Assembly (NCBI GenBank): GCA_949825045.1
Contig: OX463829.1
Span: 248,001 to 312,000, forward strand
DNA: 64,000 nt
Reading direction: 5' to 3'
Source: Argyresthia goedartella
Taxonomy: Eukaryota > Arthropoda > Insecta > Lepidoptera > Argyresthiidae
Positions 1 through 64,000 of this stretch are shown one piece after another (within the stretch, counting starts at the first letter, position 1; each line of letters begins with the position of its first letter). The notes below the pieces were generated by a model. That model made no database searches. It was not told where the DNA came from and was given only the letters and a program-made list of their open reading frames with translations. Both the position numbers and the translations under genes were made by a program.

Positions 1-1647
1 TGTGACGTGACCATTAATTATTGATTCAAAGATCTTACCAAAAACAGAGAGGACAGCTATGGGTCTATAATTAGCTACTTCAGCGCTAGAACCGTCCTTG
101 AGCACGGGCGTGACACGCGACAATTTCCAACGTGAGGGATATGTTGAGGTCTTCAAGGCTGTGTTGTAAACATGGAGGAGGGGTTGCGCCAGCGCTGACA
201 GACAGTGTCTTACCACGAATGGTGGGATACCGTCAGGACCAGGGGATGATCGTGGCTTCAGCCGCCGTCCAGCCCGGCGTAGGTCTGCGACGGTAATAGT
301 ATCGACCGCTATACGCGAGGAGCCTCCCGCCGGTCCAGCCATCCGCTCAGCAGCTTTCGCATCAAGAAGGGGTTTGTCTGGTAGGAATACCGAACGAAAG
401 TAAGCGGCAAACGCATTAGCCGCATCAACTCCGGTCACTTTGTTTCCTTCATAAGTGTATATATCGCAAGTCTGTCTACACTTACGTTGGTCCTTTATAA
501 AATCCCAGAACGTAGTCGGGTCAGTGTGTATTTGCCTCTCAGCACGTCGTATGTAGTCGGCATAGGTTAAGTCAATGAGTTCTTTAACTCGGGTTCTGTA
601 GTACTTAAACATTTCTCTGTTGAATTCCTTACCGTAAGCCTTTAACTTCTTTAAATGAAAATATTTGTTCTTAATGTTGCGTACAATGTCAGAAGTAAAC
701 CACTTCGGGTAAATATACCGAGTGGTTATTCTTTTACGCATTTTTCTGGGAACGCAATCATCTAAACATGAATAAAATATACTATATAGTACCTCGACAC
801 AACTGTCGACATCTACACATCCATATAAGTCACCCCAATCTACAGAAGAAAGCGACGCATACAGTGCACTAAAGTCAGCCTTTCGAAACTGCCATTGTGG
901 CGGATCAGATAAGCAATCAGACGAGTAATCAAACGGCAGCGGGGGCGTAGCATGCTCGGATGGTAGGACGCGAGGCTGGGGGCGCGGGAAACGCACATGC
1001 AGCTCCAGCGGAGGGTGGTACCCGTCCACAGGCCTCGTCAGCGGCTCCACCTCCCCAGACACATCTACTCGCTCAGTGGGCATATCACTCAGCACTACAT
1101 CGAGTATACCATCATTCTTATTTGTTACATAATTGTGTTGATTAAATTTACCAATCGCCATTAGGTGTTGGTAATGTACCAACGGATTGATGCCACAAGA
1201 ATTTAAATTCAAGTCACCAAGTACAATTTTGTCCAATTTTGGAAATTTAGATACCACATTTTCTATTACTGTAAATACTTTAGAGTAGTGGGCATCTGGT
1301 GACGAGGGTGTGATATAGACCAGTGCACAGAGGAACTTTATAAAATTATTACTAATTATAGCAAAAACCGCTTCAACGTTATCTGAATAATCCTCCACAT
1401 CTGAGATCTGCTGCACATCGTAGTGGTCCCGCACGGCCAATAGCACGCCGCCCCAGCTAGCGTCGTCGACGCGGTCGCGGCGCAGCACGGTGTACCCAAA
1501 CGGGATCAGCTCGGAGTCTGAGATGCTGCTCACTAGAAACGATTCTGTAATGGCAAAGATATCTGCGCCTGCTTTCAGCATACCTAGCTTACATTGACAT
1601 AATTTAGTTCGAAGGCCTCTGACATTTTGGTATACAAATGTACATGT
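1..1647 (-). CDS. LINE-A ORF2, endonuclease plus start of reverse transcriptase (partial)
   Basis: An open frame runs without a stop from just beyond the ORF1 stop to the window edge, so it is truncated only by the window. The first part reads as an APE-type endonuclease: YQNVRGLRTK at the start, ITES, a GDLNLN block near 1201-1212 and DGYHPPLE near 1015. The RT begins with PGPDGIP near 240-225 and NYRPIAVLS near 70-45; the YxDD box lies outside the window. The frame overlaps the end of ORF1 (1649-2560) in another phase, and its start codon is unclear (no ATG in frame before about 1585). The element is of Jockey/CR1-like type. It would nick target DNA and copy its own RNA there. Confidence 0.9.
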
Positions 1648-1648
1648 C

Positions 1649-2560
1649 TTATGCCGTGGTCTTTTCAGTTTCTCCACGCGACTTGCGAAATGTATGCCAC
1701 GGTTTAACATGCACATCCTCATCCCAATGTTTCTCACATAAAAATTCTGTGACATGTTTACTAGGGACACCTACTTTAAACGATGCATAATCTCCTCTTG
1801 GCTTGAGACTTTCAGCTGTGCATGTATCGTCTGGGCGAATTGAGTTCAGATGTTCAAGTACTTGATCAGCAGTCGTGCCGACCTTAAGAAAATAGACGTG
1901 AATGAAAGACTTCCTTTCGGCCGCCCGGAGCGTTGTAGATCCTGGTGCTGCTGTTCCTCTTATCACGTCACTAGAACGGCGCGGGCGCTTCATTTGCACA
2001 GTTTTCCACTCAGACTCATCCGTGGCAGCGCTCTCTTCCTGTTGAATGTTCTGTGATTCTTCCCGAGGTATTTCTTGAATTTGAGCACACTGTTCAGCTC
2101 TCTTCATTTCCGCTGGTGGTGGCACGGGCACAAATTTTCTTACAGTAGAAGCATAAGACGGCACATGATTTTTTTTAGGACGTCCTGGTTTTGCTTTACC
2201 ATGCTGCTGTGCAGGCGGCGTGACTCCATCCAGCTTGGCACCTACATCCGCCTTGTCATGAAGCTGGGTTTTTTCCGTTTGGGTGCAGCTTAAGTCTCGT
2301 ACTATCTGCATCAGAGTTTCGTTGGAAGCTTGGAGCTTTTTGACTGAAACGACCAAATCCTTGAGCGTGCAATCGTATACCTCGGCAAACTCCAGTTTGA
2401 TAATGCGCCTGAGGTTTTCTTCGTGCACACAACAGGAATCTACGGAAGCATTTTCCAACATAATCGGCTCGGTGGCCACTGTAATATTTGGGTTAGATGA
2501 TTGTGATATGCCAATTTGTATGTGCGTCGCCCGTACAAATTGGCATATCACAATCAACAT
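1649..2560 (-). CDS. LINE-A ORF1, nucleic-acid-binding chaperone-like protein
   Basis: A 303-codon frame immediately upstream of the endonuclease/RT frame, as expected for ORF1 of a two-ORF non-LTR element. The middle (residues about 120-200) is basic and low-complexity, with GRPKK. The C-terminal 90 residues resemble an RNA-binding fold: SFIHVYFLKVG near residue 213 and a HTFRKSRGE tail. No zinc knuckle is visible. The first 20 or so residues come from a foldback (2499-2555), so the true 5' end of the element probably lies near 2533 and the N terminus drawn here is artificial. Assignment rests on position and composition more than on a named domain. Confidence 0.7.
   Translation of the reverse strand: MLIVICQFVRATHIQIGISQSSNPNITVATEPIMLENASVDSCCVHEENLRRIIKLEFAEVYDCTLKDLVVSVKKLQASNETLMQIVRDLSCTQTEKTQLHDKADVGAKLDGVTPPAQQHGKAKPGRPKKNHVPSYASTVRKFVPVPPPAEMKRAEQCAQIQEIPREESQNIQQEESAATDESEWKTVQMKRPRRSSDVIRGTAAPGSTTLRAAERKSFIHVYFLKVGTTADQVLEHLNSIRPDDTCTAESLKPRGDYASFKVGVPSKHVTEFLCEKHWDEDVHVKPWHTFRKSRGETEKTTA
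2499..2555. repeat. Perfect 22-bp foldback at the 5' end of LINE-A
   Basis: Bases 2499-2520 and 2534-2555 are exact reverse complements separated by a 13-nt loop. It lies at the 5' edge of LINE-A ORF1 and looks like a snap-back (template switch onto its own first strand) made when the 5' end was copied. Confidence 0.9.
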
Positions 2561-2645
2561 AACTTAACCTTTCAATGGCAATAGAATCAACACTAAACCT
2601 AAAATTGTTCAATTAAAAACTTCTAAAATAATATTGTCTTTTCCA

Positions 2646-3556
2646 TCAATGTATCTTTGTGAAACATACAACACAAAGATAAGGTTTACTAAGGCAGCTA
2701 TCACAATAGGTGTTGACTTTTTTAGTTCTGTTCTTAGCAGCAACACGTCCATGGCTGGCAAACATGTGCTTGTGGCACTTACGGCGTGTTTTGTTTGCAG
2801 GTCCTTCTTTTCTTGCTAATTGGTGCTTTACTGTCCTCCTTCTCGGTACTTGATCGGTCGAAGCATTTTCAGCTTGTACGAAATCATTCATAATTTCTTT
2901 TCTAAACTGAAGCACTCCTGTTTTCTTGCGGGTGACGCTCTGATAAAGAACTAAAGCGATCACCAACGCCGTGTTTAATAGTAAGTTTATTGCCAGTTTT
3001 TTGTACCACTTCACGGACTTCGTCGGTGGTGTTTGATACGATGTCATTTGATCGTGTCTACGATAATTTGTGGCTTTAAGACTTGTTTGCCGTGTTTGAT
3101 GACTTGTCAAAATCTCTGGTCAGAATGTTTCGTTGACACCAAGACATCTCTCTTAGCTCTCCATCTCAGAACGGTTATACCATCATCACTTTTTTTGCAA
3201 TGTAGTCTCCTCTTTTAAATTTCGTAGAAACCACTTTGGGAAAATGTTTGCGATTCTTTCTCAATGTACCTACCAGATGTGTCTAATTCTTCATGAGTTC
3301 TCTTGCCAATCCAATGCTCGTTTACCAGTTGTCGGTGTACAGAGTGTGTCCTAAATTGAGCAATTCATCGCAAAGCGCCATAACCACCTTGTCGGGCGAT
3401 GTATTAACCCCATAATTCCGTTTTCCACCATAAATGCTCAACTTATACGTGTATCCCGGTAGAGTACATAGTTTGAATAACTTGATTCCATACTTGTGTC
3501 GTTTTTGTTTGTTGTATTGACGGAATATTAATCGCCCGCGAAAAGGAACTACACTT
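2646..3556 (-). pseudogene. piggyBac-1 transposase, C-terminal half (broken)
   Basis: Minus-strand translation gives a piggyBac (DDE_Tnp_1_7) series in order: VPFRGRLIFRQYN near 3545-3505, KLSIYGGK near 3440, TDNW near 3330, a GTLRKNR block near 3260, ITVLRWRAKRDV near 3170, DQMTSYQTPPTKSVKWYKK near 3040, and a C-terminal cysteine cluster (CDSCLSKPYLCVVC) near 2670. That matches the RNase-H-like core plus terminal zinc finger. It is broken by stops after TDNW and after ELMKN and by a phase change near 3110. The missing N-terminal parts continue at 8027-8240 and 13002-13200, separated by LINE insertions. Not functional. Confidence 0.85.
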
Positions 3557-3878
3557 GTAATTTCTTTATTGTACTACACAAAACAGTCATACAGATAACT
3601 TATAATAGAAAAAATACATGTACAAAGGCAAGCTTATCTCTCAAAAGAGATTTCTTCCAGCAAACCAAGATGGTAGGAGAGGTGATGGTTGAGCGGGGGA
3701 AGACCTGCGCGTACAATAAAACTATAAATACTACGACTAATATATACTACAAACAGTATGTATTATACTGATAACCCTAATTGCTAAAAATAGACTGCAT
3801 ACACAATTACTTAAATACAACGTAAAAATATGAATAAACCGTTTAATAAACTAATACATACAAATATATATATATTAT

Positions 3879-6115
3879 CTAACTGGAAAGGGAGAGATAG
3901 TGCTTCTTTAGCCCGTCTTTGAATATATTTAAAGATCGACTGTCCCTGATAGTGCAAGGAAGCTCATTCCACAGTCGTACGGCTCGGATTCTGAACCCGT
4001 GCTCGTAGGCTGCAGTGGAGCGATCTGGAGCTTTGAGCGTAGACGCCATATGAGTTCTCCGAGGCCTGCCTGAAGAAAGAAATTCGAAGCGATCACGTAG
4101 GAAGTTAGGGTAACGAGGGTTCCACAAAATATTATAAAGGAAATACAGGATATGAGAGTCAGAATCGGTAGCCACTTCAGCTCCCTGCGATGCTGAGATA
4201 CGTGGTCATACTTGCGCAGTCCGAAGATGAACCGAATCCCGAGATTTTGAAGTCGTTCGAGTTTGTTCAGTTGTTCTTCATTTGCGCCCACCCAGCAAAC
4301 ATCAGCATAATCGATGAGGGGGAAAAGAAGGGACTGAGCGAGAGTTATTTTGGTCTGGCGAGGAAAAAAGTTCTGAAGTCTCCTGAGGGAATGAAAAGTT
4401 GCGTAAACTCGCCTGCTGACCTCATTAACATGCATTGACCAGGACAATTGATTATCAAAGATGACACCCAGGTTTTTAGCTTTATCGCTATACATGATTA
4501 CAGTACCGTTATAAGTTACAGAAGGGACAGACAATTGCTGCAACGTGTTTAAAGAGTGTCTGGTACCTATAATCATGGCCTGGGACCTATTCGGATTAAC
4601 CAGCAACCTAAATGACGATGCCCATCCACTAATACCAGCCAAGTCAGCGTTTAACGCTTCCACAGCGGAATTTACATCATCAGGAGAGAAGTGACGATAG
4701 ATCTGAAGGTCATCCGCGTAGAGATGATAGGAAGAAGAGAGGACATCGGATATGGAATTGATAAATATTGAGAATAGAAGAGGAGAGAGAATGCCACCTT
4801 GGGGGACACCGGAAGAGAGGTCACACCACTCCGTACAAGCATCCTCCGACTTGATACGCTGTTTTCGGTTCCTTAGGTAAGAGTCAAACCAGCTGGCAGA
4901 GAGGGAGGAGACGTTAAGAGATTTGAGAAGTTCAACGAGAATGTCGAAGTCAACGCAGTTAAAAGCACTGCTGAAGTCCAGCAGAGCCAGCACCGAGATC
5001 TGCCTTTGATCCATGGTGACCTGAATATCATCGGTCACTTTTAATAAAGCCGTAACAGTACTATGACCCGTTCTAAAGCCAGACTGGAAAGGATTAAGTA
5101 GATTTTTAGAGGATAGATAATGGGAGAGCTGAGTATGGACAATGGATTCGAGGACTTTAGAAAGGATCGGCAGGATAGAAATAGGGCGATACTCTTTAAA
5201 GGAGGTGGGATTGGATGATTTGGGGAGAGGGATAACTAATGCTTGTTTCCAAGCAGTAGGGAAAGAACAATTGGAAATGGAGAAATTTAAAATATGTGTT
5301 ATGGCCGGAAGCAGATCATCAAGGATAGTTAGAATCATTCGTTGACAGATATTATCATCTCCTACAGCTTTGGAGCTAATTGCTAGAAATGCTTTCTTAA
5401 CCGTGTCGCTTCCAACATTGCTCAGGTTGAAAGGAGTGGTGTTGGGTAATGACCTAGAGCGCAGACTCTGAAGAGTGGCTTCCTTGATAGAAGGGTCCAT
5501 TACAACTGGTGGAGCAGAGAGGAATTGATTGAGAGCGTTCAGATCAACATCACCCGAATGCATGTCCTGGGATTTGCCAATACCAAGTGTCCTGAGGAAT
5601 TTCCACACCTGAGCTGGGGTGTACCTTTCGATACACTCGAAGATGTGGCGGCGCTTGGCGTCTCGACAGAGACGATTGCATCGATTGCGAAGGCATTTGT
5701 AGGAAAGAAAGTTGTCATCTGTCGGATCCTTTTTGTAGTTACACTTAGCGCGATTTTTCTTAACCATTAGGCGCTTGATAGCATCGTTAAGCCAGGGCGC
5801 CGGCAGGTGTTTTACCCTGACTTTCTTAATGGGAGCATGTTTGTCGTAAAGTCCCAAGACAATTGCATTAAAGTTGTGGATTTTGTCGTCAACGTTCTCG
5901 CTCAAGATGACAGGGGACCAATCGACCAGTGAGACATCAGAACTAAGGGACTCCACATCTATGCCTTTGAAGCTTCGAATATCTATGAATTTCGTTCTGC
6001 TCTTCGGACACCTAATCTTATAGGAGAGGTAGATGAGATCGTGGAAGGAGAAAGGAGAGTTAAGTTGACCGTGAGAGGCAACCTTATCCAAGTTGGAGAC
6101 GATTATGATGTCTAG
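3879..6115 (-). pseudogene. LINE-B ORF2, reverse transcriptase part (frameshifted)
   Basis: A 720-codon open stretch (6091-3929) begins inside the end of the endonuclease (SHGQLNSPFSFHDLIYLSY), then a linker, then RT motifs: EYRPISILP, LDFSSAFNCVD, GVPQGGILSPLLF and the catalytic LYADDLQIY near 4700. The thumb region contains NLGVIFDNQLSW. Around 4150-4175 the phase shifts: the conserved C terminus (HILYFLYNILWNPRYPNFL to HYLSLSS) is in the next frame and ends at 3879. The upstream part of the same protein is at 7076-7761, on the other side of LINE-C. One indel plus the insertion make it inactive. Confidence 0.88.
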
Positions 6116-7075
6116 AAGTCAATAGTCAAAGTACTTTATTACTGTAGATATTTACATATACTTAGCAAACGTCATTTTTTGCCTCTTCTCTACATTGGAC
6201 CACTGTGGGAGAAGAAGGGCGTAGAAACTCCCACAGATTGATTTTTAGATCTCTTTTAAAAATAGGTTGTGCTTAACTAATACAAATATGAAAAATTTAA
6301 TTGTTATGATTAATAAGCAGGAATAAATAATTACAAAATTATTAACAGCAAGGTCTGTGTTGAGCCAGATTAACCCCATACAGTCCTGTCATTTAAGTAA
6401 TCTTGAACATTGTAATATCCCTTTTTCGACAAAGTTGCTTTAACATGCTTTTTAAATTGCTCAAGTGGCAATTTCAAAATCTCCAGAGGTATCTTATTGT
6501 AGTAGAGAATGCACTGACCCTTGAAAGAATTGCTAACCTTCGCGAGTCTAAAACGGGGCGCACATAGTCTGTGATTATTTCTTAGGTAAACATTACAGCT
6601 ATCGCTAAGTTTGGAAAATGTTGTAAGGTTCTTGCGTACATACATTATATTTTCGAAAATAAATTGACTAGCTACTGTTAGTATGTCAATTTCTTTAAAA
6701 AGCTCTCTTAAGGAGTCTGTTCGTTTTAAATTATAAATTGCTCGAATAGCTCTTTTCTGTAAAATAAAAATAGTTTGAATATCCGCTGCTTTCCCCCACA
6801 ACAAGATACCATAGGACATCACACTATGAAAGTAACTAAAATATACTAGCCTAGATGTAGCCACATCCGTGCTTTGTCTGATGTTCCTAACAGCGTAAGC
6901 CGCAGAACTTAATTTACCAGCCAATTTATCTATGTGGGGTCCCCACTGCAATTTGCTATCAATGGTTATTCCAAGAAACTTCGTATCATTTACTAATTCT
7001 AACGTGCTGTTGTCTAACACTAAACTGCTCTCAACTTGCCTGACATTTGGAAGTGAGAATTTGATACACTTGAAG
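6116..7075 (-). mobile_element. LINE-C, 5'-truncated LINE inserted in LINE-B
   Basis: This 960-bp piece carries only the C-terminal third of a LINE ORF2 (7060-6370), with FLGITIDSKLQWGPHIDKLAGKL, SYGILLWG and LQKRAIRAIYNL, followed by a 254-bp 3' UTR ending in AATAAAGTACTTTGAC-like sequence. It is set between two parts of LINE-B that otherwise read SPSLL then DIIIVSNLDK. CTTCT is found at both junctions and may be the target duplication. The last 159 bp (6116-6274) recur almost unchanged at 41861-42019 and 47066-47224, beside the capsid-like frames. Confidence 0.85.
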
Positions 7076-7761
7076 AGAAGAGAGGGAGAACAATGGGGCT
7101 GGAAATGAGTGGCCTCAAGTGGCAAGATGTGGAGATTGAATGAATCAACTATGGACCTGAGTTTGGCAGAACGGGAATTCTTTTTGAGGAGACAGGTGTT
7201 GAAATCCCCAAGAATGAGAGTGTCGTCGTAAATTGGGGTCAAATCATTAAGAAGGGATTCAAAGGTGTCGAAGTAGTCAACACGAAGAGAGGGGCTATAG
7301 AGGACACCAAGCAGCACCTTATTGTGATGAAAAACAATTTCAAGGAAGAGGTATTCAGCAGACTCGGAGTACTGGCTAGGGGATACATTAATCACCTTAC
7401 AAGCAATTTCCGCACGCAGGTAAACAAAGACACCTCCGTCTGCCTTTCCGGTTCTGTCGTTCCTATATAGCCTGAAGCCTGGAAGAGAGTACATGGATGA
7501 AGGGAGTGAAGGCTTAAGGAACGACTCAGAGACAAGGATGCCGTCCACACGTTGCTCAGAAAAAGCCTCGATGAGATCGGGGTAGCTAGTGTGAATACTT
7601 TGAGCATTGATGTGCACTATGTTCAGATTTTTCCCTGACCCACCAAAGACAGTCTTAAGTTTGACGGAAAGCGGTTCTTCCACAGTGGAAATATCGCTTT
7701 CCGCACTAATAAATTCATCGCTAGAAGCACACGACAAGAAGCTATCATTATGGATATCCAT
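7076..7761 (-). pseudogene. LINE-B ORF2, endonuclease part, fused by chance to LINE-C
   Basis: Residues 1-228 of the 463-codon frame 7761-6370 are an APE-type endonuclease: NIVHINAQSIHTSYPDL, VSESFLKP, a YRNDRTGKADGGVFVY block, GVLYSPS and ILGDFNTCLL. The frame then passes directly into LINE-C thumb sequence at 7075, so the 463-residue product is an accident of nested insertion, not one protein. The natural continuation is the RT at 6115-3879. The ATG at 7761 could be the true ORF2 start, since an acidic stretch precedes the endonuclease. Confidence 0.85.
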
Positions 7762-8026
7762 ACTATATATAGGTAAATAATATAGATATATGTATAAAAA
7801 TATATACTACAATAATGTAAATGTTAGTAAAACACAAAAAAAAAACAAGTAAATAACTTAACGGAATGACCTAGACCCATTGCCAGACAACGATTGCTGA
7901 AGTAAGCAGAAAATCTACTTCTTTTAGTTATAAACAACATACAGGATAAAATAAATTAACAACTGGGCAGCGGACAGTGAAGGCACAGAAACAAAATAGA
8001 ACATAACATGAAAAATGTTTTGGAAG

Positions 8027-8240
8027 TACACTTTCATATACAAAGATTCTCCAGGTGTGTACGTCTTTTTAAAATTGTCATTCATGGTGTTCACCAAGTT
8101 TCTGACGCAGTGCAAGCGATCGACCTGGTTCTCTTCATCTGCTTTCGAGAAATGCAGCATTTGCATCAACAGCTCAAACCTATTGCGAGCCATAACTGTC
8201 CTTCGCCCAGTAATCAGATAATCATAATAAATCAATCATT
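8027..8240 (-). pseudogene. piggyBac-1 transposase, middle fragment
   Basis: Reads VMARNRFELLMQMLHFSKAD, then VDRLHCVRNLVNTMNDNF and YTPGESLYM, the typical piggyBac stretch before the first catalytic aspartate. In the neighbouring frame just upstream is SDYWAKD, which continues from LHKIS at 13002-13020, so a one-base shift lies near 8200. The C-terminal continuation is at 3556-2646. The longer 103-codon frame to 7924 only reads on into LINE-B. Confidence 0.85.
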
Positions 8241-8345
8241 TATTCATTAAACAACATAGTTGTATGTGAACATTAATACAGAAGAGACTTATCTACTACT
8301 TACAACACTTAAATTTAATATATTAGTAGAAGTAAAATTATTATA

Positions 8346-11221
8346 TCATAAATAATGTCGATTATAAAATTCATTCACAGCATAAAAGCAGTTTTCTAAT
8401 AAATATTTTTTTAGTTCAGTCTTAAATTTTGTGCTGTTGTCAATTAATTTATAAGACATACGCAAGGAATTATACAGCTTTACGGCTTGATACCTGGGAC
8501 TATGCTCTGCAATTCGCATAGTTGGCCGAATTGTATCGACACGAACGTCCTGACGTCTAGTTTTTAATCTTTTTATTTTATCATCTGCTGTTTCTAGATT
8601 AGATAAATGTTTAGGTTTAGGATAAATGTAAAGGTCAGATAGCAGAACATATATATATAGAGATGGAACTGTCAATAGTCCTAGCTGTTTAAAGTGATCC
8701 TTACACGATTCCCATTGCGGTATTCTAATTATAGTTCTTATAGCTCTCTTTTGTAAAACAAACGCTCTGTTTACATGGAAACCGTTTCCCCAAAATTGTA
8801 TACTGTAGCGCAGTCTAGACTCAACAAGAGCAAAATATACAGAGATAAGATGTTTTTGGGACACTTCATCTCTCAAACTTCTTAGTGCGTAACAGGAAGA
8901 GCTTAAGTATTTGTCGATAGCCGCTAATTCTGCTTTCCAATTTAATCTAGAATCTAAAGTAATACCAAGAAATTTCATCTCGTTTACTTCATCAATTGCG
9001 CTACCATTAAGTGTTATCTGAAGCTTGTCACCCTCTCTTGCTGTTGATTTAAATAACATAACATTGGTTTTTTGAGTGTTAAGTTTGAGATTATTAATAA
9101 TAAACCAAGAGTTGAAGGCTAAAAGAGCAGTTTGTACTTTGTCATTTAAGTCCGATAAATTGTCTGCATGTATAATAGCGTTAGTGTCATCAGCAAATAA
9201 GACTACATTTATGCCTGGAATTTTAATATTCATATACTCTACTAAATCGTTCACGAAAATTGTGGATAGAGTCGGTCCTAATATAGAGCCTTGAGGGACT
9301 CCACGCTTGACTAAAGTGACGCTAGAACGCGCAATATGTTCAATGCCTTCTCTATTACTTTTCATCTCGACATATTGCCTCCTGTGTGATAAGTAACTTT
9401 CCATCAGTTCAATTGAAGCATTTCTCACTCCATAAAATTCCAATTTTCCTAAAAATATGTCATGATCGACAGTGTCAAATGCAGAACTGAGATCAAGGAA
9501 AAGTGCTGCCACCTTTTTTCTCTCTGCTAAATGTCTAAGTGTATCATCAATTAATGCATCCACTGCTTCCGACGTCCCAACGCCTTTCCTGTATCCGAAT
9601 TGTCTTCTACTTAGGATTTTATTTAAAGCAAGATGTATGTTTAGCCTATGTTGAATCAGCTTCTCGAGTATCTTGGAAAGAGTAGGAAGAAGAGAGATTG
9701 GCCGGTACATTTTAGGGTCAGTTTTTGAACCCTTTTTAAAGATTGGTAACACCCTTGCTAACTTAAACTGATCAGGAAATTGTTTGCTGGCAAGGCAGTT
9801 GTTGAAAAATTCTGTCAATGGTAAGGCCAGAAGATCAAGATTTTCCTTAATTATATTGATAGACATCTCGTCCCAACCCGCCGAGTTTTTGTTGTCCATA
9901 GACAAAACTAATTTAATGATCTCTGGTAGTGTCACAAATCTAAGCTCCATGTCATTATAAACTACTTCAAAGTGATTTTTTAGAAGTTCTAAGGCGACAG
10001 CTGGTTCTGTTGATGCATTATAGGAGATAGCATTATGTAAATTAAAGTTTCCGGAAAATATGGTTACAATGTCATTAGGGTCATTGATGATTTTACAGTT
10101 ACATTTTAAAATAACATCACCTGATTTAGTACAATTTTTATTTCTGTGTTTGTTAACTATTTTCCAAATCGCTTTTGTACTGTCCCTGGCTTGTAATAAC
10201 TCTTTTTCTATAGTAAGTTTCTTCATTTGTCTAATAACTTTACGATTACGTTGTAAATATGAAGCTTTATATTCTTTAATTGTGATGTCAGACGATAGGT
10301 TTACGTTGTTTATCAAAAATCTTTTCATATTGCTTGAAGTTCGTATTCCTTTTGTAACCCAGTTAACCCTGTTTGCTTTTTTTGGGTTGATCCTTTGTGT
10401 AGTCTCTTTAAAACTGTCCTTGAATGTTTCGTGAAGTTTACTCAGAAAAGTGTTAGTATCCATACCACACCAATCTTGTTGCCTACAGAAATAAGATTTA
10501 TTTTTCCTATTAAATTTTCTTCTTTTTGCTTGATATGAGATTTCTTTCTTTCCAATCTCGTTTGTAACTGGTGTACATGTTAATCCAGCATGTCCATCGC
10601 CCAGTCCATTAAAATCTACTACTGCTGTGTCCAAAACGTCTTGAGCGAGATTGGTCAAAATATTGTCTATGCAGGACTGGGAGTCATTGCGAGCAAATGT
10701 TGGTGTGTTTACAATATGCCTAAAGTTATAGCAAGTTAGTAGAGACAGAAAATCCTCTTTCTGGTTGCTATCAGACAGCAGATCTTTGTTGAAATCTCCA
10801 ACTATTACGCATTGCTTATCAAAGAACTGCTCAAGGAGCTTTTCCAAGCTGACCATGAAACTATCAAAATTTTTTGTGTCTGGCGTGCGATATATACATA
10901 TAATATTGATGTTCGTGTCGATATCCTTCAGCCCACATATTTCAAAGCTATTCATTTTATATAATTTCTGGCAACTATTTAAATTTTCGACCTTTTTATC
11001 ACTTTGTGACAGAATGAGTGACCCACCTCTCTTTTTTTCAGTCTTGTATTAAATACCAAAAGGTTATAGTCATTAATATTAAAAAGTGGAGCATTGATGG
11101 CATTTAGAAAATGTTCACAAATACAAATAAAATCAGGTTTTTTACTAAGTCCGCTAAGATAAAGTTCGATCTCATCTCTTTTACTTGTGACGCCGCAAAG
11201 TTTCTGATAAAAGATGCACAT
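8346..11221 (-). pseudogene. LINE-D ORF2, endonuclease and reverse transcriptase (one frameshift)
   Basis: The first part (11221-10979) starts with an endonuclease-type FYQKLCGVTSKRDEI. The frame shifts once near 11030 in a run of seven A's, after which an 869-codon frame (10955-8346) is intact. It shows GDFNKDLL, NTPTFARN, IDNILTN and DGHAGLT (endonuclease), then YRPISLLPTLSK, LDLSSAFDTVDH, GVPQGSILGPTL, the catalytic LFADDTNAI and FLGITLDSRLNW (RT and thumb), ending FYNRHYL. FADD replaces the commoner YADD, as in several arthropod clades. A single indel in a homopolymer could also be a sequencing error, in which case ORF2 would be intact. Confidence 0.88.
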
Positions 11222-11270
11222 ATGTGAGTTTGACCGCGTTTCACTAGTGTTGCGTTGCTCAGCCAGTTCA

Positions 11271-12487
11271 CTAGTTACTCCGAAAAAACTGCATCGTGTC
11301 GTGGCAACTGGCGCCTTCGTCGATATTTAATCCATCTGATATTTGTTGTAAAGAGCTTGATATGTCTCGAAATACCGTTTTCATTCCGTGATTATTGATT
11401 TGGCCACTTTTCCTGAAGAACATATCGCTGTCGTACTTTAGATTCCTATTTGTGTCGATTGCAAAGGCGTATTTGTGTGTCTCTAGATCCTTGTACAACC
11501 GGTCATTAAACAGTTCCACTCTCCAGTTGTAAATTGTCGCATATCTGTGCACTTTGAACGTTGGAAAGCATAAAATTACGTTCGTGTAATTTATTTTTGC
11601 TAGGGTTTCCCTCATCATGCTGATCAAGTCAGAGTGGTTTTTGGTGGTTTAAAAGTCACCCTCGCCAAGTAAAACGATGCAGTAGTCCTCGGTTGTGTAG
11701 TTTTTTGTGTTCTCTTCTACTTTACTCATTAATTGTGCTATTCCTGCTCCAGGAGTCAGATGATGAAAGATGTCACATCCAGGTAGACTATACTCGGCAA
11801 TCTGTAGAATCCTATTTGTGTTGTTACTGCTAAGTATGCAGATTTTGCCTTTTCTAATTCTCTCTGGGAGTCTTTCTGTAGTCTCATCATTTCGGAAATC
11901 CTCGTGCTATTCGATAACGGAATTTTCGAGTGTTCTTGTGCAGTAATCGGGTCACTACGGATATCTTCCGTTTGTGTTTCCTTATGTTTTATTAATGTTT
12001 TGCCTCTGGATTTCGGTGTTGAATTATCTATGTGTAGTTTTGATTTAGCAGAAGTAGAAGAGTTCCGAGAAGGTGTATGACGGCCTGTAGTACGTGGCTT
12101 TGTTGTAGACTTTGGTGTTTTTAAAATGCTCATCGGCGTGGGACATTTACTGTTGTTTAGAAGTGTAGTGGCCTTTTTAATTAACTCGTATTTCTTCTGG
12201 AGTTCTTCGATTGTTTGTCGTAGGCTGACATTTTCCAAAGTCCAATCATCAACTTGTTGATGAGCGCTTTTTAATTCAAGATTCAGATGTTCTATTTGAC
12301 AGTTCATTCTCGTGATTTCATTATCAGTATCAACGTCAGCCGATATATCTGGCAAGCTAGTCGTTGTGGCTTCCAATGTTGATTTCGACTCGTCCGTGTC
12401 GTCATCATTCGCATCCGAGCTGGACAAGTGGCGCTGCTTTCGTCGAAACGTAATGTTCTCGAAGTACGAAGTCATTTTCGAGCACAA
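11271..12487 (-). pseudogene. LINE-D ORF1, coiled coil plus putative SGNH/esterase-like domain
   Basis: The N-terminal half (12487-11860) has acidic low complexity, then a leucine-rich coiled coil (IEHLNLELKSAHQQVDDW, residues about 65-110) and a basic serine/threonine linker. The frame changes near 11850, after which KICILSSNNTNRILQIAEY, LLGEGDF, a stop near 11650, then NHSDLISMM and TNVILCFPTF follow. The order resembles the SGNH-hydrolase-like domain known in ORF1 of some CR1/Jockey LINEs, but I cannot place the catalytic serine with certainty. The C terminus ends 50 bp before ORF2. One frameshift and one stop break it. Confidence 0.65.
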
Positions 12488-12505
12488 AAAGTTTTTTGCG
12501 ATTAC

Positions 12506-12589
12506 TCGGGATCGAACCTGCGCCGTTTGGGTACGACGCTCAGGTAAGCAGAGTCTTAGTCCATTCGACCACTGTGAGCTTACTATGTC
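12506..12589 (-). other. tRNA-derived sequence just upstream of LINE-D ORF1
   Basis: On the minus strand it has a TGGTCGAATGG box-A-like element and GGTTCGATCCC (box B) about 45 nt further on, the spacing of an internal pol III promoter. The acceptor and T stems do not pair fully, so it is not a working tRNA. It lies within about 20 nt of the ORF1 start, inside the 5' UTR of LINE-D. It may be a SINE head or a captured tRNA. Confidence 0.5.
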
Positions 12590-13001
12590 ATGCGAAAATT
12601 CGCATACTCATGCAGCAACAGATGCGTGCATCAGCACTGACCGTTAGTTGGATGAGTCACAACAATGTTTACATCACAATAACACAAGGAAAAAGTCTCA
12701 GTTTCGGTTAAATTTCACTTTAACTTCACAGTTTGATAACAATCCAAGGTAAGGTGCTTGTGTAACTTCAACTTTCTCACGAAATCACTTAGTTTTTATT
12801 GGTTTTAAGCACAAAAGAATATTATATTTAACACGACAAAATCTGTTGTTTTTACTGTATGTTTGTTATTTTACACGTTCGTTACTGAATATGGCACTAA
12901 GAAATAACTTTATTTTCAAGTTCCAGTCTATGCAGCTATTTTAATTAAATTTTATATACAGGAGCTCTTTCTAGTTAATGGTGTGGCAGCGGTGGCGCCA
13001 T

Positions 13002-13200
13002 CTACGCCGATATTTTGTGAAGTCTTGCTATACCCATGTATATAATCAGCCCAAAGAATTTTCTCATTTCAGCAGCATTACTAGGGCACCACTGGCGCAA
13101 GCGTGCAGACTTTTTTCGCTTATTTGTTCGGTCATTGACATCTTCTAATTTATTTTCGGGAAAATGGTCATAATCATAGTTGGGATCAGAGTGATCAATC
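13002..13200 (-). pseudogene. piggyBac-1 transposase, N-terminal fragment
   Basis: Reads an acidic/basic N-terminal region (DYDHFPENKLEDVND, NKRKKSARL) followed by RQWCPSNAAEMRKFFGLII and YMGIARLHKIS, the usual start of the piggyBac transposase domain. It continues at 8240 across LINE-D. In the same 125-codon frame the upstream residues (MKWYLNCNILNSYII and FRFDLADAF) are the C terminus of another copy, piggyBac-2, so the frame joins two elements. The exact join between 13200 and 13260 is not resolved. Confidence 0.75.
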
Positions 13201-13209
13201 TGAGTGTTA

Positions 13210-14650
13210 CTTGATCGAATTCTTTGCGTGGTTATGTTTTCTTTACAAAACGCATCTGCCAAATCAAAGCGAAATGTTCTGTGACTACCAGGATTTTGTG
13301 TATTGTGAATAATGTAACTATTTAAGATATTACAATTCAGATACCATTTCATTGCCCTTTTGCATTCTAATAAATACATGGAGAGCTTTCGGTCCTTTAG
13401 GTTACGCCCCCCATGTATTTATTATAGTTGTGAACTGCCACAGGTTTTTCACATTTGACTCCAGCTCACCGACCTGGAGCTGTCTCAGGCTTGTGAATTG
13501 TAGAAATCATTGTCACTTTTCACATCTTTCCATGCAATTACCGAGACATCATTGTAGTGGTGAGCAACAATGTTGCCGCGCTGCAATTGCTTTGGGTTTA
13601 AGCGTTTTATATCCGGCGGCGTGTCAACTCTGCGACGGTTTAATGTTCCGACTACATCAGTATTTTTTTGTTTCAAGTGTCTTGTGAGGGCAACGGAATT
13701 ATAAAAATTATCCATATAAAGACGATGGCCTTTGTTTACACAGTCCTCGATGAGCCGCAATACCGTTTTTGCAGTTGCGCCCGAGAAGCCGTGTACAGGT
13801 TCGGAAGAATTTTGGGACTTTCCCGCATATACATAAAATTTTAGCAAATAACCTGTCTCGGATTCACAAAGCAAAGGTTTTAATACCAAATCGCGCTGTC
13901 TTCGCGCTAATGCATTGGACCCAACTCAATCTGCCTTTCCATAAAAGGGCAGATTGAGTTGGGTGTATATATGTCATGGAATTTTTTGTTGTAATGATCA
14001 ATAAAGGGTAAAACTTTCGCAATTTTTCGCTCATACCCTCGAATATTATAGGCAAGGTCATCGTTATTGATGAAGTGTAAAAACCGTAGTATGTAAGAAT
14101 CTGTTTCTACTCATAAATTTCCTGAATTCTGGTATACCCATCACGCCTAACTGCCAATACTCATCAAGACGGCTTCTGTAGCACAATCCCATGTACACCA
14201 AAATACAAAAAACTTGTACAATTCTGGCACTGTTATATCCACCCAATCATTTAGACGAGAATGAGATCCCACACCATTTTCGTTTTCAGAAGCGCCAGAA
14301 ATAGTCTGCCAAGCGTAATTAATTGTTTCACTGACGATTAAATCCATTATTGATTGGTTCCAAATGGTTTTAAATATTTCAATAGGTGAGTTGACCAGAA
14401 TTCTGGGTCCAGACTGTTCCGTATAAATTTCTTCTGTACTAATAAATCTGTCGAAATTTTCAGACCAAGCATAAATGCTGTCGGTCAATATTTCTTCCTC
14501 GAGAGATTCTTGTATTTCCTCATTTTCATCACTTTCCAAAATTATACGAATATCATTTTCATCATAATCTTCCTCACCATCTTAATTTTCTTCACTTCCT
14601 GAGTCTATGTATAATTCCACGGCTAGTGACGAGTTAAAAATTGAATGTTC
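13210..14650 (-). pseudogene. piggyBac-2 transposase, main exon (broken)
   Basis: Starts after an AG acceptor at 14651-14653 with EHSIFNSSLAVELYIDS, then an acidic region (ESDENEEIQESLEEEIL). Next come VPELYKFF, LVYMGLCYRSRLDEYW and FRKFMSRNRF, then the core: ESETGYLLKFYVYAGK, GFSGATAKTV, RLYMDNFYNSVAL, VVGTLNRRR, SVIAWKDVK, VHNYNKYMGG and KRAMKWYLN. It is broken by a TAA at 14582-14584, shifts near 14230, 14080, 13900 and 13390, and loss of the first catalytic-aspartate region, where a foldback sits (13920-13963). Exons at 14727-14816 and 15933-16007 appear to lie upstream in the same phase, which is unusual for a piggyBac element and suggests a captured, spliced derivative. Confidence 0.8.
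13920..13963. repeat. 16-bp foldback inside piggyBac-2
   Basis: 13920-13935 and 13948-13963 are exact reverse complements with a 12-nt loop. The piggyBac-2 frame is lost here and the segment with the first catalytic aspartate is absent, so the inversion probably accompanied a deletion. Confidence 0.9.
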
Positions 14651-14726
14651 CTGTTAAGAGTAAAAAATTAAAACACAAATCATGCAACACACATGTTTAC
14701 ATCTGGATTTAAAATTATAACCTTGC

Positions 14727-14816
14727 CTCATGTAAGCGAATTGATGAAGTAGCAACAAGTTCTTTTTCACATCCTAATTCGATATGCAGCTGGGACTCTC
14801 CTATATTTCTCATTGG
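14727..14816 (-). pseudogene. Candidate 90-nt internal exon of the piggyBac-2 gene
   Basis: A polypyrimidine tract plus CAG precedes it (minus strand) and a GCAAGG (GC-type donor) follows. The 30 codons are open (PMRNIGESQLHIELGCEKEL and on). Both ends are phase 0, so it joins in frame with the main exon at 14650 and with the 75-nt exon upstream. Splicing is inferred from these sites only; no transcript is available. Confidence 0.5.
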
Positions 14817-14950
14817 CTGAAAAAAGAAATTAAATTAATCATATTTTTAGCAAGGTATGTCTTCAAAGGATTCAATGATGTGCCGATATGACGGCAAACT
14901 TAAATCTGACCGCATCAAAAGCGTCTGGAGAAGGAGATACGATCTCACTA

Positions 14951-15810
14951 CACTCGGCGCCACGAATAAAGAGCTCTCGGAGAAACTGGCGGGGATTACT
15001 GCGCATGTGTACAGTCGCGGCATAATTCCGAAGTGCGTTTTTAGGGTTAGTGTGAAGGAATGAGTGTTCAGGACTTTCTTCACTTCTATTTTTTCTCTGT
15101 TTGATATTTTGTTGATTGGGATATTAGCCGATGTAAATAATGGACTTTGTGTCAAATAAACTATAGGTACTCTCTATTGACAACATTTGTTAACGTCAAG
15201 GTTGAAACCTATATATAAATAACCCCCTAGCATAGAATGCCCCTAGTCACTAGGGCCTAGTGAATATAGATACTTGTAGTAATAGTCCTGCACACTCTTT
15301 TCTTCCCGCTGACTAATAATTTGTAACAATTAAACCACAATTAAGTTTTTAACACAAAAAATATTATTCATCTGACAGTAATGATATTTTTTCATCTGTT
15401 TCTAACTTCATTTAAATTTTGAATTGTGGCTTCTAACAAGTTTTGTAGTGTGATGGAAGAGGTGGCTGATGTGGTCTTCGCCAGTTTTAAATCAGCAACG
15501 ATTTCATCAGACTCTTTTTTGATATAACAGTTCACATCATAAACCATTTTTCTAGCTTGCCTAGTCAGTACTTTATTTTTCGGCATTTTCGACCGGGGCG
15601 AAAGATAACGTTGGGTAATATTGTATGCGACTGTACTCAAGAAGCTTCGAGACGTGCTTTCAGTGCGGGCATCGGGAAGCGACTGATCAACGAATCAGGT
15701 GCCGGCGCTGACTACCGCCCCCGTCGCTCCTCACTTCCCCGCGCCAAACACTTGTGAAAAGTGACTACTGCGCATTCAAGGACAAAGCTCTTTAGTCGTG
15801 GCGCCGAGTA
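14951..15810. mobile_element. Tc1/mariner-like element, 860 bp, TA target duplication
   Basis: Ends are inverted repeats of about 26 bp beginning ACTCGGCGCCACGA, flanked by TA at 14949-14950 and 15811-15812. The neighbouring exon copy at 15933-16007 shows the uninterrupted target, so the borders are secure. Inside is only the N-terminal part of a transposase frame (15392-15595), so it is a deletion derivative. Confidence 0.85.
15392..15640 (-). pseudogene. Transposase N-terminal fragment in the 860-bp element
   Basis: From the methionine near 15585 it reads MPKNKVLTRQARKMVYDV then CYIKKESDE. This is the helix-turn-helix start seen in a group of insect IS630/Tc1-related transposases. The frame ends after about 60 residues and no DDE core follows in the element. 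The first 18 codons of the longer frame are probably not translated. Confidence 0.5.
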
Positions 15811-15932
15811 TATCAACTGTTTGCAGGATCTCCACGTTTTGTATTTGCTGCAAGAAAAAAGAAAATGACAAATTTAGGTAGAAATTACATTATCATATCC
15901 ATAAAATAACGAAAGACTTCATGCGATCTTAC

Positions 15933-16007
15933 CGCATCAAAAGCGTCGGGGAAAGGAGATTCAATCTCACTATCAACTGTTTGCAGGATCTCCACGTTTT
16001 GTATTTG
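15933..16007 (-). pseudogene. 75-nt internal exon, intact copy
   Basis: Bounded by a TTTTTTTAG acceptor and a GTAAGA donor on the minus strand. It is exactly 25 codons in phase 0 (QIQNVEILQTVDSEIESPFP and 5 more). A second copy lies 0.1-1.1 kb downstream (14911-15847). It is presumed to belong to the 5' part of the piggyBac-2 gene, though the product is unidentified. As a symmetric exon it can be duplicated without shifting the frame. Confidence 0.55.
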
Positions 16008-16301
16008 CTAAAAAAAATATTTTATGCGTGTATTAATAATCCACTTCTAGTAGGAATTTATCTACTGCAATGTACTTATGTATATAAATGACTAATGAAG
16101 ATGAGGAAAAAAGAGGGATCAACTGCATTAGTGTAATCTTATCTTCTTCTATGAGTTGGGGCCTCATTCTAATTTTCATTCATACCTCTTACTCTCTGCA
16201 AATAAATAAACGGTTAGGTACCTGCAAAATTATGGACATGTAGGTACCTAGATAATACTTATCGAAAATAGTAATCTATTTTTCGATACTTTATTTTGCA
16301 G

Positions 16302-16400
16302 ATTCGCTCGTTTCTAGGATGTTATCTCTAGTTGACACACGTATAGATCCACCAGGTCATATTGTTACGGGAAAACCCGCTGCACAACGAATTAGGGTTG
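16302..16400 (+). CDS. Orphan candidate exon, 99 nt, product unknown
   Basis: A TTATTTTGCAG acceptor precedes and GTATGT follows. One frame is open across it (SRMLSLVDTRIDPPGHIVTG and on). Length is a multiple of three. No partner exon is visible nearby on the plus strand and I do not recognise the peptide. It may be a fragment left by a mobile element. Confidence 0.3.
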
Positions 16401-17535
16401 GTATGTAATTCCTTTCATTTGGTTCCATCTAAAAAGAGCATCAATTTATTACCTATCCCTAAGCGAGTGTGAAAAATTCAAAGCACCTTCTTGGTACTTA
16501 CGTACCTAGATAGAAAATATACTTTTTATTCAAAATAAGGTAATACCTACTTATCTTTTTTACTAAAAAGGCATCTATATAAATTATCTCCGAAAAAGAC
16601 CAATAGGTAGACAGACGCAAAAGTGTATCGACGTAAGTAGGTTGTTTTTTAGGCTTTATGTTTAGTTTATTATAATTCCAGTTCTTTCCTAAACGTAATT
16701 TATTTCCTAGTCACCTACAAAACTACCATACCTATACAAAAAAACAGGCAGTATAATCACAACTTCTGTAGTGAATGTTTGCATGAAGCCGGAACGCGGA
16801 TCCGCGCTTTTGCTTCGACCGCCACAGCTATTTCTATTTCAGCTATTTCAATATTTTACAAAATATTTCAATTAAAACGATTCTAAATCTTGATGCATCT
16901 ACAATCCTTTTAAAAAAGTCTCGGTATTGAGAATAGAACACAAAATAGTGTAAAATCTATTGATAAAAAACTAACCTTCAACCATCATAATTTGTTTGGA
17001 TGTATATATCACTTTTTTTTCTATTTACAAAATTTTTCAATCAGAAATACTTTCTTTATGCGTAAAACTACAAAAAAAACTCTTACCTTTGCGCATAGTT
17101 TCTTCCACAAATATTAAATAATCTCAAAACAATGTCTTCCTTGCTTCACATAAGAACGTCACATTTCACAACGTATTTTGATCGAATTTATCCACGCGAA
17201 TGAATGATTCAGGCCAATTGTTTCATTCGCTCATTCTTTGGGATAAATTTCAAGCCGTTTTAGACTCTATGCGCCGTATTTTTGTATTTAAAAACGAATA
17301 AAATAGCATGAACCGGTTTGGGATCCACGTTCCAGCAGATTATTCTTACCTTCCGTCACAAATTCACGACTGTGTTACAGGATGTGAACGTGAACAGTGA
17401 ACACAGTGTGCGGTTCCTAAGAAAATAAAAAAAAGTAAAAACCCTTATCCTTATACCCTTAACCCTTAGTAGACGCTTAAATATATAATAACCCTGCTTT
17501 TTGGTCGGGGGTTACAAATACAAACAAGCAAGCAG
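16401..17535. other. AT-rich non-coding stretch
   Basis: No open frame, inverted repeat or recognised element was found. It contains TAGGTACCTA-like motifs common in moth and butterfly DNA. Confidence 0.5.
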
Positions 17536-17805
17536 TTAGCCAAACACTGAGATACCTTTTGGATTGGTCCATTTTGAATGCCGCGAACTTTCGTCTAGGT
17601 TCTGGATGGCACGATGAAGTTCCTCATCACTGTCTTCACTATCTGATGGTAAGACTCGGCGTCGTCGAATAGATGAATGTGATGGGTGGATGTTGTCTTC
17701 TGCGTCGGAAGTCAAATGAAGACTTCTATTGAGCAAATCGAACACATATTTCTCTATCTGAGTTAAATCTTCTTGCGTAATTACGAGATCGTCAAACCTG
17801 TCCAT
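17536..17805 (-). CDS. Candidate first coding exon, acidic N-terminal peptide
   Basis: 89 codons (MDRFDDLVITQEDLTQIEKY at the start, then an acidic RRRVLPSDSEDSDEELHRAI segment and SKWTNPKG). A GTATCT donor-like site follows near 17554, and the 200 bp upstream (17850-18020) are GC-rich, like a promoter region. The acidic style fits the N terminus of a piggyBac-type transposase gene, and the piggyBac-2 exons lie downstream on the same strand. However, the donor leaves phase 1 and the 75-nt exon needs phase 0, so direct splicing to it is not supported. Confidence 0.35.
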   Translation of the reverse strand: MDRFDDLVITQEDLTQIEKYVFDLLNRSLHLTSDAEDNIHPSHSSIRRRRVLPSDSEDSDEELHRAIQNLDESSRHSKWTNPKGISVFG

Positions 17806-18455
17806 TGTGCTAATAACATCGCCAAAATATCGCTAAACAATCAACAAATACGTCAGAACGTTAGTGAGCGGCAGACGTGATTGATGCGCGTACACGAAAG
17901 CACAAGCGAGACGGGCGAGAAGCGGGGTGCGCGGGAGTCGCGGGAGTGATGTCCAGCAACATGACCGCGGGGCCCCATGGAACGGATTTTCTATTTTTCA
18001 TCCGCGGAGGCCGCGCCGGACATTGTTATACGGCACAGAATAATTCATCATAGATGGTCAAAAAATACCCTGTGTATGTCGAAACACATTATTTATGCAT
18101 ATATCTAACTAAATAAACAAAAAAAGCAACCGATAAAAAAATTAAGTTTGGGTGATTTCGTGTCGGCCTGGTGGGAAAATCAAGTGAGCGCGGTGGCGTC
18201 TAACATGTTAATTGATATCTATTAAATGTTTTTGTTAATTTTCGATTTATTATAGATACCTACAGTGTTTTTTTAGATTTGTATCTCTCCCCCGCCTGCA
18301 ATAATTACCAACATATAAATATTATTTGTAATACATTATAATAAAGCTGTTATTTATGTAGGTACCTAATAAAATATAATAAACGGTACTCTTCAAACTA
18401 AATTATAGAGCTTATTTTTTCGTCGGGTTTATTTTTATTTCATACTTTTTTTAGT
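17806..18455. other. GC-rich block then AT-rich non-coding DNA
   Basis: 17850-18020 is GC-rich with short palindromic runs (CCGCGG, GGGGCCCC), a possible promoter for 17536-17805. The rest holds no gene that I can see. Confidence 0.4.
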
Positions 18456-18731
18456 TTATAAGATATTAATTGATAGGTGGAGTAGTCGCCTTATTCTAGT
18501 CGCAAAGAATGAGAACGGCGATTCAAGTTTTCGGTTGGTTTCGGCATGTTCTCGCATTTGGGTTAATCTGTGTGTACGAGATGAGAGTGACTTTTTCTGA
18601 CGTGCACGTTGACTGATGCTTATTATGAGCTCTTTACGAGAATCTTGTGAAGGCTGGCTGTAATACTGAGACGATGTCTCTATTAGTTTCTTTATACGCT
18701 TCTGGCGCGTCTTAGGTGTTTCAGCTTTCAA
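18456..18731 (-). CDS. Unknown basic 91-codon frame
   Basis: Lysine/arginine/serine-rich (KTRQKRIKKLIETSSQYY, RARQKKSLSSRTHRLTQ). No domain recognised and no clear splice sites. It could be a fragment of a transposase DNA-binding region or a chance frame. Kept because its composition is less repetitive than the neighbouring CCAA tract. Confidence 0.25.
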   Translation of the reverse strand: MKAETPKTRQKRIKKLIETSSQYYSQPSQDSRKELIISISQRARQKKSLSSRTHRLTQMREHAETNRKLESPFSFFATRIRRLLHLSINIL

Positions 18732-18821
18732 TCTAGCGATCGTAGATCGATTCTTTTTGGTTTTAGGAGTTTAGCTCCAAACCTTTTTGGTTTTAGGAGT
18801 TTAGCTATTTCAAATTGCAGT

Positions 18822-18992
18822 AACCAATCAACCAACAAACCAACCGTACGACGGACCAAGCAACCAACCAACCAACTAACCCAACCAAACAACCGAGCGA
18901 CCAACCAAACAACCGACTGACTAACAAACCAATCGACCGCCCGAGCAACCAACCAAACGACCAAATAAGTAAGTAATCAACAAACCAACAAA
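18822..18992. repeat. Degenerate (ACCA/CCAA)n simple repeat
   Basis: About 170 bp of imperfect ACCAACCAA-type repeats. The minus-strand frame across it is a repeat artefact. Just upstream, a 24-bp phrase beginning CTTTTTGGTTTTAGGAG is repeated twice (18753-18810). Confidence 0.9.
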
Positions 18993-19654
18993 ATTATTAT
19001 GGCATCAAATTATTAGGGAAACGAATGGAACTTAATCCCGTAAAGTGATAGGTAGGTATTTAACACAGATATCGAGAGATAGGCCCTTCGCGCTAAGCTT
19101 GTATCGGAACCAGTGTCGCCGAAAATTAAGAACACGCACACATCTACACCACTCATACATCAATCCTTCCACATTTATTGGTCAGTGCAATGTCTTGCAC
19201 CTATCGTCCGAAAACACCCACACTACCGCACACACTAGCTAGCCGAGCTAGTGCTGGGACATTGCAAGGACAGCGTGTTTCATCAATCCATTGTTATTTA
19301 TAGACACTGGTATTTATGCCGGGTTATATAAATAAAATAATACTTTGTTTATTAATATGACATATTTATTTTACAAGAAATACCTATTACTATGTTTACA
19401 GGCTGTAACACAAACGGGGTGCCAAGCCTAAAAGGATTGTTTGGGACATGATTTTGAACTACTTTCTCAATGCATCGGATTTGATCAGAGAAACGTTATT
19501 TTTTACTTCCTCATACAAATCAGCTGACCGCTCGGCCCAAAATGTACTGCAAAGTGAAAAATAATGTTGCTCTCTTGCTCTGATCGTTGCGAGTTGCGTT
19601 TTAATAGAGAAGGATGTTCAGATTGATGTCTTAGCAACCGCCTTTCGGCATATA
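18993..19654. other. Intergenic DNA left of the DD41D element
   Basis: No gene seen. A 20-bp sequence at 19064-19083 recurs inverted at 28700-28719. A short imperfect inverted pair (TGCAATGTC... / ...GACATTGCA) lies at about 19187-19266. Confidence 0.4.
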
Positions 19655-20211
19655 CAGGGTGGCCCAAATACCGTGGATCAAACGAACCAGGGTGATAGAG
19701 GAGGTGATTTCCAACAAAAAATATTTCTACAGCATGGTCATAACTTAATTGGATAAAAAGTGATGATCATTTTTGGTTTTTTCAAATAAACTGCCGATTT
19801 TTTTACAATTTCATTAATACAGAGAAAAGTTGATAAAAAACACCAAAACAAAAGGTATTGTATTATGACCAGATAATGTATCATTACAAAAAAAAAAAGA
19901 ATTGCAGCTCTGGGTACCTAATTTAAGAAGCAATTAATTTTTTCCCGTAAATTTTGAAGCATTACAAAAAAATACTACTCACTTTGAGAGCACCCTGAGT
20001 AAAAAAAATGTACTACAGAAAAGTGACCCTGTATTAAAAAAACTAGCCGATTTAATGCTGATTTGAATGAGGTATAACACTTTAGTGTCAGACTTTCAGT
20101 TCAGGTTTTATGCGAGTTTTTTTCATGTCAAGGAGCAAATTTGTTAGAAAGGAAAATTCGAATAAAAATTACGTAGTAATTAAAAAACCATCTTGAAATA
20201 AAAGAACAACA
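19655..20211 (+). repeat. Left 557-bp terminal inverted repeat of the DD41D element
   Basis: Pairs with 23071-23627 over the whole length by eye. Outer end CAGGGTGGCCCAAATACC; inner end AAGAACAACA. Confidence 0.9.
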
Positions 20212-20244
20212 ATTATGAGTCGATAATTTTATTACATTATTTTT

Positions 20245-20640
20245 TTACAGTAAATGCTCAAAATTCCTGCCTCTAACCATTATGCACAATCTGCACCGCC
20301 TAATAAAATTGGTACGTAATCGCCGGAAGGCACCTCTGTTATTCATAATTTGTACTTTTGCAAATTCGAGTTTTCGTCGTAATTCTTGTTCAGTGTTGTT
20401 CTCTTTTTGATATACCACTTCTTTGAAATAGCCCCAAATAAAAAAGTCTAACGGATTAAGGTCGGGCGACCGGGGTGGCCATGCAACAGCTCCTATTCGA
20501 CCAATCCACCGGTCGGGGAAGCGCTCATTCAAGTATTGTCGAACTGCTTGAGCGTAATGAGGCGGGGCACCGTCCTGTTGCAGCCACATTTCTTCTCTTA
20601 TTTCTTCCGGAACTTCAGCTTCGTTGAGTAATGGATTCAA
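20245..20640 (-). pseudogene. Transposase C-terminal fragment, copy 1
   Basis: 131 codons identical to residues 231-361 of the 21285-22370 protein except one residue. It contains two of the three catalytic aspartates (LQQDGAPPHY and PDLNPLDFF) but lacks the helix-turn-helix and the first aspartate. Confidence 0.9.
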
Positions 20641-20764
20641 ATCATTTTGTAAAAAATTTAAATACTCAGCACCGTTTAGCTTTAAAAATTATGTAGTAAT
20701 TAAAAAACCATCTTGAAATAAAAGAACAACAATTATGAGTCGATAATTTTATTACATTATTTTT

Positions 20765-21160
20765 TTACAGTAAATGCTCAAAATTCCTGCCTCTAACCAT
20801 TATGCACAATCTGCACCGCCTAATAAAATTGGTACGTAATCGCCGGAAGGCACCTCTGTTATTCATAATTTGTACTTTTGCAAATTCGAGTTTTCGTCGT
20901 AATTCTTGTTCAGTGTTGTTCTCTTTTTGATATACCACTTCTTTGAAATAGCCCCAAATAAAAAAGTCTAACGGATTAAGGTCGGGCGACCGGGGTGGCC
21001 ATGCAACAGCTCCTATTCGACCAATCCACCGGTCGGGGAAGCGCTCATTCAAGTATTGTCGAACTGCTTGAGCGTAATGAGGCGGGGCACCGTCCTGTTG
21101 CAGCCACATTTCTTCTCTTATTTCTTCCGGAACTTCAGCTTCGTTGAGTAATGGATTCAA
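20765..21160 (-). pseudogene. Transposase C-terminal fragment, copy 2
   Basis: Same 131 codons as 20245-20640, one 520-bp repeat unit further right. Not expected to be translated alone. Confidence 0.9.
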
Positions 21161-21284
21161 ATCATTTTGTAAAAAATTTAAATACTCAGCACCGTTTAGC
21201 TTTAAAAATTATGTAGTAATTAAAAAACCATCTTGAAATAAAAGAACAACAATTATGAGTCGATAATTTTATTACATTATTTTT

Positions 21285-22370
21285 TTACAGTAAATGCTCA
21301 AAATTCCTGCCTCTAACCATTATGCACAATCTGCACCGCCTAATAAAATTGATACGTAATCGCCGGAAGGCACCTCTGTTATTCATAATTTGTACTTTTG
21401 CAAATTCGAGTTTTCGTCGTAATTCTTGTTCAGTGTTGTTCTCTTTTTGATATACCACTTCTTTGAAATAGCCCCAAATAAAAAAGTCTAACGGATTAAG
21501 GTCGGGCGACCGGGGTGGCCATGCAACAGCTCCTATTCGACCAATCCACCGGTCGGGGAAGCGCTCATTCAAGTATTGTCGAACTGCTTGAGCGTAATGA
21601 GGCGGGGCACCGTCCTGTTGCAGCCACATTTCTTCTCTTATTTCTTCCGGAACTTCAGCTTCGTTGAGTAATGGATTCAAATCATTTTGTAAAAAATTTA
21701 AATACTCAGCACCGTTTAGCCTTGGTGGCATTTCGTGTAGCACCAGCTTCTGGTCAATGATACCAGCCCACATGTTAATGCCAAACTGATGCTGGAATCG
21801 ATCATTTCTGATGATATGTGGGTTCACTCTGGAGTAGTAGTGTAAGTTATGGATGTTAAAAATTCCCATTCTTCTAAAATTTGACTCATCCGACCATAAC
21901 ACTTTATTGAAAAACTGAGGATCCTCTCTGTGTAGTCTTAACATCTCTCTACAAAATCTCACTCTAGGTTCATAGTCAGCTGGCAGCAAAGCTTGAACTC
22001 GTTGCACGTGGTAGGCATGATATCGGTTTTTTTTAATAATACGCTGCACCGTCGAACGTGGGATCCCGAGATTTCGCGATATTTGGCGTTGGCTAATACC
22101 GGGGTCCAATCGTAACTCTCGCAGTATTCGCTCTTCATTGTCAAATCGTACCACAAATCTCTCTCTCGGAGCATGCGTACCGGGTAAGACTCCCTCCATG
22201 TACGCATTATGCACACGCAAAAAGACCCTGTAGTCGGGGAAACGGTCTCGGTCAGGGTACCGTTGTTGATATTCCCTGGCAGCAGCCCGAGCATTGCCGT
22301 CGCAGAAGCCATAAAGGTAATGCATTTCTGCATACTCCCTTTGGGTGTACTCTCTCCTCGCAGCAGCCAT
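21285..22370 (-). CDS. DD41D mariner-type transposase, intact
   Basis: 361 codons from ATG. The N-terminal 60 residues (YTQREYAEMHYLYGFCDGNA) and residues 95-135 (ISQRQISRNLGIPRSTVQRI) form two helix-turn-helix units for binding the termini. The catalytic core has VLWSDESNF (first aspartate), WLQQDGAPPHYA (second) and PPRSPDLNPLDFF (third). I count 41 residues between the second and third aspartates, the DD41D signature of rosa/Visitor-type IS630-Tc1-mariner elements. It ends GRNFEHLL. No stop or frameshift, so it may be active. The upstream DNA (22371-23003) holds direct repeats that could be promoter or binding sites. Confidence 0.93.
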   Translation of the reverse strand: MAAARREYTQREYAEMHYLYGFCDGNARAAAREYQQRYPDRDRFPDYRVFLRVHNAYMEGVLPGTHAPRERFVVRFDNEERILRELRLDPGISQRQISRNLGIPRSTVQRIIKKNRYHAYHVQRVQALLPADYEPRVRFCREMLRLHREDPQFFNKVLWSDESNFRRMGIFNIHNLHYYSRVNPHIIRNDRFQHQFGINMWAGIIDQKLVLHEMPPRLNGAEYLNFLQNDLNPLLNEAEVPEEIREEMWLQQDGAPPHYAQAVRQYLNERFPDRWIGRIGAVAWPPRSPDLNPLDFFIWGYFKEVVYQKENNTEQELRRKLEFAKVQIMNNRGAFRRLRINFIRRCRLCIMVRGRNFEHLL

Positions 22371-23003
22371 CTTCCGTTTATCTAGCCAATCCGTAGCGAT
22401 TACAAAGTCCGGTTCACACAGCGTAGGTCACAGGTAGGCAATCTAACACAAGTCCAATAACGAAGCGTAGGTCACAGGTAGGCAATACATAGACAAGTCC
22501 AATAACGATGCGTAGGTGATAGGTAGGTAAGGTCACAAGTGCAGAATACGGGTGCGTAGTCACAGGCGGAAAGCGAGTTACTAACAAAGAAAGATGCTCA
22601 CGCGCTTCCCCCGGCCCCACCCCGCCGGCCCCCCTCAGAAATCGATCAGTGTTAGAAGAGGACAAGAGATGTCAGAGAAAAGAACCAGTTCTCTGATCAC
22701 TGGCTTCCTGCGTAGAGCCCCGCTCCACCCAGCATTCTTCTACCTGAACTGAACTGATAACGCCACGCCAAGACGGGCGTTCTGACCTTTTTCGACAAAG
22801 GATTGAAATGGTTAGTGTGAAAGAGAGGCATAGTTTCTTAATTATGACGCTTTTTCGATAAAAGATTAAAGAAAAAATGTTCATTCAATGTTTAGTGTGA
22901 AAGAGTTTCTTTCCATTTCATAAATCCTAAGTGTGACAAGCACAGAGCAGTTCTAGCAATCCAACGTACAGAAAACTAGCCGTTTATGATAACGATGATA
23001 AAG
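22371..23003. promoter_or_regulatory. Region upstream of the transposase with direct repeats
   Basis: A unit of about 45 bp beginning GCGTAGGTCACAGGTAGGCA occurs about 2.5 times at 22421-22520. A TTTAGTGTGAAAGAG-type phrase occurs at about 22812 and 22891. No gene is seen. These could be transposase-binding or promoter sites; function is inferred from position only. Confidence 0.4.
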
Positions 23004-23069
23004 TTTTAGAAGAATGGGAATTTTTAACATCCATAACTTACACTACTACTCCAGAGTGAACCCACATAA
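23004..23069 (+). repeat. Inverted scrap of transposase coding sequence
   Basis: Reverse complement of 21815-21879 (the GIFNIHNLHYYSRVNPH part of the transposase), directly abutting the right terminus. It suggests that the right terminus was created by an inverted copy event rather than by ordinary terminal divergence. Confidence 0.85.
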
Positions 23070-23070
23070 A

Positions 23071-23627
23071 TGTTGTTCTTTTATTTCAAGATGGTTTTTT
23101 AATTACTACGTAATTTTTATTCGAATTTTCCTTTCTAACAAATTTGCTCCTTGACATGAAAAAAACTCGCATAAAACCTGAACTGAAAGTCTGACACTAA
23201 AGTGTTATACCTCATTCAAATCAGCATTAAATCGGCTAGTTTTTTTAATACAGGGTCACTTTTCTGTAGTACATTTTTTTTACTCAGGGTGCTCTCAAAG
23301 TGAGTAGTATTTTTTTGTAATGCTTCAAAATTTACGGGAAAAAATTAATTGCTTCTTAAATTAGGTACCCAGAGCTGCAATTCTTTTTTTTTTTGTAATG
23401 ATACATTATCTGGTCATAATACAATACCTTTTGTTTTGGTGTTTTTTATCAACTTTTCTCTGTATTAATGAAATTGTAAAAAAATCGGCAGTTTATTTGA
23501 AAAAACCAAAAATGATCATCACTTTTTATCCAATTAAGTTATGACCATGCTGTAGAAATATTTTTTGTTGGAAATCACCTCCTCTATCACCCTGGTTCGT
23601 TTGATCCACGGTATTTGGGCCACCCTG
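23071..23627 (-). repeat. Right 557-bp terminal inverted repeat of the DD41D element
   Basis: Mirror of 19655-20211; outer end CCACCCTG next to TATA. Confidence 0.9.
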
Positions 23628-23898
23628 TATACCCTTTCTGTATAATCCTGTACAGTACAATACTACCTATTGACAAGGAAAATGTAAATATTTATAAAGA
23701 ACTTGGCGTTTTGACAATTTAGGCGTAGCATTTTTTGCTAAATTATGCAGTCTTATATTAGTATATCTTCTCATTAGAGCTTTGATTAGTAATATTAGAT
23801 CATTCACACAGTCTCCCGCTCGACGCGGAACCGGATAGACGTGCGCGCGCAGTGATTAAAAACACCGCTTATTATTATCGATTGAGTAACCTACAAAA

Positions 23899-24885
23899 AT
23901 GGTGAAGTGCTATAAATGCAACCGGGTCGTCAACACCAAGAGTCCAGGAATTCAATGCAGCAAATGTAACAAATGGATACACGCTGCCTGTGCTTCTATC
24001 ACCCCAGAGCAGCTGAATACATTGTACGCGACGGAGTCGGTTGACTGGAAATGTCGAGTTTGTGCACCGTACATTGAAGAAGCCAAAGCGTCTGTCATGC
24101 ATTATGCCGGACCCAGAAGACGATGACAATACTGACGCAGAGCAATTACCCAACAGCGAAGACCAAGGGATGGATTACCAAACCATGATGACACGTATGC
24201 TACGTGAAGTTCGTCAGGTAATACGCGATGAACTCGCAACGACGATGCAATTTTATTCAAACAAAATAGATGACTATGAAATCAAAGTCAACGGCTACGT
24301 AGAAAACATCAAAACTGTAGAGAGACATTGCACTGACCTCAAAAATCAGTACAATAACTTGGTGTTGAGGAACAATATATTAGAACAAAAAGTGAATGCT
24401 ATTGAACAAAGAAACATCATAAACAACCTTGAAATATGTGGTGTACAGGAGCAAAAGAATGAGAATATCAAAGCAATGTCCAAAACATCAGTGACACAAT
24501 CAAACAGCCAATACAAGAAGTAGACAAGGCATATAGGAAGAAAATGAAAAATAAAACGGGTACTAACAAGGATACAGCTGCGGATATTATAATTGTATCA
24601 TTGAAAGAAGGTTGCCGAGACAAGTGGCTGCAAGCAGCGAAGGAGTGGAATACTGGCAAACAAAAACATGAACAAATATATATCCGTGAATCTCTTACGC
24701 CGAGCAACTCATACCTACTGTGGAAGGCTAAACAAGAACTTAAATTCACCAAACTATACAAATACGTATGGTGCAAAGGCGGATCAATTCTGGCAAGAAG
24801 AGAAGAGAATGACAAGGCTAACCTGATAAGATCTGAAGCGGATATAGAAAGACTTGCACGCGAAAGCAACAAGAACCAAGGATGA
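23899..24885 (+). pseudogene. LINE-E ORF1: PHD finger, coiled coil, Baculo_FP-like C terminus (two frameshifts)
   Basis: Residues 4-55 hold a Cys4-His-Cys3 pattern (CYKCNRVV, QCSKCNKWIHAACA, WKCRVC), a PHD-type finger. The frame changes near 24060-24120, then a coiled coil (VERHCTDLKNQYNNLVLRNN) and NLEICGVQE follow. A second change near 24480-24540 leads to YIRESLTPSN, YKYVWCKGGSILARREEN and the C terminus at 24885, which resembles the FP25-like RNA-binding domain of many LINE ORF1 proteins. The role is RNA binding and chaperoning of the retrotransposon particle. Compare LINE-F ORF1 at 33571-34416, which keeps the same C-terminal domain. Confidence 0.75.
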
Positions 24886-25010
24886 ATAAAGCAACGTATA
24901 ACCCGACAAAATAACTAACGGAAACAGAGGGCAGCCTAAAGACAATATCCGAAGAAAATCATAACACATGGAATGAATTCACCGATGAGATTCCCTTTCA
25001 TCACAACACT

Positions 25011-27810
25011 ATGACTGTCCTACACATCAATATAAGATCCATGATCATCAACTTCAATCAGCTAGAACACATCATAATTAACAGCTCGCGGCTCGTACAG
25101 GTCGTGGTAATATGTGAAGCAAATATTTCAGACGCAAACACATGTATGTTTGAATTGGAAGACTACACCATGTACTCGGAATTAAGAAACGCCAAGAAAG
25201 GAGGGGGGATAATAATATACATACATAAAAGTGTTATATTTACGAGGCATTCGGTATTTACATGTAACTTTGAGTGTATCCTGGGTGAATTAGAATTAAG
25301 TAATAATAGTGTCATAGGATTGTGTGCAGTGTACAGACCACCTAGTTTAAATAAATGTCAACTTATAACGGAGCTATCCAATGTCCTAAGTAAGTACCCA
25401 ATCAACAAAAGCTATGTTTTAATAGTGGACGTCAATATCGATTTAAAATACAAAATCCCACTGCAAATAACTACCTTAACAGATTATATGGATTAGGGTT
25501 CGAGTGCGGTATCAGTCAATATACGCGGATTGAAAAGAAATTGGATAAAATCACGAAATCATGTATAGATCATATTTTTATGCGAGACGCGGATAGATAT
25601 GAGAACAGATACGTGCGAGCAGCTGTGATAAACAATGCTCTCGCCGACCACTTCATAACTGGCCTGTCAATTGTAAATAACCAAAAACAAAACAACAACC
25701 AATACAAATACACGTACAGATTAGATAACAAGAAAGTACTAAAAGACTTACACGAAACTGACTGGAACCAAGCTCTAACCTTTCACAATCCCAATGATAT
25801 CTATAACTTCATATCTGATAAATTCACAAATGTATACGACAAAAATAGACTCAAAATTAAGATAAATATAAGTAAAAGAAAACAATGCCCATGGAACTGT
25901 AAAAGTATAACAGAGATGTGTGCAAAAAGAGATGAATTATTCTCAATATGGAAGATGGATGAAAGTAACCTAGATAATAGATTATTATATAATAAATACA
26001 GGAATAAAACTAGTAAACACATCAATAAAATAAAAAATGAATATACCAAAAATATAATTTGTGATAATTTTAATAACCCAAAAAAGATGTGGGAAATTAT
26101 AAATAAACTGTGTGGAAGAAGTGTAAAGTCAGTAGACGAGGTAATATTAAAAGCTTTTAAAAATTGTGAACTAGATGACTTAACAAATAAATTTGCAGAC
26201 GAATTTCAAAATAATGTTAGTAAAATATGTAGCCAATGTAACATACCCTTATTAAATAAAGATACATATGAAAATATACCTAATACGTGTATGAGGCTTA
26301 AAAAGGTGAGTGACAGGGTGGTGCACGTGATAATCAAACATTTGAATGGTAAAAAAAGCCCGGGCGCCGATGGGATAAGGGCGTCGGACATAAAATGTAT
26401 AAACGAAAAAATAGCCCCGGTAATAACCCACTTAATTAACACATGCATCTCCACATCACAGTACCCGGACGATCTCAAACTAGGAATCATAAGACCGGTA
26501 TATAAAAAGGGTAGCCATCAGGATATTAATAATTATAGGCCAATAACTATATTATCGTGTATAGATAAAATAATAGAAAAATACTTTGGTCACGAGCTAA
26601 ATAAATACCTAACACAGAATAATGTCATACATGAGAATCAATATGGATTCCAGCAGTAGAAAAATACTTGTCAATTACTCAGTAAATTCACCAGCGAAGT
26701 AAATGGTTACCTACACAATAAACAACATGTTTTGGCTATTTTTGTGGATTTCAGTAAGGCCTTTGAAACATTAAATTACTCAAAGCTGTACCGAAAATTG
26801 CAGCGGGCTGGTATACAGGGTCCGTTGCTCGGATGGTTCAGGGATTACCACGAGGGCCGGTCCACCTCGGTGAGCATAGCCGGAAAACGCAGCAAGCAAA
26901 TACCAACCGAGGTGGGCTCGGCACAGGGGTCAATCCTTGCACCGACCGAGTACCTAATATACGTTAACGATATGTCTAACAACTTTAATGGAGGGTCGGT
27001 ATACCAATTTGCAGATGATACTTGCCTACTGTATGCACATAAAGATATTGAGGAAGCGCAAAATAGACTACAGACTAATTATGATATGCTATATAAATGG
27101 GCTCATGATGTTGGGTTAGTTATCAACGAACAAAAAACTAAACTCATGCACATTCATTCCCCATATCTGAAGTCAACAACAATACCCAGGATCTTGGCCC
27201 ACGGGCACCAATGTATGCATCAAAACATCATTTGTAACGGTACATGTGCTAATCTGGAACTAGTCGACCAACATACGTACCTAGGCATGATAATAGACAG
27301 TAACTTCAATTGGGGACCCCACATCGAACTTATATGTAAGCGTCTAAGGGCTATAATGGGAAAACTAGTTATACTAAAATATAAAATTCCTTACAACATA
27401 CTAAGATTGTTATATTTATCATTGGCTGACTCTGTAATAAGTTATGGACTAAGTAGCTACGGTAGGACATATAAAACATACATAGATAACATATATAAAC
27501 TACAATTAAGTATTCTAAAAAAGATTGTACCATCAAAGATAAAAATTCAATACAAAGACGACAGCACAGCAATATTTGAATACTGTAATATTATCAATAT
27601 CTATAATAAAACTAAGTTCCTAATAATGTGTGAAGAAAAGAAAATATAATTAATGTAAAACGCCATGCTCGACCGAAATCATTGCGCGCACTATCTTATA
27701 TACCTACATTTGTTGTACCTAGATTTAACAATGACTACGGTAGGCGAACGATAGAATGTATGTCTACCGAGCGAGGTCATGGATTCCCTGTGCGTGGACG
27801 ATCACAAATG
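25011..27810 (+). pseudogene. LINE-E ORF2: endonuclease and reverse transcriptase (broken)
   Basis: Endonuclease: LHINIRSMIINFNQLE, VICEANIS, a KKGGGIIIYIH block, CAVYRPPS and DVNIDLKY (25011-25496), then a frameshift and SCIDHIFM with DHFITGLSI. RT: GKKSPGADGIRAS, NNYRPITILSC, a stop after YGFQQ at 26657-26659, then FVDFSKAFETLNY, AQGSILAPTEY, the catalytic QFADDTCLLY and YLGMIIDSNFNWGPH. The C-terminal tail (VVPRFNNDYGRRTIE) is in another frame at 27653-27810. The usual VPQG box reads SAQG. Confidence 0.87.
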
Positions 27811-28146
27811 TAAAACTGTATTAAAAAAGTACTTCCTACAACAATGTAAACACGGAACGGCTTCACAGGTGGCGGAGGGTCCCGGCGGCGGCGGCGGCGG
27901 CGGCGTAGCAGGCGAGCCGTGAACATTCTACTAAGAAATCGCGGCTTGCCTGTCGCGCGGGGAATATCCGTAGCCTGTGAAACCGGCTCATAGTATTTCG
28001 CTCATAGAATAAAATATTAGATTAAAATGTAAACAGGGTAAACGCGGGGGACAGTGGTCACACTTAAACCTGTCAAGGATTGAGTGGCCACCTAAGTAAT
28101 GTTAAGAATAATTATAATTTGTTTTTGAATAAATAAATAAAAAAAA

Positions 28147-29120
28147 TATATTACTCAATGGGTTTTGTTCGAGTTGGTAAAAAATCTATTTCTTTCCATC
28201 GATTCAAAAACAAAATTCTCACTATCACTATTCCCATCACTATACGTCGTCTCTGCGTGCGTGTAACAGTTCGCCTCCATACCTCGATGCATATTTACTT
28301 TCGTATTTAGATAAGTGTGAAATATTCATTGCGTGTTAGCTTGGCAATATGTAGTGAAATTAAGATACAAAACAAGCAACCTAGCGAGAACAATATGACA
28401 TTGTCACTTTAATGATCAACTCGTGACGAGTTTTTTGTGATAGATTTATTTCCGTAATAATTTTTATTTCTGTGTTTTAAGAAGAAATAATAGTTGGAAT
28501 GAGATTTACAAGTGATATGTTACTCTGCCGTTCTTGGAGTTCATAATCCCGCTTCTATTTTTGCACATGAGTATTGCACAGGTCGACATTTTCGAAAAAC
28601 AGCGGATATGAATTCGTCACTGCGGTCCGGTGACTACCGAGAATTTTTAATATGAAGACTATCGGAGCTAGATTTGTTCGCACGTGCAACGCCTCTTAAC
28701 CTATCTCTCGATATCTGTGGTATACAAAAAGTATTAACACAAACAGAAACCTTGATAACTGAAACTATTATCAACGAAATAATGAAATTATTATAAACGT
28801 AGCATGAAAAAAGTTGTCATAATTATTCCGGATGATGGAGGGCATTCATACCCTAGAGTGGGATTATAAAACGAGCCGAAGGCGAGTTTCATAATAATAT
28901 CACTCGAGAGGGGTAAATTTTTGAATCGATATAGCTAAGGAGGGGGGTGGGGGTGAGGGAGGGCTGGTCCCCCTACCCCCTCCATATAGTTTTTAAAGTG
29001 CGGAAATGTATACTTTTTGAGATATGATTTTTTTAAGTTTTGAGGTTAGATTCATCTGATTTGATAGGAAAATGAAGAAAAACACCATATTTATGACACC
29101 AATCTATTCAATTTTATAGA
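28147..29120. other. Non-coding stretch right of LINE-E
   Basis: No gene seen. It contains a 20-bp inverted partner of 19064-19083 (at 28700-28719) and a GAGCCGAAGGCGAG...ACTCGAGAG phrase at about 28851-28915 also present at 41752 and 46957. 29104-29121 duplicates the last few codons of the Merlin gene (TCTATTCAATTTTATAGAC). Confidence 0.5.
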
Positions 29121-29460
29121 CCTATCCTTAGTATTTACACAGGAAGTGACCTAAAACAAACATTTCGGTTTAGTGAAACTAGATGGGGTCGCCTCGCTCC
29201 GCTCCGCTTCACTCGGCTCCGGGTCGTTCATAACGTTGTTACCAAACACAACCTATCTTTAGTATTTACACAGAAAGTGACCTAAAACAAACATTTCGGT
29301 TTAGTGAAACTAGATGGGGTCGCCTCGCTCCGCTACGCTTCACTCGGCTCCGGGTCGTTCATAACGTTGTGACCTAACACAACCTATCTTTAATATTTAC
29401 ACAGAAAGTGACCTAAAACAAACATTGCGGTTTAGTGAAACTAGATGGGGTCGCCTCGCT
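29121..29460. repeat. 131-bp satellite array, about 2.6 copies
   Basis: The phrase CCTAAAACAAAC starts at 29150, 29281 and 29412, giving a 131-bp period. The unit includes a GC-rich CTCGCTCCGCTCCGCTTCA part. It abuts the 3' end of the Merlin gene and recurs in that gene's intron. Confidence 0.9.
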
Positions 29461-29463
29461 CCT

Positions 29464-30836
29464 CTATTCAATTTTATAGACATATCTAATTGCGTTCAAC
29501 AGTTCGTCAAACGCATCTTTCTTTGACCGCAAAACTTGTCGCCTCCACAAGTATTCAACACACATATCGTCAAAGCTGTTGGAATTGTTGTAGTTATCTT
29601 TGTAGAAAAACCGTTTCACAATTCTCCATTGAGACTCTATTCTTTGCGTGTGTACCCCATCTGGGGCTACAAAGGGATTGCCTGGGTCACTATGGTTTAC
29701 TTTTTTATGAGTATACCCATGGTCACCCAGAGAATCATACGCCCTCCAAAAATCTGTGTGTATCACACTGCCTTCAGCCACATGTTTCTTTATCAAAGGA
29801 ACTAGCACTTCGGATGACCTATTGTTGTTGGGGCAAACTTCAAGACGTAAGTTTTCACTCCCGTCTTCGATCATCCCCAACACCCAATGGCCATCGATGC
29901 GTCCTCCTGAAACAAACAAAACATAATGTTTAACAACCATTTCGATTTAGTGAAACTAGATGGGGTCGCCTCGCTCCGCTCCGCTTCATTCGGCTCCGGG
30001 TTGTTCATAACGTTGTGACCTAACACAACCTATCTTTAGTATTTACACAGAAAGTGACCTAAAACAAACATTTCGGTTTAGTGAAGCTACATGGGGTCGC
30101 TCCTAAACAACATGTTTATTACTGTGTATTGTTACTAACCTTTATTAAATTTTCTTTTCCCAAACTTGCTTTCGTCTATCTGTACCACCTTGCCTGGGCC
30201 ACCGATTTTTCCTTTTTTGGCTTGTTTGTGCCTTTGGTATTTGACTACCACTTCCCTACAATAATTATACCAATCTACAATGGTGACCCGGGACAGGGAT
30301 TGCTCTTCCTTTTTTGTGAAATCTTCCACAATGGCTGTCATTGTATCGAATTTTCGAGCAAAACAATACATAAGATAGAACATTGTAGGCATTTCTAGCT
30401 TAGCATTTTCGAACCAGGTTCCAATTGTCCTGGAAACGAAGTTCTTATTCTTGCAGCTGCCCTTTTGGCACATAAACGTGCCAACTGTCTTGTTTTTGTA
30501 GTACACCACTTTCATAGGTGTGCGGTGTGTACGGCACAGTCTTGATGTTTCAACCAGGCCTTGCTGTTCAGCAAAGACCACACACTTTTCTCTGGTGTTC
30601 AACTTTTCTATCAATTTCCCTATATTCCACATGGCGGCTACTTCAGCAGAGTATAAATTTCGCCGAACAAACGATTCATCGTCGTCGGAACTATAATCCG
30701 ACATTGATGATTGCGCTTCTTCTACTTCCAAACGACCCCGAGTTCCACCACTCGTCGATGGTTGCTCCCCATCTTGCACCTGCCGCCGTCGAGAAGCACC
30801 GCTCGTCGATGGTTCGTCCTCCATTTCAAACAGCAA
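29464..30836 (-). CDS. Merlin-type (ISXO2/IS1016-like) transposase gene, two exons
   Basis: Exon 1 is 30836-30140 (a better start is MEDEPSTSG at 30824) and exon 2 is 29906-29464. A GTTAGT donor and TTTGTTTCAG acceptor join FNKG to GRIDGHWVLGMIE in frame. The N terminus is acidic and serine-rich. A zinc-ribbon-like segment (FMCQKGSCKNKNF) follows, then the catalytic core: VVQIDESKFGKRKF (D), VIHTDFWRAYDSLGD (D), THKKVNHS and QRIESQWRIVKRFF (E), as in Merlin transposases. The spliced frame is open, about 380 residues. The 233-nt intron contains the 131-bp satellite that also flanks the 3' end. It could be an autonomous Merlin copy or a captured gene; I found no terminal repeats. Confidence 0.85.
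29930..30110. repeat. 131-bp satellite units inside the Merlin intron
   Basis: Continues the unit seen at 29121-29460 (CCTAAAACAAAC at 30058; GGGGTCGCCTCGCTCCGCTC near 29960). About 1.4 copies lie within the intron. Confidence 0.88.
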
Positions 30837-31312
30837 ATCGATTGTCCGGGGTAACAGCAGAGGTCAATAGTAATTGCGAGCAAGGGTCCAAAATACAAGC
30901 AGAGGTCGGTCGGTTGTAGGATACACAAAACAAGTCTAAAGGGATAGCCAAAGTCGTCGTAAATAACAGAAATAACACGGAAAAGTACATTCGCGTAGCT
31001 ACGAGAGAAACGGAATGAAGATGCATCATTTTTCGACCACAGACGAACATTAATGTCAATACCACAGACAAAACGTCATAATTTTGTCTGTGAATTGTAC
31101 TATTTTTGTCTGTGAATGGTACTTTTGCGTTTCGTTTCGCCGATTTTCGTAGTAAAATGCGTTTCGTTCACCAATCTTCAATGTGGATTTCCAGAAAAAC
31201 TATGCATTTCCGCGCAAAAAGAAAAGCACTTTGGTATGAAAAGCGAGTGCCAGCTATCCATTAAGCATATCATTTTATTCAAAAAAAGCTATATCGGTTT
31301 AAAAACCAACCC
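30837..31312. other. Region upstream of the Merlin gene
   Basis: No gene seen. Two close copies of TTTTGTCTGTGAAT at about 31082-31117 and an inverted CACAGACAAAA nearby could belong to an element end. The Merlin promoter would lie here. Confidence 0.35.
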
Positions 31313-31465
31313 TTGATGTGTTCAGGAACCGCATGTTCGACCGGCATTGTGGCATTGATCATTGCTCTGCAATTGTTTAGCTTATTCTGTAGTACCAACA
31401 TCACAGACAAACTAGGGGCGGCACGCAGGCGGGATTTGGCGTTCGAAATTTGAATGTCATAATTT
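31313..31465 (-). repeat. Dispersed repeat shared with 43627-43768 and 48832-48973
   Basis: About 140-150 bp sharing GATGTGTTCAGGAACCGCATG and CTAGGGGCGGCACGCAGGCG. The copies differ by substitutions and a 12-bp indel that keeps a minus-strand frame open (RLRAAPSLS, LVLQNKLNN, HAVPEHIK). At 43627 the capsid-like insert begins exactly at the repeat's edge. Nature unknown; possibly an exon of a repeated gene. Confidence 0.7.
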
Positions 31466-31632
31466 GACCAATTTTGGTACATTATGGTCATAATGATCAA
31501 TATTCGGATAAGAAATGAGTTTTTACCAAGAAGTCATCATTATGCTGGTCGTAACGTGTGGTTTTTGGACGCAGTAAAGAGGGTTTATGATACGTGTGTG
31601 GATAAATGCAGTAATGTGTCGATCGATCGTTT
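31466..31632 (+). other. Short region with an open plus-strand frame, unassigned
   Basis: A 64-codon frame (31484-31678) reads NEFLPRSHHYAGRNVWFLDA and VYDTCVDKCSNVSIDR before running into the Harbinger-1 end. It may be a remnant of the gene or element into which Harbinger-1 inserted. Not recognised. Confidence 0.25.
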
Positions 31633-31800
31633 GGGCCCCGTTCACACATGGGAGTCCGTTTTACTGGTACGTTTTTAATGGATACGTCATTAATTTATGC
31701 TCTGTTCACACATGCACCGTATAACGTTCAACGGATCAGTCATTACTGGATCCGATATGTGAACAGAAAACCCTCAGTATACCGCCGCTATTCTAGAAGG

Positions 31801-32075
31801 ATGGACGCTGTAGTGTTGTAGTGGTACTATCGTCGGAGAAGGAAGATTTGGCGTTATTGGCAGCATCCACTTATGGCCCAAAGATCTAGAGAAGGTGCTT
31901 ACAGTTTACTTATGAGTCAGTTACGAGGTGATGAATCGAAATTTTTCAATTACTTTCGTATGTCAATGTCTACTTTTGATGAACTTCTTAAACTATTGGA
32001 AAAGGATTTAAAAAAGCAAGATACTCGTTGGAGGAAAAGTATCTGCCCAGAAGAAAAGCTAACGATATTTTTTAG
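31801..32075 (+). pseudogene. Harbinger-1 transposase, first exon (early stop)
   Basis: ATG at 31801 gives MDAVVL, then TAG at codon 7, then WYYRRRRKIWRYWQHPLMAQ, a typical Harbinger nuclease N terminus (basic run, then the xHPL motif), SREGAYSLL and FFNYFRMSMSTFDELLKLL. It ends ...LTIFFR with a good donor, AG|GTACGT, at 32075/32076. The single nonsense codon disables it unless translation starts at the internal ATG 31873. Confidence 0.8.
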
Positions 32076-32249
32076 GTACGTACTTTTATTTTTAAAACTC
32101 AGACAGATCTAACGTAGCATGTATACAGATTGTACTGGCGATGGTGCACTATCAGTAGGCTGTGCTGTGCTAAAATAGCCCTGGGATTGATAGTGAATAC
32201 CAGATGTTTGTGTATAGGCTGACCAGTCATAAGTTGACTGGCCAACTCT

Positions 32250-32793
32250 CCTATGTTTAATATTTTTAATAGCTTTAACACCCCTGACTGGAATTCCAAA
32301 GTTTGGTCATCATCAAGCTAAGCCAAAGACGGCAAAATACCTCTGAAGAATGATAGATTGCGATCTTCCTGCTCAATTTGCTTCGATGGTGCTTTCATCT
32401 GATAGTCAATGTAGGACATCATTTTGGCGTCCATTTCATTACAATTTCTTTTGGCTGGTGTTCTGCGTTTTGGTGGAGGGGCTAGATTTTGTTTGTCTTT
32501 TTGACTATCATTGTCAAGTTGTGTCATTGTAGACACACTGTCATCTTCCTCTGTAGGTTCATTCGATGTCGTGGTGTCAAATTCGGTGTGTTCTTCATTT
32601 TGTTTAGCAGAGACGCTTTCGTGCGTTTCACCAGCAGCAACTACTTTTTTCAAAAACAGCATCTGATTATGGTATTTGTAGGGCTTCGTGTTTGAGACAG
32701 CGGCACCAGACGTCTTGCAAGTATTTTTAATCTTTTTCTCACCCAGGCATCTCTCATCTGTCTCCACTTTTTCATAACAAGTTTTCCTAAAAC
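32250..32793 (-). pseudogene. Harbinger-1 accessory protein, second exon (MADF end plus BESS)
   Basis: After a TTGTTTTAG acceptor at 32794-32802 it reads KLVMKKWRQMRDAWVR, the second half of a MADF domain. One indel follows, then NTCKTSGAAVSNTKPYKYHN. A polar linker leads to a BESS-like end (RNLSFFRGILPSLA, a stop, then LDDDQTLEFQSGVLKLL). It continues exactly from the first exon (40806-41001), which ends RQEFG. It lies inside the transposase intron on the opposite strand. Accessory DNA-binding proteins help PIF/Harbinger transposases reach the nucleus and bind ends. Confidence 0.8.
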
Positions 32794-32819
32794 AAGTAAT
32801 AAAACAATTAATTTTATTT

Positions 32820-33486
32820 TCACCGGGTGTTCATTTAAAGATCTTCATTACACCTATCGCGTTGGTGTATCGACTGTTAGCAACATTATTAAAGAAGTTT
32901 CACGATGCATATGGAACAATTTAAGTGAAAGATTTATGCGACTTCCTACATCAGTCGACGAATGGGAACAGATATCAAGTGGATTTAACAAAAACGCTAA
33001 TTTTCCCCACTGTCTCGGTGCTGTCGACGGAAAACATATCCGACTTAAAATACCACTAAATAGCCGTTCACTGTATATCAATTACAAGGATTTTTTTTCC
33101 ATCATATTTTTAGCGATCGTAGACTCCGACTATCGCTTTGTATACGTCAGTGTCGGATCTTATGGAAAAGAATGCGATCCATCAATATTCAAGGAGACAA
33201 CATTTTGGAAAATGATGCTAGACGACAGTCTACAAATACCAGCACCATGCCCATTAACAAGAGAGTCAGAAACGAGAGTTCCTTATGTGGTCATTGGAGA
33301 CGAAGGTTTCGGATTACACGAAAATTTACTTAGGCCGTTTGGCGGGACGCATCTGGACAAAAATAAGCGAATATTCAACTATCGTTTGACTAGAGCTAGG
33401 AGATACGTTGAATGTGCCTTCGGTATCTTAGCTAATAAGTGGAGAATATTCCATCGGCCTCTAGACATCGATAAAACAACAGCTGT
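32820..33486 (+). pseudogene. Harbinger-1 transposase, catalytic exon (interrupted by LINE-F)
   Basis: Reads TGCSFKDLHYTYRVGVSTVS, then CLGAVDGKHIRLKIP (first catalytic aspartate), IFLAIVDSDYRFVYVSVGS, VVIGDEGFGLHENLLRPF (second aspartate region), NYRLTRARRYVECAFGILAN (glutamate) and KWRIFHRPLDIDKTTA. The expected next block, VKAC..HNFIRE, is found at 40563-40740 beyond LINE-F. I could not identify a clean AG acceptor between 32803 and 32825, so the intron end may be mutated. Confidence 0.85.
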
Positions 33487-33570
33487 ATGAACAGAAATAA
33501 ATGTAAATGCACAGAGTGCAAGTTGGCTAAAGCAAATGCGACGGCCAACTGAGGGGCCTCCCCTGCACCG

Positions 33571-34416
33571 ATGAACCTGGAATCTGCTAGCCACACATCG
33601 ATACTCAACGTGGACTCTGCGGCACTTACAACCTACCTGGACAACAAGTTTGAGTCTCTCCGTAATGACTGGAAGTCGGACATCACCGCTGCTCTCGCTA
33701 ACATGCATGTCCAAATGAAGGCCGCTGTTTCGACCGAAGTTAAGGCTGTCATTGAATCGCTGAAAGAAGACTTCAGCGCTACCACGGACTTCCTAGCGGC
33801 TGAACAAAGTGACTGTAAAACTGAGATAACACTCACTAACAAGAAAACTGTAGAGCTCGAAAATCACTACACGCAACTGCAACTCGAAATGCGAAAACTG
33901 GAACAGCGTTTGATGTCAGCCGAAAAACAATCTCGCAGCCTTAATTTGGAGATACACGCGGTCCCCGAGAAAAATAACGAGAATGTTGTAAAGATATTCA
34001 GGGATTTATGCGACATTGTCAACGCGCCTATCACTGACCCCGAAATACGAGCATGCCGAAGGATCGCAAAGCTTGACAGTTCCTCGGCCAGGTCGCGCAC
34101 CATACTAGTGACCCTACCTTCTGAGCGTCACCGTGACACGATCATCTCTGCCATGAAGCGGTACCGGAAGGATAACCCATTAGCACCCATCGGCTCACGT
34201 CTCCTCGGCGTACCCGGCGACGACCAGCCGGTGTTCGTCGCAGAGCATCTGTCACCCGAGATGAAGGATATTCATGCAACCGCGAGGAAATTCGGCAAGG
34301 CGCACAAATATGAATTTGTGTGGGTTAAATATGGCAAGGTATACATTAGGAAAGACATAAATTCGCCACATATATTGATTAAGGACAAGAACGTTCTCAG
34401 TAAGTTAGCCAATTAA
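33571..34416 (+). CDS. LINE-F ORF1, coiled-coil RNA-binding protein (Baculo_FP-like)
   Basis: 281 codons, open. Residues 20-130 form a long coiled coil (ELENHYTQLQLEMRKLEQRL) likely used for multimerisation. NLEIHAVPEKNNENV then starts an RRM-like segment, and the C-terminal 100 residues (YRKDNPLAPIGSRLLGV, KYEFVWVKYGKVYIRKDINS) match the FP25-like domain seen also in LINE-E. A cysteine-containing stub just upstream (33487-33552) ends at a stop and may be the remains of a zinc finger. It appears intact although its ORF2 is destroyed. Confidence 0.8.
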   Translation: MNLESASHTSILNVDSAALTTYLDNKFESLRNDWKSDITAALANMHVQMKAAVSTEVKAVIESLKEDFSATTDFLAAEQSDCKTEITLTNKKTVELENHYTQLQLEMRKLEQRLMSAEKQSRSLNLEIHAVPEKNNENVVKIFRDLCDIVNAPITDPEIRACRRIAKLDSSSARSRTILVTLPSERHRDTIISAMKRYRKDNPLAPIGSRLLGVPGDDQPVFVAEHLSPEMKDIHATARKFGKAHKYEFVWVKYGKVYIRKDINSPHILIKDKNVLSKLAN

Positions 34417-35697
34417 TATCTCCAGATCCCTTCTATTGCCATGTCACCTATTTGTTTTTTAAAAATAAAATTCATGCGTATATTTTATCAAAACGTAAAT
34501 GGATTACGAACCAAATTAAAAAGTTTATATCTAAATATATTAAGTGAAAACTACGATATTATAGGCTTAACTAAAACTAACTTACATAACGGGATTTATA
34601 CGAATGAAGTGATAGATGACAGGTACGTGGTTTACCGAAGGGACCGTAAATCTTCCAACTTATGAAAAAATCAGGTGGCGGAGTCTTACTGGCTATTAAA
34701 AAGTGTTACCAAGTTGTTAGCCGACACGACTTTGAGAGCCCTGTTGAAGATCTCTGGGTCACGATACGTGATAAATCCATGGCTTCAACACTCATGATAT
34801 GTCTAGTTTACCTACCCGATTATCTTAAGATAGTCGACTTTCGTGATTGGTTTGATAGAACCTCAAACAACATACTGAATCACTGTGATCCAACAAATAA
34901 AACAATACTAATGGGTGACTTCAACCTACCTGATCTTCAGTGGTCAGCTGATCCATGCTCTACATTCAGAATTTTAAACACCGGCCCACTGGACTCAAAA
35001 TTAGAGTTGCTCTTTGACATGCTGGCTTTGGGTAATCTAAATCAATGCAACAATATCAGAACCTCAAATAACAGGACTCTGGATCTCTTTATAACAGACC
35101 ACACAAACTTAACTTTGGCTGACTGTGACACGATGTCAAGACTAGACAGACATCATCCGGCAATTGTTGTAGAGCTATTAACCGCGATCAACCGAATACC
35201 AACCAAGGCTAAAAATTTTTTTAATTTCAGGAAGAGCGATTACGTGAAATGTAATCAGGCCCTAAACTCAGTTGACTGGCATGAACTGTTGAATAGTAAG
35301 AACGTAGATGCCGACGTAGATTCGTTCTACAATACACTAAATGAAATCATAAAAGTCAACACACCACTCAAGAGAATCGGCAAAATAAGGTACCCTATAT
35401 GGTTCTCGGAGACATTGAAATCATGTCTTGAAGAAAAAAATAAGGTTCACAAGCGCTACAAAAAATATGGTAATCCTCGGGACTACGACGAGTTTAAGCT
35501 TTTGCGAACCCGGTCTAAGCTGATGATTCAAGTATGCTATGATAGCTTCGTTAATAATGTAGAAGACTCCCTCAAAGACTCAACGAAACTCTTTTTTTCG
35601 TTTGTTAAATCCAAAAAATCCTCTAGTAACTCCATTCCTGAGGCAATGACTTTTGGAAAGAAAAAAGCGACAGGAGGCCAGAGGGTATGCGACTTAT

Positions 35698-35896
35698 GTA
35701 TGTGTAATATGTATTATATTAGAATATAGTCTTAATTGTACGCGCAATTCTTTCCCTTACCTATCATCTCCGTCTCCTATACAACATGGTTTGCTGGAAG
35801 AAATCTCTTATTTAGAAATAAGCTCGCCTTTGTACACTTCTTTTATATCATAAGCTATTTTTACAGTTATGTGAGTGCAATAAAGAATTACGAATT
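35698..35896 (+). mobile_element. LINE-B-type 3' fragment, 199 bp, target duplication ACTTAT
   Basis: Matches the 3' UTR of LINE-B (shared GGTTTGCTGGAAGAAATCTC and GCAATAAAGAATTAC). Flanked by ACTTAT at 35692-35697 and 35897-35902. Removing it restores the LINE-F frame. A typical extreme 5' truncation from target-primed reverse transcription. Confidence 0.88.
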
Positions 35897-36538
35897 ACTT
35901 ATTTTCCGAGTTCTTTGCCTCAGTATTCGAGACAGACCAGACTGGCGGTTCTGGCAATGCGATGACTCCCAATATTAACGGTTCCGACACATTATCAAAT
36001 ATTATACTCCCAGAAGAACTGGTGTTTAAGAAGTTGTTCAGCGTAAACGTGAACAAGGGGGCAGGCCCTGATGGGATCCCACCTAGTTTTCTCAAGTCCT
36101 GTGCCGCTACTTTAGCAATGCCCATCACAATTATCTTCAATAAGTCATTAAGGACCGGTACATTTCCCACCACCTGGAAGCTAGGATATATCGTGCCCAT
36201 TCACAAGGCGGGTGACAGCAGTAGCTGCAATAACTACAGACCCATCAGCATACTCTCAGCTATAACCAAGATTTTCGAGTCTTTTATATTTGAAGTCCTA
36301 TATTCACATGTCAAGCCCTTCATTGCGCCACAGCAGCACGGTTTTGTCAGAAATAAATCTACTGTATCGAACCTACTTGAATACACACACTATATAAGCA
36401 AATCCTTAAACGATCGATGTCAAGCAGATTCCATTTACACAGATTTCAAAAAAGCCTTTGACAAAGTCAATCATCGTATACTCTGCAAGAAGCTGGCATC
36501 CTATGGTATACACGGGGATTTTCTTAGATGGGTGACAT

Positions 36539-38734
36539 TGTAACGGCCCAAACGGCAAGGTCGAGCCGCCGCTATCAGTAGCTATGATCGTCTATTCTAT
36601 CTATCCCAAAAGGAGAGGACCCGATTCAGCTGTAAGATTTGTAAGTTAAGAATGATAAGTCTGAATTTCTCGTTCGTTGAGAAGTTCGTTAGGCGTACAA
36701 TAGTCGAACGAAGTTTGGTTCAGGAAGTTACAGATTCAAGTTAGACAGAGAAAGCATATATGTCTGCGAGCCGGTAATTCGCATCAGTCAGCGGTGTATT
36801 GCGCCAGATCAATCGTTGTTATATTTTATGTGAGATGGTACCATCTGGTTTTTGTATATATGGGCGCTTGGAACCTTTTTTTTAGTGGTCGACCACAGTT
36901 TATAATATTTGTTTGTGATATCGTATAGATATCCGTCGTAGTTTTACGACGTGAGTACTCAATGATATCTCATGTGCTCGCTAGTAGCGGCTTGTGGTGG
37001 TTCCAATTATATATTTGGTTCACGGCAATAACGATCCGAAAAGACCGGTTTACACAATTGCGAATTGATTTTCCGAAATGGGTTCTGAACTAGCGGTTAC
37101 CTCAAAAGGTCCGTAACGTTTTGAAACCCTCAACTCTGCGCAATTTGAGCTGGATGTTATCGAAACGTAAGCATTATTGTTTTAGGAGATCTAACCCACA
37201 CCATAGCGAAGTGCATAGTTCCATAAATACCGAACTATGAATTCCACTAGCCACAGCACGTCCTGGGCTGAGCCAAATCATATATACCGACTCAGCCTAC
37301 ACATTAGACCTCCAGCGAAATTTACATTTAATTTAAAGATGCAACTTGAATCCAACCTGAACCAAGGCAATGCAAACCACCTACCCGGACCTAAACAATG
37401 AACTTTAGACTGTAAATTGATCTCTTCGCGCGTCCCCGACAACACTCAAATGTCAAAATATCAACAGGATATGTTATCTGTGTTGACACCGGTTTAACTT
37501 TGTTCTGAATTTGTTATTTCCATCCGCGGAACCTCATCGATCAAACAGTCTCCCTATGCCCTGCCAACCTAGGTTTAGCCGCAACTAAACTCCTGTTTAG
37601 CCTAGTCTAAAACCTAGTGTTATACCACGTCCATTATCGACACCACTCGAAAATGGTTGAGTTTGATTTGAATGTGCTTGAATGTTTAATTACTGTGTGT
37701 GTGGGAATTTCAAAACTCGCTACTCGAAAGGAATGAGGAGAGGATTAGCCCGCGAATATCCTAAGAGCCAATCCAGGAACCCTATGGTGAAGGAAAAAGG
37801 AATTTAGGGTCGCTCCAAGCCCAGACTCAGACTCAGATAATTGACTTACAAGTTCTTTTCTAACGACCCAAGGATAGTTTTGGTATTTGGGGTTGGTTGA
37901 TATAAAGGTTAGGAACCGAGGTATATCTCGGCGCTTCAGACACTCACGAAAACCCACTGAAACTTCGCAATCACAATTTCGTATAGTTCTGACGCGTAAC
38001 ACGGCAGACAAAACTGTTTAGAACTCGTGAAAGACGACTGTCACAGTAGCTAGACGCTGAGACTGAATGCTCTCCCCTCCCACGCTCTCGTATTTATATG
38101 CGTCCTTTGCGAACACGCTCTGCTCAAGCGAAGCTTCTTATCACTAACTACACAGGGTCTAATTTCAACCATGCCATGCAGATCCGCCGTTCTACAAATT
38201 GTGTGTACGCATATTCACTATGATCAACCGCAGGTGATCACTCAAATCATTTGGTACTGCCGATACACAGAATCTGTTGATCGCTGACCAATAAAAGCTT
38301 GTTGCGATTAATTAAGCATACCCGACCGCTAGACGCGCGTAGCAAAGACCACTAGAATGCTATTCAATCTAGTCGTGTCAGACCCTCCATCTCATACCTC
38401 AATCGCAATTGTATATTTGCAATCAACATAATAGCTTTCTCCGTTCCATAATAACCTTTCATTATTTAGTTATTCATAATTTTATTCAACGCGCAGCCAA
38501 ATCGGCTCTGATCTCTACACATCTCGCAGGAATGCGACAAAAAAACCTGACCTGTAAACTTCTTCAAACCATCCCACGCGTCGGCTCTGTTTTTTTTGAT
38601 AACTTGCCACTGAGCTACGCAAAACCCCCAAACGTTATCTGAACCGATTCGTATTCAAAACAGCGCGGCGTTGGGCTAGCCCTCTATCACGCAGAATGAA
38701 GTATCAAATGTACCGACTCTCGTGTACCATTACA
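36539..38734. mobile_element. LTR-like insertion, 2,196 bp, TG...CA, target duplication ACAT
   Basis: Begins TGTAACGG and ends CCATTACA (imperfect mirror), flanked by ACAT at 36535-36538 and 38735-38738. It lies exactly between FLRWVT and SYMQNRN of LINE-F. No gag or pol frame was seen; the 88-codon minus frame at 37745-38011 has no recognised domain. It is best read as a solo LTR or a non-coding LTR derivative. The 4-bp duplication suits Ty3/gypsy-like integration. Confidence 0.6.
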
Positions 38735-40562
38735 ACATCATACATGCAGAATCGTAACCAGATAGTTGCATTGAAGGGTTACACATCCCAACCGGTAAGG
38801 ATATCCTCCGGTATTCCGCAGGGATCACTAACAGGACCTTTGTTCTTTATAATCTTTATCAACGATCTGGCTGCGAAACTTAATAATCCTTGTCTGTTAT
38901 ACGCAGACGACCTTAAAATATTTTCCAGAATCCGAAATACAAACGACTGCGTTAATCTCCAGGCTGACATTGACACGCTTTCTGACTGGTGCAATGAAAA
39001 CCATATGGCACTAGGGATAGACAAATGCTTCAGTATATCTTTCACACTTAATAAGAATAAAATTAGGTATGACTAGAATATAGATTCTGTAGCACTACAA
39101 AGGAAATCCGTCGCTCGAGATCTTGGCGTAATTTTTGACGAGAAACTTAGTTTCAATCACCATTATGCAGCACTCATTCCAAAATGCAACCAACTTCTAG
39201 GATTTATTTCCCGTGTCACTAAGACTTTCAAGAACCCAAAGAGTTTAATACTCCTTTATAACACCCTGGTCCGCAGCAGGCTCGAATATGCCTCTATTAT
39301 ATGGTCCCCACATTATAAAGTCCATATTGACTTAATAGAGTCCATACAGAAGCGATTTCTGCGCAAGTTGTGTGCACGCTTTGGTCATCGGCGTACGCTC
39401 AGCTCATATGAGACGAGATGTAAGCACTACCACATAAATACACTTGAAAACCGTAGAAAACTCCAAGACCTCGTCCGTCTTCATAAAATAGTCAGAGGCA
39501 CCATAGCAACGTCACTACTATCAAACATTGACATCTACGTCCCTAACCGATCTGTGAGAATCCCCCGCACTTTTTCTATCCCCCCTTGCAGAATTAACGT
39601 CAGCGCCAACAACCCACTGGTGCGGATGTGTCGTTCATGCAACGCGGTTTCTGCCAATCATGATCCCAACGGGCCTGACATCTATCACGATTCACTGCCA
39701 TGTTTTAAATATAAGATTTTAAAATTGTTACAGTAATATTAGTTTCCAACCTTATTCAAGCACATATTATCTATTTGTGATTAATTTTCACGCCTACCGA
39801 ACGGCGTGGAATCCTGAGGGGGGTGGGCTTTTGCCAGCACGTGACAGAAAAGTGAATTGAATGCTTACTGACCTTTGTCGCCGTAGACAGGAAATCTAAA
39901 GCTCGATTCGAGACAGGAATACGGGATAAGAGCAGAATTGGGATAGGATAGGAATCGAATCACTATCGTTGCTACCCGACGCTGTTCGCCGGCGTGCTGC
40001 TGCCGACACGTGGAGTCGCCGCTACCGATACGACGAGTTGGAGACCGTACAACTTCAACCTTCACCACAAATCACTCAACCGCTGACGCGAATCTACTTA
40101 TTTCCCGACGATGGTTATGATGAGCACTCCGACCAGGCCCGACGCCTGTATTAGAGAATTGTTACACCGAATTACAATCACTGGCCCGACGCCTGAGCAG
40201 ACATGTTGTTCTCCCGATGAGAAAAAAAGCAAAGATAACCTCCAATTTTTTCCTCTCGTTGGTACGAGTGACAGCTGCGGTCCGTTTCCGCTTAGTGATG
40301 TCCCGATTACTCGCGGTCGATCCGCGCAACAAAAAACCGGTGCGTTCCGAAGCATAAATATTAAACAATGTGCCTATAATAATTTACTAATTACTTAGAT
40401 TTGTATTATTTTAAGTCATATAATTATGTGCTTATTGTCAAGTGTGTTTCATAGTCATGTTATATACACATGGTTTTGGCGTTTCAGACGGAAATGTTTA
40501 GTCAAATCTCTAAGTTGTAATGTTTGTCTGTAATGCTGTTTTGTGTATTAATAAATAAATAA

Positions 40563-40740
40563 ATGGACCGTTAAGGCATGTTCTATACAACTTTATAAGG
40601 GAAAAGGAGGGCTCAAACAGTGATAATAACGTATTTAAAGAATTTACTTACGAAAACCTACCCCATGAAAAAAGAACACGAGGTGGGAATACTTCCAATT
40701 TAGTTCGAACAGAATTCGTAAACTATTTCATTTCCGAAGC
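40563..40740 (+). pseudogene. Harbinger-1 transposase, C-terminal fragment
   Basis: Directly after the LINE-F tail it reads TVKACSI and, one frame over, NFIREKGGLK. This is the VKAC..LHNFIRE block that normally follows the TTAV residues left at 33486. A small deletion breaks the frame and a stop follows soon after. It confirms that LINE-F lies inside the transposase. Confidence 0.7.
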
Positions 40741-40805
40741 TTGATCAGTTCCATGGCAGGATGAAGCTGTTTAGAATGTAATTAAATAATAAAAGAGACA
40801 CTTAC

Positions 40806-41001
40806 CGAACTCTTGTCTTTATCTTTGTTCCATAACCTCAAAATCCCCCATTAAAATAACGCATATTTCGCGCCAACCTGCAATACTTGCAGTATTCTCT
40901 CTGTATATATCCAGCGTCTTGTCCCAAAGGACTGGCCTATCTTCCACCAAACTAATTAACATTTCCTTGTCTATTAACTTTTCCCACTCCTTGGTTGACA
41001 T
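40806..41001 (-). pseudogene. Harbinger-1 accessory protein, first exon (MADF domain start)
   Basis: ATG at 41001: MSTKEWEKLIDKEMLISLVE, then RPVLWDKTLDIYREN, WREICVILMGDFE and VMEQR, a TAA stop, then RQEFG and a GTAAGT donor at 40805. LI..V..rPvLWd..l..Y and W.eI are the hallmarks of MADF (a Myb-like DNA-binding domain). The second half of the domain is at 32793-32250, about 8 kb away because of LINE-F (about 0.9 kb without it). Confidence 0.82.
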
Positions 41002-41330
41002 AGTTAATCAGTGATTATAATAATTATTACACACAATGCACGCGCGCGTTCTCTATGAATGTACAATAGAAAATGCGAGTCAAAACCTGTCGCATCACTC
41101 CCCCTCCCCCCGCACACACCGCTCTATCCGTTCAAATTCTACGTATCCGTATATTTTTACTGTTCCGTCGTCCAGTATTCGATGACAAAACGGAATGTAT
41201 TTTTTTTACGGAACGATATTTTTACTGTATAAAGAATTCTGTGTCATGTGTGAAGTCGCTCATACAACTACATACGCCATCGACGAAAAAAAAACATACA
41301 CGATATAACGGAGACATGTGTGAACCGGCC

Positions 41331-41860
41331 GTAAGCGACGCCGTCTATCCTCACGTATCCGCACAGGTATCTGTTCGAGCGAGTCAGGCGCAAGCCCGCA
41401 ATCATAGCCTCCTATAACTAACAAGCCATGAACGTAAGTTTGGCAACGTCGCCTAGCTGTCAGTAAGTGGTCCTATGGTCGTTTCCCATCTATCATCTAA
41501 TAGGCATGTAAATAAAACAACAGTACCTTTTCCAGGGGTGAAATTAATGAGAAATAAATAAAAAATGTTGTATATTTGTAATACCATACTTTATTTAACA
41601 CTGAAATGAATGAAACAGAATCAAATAAGTTATAATTAGCGTCAACATTTTCCTTTTCTTCCCTTTATTACATTGAACAAAGTTGGTCATATGTTTTTGG
41701 TAATTATTTAATAGTAGTTTATGTGACTGCTACGTAATTGAAGGTATTAACACTCGAGAGTGGGTTTCGCCTTCGGCTCGTTTCATAATAATATCACTCG
41801 AGAGTTTTAATGCCTAATTATGTACAGTTACATACACTAGTTTATCTACACACATATCAT
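41331..41860. other. Non-coding DNA between Harbinger-1 and the LINE-C tail
   Basis: No gene seen. At 41752-41806 a phrase TTCGCCTTCGGCTCG is bracketed by ACTCGAGAG direct repeats; a relative lies at 28851-28915. Confidence 0.4.
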
Positions 41861-42019
41861 AAGTCAATAGTCAAAGTACTTTATTACTGTAGATATTTAC
41901 ATATACTTAGCAAACGTCATTTTTTGCCTCTTCTCTACATTGGACCACTGTGGGAGAAGAAGGGCGTAGAAACTCCCACAGATTTATTTTTAGATCTCTT
42001 TTAAAAATAGGTTGTGCTT
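41861..42019 (-). mobile_element. LINE-C-type 3' tail, 159 bp, joined to the capsid-like frame
   Basis: Nearly identical to 6116-6274, from the exact 3' end of LINE-C to GTTGTGCTT. It has the same orientation as the adjoining capsid-like frame and lies on its 3' side. This is the layout left when LINE reverse transcriptase starts on its own RNA tail and then jumps to another RNA. Confidence 0.88.
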
Positions 42020-42187
42020 CCCTATCTATTTATTTAAAATTAATTATTAATTCTACTAATCTTAATGAACTTATTTAGATTTATTATCTGTAAGTGTAAC
42101 GTTAAGTTATTTAGTTAAAACTAATTTGCTTATTTGACTGTACCCTCGATGCTACTCGCCGTGGCCGCGGTCTTAAGCTTTGGATGG

Positions 42188-43648
42188 TTAGCGAAGGCTA
42201 ACTATCATCCTACGCACTATGGCGTTGGTTCTGTTTCTTTGAGAATCAGAAATAGAGACGAACCTCTCTACATCCATACCAGGGGGTAGTTCCCGTCTAG
42301 CATTTCTATTCTCGATCCACGCCTCTGGAATGTTCCATGGGTGGGCTGCGTTTGCTTGCTCCAAACAGCACCAGTTGTTGTGACTGTTGGCAATCGCGCT
42401 CTTGATCAGTTGATATCCCGTCAGATATGTTGCTCCGAACGTAGTCGTCGAGCTCGCATTTGCCGAGGTGGGTCTAACGACTAGGTTAGTCCACTTTTCA
42501 GCTGCGTTGTTGTTCTCTGTCGTGGGTACTGACTTGATCAGTTGGGCAGTGTCTCCTTCAATTGTGAGAGCATCCAGCTTGACTTTTTCATTTCTGAATG
42601 TCTTGCATCCAGCGAAGTAGTCACTGACTCTCTGTACAATGTTGATGTTCAGTCTGGTCCCTGAGACCGTTTCGCGGAAATGGGTTGCATCTATACCTGT
42701 CGAGGTTAATAGAATTCGCAACTCTTCTTTGCGCGGTCCGATGTTCCCGTAATTTCCTACCAGTGCTCTGGTTGGACGGGTATGTGGCGGGGTAACTCTG
42801 AAGTTTGGTACTGGTTGTACCGCTTCTGAGGCCTCAGCCATCATGTAATCTCCACAGATCCCTAATGAAGGAATCTCTTCGTAGAGATTGTGGGAGTTAG
42901 CGTCTATCGTTTGGGTATGGTACCCTCCGAAGCCGTTCACTACTGTCTTAGGTAGCGTGTGGTTAGCCAGGTGCACAGTTTTACCTGATGCATCTTTGAC
43001 TTCCCCCACACCTTTCAAAAACAGATAGATGGGCTGTGGAATATTGTACTCAAATCCCGCGACGGATTTCAAAAACTCCTGTTCCTCATAGGCGAGAGCG
43101 GTGTCTCCGCGTTTCGCTTTTATGTCTAACAAGCGTGTCCAGAGCATTGCCGTACTGTAGTAAGACAACATCCCTTTTGACATTTGCTTATTTAGGTTTG
43201 TGTCGTCACCTCCGATTGAGGCGTAGACTTCGTCAATTATTTCGGGTAGCCTAGCAAAGCTGGGCGTGATCTCCTGATTAACGTTTAATTCTCGTACGGA
43301 TACGTCGATGCCGAATATAGAATCAGCCCACATTGGGGTGTTCTTTTGGGCGGTCGGCTTATTTCCGAGCGAGGTTGGTACCGGGATATTTGGTGTTGCC
43401 GGTCCTTGTGGTCGTGCTTGAGGTTTTGATCCACCCGCATGATTTGGGTTGAACTTCTCAGGCTTACCACGATAGCCTGGGGCTATCTTCTTAATCTCCT
43501 CCTTCGTGTAAATCTTCTTTACCTGAGGTTGATTTTGGTTCTCCATTGTCACTTTGATCTCTTTAGCTTTCAGCGTAGAACAAAATGGGAACAAAAGGGA
43601 AAAGAACAAAAAACAATAAGCTCTCTTTGATGTGTTCAGGAACCGCAT
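42188..43648 (-). CDS. Candidate endogenous viral element: RNA-virus capsid-like protein, copy 1
   Basis: An open 486-codon frame. The likely viral start is the internal ATG at 43546 (452 residues); the 34 codons before it read through a U-rich leader and the edge of the host repeat. The N terminus is basic and proline-rich (about residues 35-95), followed by a long, even-composition region without retroviral, gag zinc-knuckle or transposase motifs. It ends in an arginine-rich segment (RNARRELPPGMD, RMIVSLR). Overall style and size resemble capsid proteins of insect partiti-like double-stranded RNA viruses; this is a family impression, not a search result. No stops or shifts. A 168-bp 3' leader-like region and a LINE-C tail follow. 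It is either a recent capture or kept by selection. Confidence 0.6.
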   Translation of the reverse strand: MRFLNTSKRAYCFLFFSLLFPFCSTLKAKEIKVTMENQNQPQVKKIYTKEEIKKIAPGYRGKPEKFNPNHAGGSKPQARPQGPATPNIPVPTSLGNKPTAQKNTPMWADSIFGIDVSVRELNVNQEITPSFARLPEIIDEVYASIGGDDTNLNKQMSKGMLSYYSTAMLWTRLLDIKAKRGDTALAYEEQEFLKSVAGFEYNIPQPIYLFLKGVGEVKDASGKTVHLANHTLPKTVVNGFGGYHTQTIDANSHNLYEEIPSLGICGDYMMAEASEAVQPVPNFRVTPPHTRPTRALVGNYGNIGPRKEELRILLTSTGIDATHFRETVSGTRLNINIVQRVSDYFAGCKTFRNEKVKLDALTIEGDTAQLIKSVPTTENNNAAEKWTNLVVRPTSANASSTTTFGATYLTGYQLIKSAIANSHNNWCCLEQANAAHPWNIPEAWIENRNARRELPPGMDVERFVSISDSQRNRTNAIVRRMIVSLR

Positions 43649-43768
43649 GTTTGACCGGAATTGTGGCTCTATAGTTGTTTAGCTTGTTCTGTAGTACCAA
43701 CTTCGCAGACAAACTAGGGGCGGCACGCAGGCGGGCGTCGGCGTTCGAAATTGGAATGTCATAATGTG
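43627..43768 (-). repeat. Dispersed repeat at the 5' edge of capsid-like copy 1
   Basis: Relative of 31313-31465. The first seven codons of the 486-codon frame (MRFLNTS) come from this repeat, marking the insert boundary at about 43626. A 12-bp perfect foldback (43760-43771 with 43777-43788, 5-nt loop) lies at its far end. Confidence 0.75.
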
Positions 43769-44035
43769 TAGAAAAACTACACATTATGGTTATAATGTGT
43801 AATTTTTAGTCGCTTAGCTGTAATCGGTATTCGGAAGGCGCCAAAATTAATCGATATTTGTTTTTAAAAGTTAATTTTAACTTGCCTAGTTTAGTGTGTG
43901 CCAATTTGTATGGATTTCGTATTCGGAAGGCATTTTAGTTGGCCGATTTTAGTTACTTTTTGACAGATAGCAGTTAAAATTAACGGGCATGGTTTTGGTG
44001 GCAATTAAAATTAACTTGAGGCCATTTTGGTCAGA

Positions 44036-44941
44036 ACAGGACCTTTGTTCTTTATAATCTTTATCAACGATCTGGCTGCGAAACTTAATAATCCTTGTCT
44101 GTTATACGCAGACGACCTTAAAATATTTTCCAGAATCCGAAATACAAACGACTGCGTTAATCTCCAGGCTGACATTGACACGCTTTCTGACTGGTGCAAT
44201 GAAAACCATATGGCACTAGGGATAGACAAATGCTTCAGTATATCTTTCACACTTAATAAGAATAAAATTAGGTATGACTAGAATATAGATTCTGTAGCAC
44301 TACAAAGGAAATCCGTCGCTCGAGATCTTGGCGTAATTTTTGACGAGAAACTTAGTTTCAATCACCATTATGCAGCACTCATTCCAAAATGCAACCAACT
44401 TCTAGGATTTATTTCCCGTGTCACTAAGACTTTCAAGAACCCAAAGAGTTTAATACTCCTTTATAACACCCTGGTCCGCAGCAGGCTCGAATATGCCTCT
44501 ATTATATGGTCCCCACATTATAAAGTCCATATTGACTTAATAGAGTCCATACAGAAGCGATTTCTGCGCAAGTTGTGTGCACGCTTTGGTCATCGGCGTA
44601 CGCTCAGCTCATATGAGACGAGATGTAAGCACTACCACATAAATACACTTGAAAACCGTAGAAAACTCCAAGACCTCGTCCGTCTTCATAAAATAGTCAG
44701 AGGCACCATAGCAACGTCACTACTATCAAACATTGACATCTACGTCCCTAACCGATCTGTGAGAATCCCCCGCACTTTTTCTATCCCCCCTTGCAGAATT
44801 AACGTCAGCGCCAACAACCCACTGGTGCGGATGTGTCGTTCATGCAACGCGGTTTCTGCCAATCATGATCCCAACGGGCCTGACATCTATCACGATTCAC
44901 TGCCATGTTTTAAATATAAGATTTTAAAATTGTTACAGTAA
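44036..44941 (+). pseudogene. LINE-F RT 3' half, second copy
   Basis: Begins mid-motif at GPLFFIIFIND and carries LLYADDLKIF to KYKILKLLQ, with the same internal stop as copy 1 (near 44278). It has no 5' part because the duplication starts inside the RT. The shared stop shows that the mutation preceded the duplication. Confidence 0.92.
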
Positions 44942-46010
44942 TATTAGTTTCCAACCTTATTCAAGCACATATTATCTATTTGTGATTAATTTTCACGCCT
45001 ACCGAACGGCGTGGAATCCTGAGGGGGGTGGGCTTTTGCCAGCACGTGACAGAAAAGTGAATTGAATGCTTACTGACCTTTGTCGCCGTAGACAGGAAAT
45101 CTAAAGCTCGATTCGAGACAGGAATACGGGATAAGAGCAGAATTGGGATAGGATAGGAATCGAATCACTATCGTTGCTACCCGACGCTGTTCGCCGGCGT
45201 GCTGCTGCCGACACGTGGAGTCGCCGCTACCGATACGACGAGTTGGAGACCGTACAACTTCAACCTTCACCACAAATCACTCAACCGCTGACGCGAATCT
45301 ACTTATTTCCCGACGATGGTTATGATGAGCACTCCGACCAGGCCCGACGCCTGTATTAGAGAATTGTTACACCGAATTACAATCACTGGCCCGACGCCTG
45401 AGCAGACATGTTGTTCTCCCGATGAGAAAAAAAGCAAAGATAACCTCCAATTTTTTCCTCTCGTTGGTACGAGTGACAGCTGCGGTCCGTTTCCGCTTAG
45501 TGATGTCCCGATTACTCGCGGTCGATCCGCGCAACAAAAAACCGGTGCGTTCCGAAGCATAAATATTAAACAATGTGCCTATAATAATTTACTAATTACT
45601 TAGATTTGTATTATTTTAAGTCATATAATTATGTGCTTATTGTCAAGTGTGTTTCATAGTCATGTTATATACACATGGTTTTGGCGTTTCAGACGGAAAT
45701 GTTTAGTCAAATCTCTAAGTTGTAATGTTTGTCTGTAATGCTGTTTTGTGTATTAATAAATAAATAAATGGACCGTTAAGGCATGTTCTATACAACTTTA
45801 TAAGGGAAAAGGAGGGCTCAAACAGTGATAATAACGTATTTAAAGAATTTACTTACGAAAACCTACCCCATGAAAAAAGAACACGAGGTGGGAATACTTC
45901 CAATTTAGTTCGAACAGAATTCGTAAACTATTTCATTTCCGAAGCTTGATCAGTTCCATGGCAGGATGAAGCTGTTTAGAATGTAATTAAATAATAAAAG
46001 AGACACTTAC

Positions 46011-46206
46011 CGAACTCTTGTCTTTATCTTTGTTCCATAACCTCAAAATCCCCCATTAAAATAACGCATATTTCGCGCCAACCTGCAATACTTGCAGTAT
46101 TCTCTCTGTATATATCCAGCGTCTTGTCCCAAAGGACTGGCCTATCTTCCACCAAACTAATTAACATTTCCTTGTCTATTAACTTTTCCCACTCCTTGGT
46201 TGACAT
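46011..46206 (-). pseudogene. Harbinger-1 MADF first exon, second copy
   Basis: Copy of 40806-41001 in the second tandem unit, with the same stop and donor. It has no second exon of its own nearby. Confidence 0.85.
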
Positions 46207-47065
46207 AGTTAATCAGTGATTATAATAATTATTACACACAATGCACGCGCGCGTTCTCTATGAATGTACAATAGAAAATGCGAGTCAAAACCTGTCGCAT
46301 CACTCCCCCTCCCCCCGCACACACCGCTCTATCCGTTCAAATTCTACGTATCCGTATATTTTTACTGTTCCGTCGTCCAGTATTCGATGACAAAACGGAA
46401 TGTATTTTTTTTACGGAACGATATTTTTACTGTATAAAGAATACTGTGTCATGTGTGAAGTCGCTCATACAACTACATACGCCATCGACGAAAAAAAAAC
46501 ATACACGATATAACGGAGACATGTGTGAACCGGCCGTAAGCGACGCCGTCTATCCTCACGTATCCGCACAGGTATCTGTTCGAGCGAGTCAGGCGCAAGC
46601 CCGCAATCATAGCCTCCTATAACTAACAAGCCATGAACGTAAGTTTGGCAACGTCGCCTAGCTGTCAGTAAGTGGTCCTATGGTCGTTTCCCATCTATCA
46701 TCTAATAGGCATGTAAATAAAACAACAGTACCTTTTCCAGGGGTGAAATTAATGAGAAATAAATAAAAAATGTTGTATATTTGTAATACCATACTTTATT
46801 TAACACTGAAATGAATGAAACAGAATCAAATAAGTTATAATTAGCGTCAACATTTTCCTTTTCTTCCCTTTATTACATTGAACAAAGTTGGTCATATGTT
46901 TTTGGTAATTATTTAATAGTAGTTTATGTGACTGCTACGTAATTGAAGGTATTAACACCCGAGAGTGGGTTTCGCCTTCGGCTCGTTTCATAATAATATC
47001 ACTCGAGAGTTTTAATGCCTAATTATGTACAGTTACATACACTAGTTTATCTACACACATATCAT

Positions 47066-47224
47066 AAGTCAATAGTCAAAGTACTTTATTACTGTAGATA
47101 TTTACATATACTTAGCAAACGTCATTTTTTGCCTCTTCTCTACATTGGACCACTGTGGGAGAAGAAGGGCGTAGAAACTCCCACAGATTTATTTTTAGAT
47201 CTCTTTTAAAAATAGGTTGTGCTT
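47066..47224 (-). mobile_element. LINE-C-type 3' tail, second copy
   Basis: Copy of 41861-42019 in the second tandem unit, again directly downstream of the capsid-like frame. Confidence 0.88.
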
Positions 47225-47392
47225 CCCTATCTATTTATTTAAAATTAATTATTAATTCTACTAATCTTAATGAACTTATTTAGATTTATTATCTGTAAGT
47301 GTAACGTTAAGTTATTTAGTTAAAACTAATTTGCTTATTTGACTGTACCCTCGATGCTACTCGCCGTGGCCGCGGTCTTAAGCTTTGGATGG

Positions 47393-48853
47393 TTAGCGAA
47401 GGCTAACTATCATCCTACGCACTATGGCGTTGGTTCTGTTTCTTTGAGAATCAGAAATAGAGACGAACCTCTCTACATCCATACCAGGGGGTAGTTCCCG
47501 TCTAGCATTTCTATTCTCGATCCACGCCTCTGGAATGTTCCATGGGTGGGCTGCGTTTGCTTGCTCCAAACAGCACCAGTTGTTGTGACTGTTGGCAATC
47601 GCGCTCTTGATCAGTTGATATCCCGTCAGATATGTTGCTCCGAACGTAGTCGTCGAGCTCGCATTTGCCGAGGTGGGTCTAACGACTAGGTTAGTCCACT
47701 TTTCAGCTGCGTTGTTGTTCTCTGTCGTGGGTACTGACTTGATCAGTTGGGCAGTGTCTCCTTCAATTGTGAGAGCATCCAGCTTGACTTTTTCATTTCT
47801 GAATGTCTTGCATCCAGCGAAGTAGTCACTGACTCTCTGTACAATGTTGATGTTCAGTCTGGTCCCTGAGACCGTTTCGCGGAAATGGGTTGCATCTATA
47901 CCTGTCGAGGTTAATAGAATTCGCAACTCTTCTTTGCGCGGTCCGATGTTCCCGTAATTTCCTACCAGTGCTCTGGTTGGACGGGTATGTGGCGGGGTAA
48001 CTCTGAAGTTTGGTACTGGTTGTACCGCTTCTGAGGCCTCAGCCATCATGTAATCTCCACAGATCCCTAATGGAGGAATCTCTTCGTAGAGATTGTGGGA
48101 GTTAGCGTCTATCGTTTGGGTATGGTACCCTCCGAAGCCGTTCACTACTGTCTTAGGTAGCGTGTGGTTAGCCAGGTGCACAGTTTTACCTGATGCATCT
48201 TTGACTTCCCCCACACCTTTCAAAAACAGATAGATGGGCTGTGGAATATTGTACTCAAATCCCGCGACGGATTTCAAAAACTCCTGTTCCTCATAGGCGA
48301 GAGCGGTGTCTCCGCGTTTCGCTTTTATGTCTAACAAGCGTGTCCAGAGCATTGCCGTACTGTAGTAAGACAACATCCCTTTTGACATTTGCTTATTTAG
48401 GTTTGTGTCGTCACCTCCGATTGAGGCGTAGACTTCGTCAATTATTTCGGGTAGCCTAGCAAAGCTGGGCGTGATCTCCTGATTAACGTTTAATTCTCGT
48501 ACGGTTACGTCGATGCCGAATATAGAATCAGCCCACATTGGGGTGTTCTTTTGGGCGGTCGGCTTATTTCCGAGCGAGGTTGGTACCGGGATATTTGGTG
48601 TTGCCGGTCCTTGTGGTCGTGCTTGAGGTTTTGATCCACCCGCATGATTTGGGTTGAACTTCTCAGGCTTACCACGATAGCCTGGGGCTATCTTCTTAAT
48701 CTCCTCCTTCGTGTAAATCTTCTTTACCTGAGGTTGATTTTGGTTCTCCATTGTCACTTTGATCTCTTTAGCTTTCAGCGTAGAACAAAATGGGAACAAA
48801 AGGGAAAAGAACAAAAAACAATAAGCTCTCTTTGATGTGTTCAGGAACCGCAT
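47393..48853 (-). CDS. Candidate endogenous viral element: RNA-virus capsid-like protein, copy 2
   Basis: Open 486-codon frame equal to 42188-43648 except for two residues: serine to threonine in the VRELNVNQ neighbourhood and serine to proline before LGICGDYMM. Both changes are non-synonymous. Probable internal start at 48751. Still uninterrupted. Flanks are those of copy 1 (repeat on the 5' side at 48832-48973, LINE-C tail on the 3' side). Confidence 0.6.
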   Translation of the reverse strand: MRFLNTSKRAYCFLFFSLLFPFCSTLKAKEIKVTMENQNQPQVKKIYTKEEIKKIAPGYRGKPEKFNPNHAGGSKPQARPQGPATPNIPVPTSLGNKPTAQKNTPMWADSIFGIDVTVRELNVNQEITPSFARLPEIIDEVYASIGGDDTNLNKQMSKGMLSYYSTAMLWTRLLDIKAKRGDTALAYEEQEFLKSVAGFEYNIPQPIYLFLKGVGEVKDASGKTVHLANHTLPKTVVNGFGGYHTQTIDANSHNLYEEIPPLGICGDYMMAEASEAVQPVPNFRVTPPHTRPTRALVGNYGNIGPRKEELRILLTSTGIDATHFRETVSGTRLNINIVQRVSDYFAGCKTFRNEKVKLDALTIEGDTAQLIKSVPTTENNNAAEKWTNLVVRPTSANASSTTTFGATYLTGYQLIKSAIANSHNNWCCLEQANAAHPWNIPEAWIENRNARRELPPGMDVERFVSISDSQRNRTNAIVRRMIVSLR

Positions 48854-50658
48854 GTTTGACCGGAATTGTGGCTCTATAGTTGTTTAGCTTGTTCTGTAGT
48901 ACCAACTTCGCAGACAAACTAGGGGCGGCACGCAGGCGGGCGTCGGCGTTCGAAATTGGAATGTCATAATGTGTAGAAAAACTACACATTATGGTTATAA
49001 TGTGTAATTTTTAGTCGCTTAGCTGTAATCGGTATTCGGAAGGCGCCAAAATTAATCGATATTTGTTTTTAAAAGTTAATTTTAACTTGCCTAGTTTAGT
49101 GTGTGCCAATTTGTATGGATTTCGTATTCGGAAGGCATTTTAGTTGGCCGATTTTAGTTACTTTTTGACAGATAGCAGTTAAAATTAACGGGCATGGTTT
49201 TGGTGGCAATTAAAATTAACTTGAGGCCATTTTGGTCAGATTTCGTATGAAAACTATTATTTTCTGTGTATTTCAGTCTAATCGTCTAGTCTAATTCGAG
49301 ATAATCAAGCAATTTAATCAATCAATCAATTGATCAATCGAACGTAATTTTAAGCGGGAAATTTATTTTTCTTGCCTCGACTTCTGTTTTGGCGGTTTTT
49401 TCTATATCCCAAAATATCTATAACAAATAAATGGATATCGAATACGGCTACGATATCGTGGCGGCTTTCTTAGCCCTAGATGAAGAGTCTAATTACCGGC
49501 GGTAAGTTACAACAGATTGTTTTTCACATACTTATCAATTTCCTTCAATCAATCAAACCAGCGCACATCTACGCACTGTTGATTACAGGCCTTCCTTTAC
49601 TACGAGATCAATACCTACTTAGGTCCCGTGCCTTTAAATTTTCTACCTCTTCTACTGTTATAATAGGTAAACTAAAATGATTATTCTTGCAGATTGCAGG
49701 AGCGCGCCAGTATGCAGGGGTTAAGGGATAGTTCGAATCCCTTCATGCTGGCTGACGCAAAGTTTATTGAACTGTTTGGGTTGCCAACTACTGCTGTCCA
49801 ACAGATAATTTCATCTATCTGCCTATCATTTATAAACATATGAATATTATACAGGTAGGTAGGTGTTATAAGTAGGAAAGAAGTGAAGCACCGCTTTACT
49901 GTAGTGCGTATATTCGACTGAATACTTTAGAGCATCTGAAGCTTCACGTGAAATTTGCTTCAAGTAATTAAATTATGATTGTAAAAACTGTGAAGCATAC
50001 TTAAAATGCTTAAAGCTTGATGTTCTCACTTCAACTCTAGACATATTTTATAAAAAACAAAATTATTTTATGGGTTCTTATAGGTAGGTACCTACTTATT
50101 TCAAAAACAACTTTGTCCCTAACTAATTATCTTATATTTTCACTCATAGGTGTCTGATGCTAACTGCAAAATATTGAGCATCAACCCCAACTTTCCGGGG
50201 TCTACCCATGATGCGGCTGTCTGGAGGGCGAGTGACGTGCATCGCCACCTGCAGACAAAATATGTGGAGGGAGAAAGGGGTAATTGGCTTCTAGGTTAGT
50301 ATTAATGTTTTTACTTAATACAAAACTTCAATCTGTAATTTATCAACTTTTCAAACTATTTTTTTTTATTCGACCAATAGCAATATCAATTATTTTAAGG
50401 AGATAAAGGCTATCCCTTGCTGCCGTGGCTAATGACTCCACTAGCGGGTGCCCCGGCTGGATCACCATCCGGACGGTACAACGCCTGCCATACCAGACCA
50501 CGCAATGTGGTCGAAAGGTGCTTTGGCAGGCTGAAGGGGAAGTTCCGCTGCCTCCACCAGCACAGAACAATGCATTACTCGTTCACCAAGGCGGCCAAAT
50601 TTGTGGTGGCCTGCTGCACCCTGCACAATATGTGGCTGCAAGGAACATTCGATGGTAT

Positions 50659-50745
50659 TGTTAAAATAGTATTTTTTGTACACTGGTAACACCTAATAAA
50701 CAGTCTCTTGTCTTTGGATCTCATACCGTGTTTCACTATCTAAAA
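50659..50745 (+). repeat. Left LTR of the copia element
   Basis: Begins TGTTAAAATAG and ends CTATCTAAAA. Contains an AATAAA signal (AACACCTAATAAACAG). Very short for an LTR. Confidence 0.9.
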
Positions 50746-50760
50746 GGCTATGGGCCTTCC
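50746..50760 (+). other. Primer-binding-site-like sequence
   Basis: GGCTATGGGCC directly follows the LTR and resembles the internal initiator-tRNA-Met priming site of copia elements. Confidence 0.6.
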
Positions 50761-50927
50761 TAAAATAAAATAAAATAGTTATAATAGCATTCTTGCCGGT
50801 TTTTCTAGTGAAATAAAGAAATTAAACTCTGAATTTCACGTGACAGTGAAGGCAGTATCGTGGGACAGTCGAAAGTGAGTTTTATTGGACACAGTGTGTC
50901 GGCGCCTCGCCGCGAGGAAAATAAAAC

Positions 50928-53900
50928 ATGGCGTTTACGAACAATTACCTAGCCACAGTGCCAAAACTGAAAGGGCGAGAAAACTATAGCGAATGGGCGT
51001 TTGCAGCAGAAAATTACTTGATCCTGGAAAATATGCTTCATTGCATTAAGCCAGATGGGGACAAGAAGATAGAGGTTGCAGATGACGCCAGGACAAAAGC
51101 GAAATTGATTTTGACTATTCATCCGTCGTTGTACGTTCACGTAAAAGAAGTGAGTTCGTCAAAAAGTCTTTGGGACAAGCTACAGACATTATTCGATGAT
51201 TCGGGGTTTACAAGACGCATCAGTTTACTCCGAAGCTATATTTCGATTCGTCTAGAATGCAGCAGTTCAATGACCTCATACGTGACGCAGATTGTAGAAA
51301 CCAGCCAAAAATTTAATGGAACGGGTTTCAAGATTACAGATGAATGGGTAGGAAGTTTGTTGCTAGCCAGGCTAACGGATAAGTACATGCCTATGATAAT
51401 GGCGATAGAGCATTCCGGCATAGCAATCACAACGGATAGTATCAAATCAAAATTGATGGACATGGAGGAGAATTCCGATCACTCAGAATTGAATGAAGTT
51501 AGCGGCACAAGCGCTGCGTTGTTCAGCAGAGGGCAAGACAGTCGGCAGAAAAAAAGTAATGTTGGCAGCCCTGCAACTGCGAGTGAAAAGAATCATGGCG
51601 GCGGATCGTCAAATGTCAACAACAACAAAAGCAAATCCGACAAGTCGAAAATCAGGTGCTATAGGTGTAATGAATACGGACATTACAAAAACCAGTGCAA
51701 TAGCAGTTCGCCGATTACTAAAAAGTTATCACACGCATTCTCAGCTGTTTTTCTCAGCGCAAATTACGAGAAAAGTGACTGGTATTTGGACAGTGGAGCG
51801 AGTGCTCATATGACGCACGATGAAAACGAGATGAAAAATACAGTGTTATCGCCAAGAATCAAGGAGATAATGGCAGCGAATCAAAGCAGCATGCCAGTTT
51901 TGTGCTCTGGTGAAGTGAACATTGTAACCGTGACTCCAAAGTACCATTATGACATTACGCTAAAAAATGTATTGTGTGTGCCTAACCTCGGTACGAACTT
52001 GATTTCGATCAGCCAGTTAATAAGAAACGGCAACAGTGTGCAATTCAAAGAGAATAGTTGCAATGTTTACAACAAGAAAAATGAATTGGTTGCCGTGGCG
52101 GACTTGGTCAATGGAGTTTACAAGTTGTGTTTGGAACAAAAACATTGTTTGTTGACAACTTACGCAGAAGTCAACAGGAAAATATGGCATAGAAGAATGG
52201 GCCACTTGAACATGGCAGACTTGAATACAATGAAAGGAGGAGCTGTCACAGGAGTAACATACATGGACAAGTATATAATTGGCAAAAATACCTGCAAGAT
52301 ATGTTGTGAGGGAAAGCAATCTCGCTTACCTTTCAGAAATGCTGGGACAAGACGCAGCAAAGTGTTGGAAATCATTCATGCTGATGTCGCAGGACCAATG
52401 GAAACAACATCCCTCGGAGGAGCCAGGTACTTTCTGATTTTTGTGGACGATTATAGCAGAATGGTGTTCATTTACTTTCTCAAAGCAAAGAGTGAGGCTT
52501 TCAAGTATTTCAAGGAGTTCAAAGTAATGGCATAAAACCAACAGAGCAGTAAAATGAAGAAAATCAGGACAGATAATGGCATGGAGTTTTGTAGCAAGGA
52601 ATTTGAGAAATTTTTGAAGGATGCTGGTATAGTACATCAAAAAACAAATGCTTATACTCCGGAACAGAATGGTTTGAGTGAGAGAACAAACCGAACTATA
52701 GTTGAACGAGCACGTTGCTTGTTGTTTGATGCGGGCTTAGACAAACAGTTTTGGGCGGAGGCTGCAAATACCGCCGTTTATCTAAAGAACAGATCAGTTG
52801 CATCAGGATTAAACAATAAATCACCGTTCGAGATGTGGAGTAATACAAAACCAAATTTAAGCCATGTCAGAATATTTGGTAGCGATGTAATGGTTCATGT
52901 ACCAAAGGAGAAGCGACTTAAGTGGGATACAAAGTCGAAGAAACATATCCTAGTTGGTTTCCCAGAAAATGTTAAGGGATACAGGATATATGACCCAATC
53001 ACAAGACGTGTAACAACAAGCAGAGATGTGATTATTCATGAGAACACTGAGAGTAAATGTACAGATGACAAAGTATCAGTTTCAGTCGGGGATACTAGTA
53101 AAGAGCTCAGTCATGAGAACACTGAATGTTCCGATGACACAGTATCAGTTTCAGTCGGGGATACTAGTCAAGATAAAGAATCAAAAAGTCAGCAACAAGT
53201 TGCAGTGATTGATAGTGAACCTGATTCAGTTCAGAACATTCCAGCAGATTCAGAAAATAAAAATGCGACATCAGACTTGATGGTGCAGAAACAACCTGAA
53301 AATCAAGTGGAGCCAGATCAAACTAGTACAGAAGTCAAAGCGAAACGGGTCAGGAAACGACCAGATTACTATGGGTTTAATAACCTATGTATGTCATCAA
53401 GCACAGAATGCGTTCGGGATCCAGAAAGTATTGAAGAGGCTCTGAATAGTCCAGACAAGCATCTATGGATTGAGGCAATACAGGATGAGCTGAAAGCGTT
53501 CAAAGAAAATCAAGCGTGGGTGCCGGTCGACAAGTTACCTGCTGGCAAAACAATAGTACAGTGTAAATGGGTGTTTAAAGTAAAAGTTAACAGTGAAAAA
53601 ACTGTGCGGCACAGAGCGCGTTTGGTGGCAAAGGGTTTCACCCAGAGGCCAGGAATAGACTATGATGACACATTCTCGCCTGTGATAAAATAACTCATCT
53701 GGACGTTAAAACAGCTTTTTTGAATGGTCTTATCAAGGAAGATATTTACATGTATCAACCAGGTATTGCTTGTAATGATGATAAGAAAAAGTTTGTTGTA
53801 AAACTTAATAAAGCTATCTATGGGTTAAAACAATCATCCAGATCTTGGTACGAGAGAGTGGAGCAATGTTTACAAGAATTAGGATTCAGAAAATGTAAAT

Positions 53901-54925
53901 TAGAGCCTTGTGTGTTCACTAAAATGTATAATGATGTCAAAATAATCATCACATTATATGTGGATGATTTCTATGTTTTTTCTAACAGTGCGAAAGAGAC
54001 AGAGAATTTGTTTACTGTATTATGTTCTAATTTTCAGATTAAAAATTTAGGACAAGTGCAACAATGTTTAGGCATGCGTGTTAGAATAGATAAACAGAGA
54101 AATGTAATTACATTAGATCAGGAAGAATATGTGGAGAAGTTATTGTATAAATTTAATATGCTAAAATGTAAAGATACCACAACTCCTATGGAATGTAAAT
54201 TAAATATTGAAAAGTGTGAAACTTATGATAAAAAGATCCCTTATCAACAATTGATTGGGAGTCTTATGTACTTATCAGTATTGACACGACCTGATATAGC
54301 CTTTAGTGTCAGTTTTCTTAGTCAGTTCAATAACTGATACAATAATGTTCATTGGAACTATGCGAAAAGAATTCTTAGATATTTAAAGAAAACTAAAAGT
54401 TTTTGTTTAAGTTATGTAAAAGAAAAAGCTGAACTCGTTGGCTACGTTGACGCAGATTGGGCGAGTAACGTTATAGACCGTAGATCTTATACCGGCTTTT
54501 GTTTTAAAATGTCGGGTTCAGCCATTTTTTGGGAAAGTAGAAAACAGCGAACAGTGGCTTTATCCAGTATGGAAGCAGAATACATGTCAATAGCTGAAGC
54601 GTGTAAGGAAGCTATGTATTTGAGAGCTTTGCAATGTGAGATTACAGGTAATGATATCTGTACTGTATCTCTGTTTAATGATAGTCAGAGTGTGCAGCGG
54701 TTAGTGGCAGATAATGTTCTTCATAGGAAAAGTAAACATATTGATATAAGATATCATTTTTTGAAGGATGCTGTAAATAATAAAGTTATTAATTTAAGGT
54801 ACTTGCCAACAAGTGCTATGCCAGCTGATGTTTTGACTAAATCTCTTTGTGTTAATAAACATTATAAGTGTTTAGATGGTCTGGGAATCAGTCAGATAGA
54901 TAGTAAGAAATTATGCACAATGTAA
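50928..54925 (+). pseudogene. copia gag-pol polyprotein (three breaks)
   Basis: Gag of UBN2 style (KLKGRENYSEWAFAAENYL), zinc knuckle CYRCNEYGHYKNQC near 51657, protease WYLDSGASAHMT near 51781, and a GAG-pre-integrase HRRMGHLN. Integrase runs from IHADVAGPMETTSLGG; a TAA at 52533 interrupts it; [10 protein letters not shown] and [14 protein letters not shown] follow. [10 protein letters not shown] and [20 protein letters not shown], a frame break and loss of roughly 25-30 residues near 53693, then HLDVKTAFLNG and the catalytic LYVDDFYVF. A stop at 54335 precedes YVDADWASN and SSMEAEYMSIAEA (RNase H). The single-frame ancestor would be about 1,350 codons. Inactive as it stands. Confidence 0.92.
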
Positions 54926-54959
54926 TTTCAGAATTTTAGTTTATTAGCTGTAGTCGGGG

Positions 54960-55045
54960 TGTTAAAATAGTATTTTTGTATACTGGTAACACCTAATAAA
55001 CAGTCTCTTGTCTTTGGATCTCATACCGTGTTTCACTATCTAAAA
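54960..55045 (+). repeat. Right LTR of the copia element
   Basis: Matches the left LTR apart from a few bases. A short GGGG purine run (TAGTCGGGG) precedes it as a weak polypurine tract. Confidence 0.9.
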
Positions 55046-55433
55046 GGTATGTTGTTCTGGTAATTTATGAAATGTACTCGTTGCATGTAGCTCAAACTAT
55101 GCTAGGCTCATAACACTGATGTCAAGACATATAGCCATAAGAATGGAAGTTGCCAAAGTCCACCGTTTATAAGGTTTTCCAAAACATTCAAAATACCTAC
55201 CTATATTATGTAGACTTACTACATATTATTTTTATTTTAGATTCAGAAGACGAAGAGGAGACCACTGCTGGCGCGGCCAACGATATGGAAGTTGAAGACG
55301 CTTTTGACTTCCGGCAGAAGGGCTTTCAGCAGCGGGCAAACCTTATTAGTTATTTTACATAAAAAAATAAACACAATCTTATACTTTTAAATATATTTCT
55401 TAAACTATATTGTTATTATTTTGATTGAATGAT

Positions 55434-57451
55434 TCATGCATCTGGTCTGGCGGTAACAGCGGCTGTGTTTACCCTTATAGCGGCTGTTAATTCCGCGACC
55501 GACTCCCTCAAAGTTTCGCGCATCAAGCGGGAATTTTCGTTCAACGCCTGCAGCAACAGGAGTGCAGGCGAATTCGGCTGCTCTGCAAAGTAAGCAAAAG
55601 ACTTCATAAGTATTTGTAGTATGAAGTACTATAACAGAGACATAAATAAAGATTTTGTAAGCATAACACTTATTGCTCTCATTATTCATATCTTGATTAG
55701 CAACAGCCTAACTTAAATATGCAACAAGGTCAACAACCATTTAACCAATTAATATAAAAATCAAAAGACACTCAATCCATACTCTTGACCGAGACGGCAT
55801 AAAGATCTCAGACAGTAGAAAATACAAACAACATGGAAATTTTAGTAGCCTAGGACTTTTCTTGGCCGGCAAGTTTATCAACACATAATTGATTAAGTGG
55901 CATTTATAACAGCAACAACTAGAATGACTTGGTTTGTTGTACTGACCACGGCATGGCCTTCGCACTGCCCGCCTGCCTGCTCCTGATGGGCCGACCTCAG
56001 CAGCAGGGGCTGCTTGTGGTTGCTGGTCTGCCTCACGAGCAAGCGCTACTTGCTCTTCTTCTCCTTCATAATGTATATACATGGCAGGTTCCGACGGTGT
56101 AACCGACGCAGGAAGAGCGACATCTATGGGATCCTGTAATTGACCAAATCAAATTTACTAGAATACATACTTGCATCATATTTCATATTCAACTCAACTA
56201 CTTAATTGGGCCCACAATTAAAAAACCATACTAAGTTATAATAATAGATTGATAGCTACATAGATAAAATTGCATTCTGCAAATACACCTATTTGTACTT
56301 CTAATAAAACATTACTATACATAACAGACCCTACGTTTATGTAATTAGATGTAAAGATAAATATAAAATATAGTTTATACTAATGAATAACAACCTAGAA
56401 CCTACAGTCTGTATCTATGTTAGTAAAAGTATATTACCTGTAGGCCAAACTCCAATTCTCCAAACTCATAGATACAGGCCCGGCCTATAGTGTCCAACAC
56501 TCTTTCATCCTGGTCACTTAGGACCGGGCCTGCAGGTCCTCCTCCTGTGCCAGTCACACCGTCGCGAACTTTTCTGGCCTTGGTTTTGACTTTGTTCGCC
56601 CACAACGTCCATGCCTATACAATACAATTTAAAAAGAATACATTATACAATACAAAAAAAATCATGCATGACATAACTTTCATTATTAAGCTATGTTCTC
56701 CGGCTAATTCTTGGCGAGTTAATCTATTAGTATCACTTATGTGTCTCATACTCGGTGGTAGCTGTGTCAGTGGCCCTAAAAGGGCAGCTTGATATCTTCT
56801 GACAGTTGGGTTGGCCACTATTCAGGGTTGACACCCCTCCATCAAACCGGCATGGAGCCAGCATGGTGGAGTAGGTCTCAATCTTACTCGTATCCAAGTA
56901 AAGGCCCGTGCCCCTGGGTGGGGACATATGGGCTTCATATTATTATGTGTATCATTCTCACACTCTAGTATCTGGTCAGTGGAAACTTATCTAAACAAAT
57001 ATTAGACATACCGATTGCCAATCCCTTACATTTCTGGCGCAGCCCAACATATTGAGCTGTGTGGCCAGGGCCGACCACTGATCACTTATTGTGGGGCTAG
57101 CTCTATTCCCTGCAATAGTTTAGGAAAGTAAAAAAATATGCCTTCGTCCTAACTATTTGTATTTTGATTGCGCGGGAAAATTGCCGGCGGATTTCTGTCG
57201 TTTATACCGAGTCTGGTGGGTCTTCTCATCTCGAATAAGAGCAAAATAGATAGGTGGGTACCATGCCAGACATGCATATCAGTGTCCCATGAGAAGTCGC
57301 AATCACAAGTCACAAAACACAACACAATCTGTTTTCCAAACAAACAAGTTATTACAATGCACATACCCCGAACCATATAATTGTTTGAGTGGAGCCGCTC
57401 TAAAAGCAGCTCTTTTTGCCGTTTCGACATTCTTTTTCTTGTATTCTCCAT
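55434..57451 (-). CDS. Harbinger-2 accessory gene, Myb/SANT-like DNA-binding protein, five exons, intact
   Basis: Exons 57451-57367, 57109-57012, 56614-56438, 56133-55947 and 55582-55434 sum to 696 nt, 231 codons plus stop, with no internal stop. Donors are GTATGT, GTATGT, GTAATA and GTCAGT; acceptors ATTGCAG, TATAG, ATTACAG and TTTGCAG. The N-terminal 80 residues read MENTRKRMSKRQKELLLERL, SDQWSALATQLNMLGCARNV and AWTLWANKVKTKARKV, the three-tryptophan Myb/SANT-like fold of PIF/Harbinger accessory proteins. A glycine-rich linker, an acidic/alanine-rich middle and a C-terminal coiled coil (LLLLQALNENSRLMRETLRE) follow. It is convergent with the transposase, 72 bp apart. Confidence 0.8.
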
Positions 57452-57457
57452 CTCCAA

Positions 57458-58160
57458 TGCGAATTACAGCAAAATTTAAAAATCTCAGGAAAATAATAAT
57501 GAAATGACGACTGATGAAGTTAAAATGACAGTCTGTTCGCGCCCCGACAAGCAACACAAACGTTCTGAAACTGATTGAATATAATTTTAGTTTATTCAAA
57601 ATGGGTTTGCCCGTGGAATTATTATTGAAAATATCTTAATTTTTTTATTTTAATCACTATAAAATGCACGTAGGTATTATAATAAATTAATAATAATTTG
57701 AAAATATATTTGAACAGTTTCTTTATTTGACTATGACGAAATATATCGAGAAATAAAAAGATACATTGTGGTTCAGAACTGTCCCTAGGGGCGGTAATCC
57801 GTTTAGTTGGAAAAAAAAACGACAACTTTTCTTAGTTTGCGTTTAGAGAGCGTGACTTCCAAATACCGATTAACGTAAATCAAACTAATATTAGTTCAAA
57901 AAATAGTTTAGAGCGGCTAGTTGTCCGTGCCTTCCAAATCGCAAAAACTATTGACAAATAACGTTAGGAGACATAATATTTTTATAAAAAGTACATCCAT
58001 TCCCGGCGTTACCCTTATCTATTTATGTATAATGTTTATGTTGTCTAGTGGTTTAGTAGTATTCATATAAGCTATCTGCATCTTAGTCTTTCAGCAGAGC
58101 CCCGATGAAAGAGAAAGATGCAAATAGCTACGTCACGCACCGTCGTGGATGAATACTACT
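57458..58160. other. Right flank of Harbinger-2 and unassigned DNA
   Basis: 57840-57950 holds the inverted subterminal phrases described for Harbinger-2. No gene seen elsewhere. Short frames here are antisense or chance. Confidence 0.4.
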
Positions 58161-58164
58161 ACAC

Positions 58165-58340
58165 GAGTACCTACCTAAGATACAGGGAATCCTAGTTTGT
58201 GGCTAGATCAATGTGTGTAAACTGTGTCTCAGATGTATACATACATAAATATACTCACGGCTTTATTCCCCTATAGGGGTGGCCAGAGCTGCAGGATCAC
58301 AAAGCGATCCTACGGCCAGATGTATTATTATTTTTATTAT
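58165..58340 (+). mobile_element. SINE 3' fragment and adjoining element tail
   Basis: 58177-58240 shares ATACAGGGAATCCTAGTTTG and GCTAGATCAATGTGTGTAAA with the SINE end at 62753-62800. 58262-58340 (GGCTTTATTCCCCTATAGGGG and a TTATTATTATT run) looks like the inverted 3' end of another short element. Confidence 0.6.
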
Positions 58341-58560
58341 TATAGTTAAATAAGAGTTCGGTTGAATATTATTTCAAGTAGGTACATAATTTAATCTCAA
58401 GCTAGTCAAGTTATCTGGTAGGCGGAGGACGTTTTAAAAAATACAGTTTAATTAAATGTAGAGCGTCTATTCTCTTTTATACCAAGTCTAAGACTAACTT
58501 ACAAACTACTTATCAACTAGGCCGTGAGCACTCTAGGTGCCTGGCGCGACAACATCCGCC
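58340..58560 (-). repeat. Putative 3' LTR of the errantivirus-like element
   Basis: Non-coding stretch after the env stop, possibly starting TGTTGTCGCG on the minus strand (58553). A TATA-box-like TATAAAAGAG at 58473-58483 fits a U3 promoter. No second LTR is available to confirm its limits. Confidence 0.45.
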
Positions 58561-58613
58561 TGTCGACTCAGCGTCTGGACCTGTTACTTTGTGGTCATAA
58601 GGAAAAGCATTGT

Positions 58614-60148
58614 TTAGAATATTCTGCTAGGTCCAGCAGCTTTGGTAGAGTCGCCTGACGTAACTCCTCCCTCCTTAAGATCGAAGCTCTCTTTTGGAGG
58701 AGAATTCTCTTCTGGAGCAGAGCTTCGATTGAACATCTGTAAAATTCTAAAACGGTACTTATATGCTAGAGTACACAATAAAATCAAAAGCGCTACATTG
58801 AGTCCAATTGTCCAAATGCTAACACCTCTCACTGAGATTATTGACTTTTCACTTTCACCATTTTCACTAACACTTTTCGTCAGGGCATAGGAGAGGAACT
58901 GGTCAGAGTGTCGATAAGGGGGCGGAAGCCCAACCGAGGAACTTCAGGTCGTCGAGGTCCACTCCCTCCAGGTTCATCGGTGTACCAGAGTTAGTGTCTG
59001 CCGGCTGGTTTACAGTGGGCAGGTTTACTATGGGCAGCTGCGCGTACCTGAGGTCGTCAGTATCTGTATGGTGTATTCTTAGACTGATATTTCCAACTTG
59101 AACCTCGCAAGTGTCGTCGAGTGTAAGTATGTAGGTTCCATGGATCTTCTGATGGAACACTTCGTTGATGCAGGTCCGCGAGAGCAACCTTTCCTCTTTG
59201 CTGTAAAGTATCCATCTGTTGGGCTGGATCAACTGTATTTTGTCATGTATTCAAAGTTTGTAATAGATGTAAGTATCTCTACTAACCAGTGGTATTTCTT
59301 GGAGATAATTGATTTGGTTACCCTTAAAATAAGTTTTTAATGTAATACTTTGTTCAATTCTGACCAAATTTTCCAATTTCGGTGGAAATATTAATTTTTC
59401 TACTTTGTATATACTTTCTCAAATATGCAGCAGCTTACTCGAGTCTATATAGATAGATTGGTGTAAGATACCAACTTTACTTAAAGCTAAGCTAGTTTCG
59501 ATCTCATTCGGTCTAATATGAAGAGACTGAAAATTATGAATCAACAAGTTGTATGTGTTAATAATTTGACTTCCAAGGGGATTAAGTTATTCCGTTTTCA
59601 GGATTTCACTCACTTCAGTGGTTACCCTTTTGATTGCTGATTTAATCTGAATGAGGTCGTCATTTAGTTTAAATGTGGTATTTGCCAAAGTATGAACCAT
59701 TTCAGTGATCAACGTCAGTTTCCGGTTACTCTTATTATGATTGGTCTTTACTTCGCTGATAATTTGATCATAACGAATAGCGTCGTCATTGTCAAGCTGA
59801 TTTTATAATTGAACCAATGGGGTTAATGAGTCCACGTTTTACTCGGATGGTTGGTGCAACTTGCTGAAGCTTTTCTACGGTTATATTTTCTATAAAATCT
59901 GTTTGTATTCTTAAATCTATGAAAGTACAAGTAAAGTTCTTATCTAAATAACTAACTAACCTATTGAGTTGCGATGTCCTCGCTACATTTGTCTGCAAAT
60001 CGTCCGCGACTGATTGAAAGTCGAGAGTCTTTGCTATTATCCAGTTGTCGTTGCTAAGTACCGCTACGCCATGCTTGACGGGCAGGACGCCTGGGTTATT
60101 ATTTAACGCCTGGAGTTGAAGTGCGTGGAGAAGTACCACCATGGCCAC
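58614..60148 (-). pseudogene. Errantivirus env (F-like envelope glycoprotein), broken
   Basis: The 5' frame (60148-59792) begins with a signal-peptide-like MAMVVLLHALQLQAL and ends shortly after a basic RVKR furin-type site followed by a glycine/isoleucine-rich, fusion-peptide-like segment, the layout of baculovirus F-type proteins. A frameshift lies near 59795. The middle, partly coiled-coil region (59790-59600) is in another frame. The 3' frames (59232-58903 and 58832-58614) show an ectodomain end and then a single membrane span (WTIGLNVALLILLCTLAYKY) with a short charged tail. At least two breaks (about 59795 and about 59600-59232). It would mediate membrane fusion of an intact relative; this copy cannot. 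Confidence 0.8.
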
Positions 60149-61170
60149 TGCCTGGATGAGCAGGTGCCTGCAATGGACGTTTTACATTCTTAACTGGTAC
60201 TTTTGTGTCACGGTGACCGACTCGAATAGGGAATATATTTCTATCGGTTTCTCCTATAACTAAAGCTGTTGAGTACCGGGGTTTGTTCTTTCTTGAGCGC
60301 TTATTTGCTTTAATTTCATTTGCGTAAATTGTATCACCGGGTTCTATTGGAAATTCTGTTTCACCTCCTCTTTTCTTAATGATTTTTTCCTTTTTCTTGG
60401 CGGTCTGCTCTGCTAGATGGTTATAAAGGTATTTTGTGCGTTTAGCGTGATCTTTAACTAGTGGTTGGGTGTATTTTTTTTTCGAAATTAGCGTCAAAAG
60501 CGTGTCTTGAATCTGTGTGTCTTAGCAGGACTTCGAATGGGGTTAAACCTGTGGTAGAATGGATACTATAGTTGTATGCCATTACGGCGTAAGTCATCAC
60601 CGATGCAGCATCTGTGAACTTATGCTCGTATTTGGCTAGCCTGTAAATTTCTATTATGGTAGAGTGAAATCTCTCTATTAGACCCATAGAGTTAGGATTA
60701 TTCGGGGTTCCTATGTGTAGATCGACTTTGTGTAGTAAAAGGAATTCTTTCATTAATGAGTTGTTAAATTCAGATCCAGGATCTGAGCTGATTTTCAGGG
60801 GTATGCCATAGAAGGAAAAGTATTTTATAAGAGCTCTAACCACATCGGGGGTAGAGTGGTTGGCGATTTCAAAGGCTTGTCCTATTTTGCTGAAGGCATC
60901 TATTATAGTTAGGTAATAGCGACCTTCTATAGAAAACAGGTCGATAAATATCTCCTCTAGAGGTTTGGTTTGGGTTTGGGTTAGTTGAAGTTGAGGTTTG
61001 ATGGGATTTCTGTCGTACTTCATCTTACGACAGATTTCACATGAATTTATCACACTCGCTATTATCTGATCTATATTACGCCAAAAGTAGGTGCGTTTAA
61101 TGTGGGCTAAGCTTTCTCTAATGCCACGATGACATGTCTTTCCATGATGGTATTTTCTCTCGCTCTCTTC
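60099..61170 (-). pseudogene. Errantivirus integrase (end of pol), one frameshift
   Basis: An HHCC zinc-binding region starts near 61160 (YHHGKTCHRG, then CEIC), followed by the catalytic core: EIFIDLFSIEGRYYLTIIDA (D), ISSDPGSEFNNS (D) and SMGLIERFHSTI (E). I count 35 residues between the second aspartate and the glutamate, the DD35E pattern. TGLTPFEVLLRH closes the core. A shift in an A run near 60480 separates the C-terminal region (KKYTQPLVKDHAKRTKYLYN, GDTIYANE, PRYSTALVIGE) that ends at 60099, overlapping the env start by about 50 bp. The N-terminal rest of pol is missing. Confidence 0.87.
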
Positions 61171-61782
61171 TTCAAAGATAACCTTAAAATAATACTAACA
61201 CCCTATATAAAACACCATATTTATCTATATTCATATTATCTACTATTACTATACTATTACTATCATATTTTCCATATATTACACAATCGTCTCTCAGATC
61301 TTCAGCTTCACTATGTCAACTTTGATACCGATAGGAAATTGTAACTCCAACTTCTCACATGTCTCAAACCCTTCTAGCCACATTTTGCACTTCATCTTAA
61401 ATCTACCAAAGCAAATTATCTCACTGACACACATACGGAGCTAAATAAAATAAACAAAGACCTGGAAAACATGTATGAAAGAAGTTGCACTGAAGTAGAC
61501 CAACTAGAAATATGTGAGAGTATGCTTAAAGGTTTTAGTCTTAATATCCTTACTTACAATATCCGAAGTATATCGCATAACTTTGACCAATTTTTACTTA
61601 TTTTCAATAGAATTAATATAAAATTTGACTTCATTGTCCTCACTGAACGCTGGTTACAGGAGGGAACCATAGTGGGTCTGCTTGACGGTTACACGTCTTA
61701 TCGCTCTAGAAAATTTATTAACAAGGCAGGAGGTGTGGTCATATATGTTAGATCCAGCTGGAACGCAGTAATGGATGAGCCA

Positions 61783-62822
61783 GACGACCCGAATGGCCGA
61801 GTCGGCAGTGACCCTGCCTACGAAACCAAGGGTCCCGGGTTCGAGTCCCGGCGGGGGCAAATATTTGTTTGATGATAACGGATACTTGTACCCTAGTCAT
61901 GGTTGTTTATCTATCTAAGTATAATACTTAGTCGGTCCTTAAGTTCTGTCACATGATAGATAAAACTCAGCAATAAACTTTTTCTTATTCGTATTATACA
62001 TTATTAAAAAGCTTATTTTATACGAATCAAATTGCAATAGAATACATTTTGTACGATTATCGCAATATGACAAAAAACCTTATAACTTGAGACAATCGCG
62101 AACCCAAAACACGCCGCAACTGACAAAAATACCACTTACCACAAATTTAATAAAAAACAGTGTTCCAGATAACCAACAAGGTTTTTTTATTTATTCTGAA
62201 ACCTCGATTTTAGACCATGCTTAACAACTAGCATTTGCTTTTCTGTTAGCTTTCAGTTCCAACTGCTCCCAAAGAGAACTTTACGTACTTTTTACGTTTT
62301 CAGAAAAACGTATAAAAATGATCTTGTGGGCAACAAGTACACTACGTAAAATGTGAATATGAAAATTAGTTTTACCCAGACTTAGTTATCTTATGCTTCA
62401 AAATGAAGGTAACGGGTTCAGGGAGGGTTCTGACTAAAATCTCACGTAAGTTTGAAATATTTTAAGAGTCATGGAAAAAAGATAAAGTGAATCACGTCCG
62501 TATTTTTGATTGGGTAAAAAAGTGCAAAATCTCTGAAGAAACTAGCATTTGTGTAATATGGCTTTAAGCATTTAAATCCAATAATCGTTCTAATTTATCA
62601 GTATTTAATGAGCTATCAAACCATATTATAGTATTAAATAAAATAAAACTTGGTATTATTTACTATGCAGCAAAATATTTGTGACAGAACTTATGGACCG
62701 ACTATGTATTTATCTATATAAGTATGTGTATCGTTGTCTAGCACCCAAGATACAGGGAATCCTAGTTTGGGGCTAGATCAATGTGTGTAAATAGTGTCCA
62801 AGGTATTATTATTATTATTATT
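61783..62822 (+). mobile_element. tRNA-derived SINE split by a MITE
   Basis: The head has TGGCCGAGTCGG (box A) and GGTTCGAGTCC (box B) with a perfect CCGGG/CCCGG T stem (61797-61859). The body and 3' part (GTGTATCGTTGTCTAGCACC, GCTAGATCAATGTGTGTAAA) and a TTATTATTATT tail match the common lepidopteran SINE style. With the MITE (61931-62702) removed it is about 270 bp, a normal SINE size. Inserted in LINE-G. Confidence 0.82.
61931..62702. mobile_element. MITE-like element, 772 bp, TA target duplication
   Basis: Ends are 23-bp inverted repeats (GTCGGTCCTTAAGTTCTGTC..., 22 of 23 matching), flanked by TA at 61929-61930 and 62703-62704. No transposase frame inside. TA duplication suggests mobilisation by an IS630/Tc1/mariner-type enzyme. 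Confidence 0.85.
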
Positions 62823-63600
62823 ATTCTGAAATACGTGACGCCAACTGCATTACTATTGATATACCAAATAAACTCACAGTTCTAGGCATATACCAGTCAC
62901 CATCCTTCAAAGACACGAGTAACTTCCTCAATTCCCTAGACACGACTCTTCAAACCTAACATCCAACAAATGCCTTGTCCTCGCAGGAGATATAAACATC
63001 GATATCATGCCTGAAGTAAATTCCCACAGCCAATCCGAATACCTGTGCCTAACGGCAGAACATGGACTTGTCCCAGCCATAAATAAACTAACAAGACTTA
63101 ACTCCTGCCTCTACCATATTTTTGTTAATGATAAGGTAACCTCAGAAGGAGTGGTTTTCACGACAGCAACGACTGACCATAATCTTGCAATGGTTGGTCT
63201 CTCAGTTTCACATCCTAATAAGAAAAATCACTCCCGATTAGTTCAAAGAGTTAACTATAATGCCATTGAAGAGGAATTAAAAGCGGTTGATTGGTCCGAC
63301 GTTCTCCAATCGACAGTAGCCTCGGAAACTGCAAACTACTTTACTAATATTTTATCTAAAACTATCGAAAAACACACGGAAATCATAAAAGTCAGTCGAA
63401 GCAAATACAACTTAAAGCCATGGATCACGCCAGGCCTCCTCAGGTGTATGAGGCATCGTGATGCCTTGCATGCTAAAGCCCGCAAACACCCATCAAATCC
63501 CATCCTTCAGGTAACCTACAAACGATATCGAAATTTCTTCATTAATCTACTTCATAAATTAAAGCACGAGTACGAAAGTATAACCTCACACACAAGCACA

Positions 63601-64000
63601 ATGGACCTATACGCTGAGCTGCAGAAGAATATCGATGAAATCACGGAGACCTTCAGTGAGCGGATGGGGAAGTACGAGCAGGAACTGCATGCAGCCACAC
63701 CTACTCCAGGACCCCAGGACATCACCAAGCTGACACGTGAGTTCTCGGACTTCAAGTCTCTCGTGTGGAAGAGCCTCGGAATGCTGAAGAATTCACTGCA
63801 GCTTCTGACCCTCGGGCTCGACCGGCACGAGACCGCTGCGAGGCGTAAGGTGCTGCTGGTGCACGGTGTGCAAGAGGCGGCCAAAGAGGAAGCAGACGTC
63901 ATTTTGAAGGGTGTGCTCACAGACCGCCTCAAGGTGTCTGCAGAGTGCCTCCGCGACTTGAAGGTGGGTGCCAAGGGGACGAAATCTCGGCCGCTGCTTG
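63601..64000 (+). CDS. LINE-H ORF1, N-terminal part (runs off the window)
   Basis: An open frame from ATG at 63601 to the end (133 codons so far). It starts MDLYAELQKNIDEITETFSE, predicted to be coiled coil to about residue 70, then RRKVLLVHGVQEAAKEEAD and LKVGAKGTKSRPLL, the start of an RNA-binding (RRM-like) domain typical of LINE ORF1 proteins. GC-rich compared with its neighbours. The minus-strand frame over the same bases is a shadow. About 25 bp upstream it joins the broken end of LINE-G, so LINE-H may have inserted there, and 63575-63600 would be its 5' edge. Confidence 0.7.
   Translation, partial: MDLYAELQKNIDEITETFSERMGKYEQELHAATPTPGPQDITKLTREFSDFKSLVWKSLGMLKNSLQLLTLGLDRHETAARRKVLLVHGVQEAAKEEADVILKGVLTDRLKVSAECLRDLKVGAKGTKSRPLL

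Follow-up and report, generated by a model that had tools for sequence, protein, structure and literature searches.

RNA viruses that lack a reverse transcriptase have entered insect genomes without a molecular mark as clear as the one known in mammals. The R2 reverse transcriptase reportedly performs end-to-end template jumping in the test-tube work of Bibillo and Eickbush, and the RNA hairpin s2m is known from coronaviruses and astroviruses. In mammals, bornavirus-like and filovirus-like endogenous viral elements (EVEs) made by LINEs carry a poly-A tract and target-site duplications, and in the accessible text of the same survey these features were not apparent for any insect EVE (Katzourakis and Gifford 2010, PMC2987831). 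According to the accessible parts of two further reports, a dinoRNAV EVE has a LINE 95 bp downstream (PMC10235124), and a nodavirus in an LTR element was explained by LTR capture (PMC5177903). Tengs et al. (2021, PMC8515862) described s2m beside a hypothetical protein in insects and in a spider-associated virus; they named no virus family, raised an EVE as a possibility only, gave no integration mechanism and suggested a restriction-factor role for the protein.

In this study, we analyzed a 64,000-nucleotide stretch of the Argyresthia goedartella genome (the window) and found a predicted partiti-like virus capsid frame joined to the 3' tail of a LINE, here called LINE-C. Judging from the arrangement of the sequence, this locus very probably represents a complete partiti-like virus segment turned into DNA through a LINE-C template jump. 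Synthesis would have begun at a chromosomal nick, where the LINE-C reverse transcriptase used 159 nt of its own RNA as template; it would then have switched to the 3' end of the viral plus strand and followed that strand through to its 5' end. The insertion was duplicated in tandem afterwards. Similar jumps, involving further LINE families and related viruses, likely produced 8 or more additional insertions in the genome. As in the mammalian LINE EVEs, RNA-virus genes would thereby reach the germ line through LINE machinery, but here the mark consists of a LINE fragment fused on in the viral orientation, while the mark in mammals, in the accessible text, is poly-A plus target-site duplication (PMC2987831). 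The proposed event resembles R2 template jumping in that an enzyme leaves the RNA it is copying and continues from the 3' end of a second RNA, and differs from the test-tube work in that several LINE families are involved, the acceptor is viral and the setting is a genome. The locus also shares with the dinoRNAV and nodavirus EVEs the position of virus sequence beside retroelements, whereas the accessible parts of those reports describe no base-exact joint at the viral end (PMC10235124, PMC5177903). Our search of the literature on LINE template switching and EVEs, which covered few subscription papers and some sources only in part, likewise found no base-exact LINE-virus joint among the papers listed. 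With the insect s2m "xenologue" of Tengs et al. (PMC8515862), the locus has in common the protein family and an s2m just downstream; unlike that study, we propose a virus family and an integration mechanism.

The capsid frame is open for 496 codons from stop to stop (43678-42188, minus strand), confirming the uninterrupted frame of an initial annotation of this DNA, and encodes 452 aa plus stop from the ATG at 43546 (42188..43546). That annotation had assigned the frame to a partiti-like virus capsid, and both protein search and structure prediction bore this out. The matches included the putative capsid of Ips partiti-like virus 1 (E 4.2e-95, 40% identity over 98%), a virus for which a table in the accessible part of PMC12567637 gives four accessions, and the predicted structure had a partitivirus capsid fold, with Foldseek PDB matches that were weak taken alone. 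Sequence homology and the predicted fold thus support the frame as a homologue of insect partiti-like virus capsids. The homologues comprised viral proteins, segment-sized contigs and proteins from other insects' genomes, among them relatives from Operophtera and Hubei tetragnatha maxillosa virus, and many lay on contigs of about 1.4-1.6 kb. A host multicopy gene or a retrotransposon gag as best match had been named beforehand as outcomes that would speak against a virus; the matches did not point to a host gene, and no gag was named among them. The Pfam search of the frame returned no family at E<=1, in agreement with the earlier remark that it carries no transposon motif, and the PDB sequence search returned chance-level rows only. 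Viral contigs gave no match to a close exogenous relative, and no virus sequence with mapped termini was found. Separately, C21:23385040-23386047 (L075) holds a 453-codon frame that matches RdRP_1 with 147.8 bits; it may be the endogenous RdRp of some related virus, and it is not linked to the virus of the capsid.

We then delimited the insertion. The apparent complete viral segment is 1,570 nt long (42020..43589, minus strand) and has AGGG at its 3' end. Both of its ends recur in other insertions of this genome, and on that ground 43589-42020 appears to represent a viral segment in full. On the 5' side, a U-rich filler (43590..43615, minus strand) separates the viral 5' end from a high-copy dispersed repeat aligned at 43616..43807, as expected from the U-rich leader reported earlier to run up to a dispersed repeat. 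Read by eye, the filler partly echoes the viral 5' end, as though the enzyme had stuttered ahead of second-strand synthesis.

On the 3' side, the 159-nt LINE-C tail (41861..42019, minus strand) begins immediately after AGGG, the apparent viral 3' terminus, in the same orientation as the viral part, and retains the short heptamer-like repeat that forms the LINE-C terminus. Compared with the 3' tail of the LINE-C copy in the window (6116..6274, minus strand), 159 of 159 nt aligned with 1 mismatch (99.4%), and the description of this terminus as exact does not hold for that copy; it does hold for 9 LINE-C copies elsewhere, which were identical to the tail over 159 nt among 40 of 168 candidates scored. 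We fetched 30 tail loci, and the sharp cut proposed earlier was evident: LINE-C continued upstream through the 60 nt compared by eye in 27 of them, for about 26 nt only in one (L043), and was replaced by the capsid in two, both copies of the window locus. The prior suggestion that LINE-C copies might normally carry this frame as their own gene was rejected, as 28 of the 30 loci had no capsid. A Pfam search of the LINE-C copy in the window (frame 6370-7806) at E<=0.01 returned no match to a reverse transcriptase. The claim that the donor LINE lies in the window is thus right in that a LINE-C copy is present there, and it is this missing match that makes the copy, from its sequence, more likely a sister of the donor than the acting donor.

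Mammal-type marks were absent from the window locus: no poly-A was present at 42020, and no target-site duplication was seen. For comparison, among 16 ordinary LINE-C copies one had a shared word of 9 nt and 15 had only 4-6 nt. Two features expected of a template jump were found, namely a LINE 3' end with its terminal repeat in the orientation of the acceptor and a joint at what we infer to be the 3' terminus of the acceptor RNA. Because LINE-C copies of almost this length occur (L043 exceeds it by about 26 nt), the window locus taken by itself is also compatible with a chance insertion.

The window also contains a tandem duplication that is absent from the initial annotation. The unit at 38830..44034 is repeated at 44035..49239 with 4 differences in 5,205 bp, giving two frames and two joints, and the second copy holds a capsid frame (47393..48751), an s2m (47338..47380) and a LINE-C tail (47066..47224), all on the minus strand. 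The 4 differences in 5,205 bp, together with the full identity between the tail and other LINE-C copies, suggest that the insertion is young. These data bear on whether the frame has been kept as a working host gene, a domesticated antiviral capsid, which concerns its fate and not its origin. The frame is intact in both tandem copies, and the restriction-factor role suggested by Tengs et al. (PMC8515862) would accord with such a function, but 2 of the 4 differences lie inside the frame and both change an amino acid, and in an insertion that looks young an intact frame needs no selection. We regard domestication as unlikely.

To extend the comparison to the genome, 37 genome matches and the L062 insertion (C24) were resolved into 15 insertion events. 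Copies from tandem or segmental duplication or from arrays were merged, as were the pieces of split matches (the second window copy, L012, L017 and extra array units), and 5 rows at 27-29% identity, representing other viruses, were dropped. The viral part ended at the same AGGG in 6 of the 15 events (window, L028, L010, L013, L015 and L021). LINE-type sequence of several families then followed in 9 of the 15 (window, L028, L010, L018, L014, L015, L016, L021 and L022), in the viral orientation in all nine, and in four (L016, L018, L022 and L014) the joint lay inside the viral RNA and not at its end. These shared ends and orientations fit end-to-end template jumping. The initial annotation had proposed a LINE-made insertion by template switching onto a viral RNA; this proposal now has support beyond the window, since the same apparent viral terminus, with LINEs of matching orientation after it, recurs in other insertions. 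The switch is best read, more precisely, as one in which the enzyme moved to the 3' end of the viral template. We infer that the shared ends are viral RNA termini, with priming at a nick and copying by the LINE enzyme.

The downstream elements were diverse. L028 is followed by the tail of another LINE, of which 121 nt were found in full in 19 further rows of 40 scored, and a contiguous copy of that element (L073) has a LINE ORF2-like C-terminus upstream by a weak match (22 aa at 64%). L010 and L018 are followed by a multi-copy element with a PHD-like ORF1 (PHD matches below Pfam's cut-off) and endonuclease domains, 1.4-2.1 kb downstream. Parts of LINEs coding for reverse transcriptase or endonuclease follow in L014 (tblastn 1.4e-11; RVT_1 4.4e-5, below Pfam's cut-off), L016, L021 and L022 (tblastn 5e-8 at the joint), and an endonuclease-reverse transcriptase LINE follows the viral part in L015. 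RVT_1 exceeded the cut-off after the viral part in L015, L016 and L021; among solved structures, the L016 reverse transcriptase was closest to R2 and that of L021 to human L1. The element downstream of L021 is LINE-C (99.2% over 365 nt), and one LINE family is therefore joined to two viruses. L013 is followed by dispersed pieces of 100 nt and then 133 nt, the first weakly LINE-like (2e-4), and was excluded from the nine. No LINE was present at the joint in 5 of the 15 events (L009, L011/L012, the L019 array, L023 and L062); in L062 the direct neighbour is a BEL/Pao LTR-retrotransposon frame of opposite orientation (L062:1644-3122; PF05380, 2.4e-30).

To locate the breakpoints, joint-spanning queries were compared with genome copies for four events. 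In L015, 22 of 23 rows began at the base after AGGG. In L021, 17 of 39 other rows began at that base, 8 copies being identical over 162 nt from it, and 13 began one base earlier, but 5 began 2-8 bases further into the viral side. For L010, 23 of 31 rows began 5 nt after AGGG and 2 directly after it, and for L018, 11 of 19 rows began 3-8 nt past the last viral base, 8 later and none nearer.

These results also bear on whether a 5'-truncated LINE-C happened to land at the 3' edge of a viral insertion that was already in place and had arisen by another route. Short-tailed LINE-C copies such as L043, the lack of a target-site duplication around the whole virus-LINE unit, and a LINE fragment inside the L021 capsid frame, as from a secondary insertion, would all agree with such an event. 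It is nevertheless very unlikely, as AGGG is the shared breakpoint of six events that represent three or more capsid lineages and continue into differing sequences, and nine of nine LINEs share the viral orientation, which would occur once in 512 if orientation were random.

Several comparisons bear on the independence of the events. The window, L009, L010 and L021 share the viral 5' start CCCATTTT, L014 starts with CCCAGTTT, and L015, L016, L018 and L022 start with TTTTAACC. The viral parts of the last four are 98.7-99.9% alike and start at the same 5' base, and both flanks differ. L016 and L017 were counted as one event, since they agree at 99.97% over 5,927 nt with their flanks included. 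In a tree of 45 capsids (35 of 85 homologues entered the tree and 43 the alignment), the 10 rows from this genome required 4 label changes (bootstraps 4-4), and the window, L013 and L015 fell in separate parts; the tree left out L014 (one stop, removed by the filter), L010, L012, L017, L020, L021, L027 and L028. It is scarcely credible that a LINE family adopted the viral capsid as a gene and mobilizes it: capsid and LINE do share an orientation at several loci, but the joints vary both in LINE family and in position within the LINE, 28 of 30 LINE-C tail loci are without a capsid, near-identical viral copies are followed by differing sequences, and no second locus with the same joint and different flanks was present among the loci compared.

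The viral 3' UTR in the window carries an s2m (RF00164; 42133..42175, minus strand; 52.0 bits against a gathering cut-off of 50), which is also absent from the initial annotation. The genome held 13 s2m matches, 8 of them over the cut-off, and 14 control genomes held none. Matches over the cut-off lay in the 3' UTRs of the window, L009, L023, L028 and L062, matches below it in those of L010 and L013, and L015 and L021 had no match. Covariation across ten copies (8 distinct) was 0.524, compared with 0.186 in shuffled alignments and at most 0.164 when slid, pointing to a paired structure that is kept through compensating changes; single-sequence folding was no better than shuffles (z -0.14). The frame beside the s2m in L062 encodes a different protein of 468 aa with five homologues, three in butterfly or moth genomes and two on contigs of up to 1,484 and 1,454 nt, and by these matches L062 is plausibly another viral segment.

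Five of the 13 s2m matches lay in an unrelated dispersed element (L065, L066, L069 and L071 on C5, L070 on C19; best 56.6 bits), and for this reason not every insect s2m is explained by the virus of the capsid. In this element, s2m lies between a short ORF, membrane-like by eye, and a long ORF; the 7,996 candidates scored for the latter yielded no homologue at E<=0.01. Two near-identical copies of the element (L069 and L071) carry a LINE-C insertion.

These observations raise the possibility that jumping of LINE reverse transcriptases onto viral 3' ends is the main route from RNA virus to insect gene, and that the s2m hairpins scattered in insect genomes are for the most part relics of partiti-like viruses that carried s2m and arrived in this way. 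We advance this reading tentatively, at slightly less than an even chance, a judgment tempered by L062 and by the s2m in the second, unrelated element. The 3' UTRs of partiti-like virus segments would then be a possible source of the puzzling insect s2m (PMC8515862), and s2m would extend to a lineage allied to dsRNA viruses; among the papers listed, a text search covering few subscription papers found none joining s2m to partiti-like viruses. Recurrent joints would explain how insects can acquire virus genes. A LINE fragment fused to a viral 3' end would be a mark that can be scanned for in any genome, and such joints would give the termini of viral RNAs and could help date the events.

Other virus-like frames adjoin two of the capsid insertions. 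A tenuivirus/phlebovirus nucleocapsid-like frame (L019:4409-5410; PF05733, 1.7e-11) lies in the C5 array of roughly 10-kb units, and a Baculovirus F protein-like frame (PF12259, 2.2e-6) lies at L012:3302-3967. C5, which makes up 3.6% of the genome, holds 8 of the 15 insertion events (binomial 1.5e-8, with events as defined here) and is possibly a sex chromosome or a piRNA-rich region.
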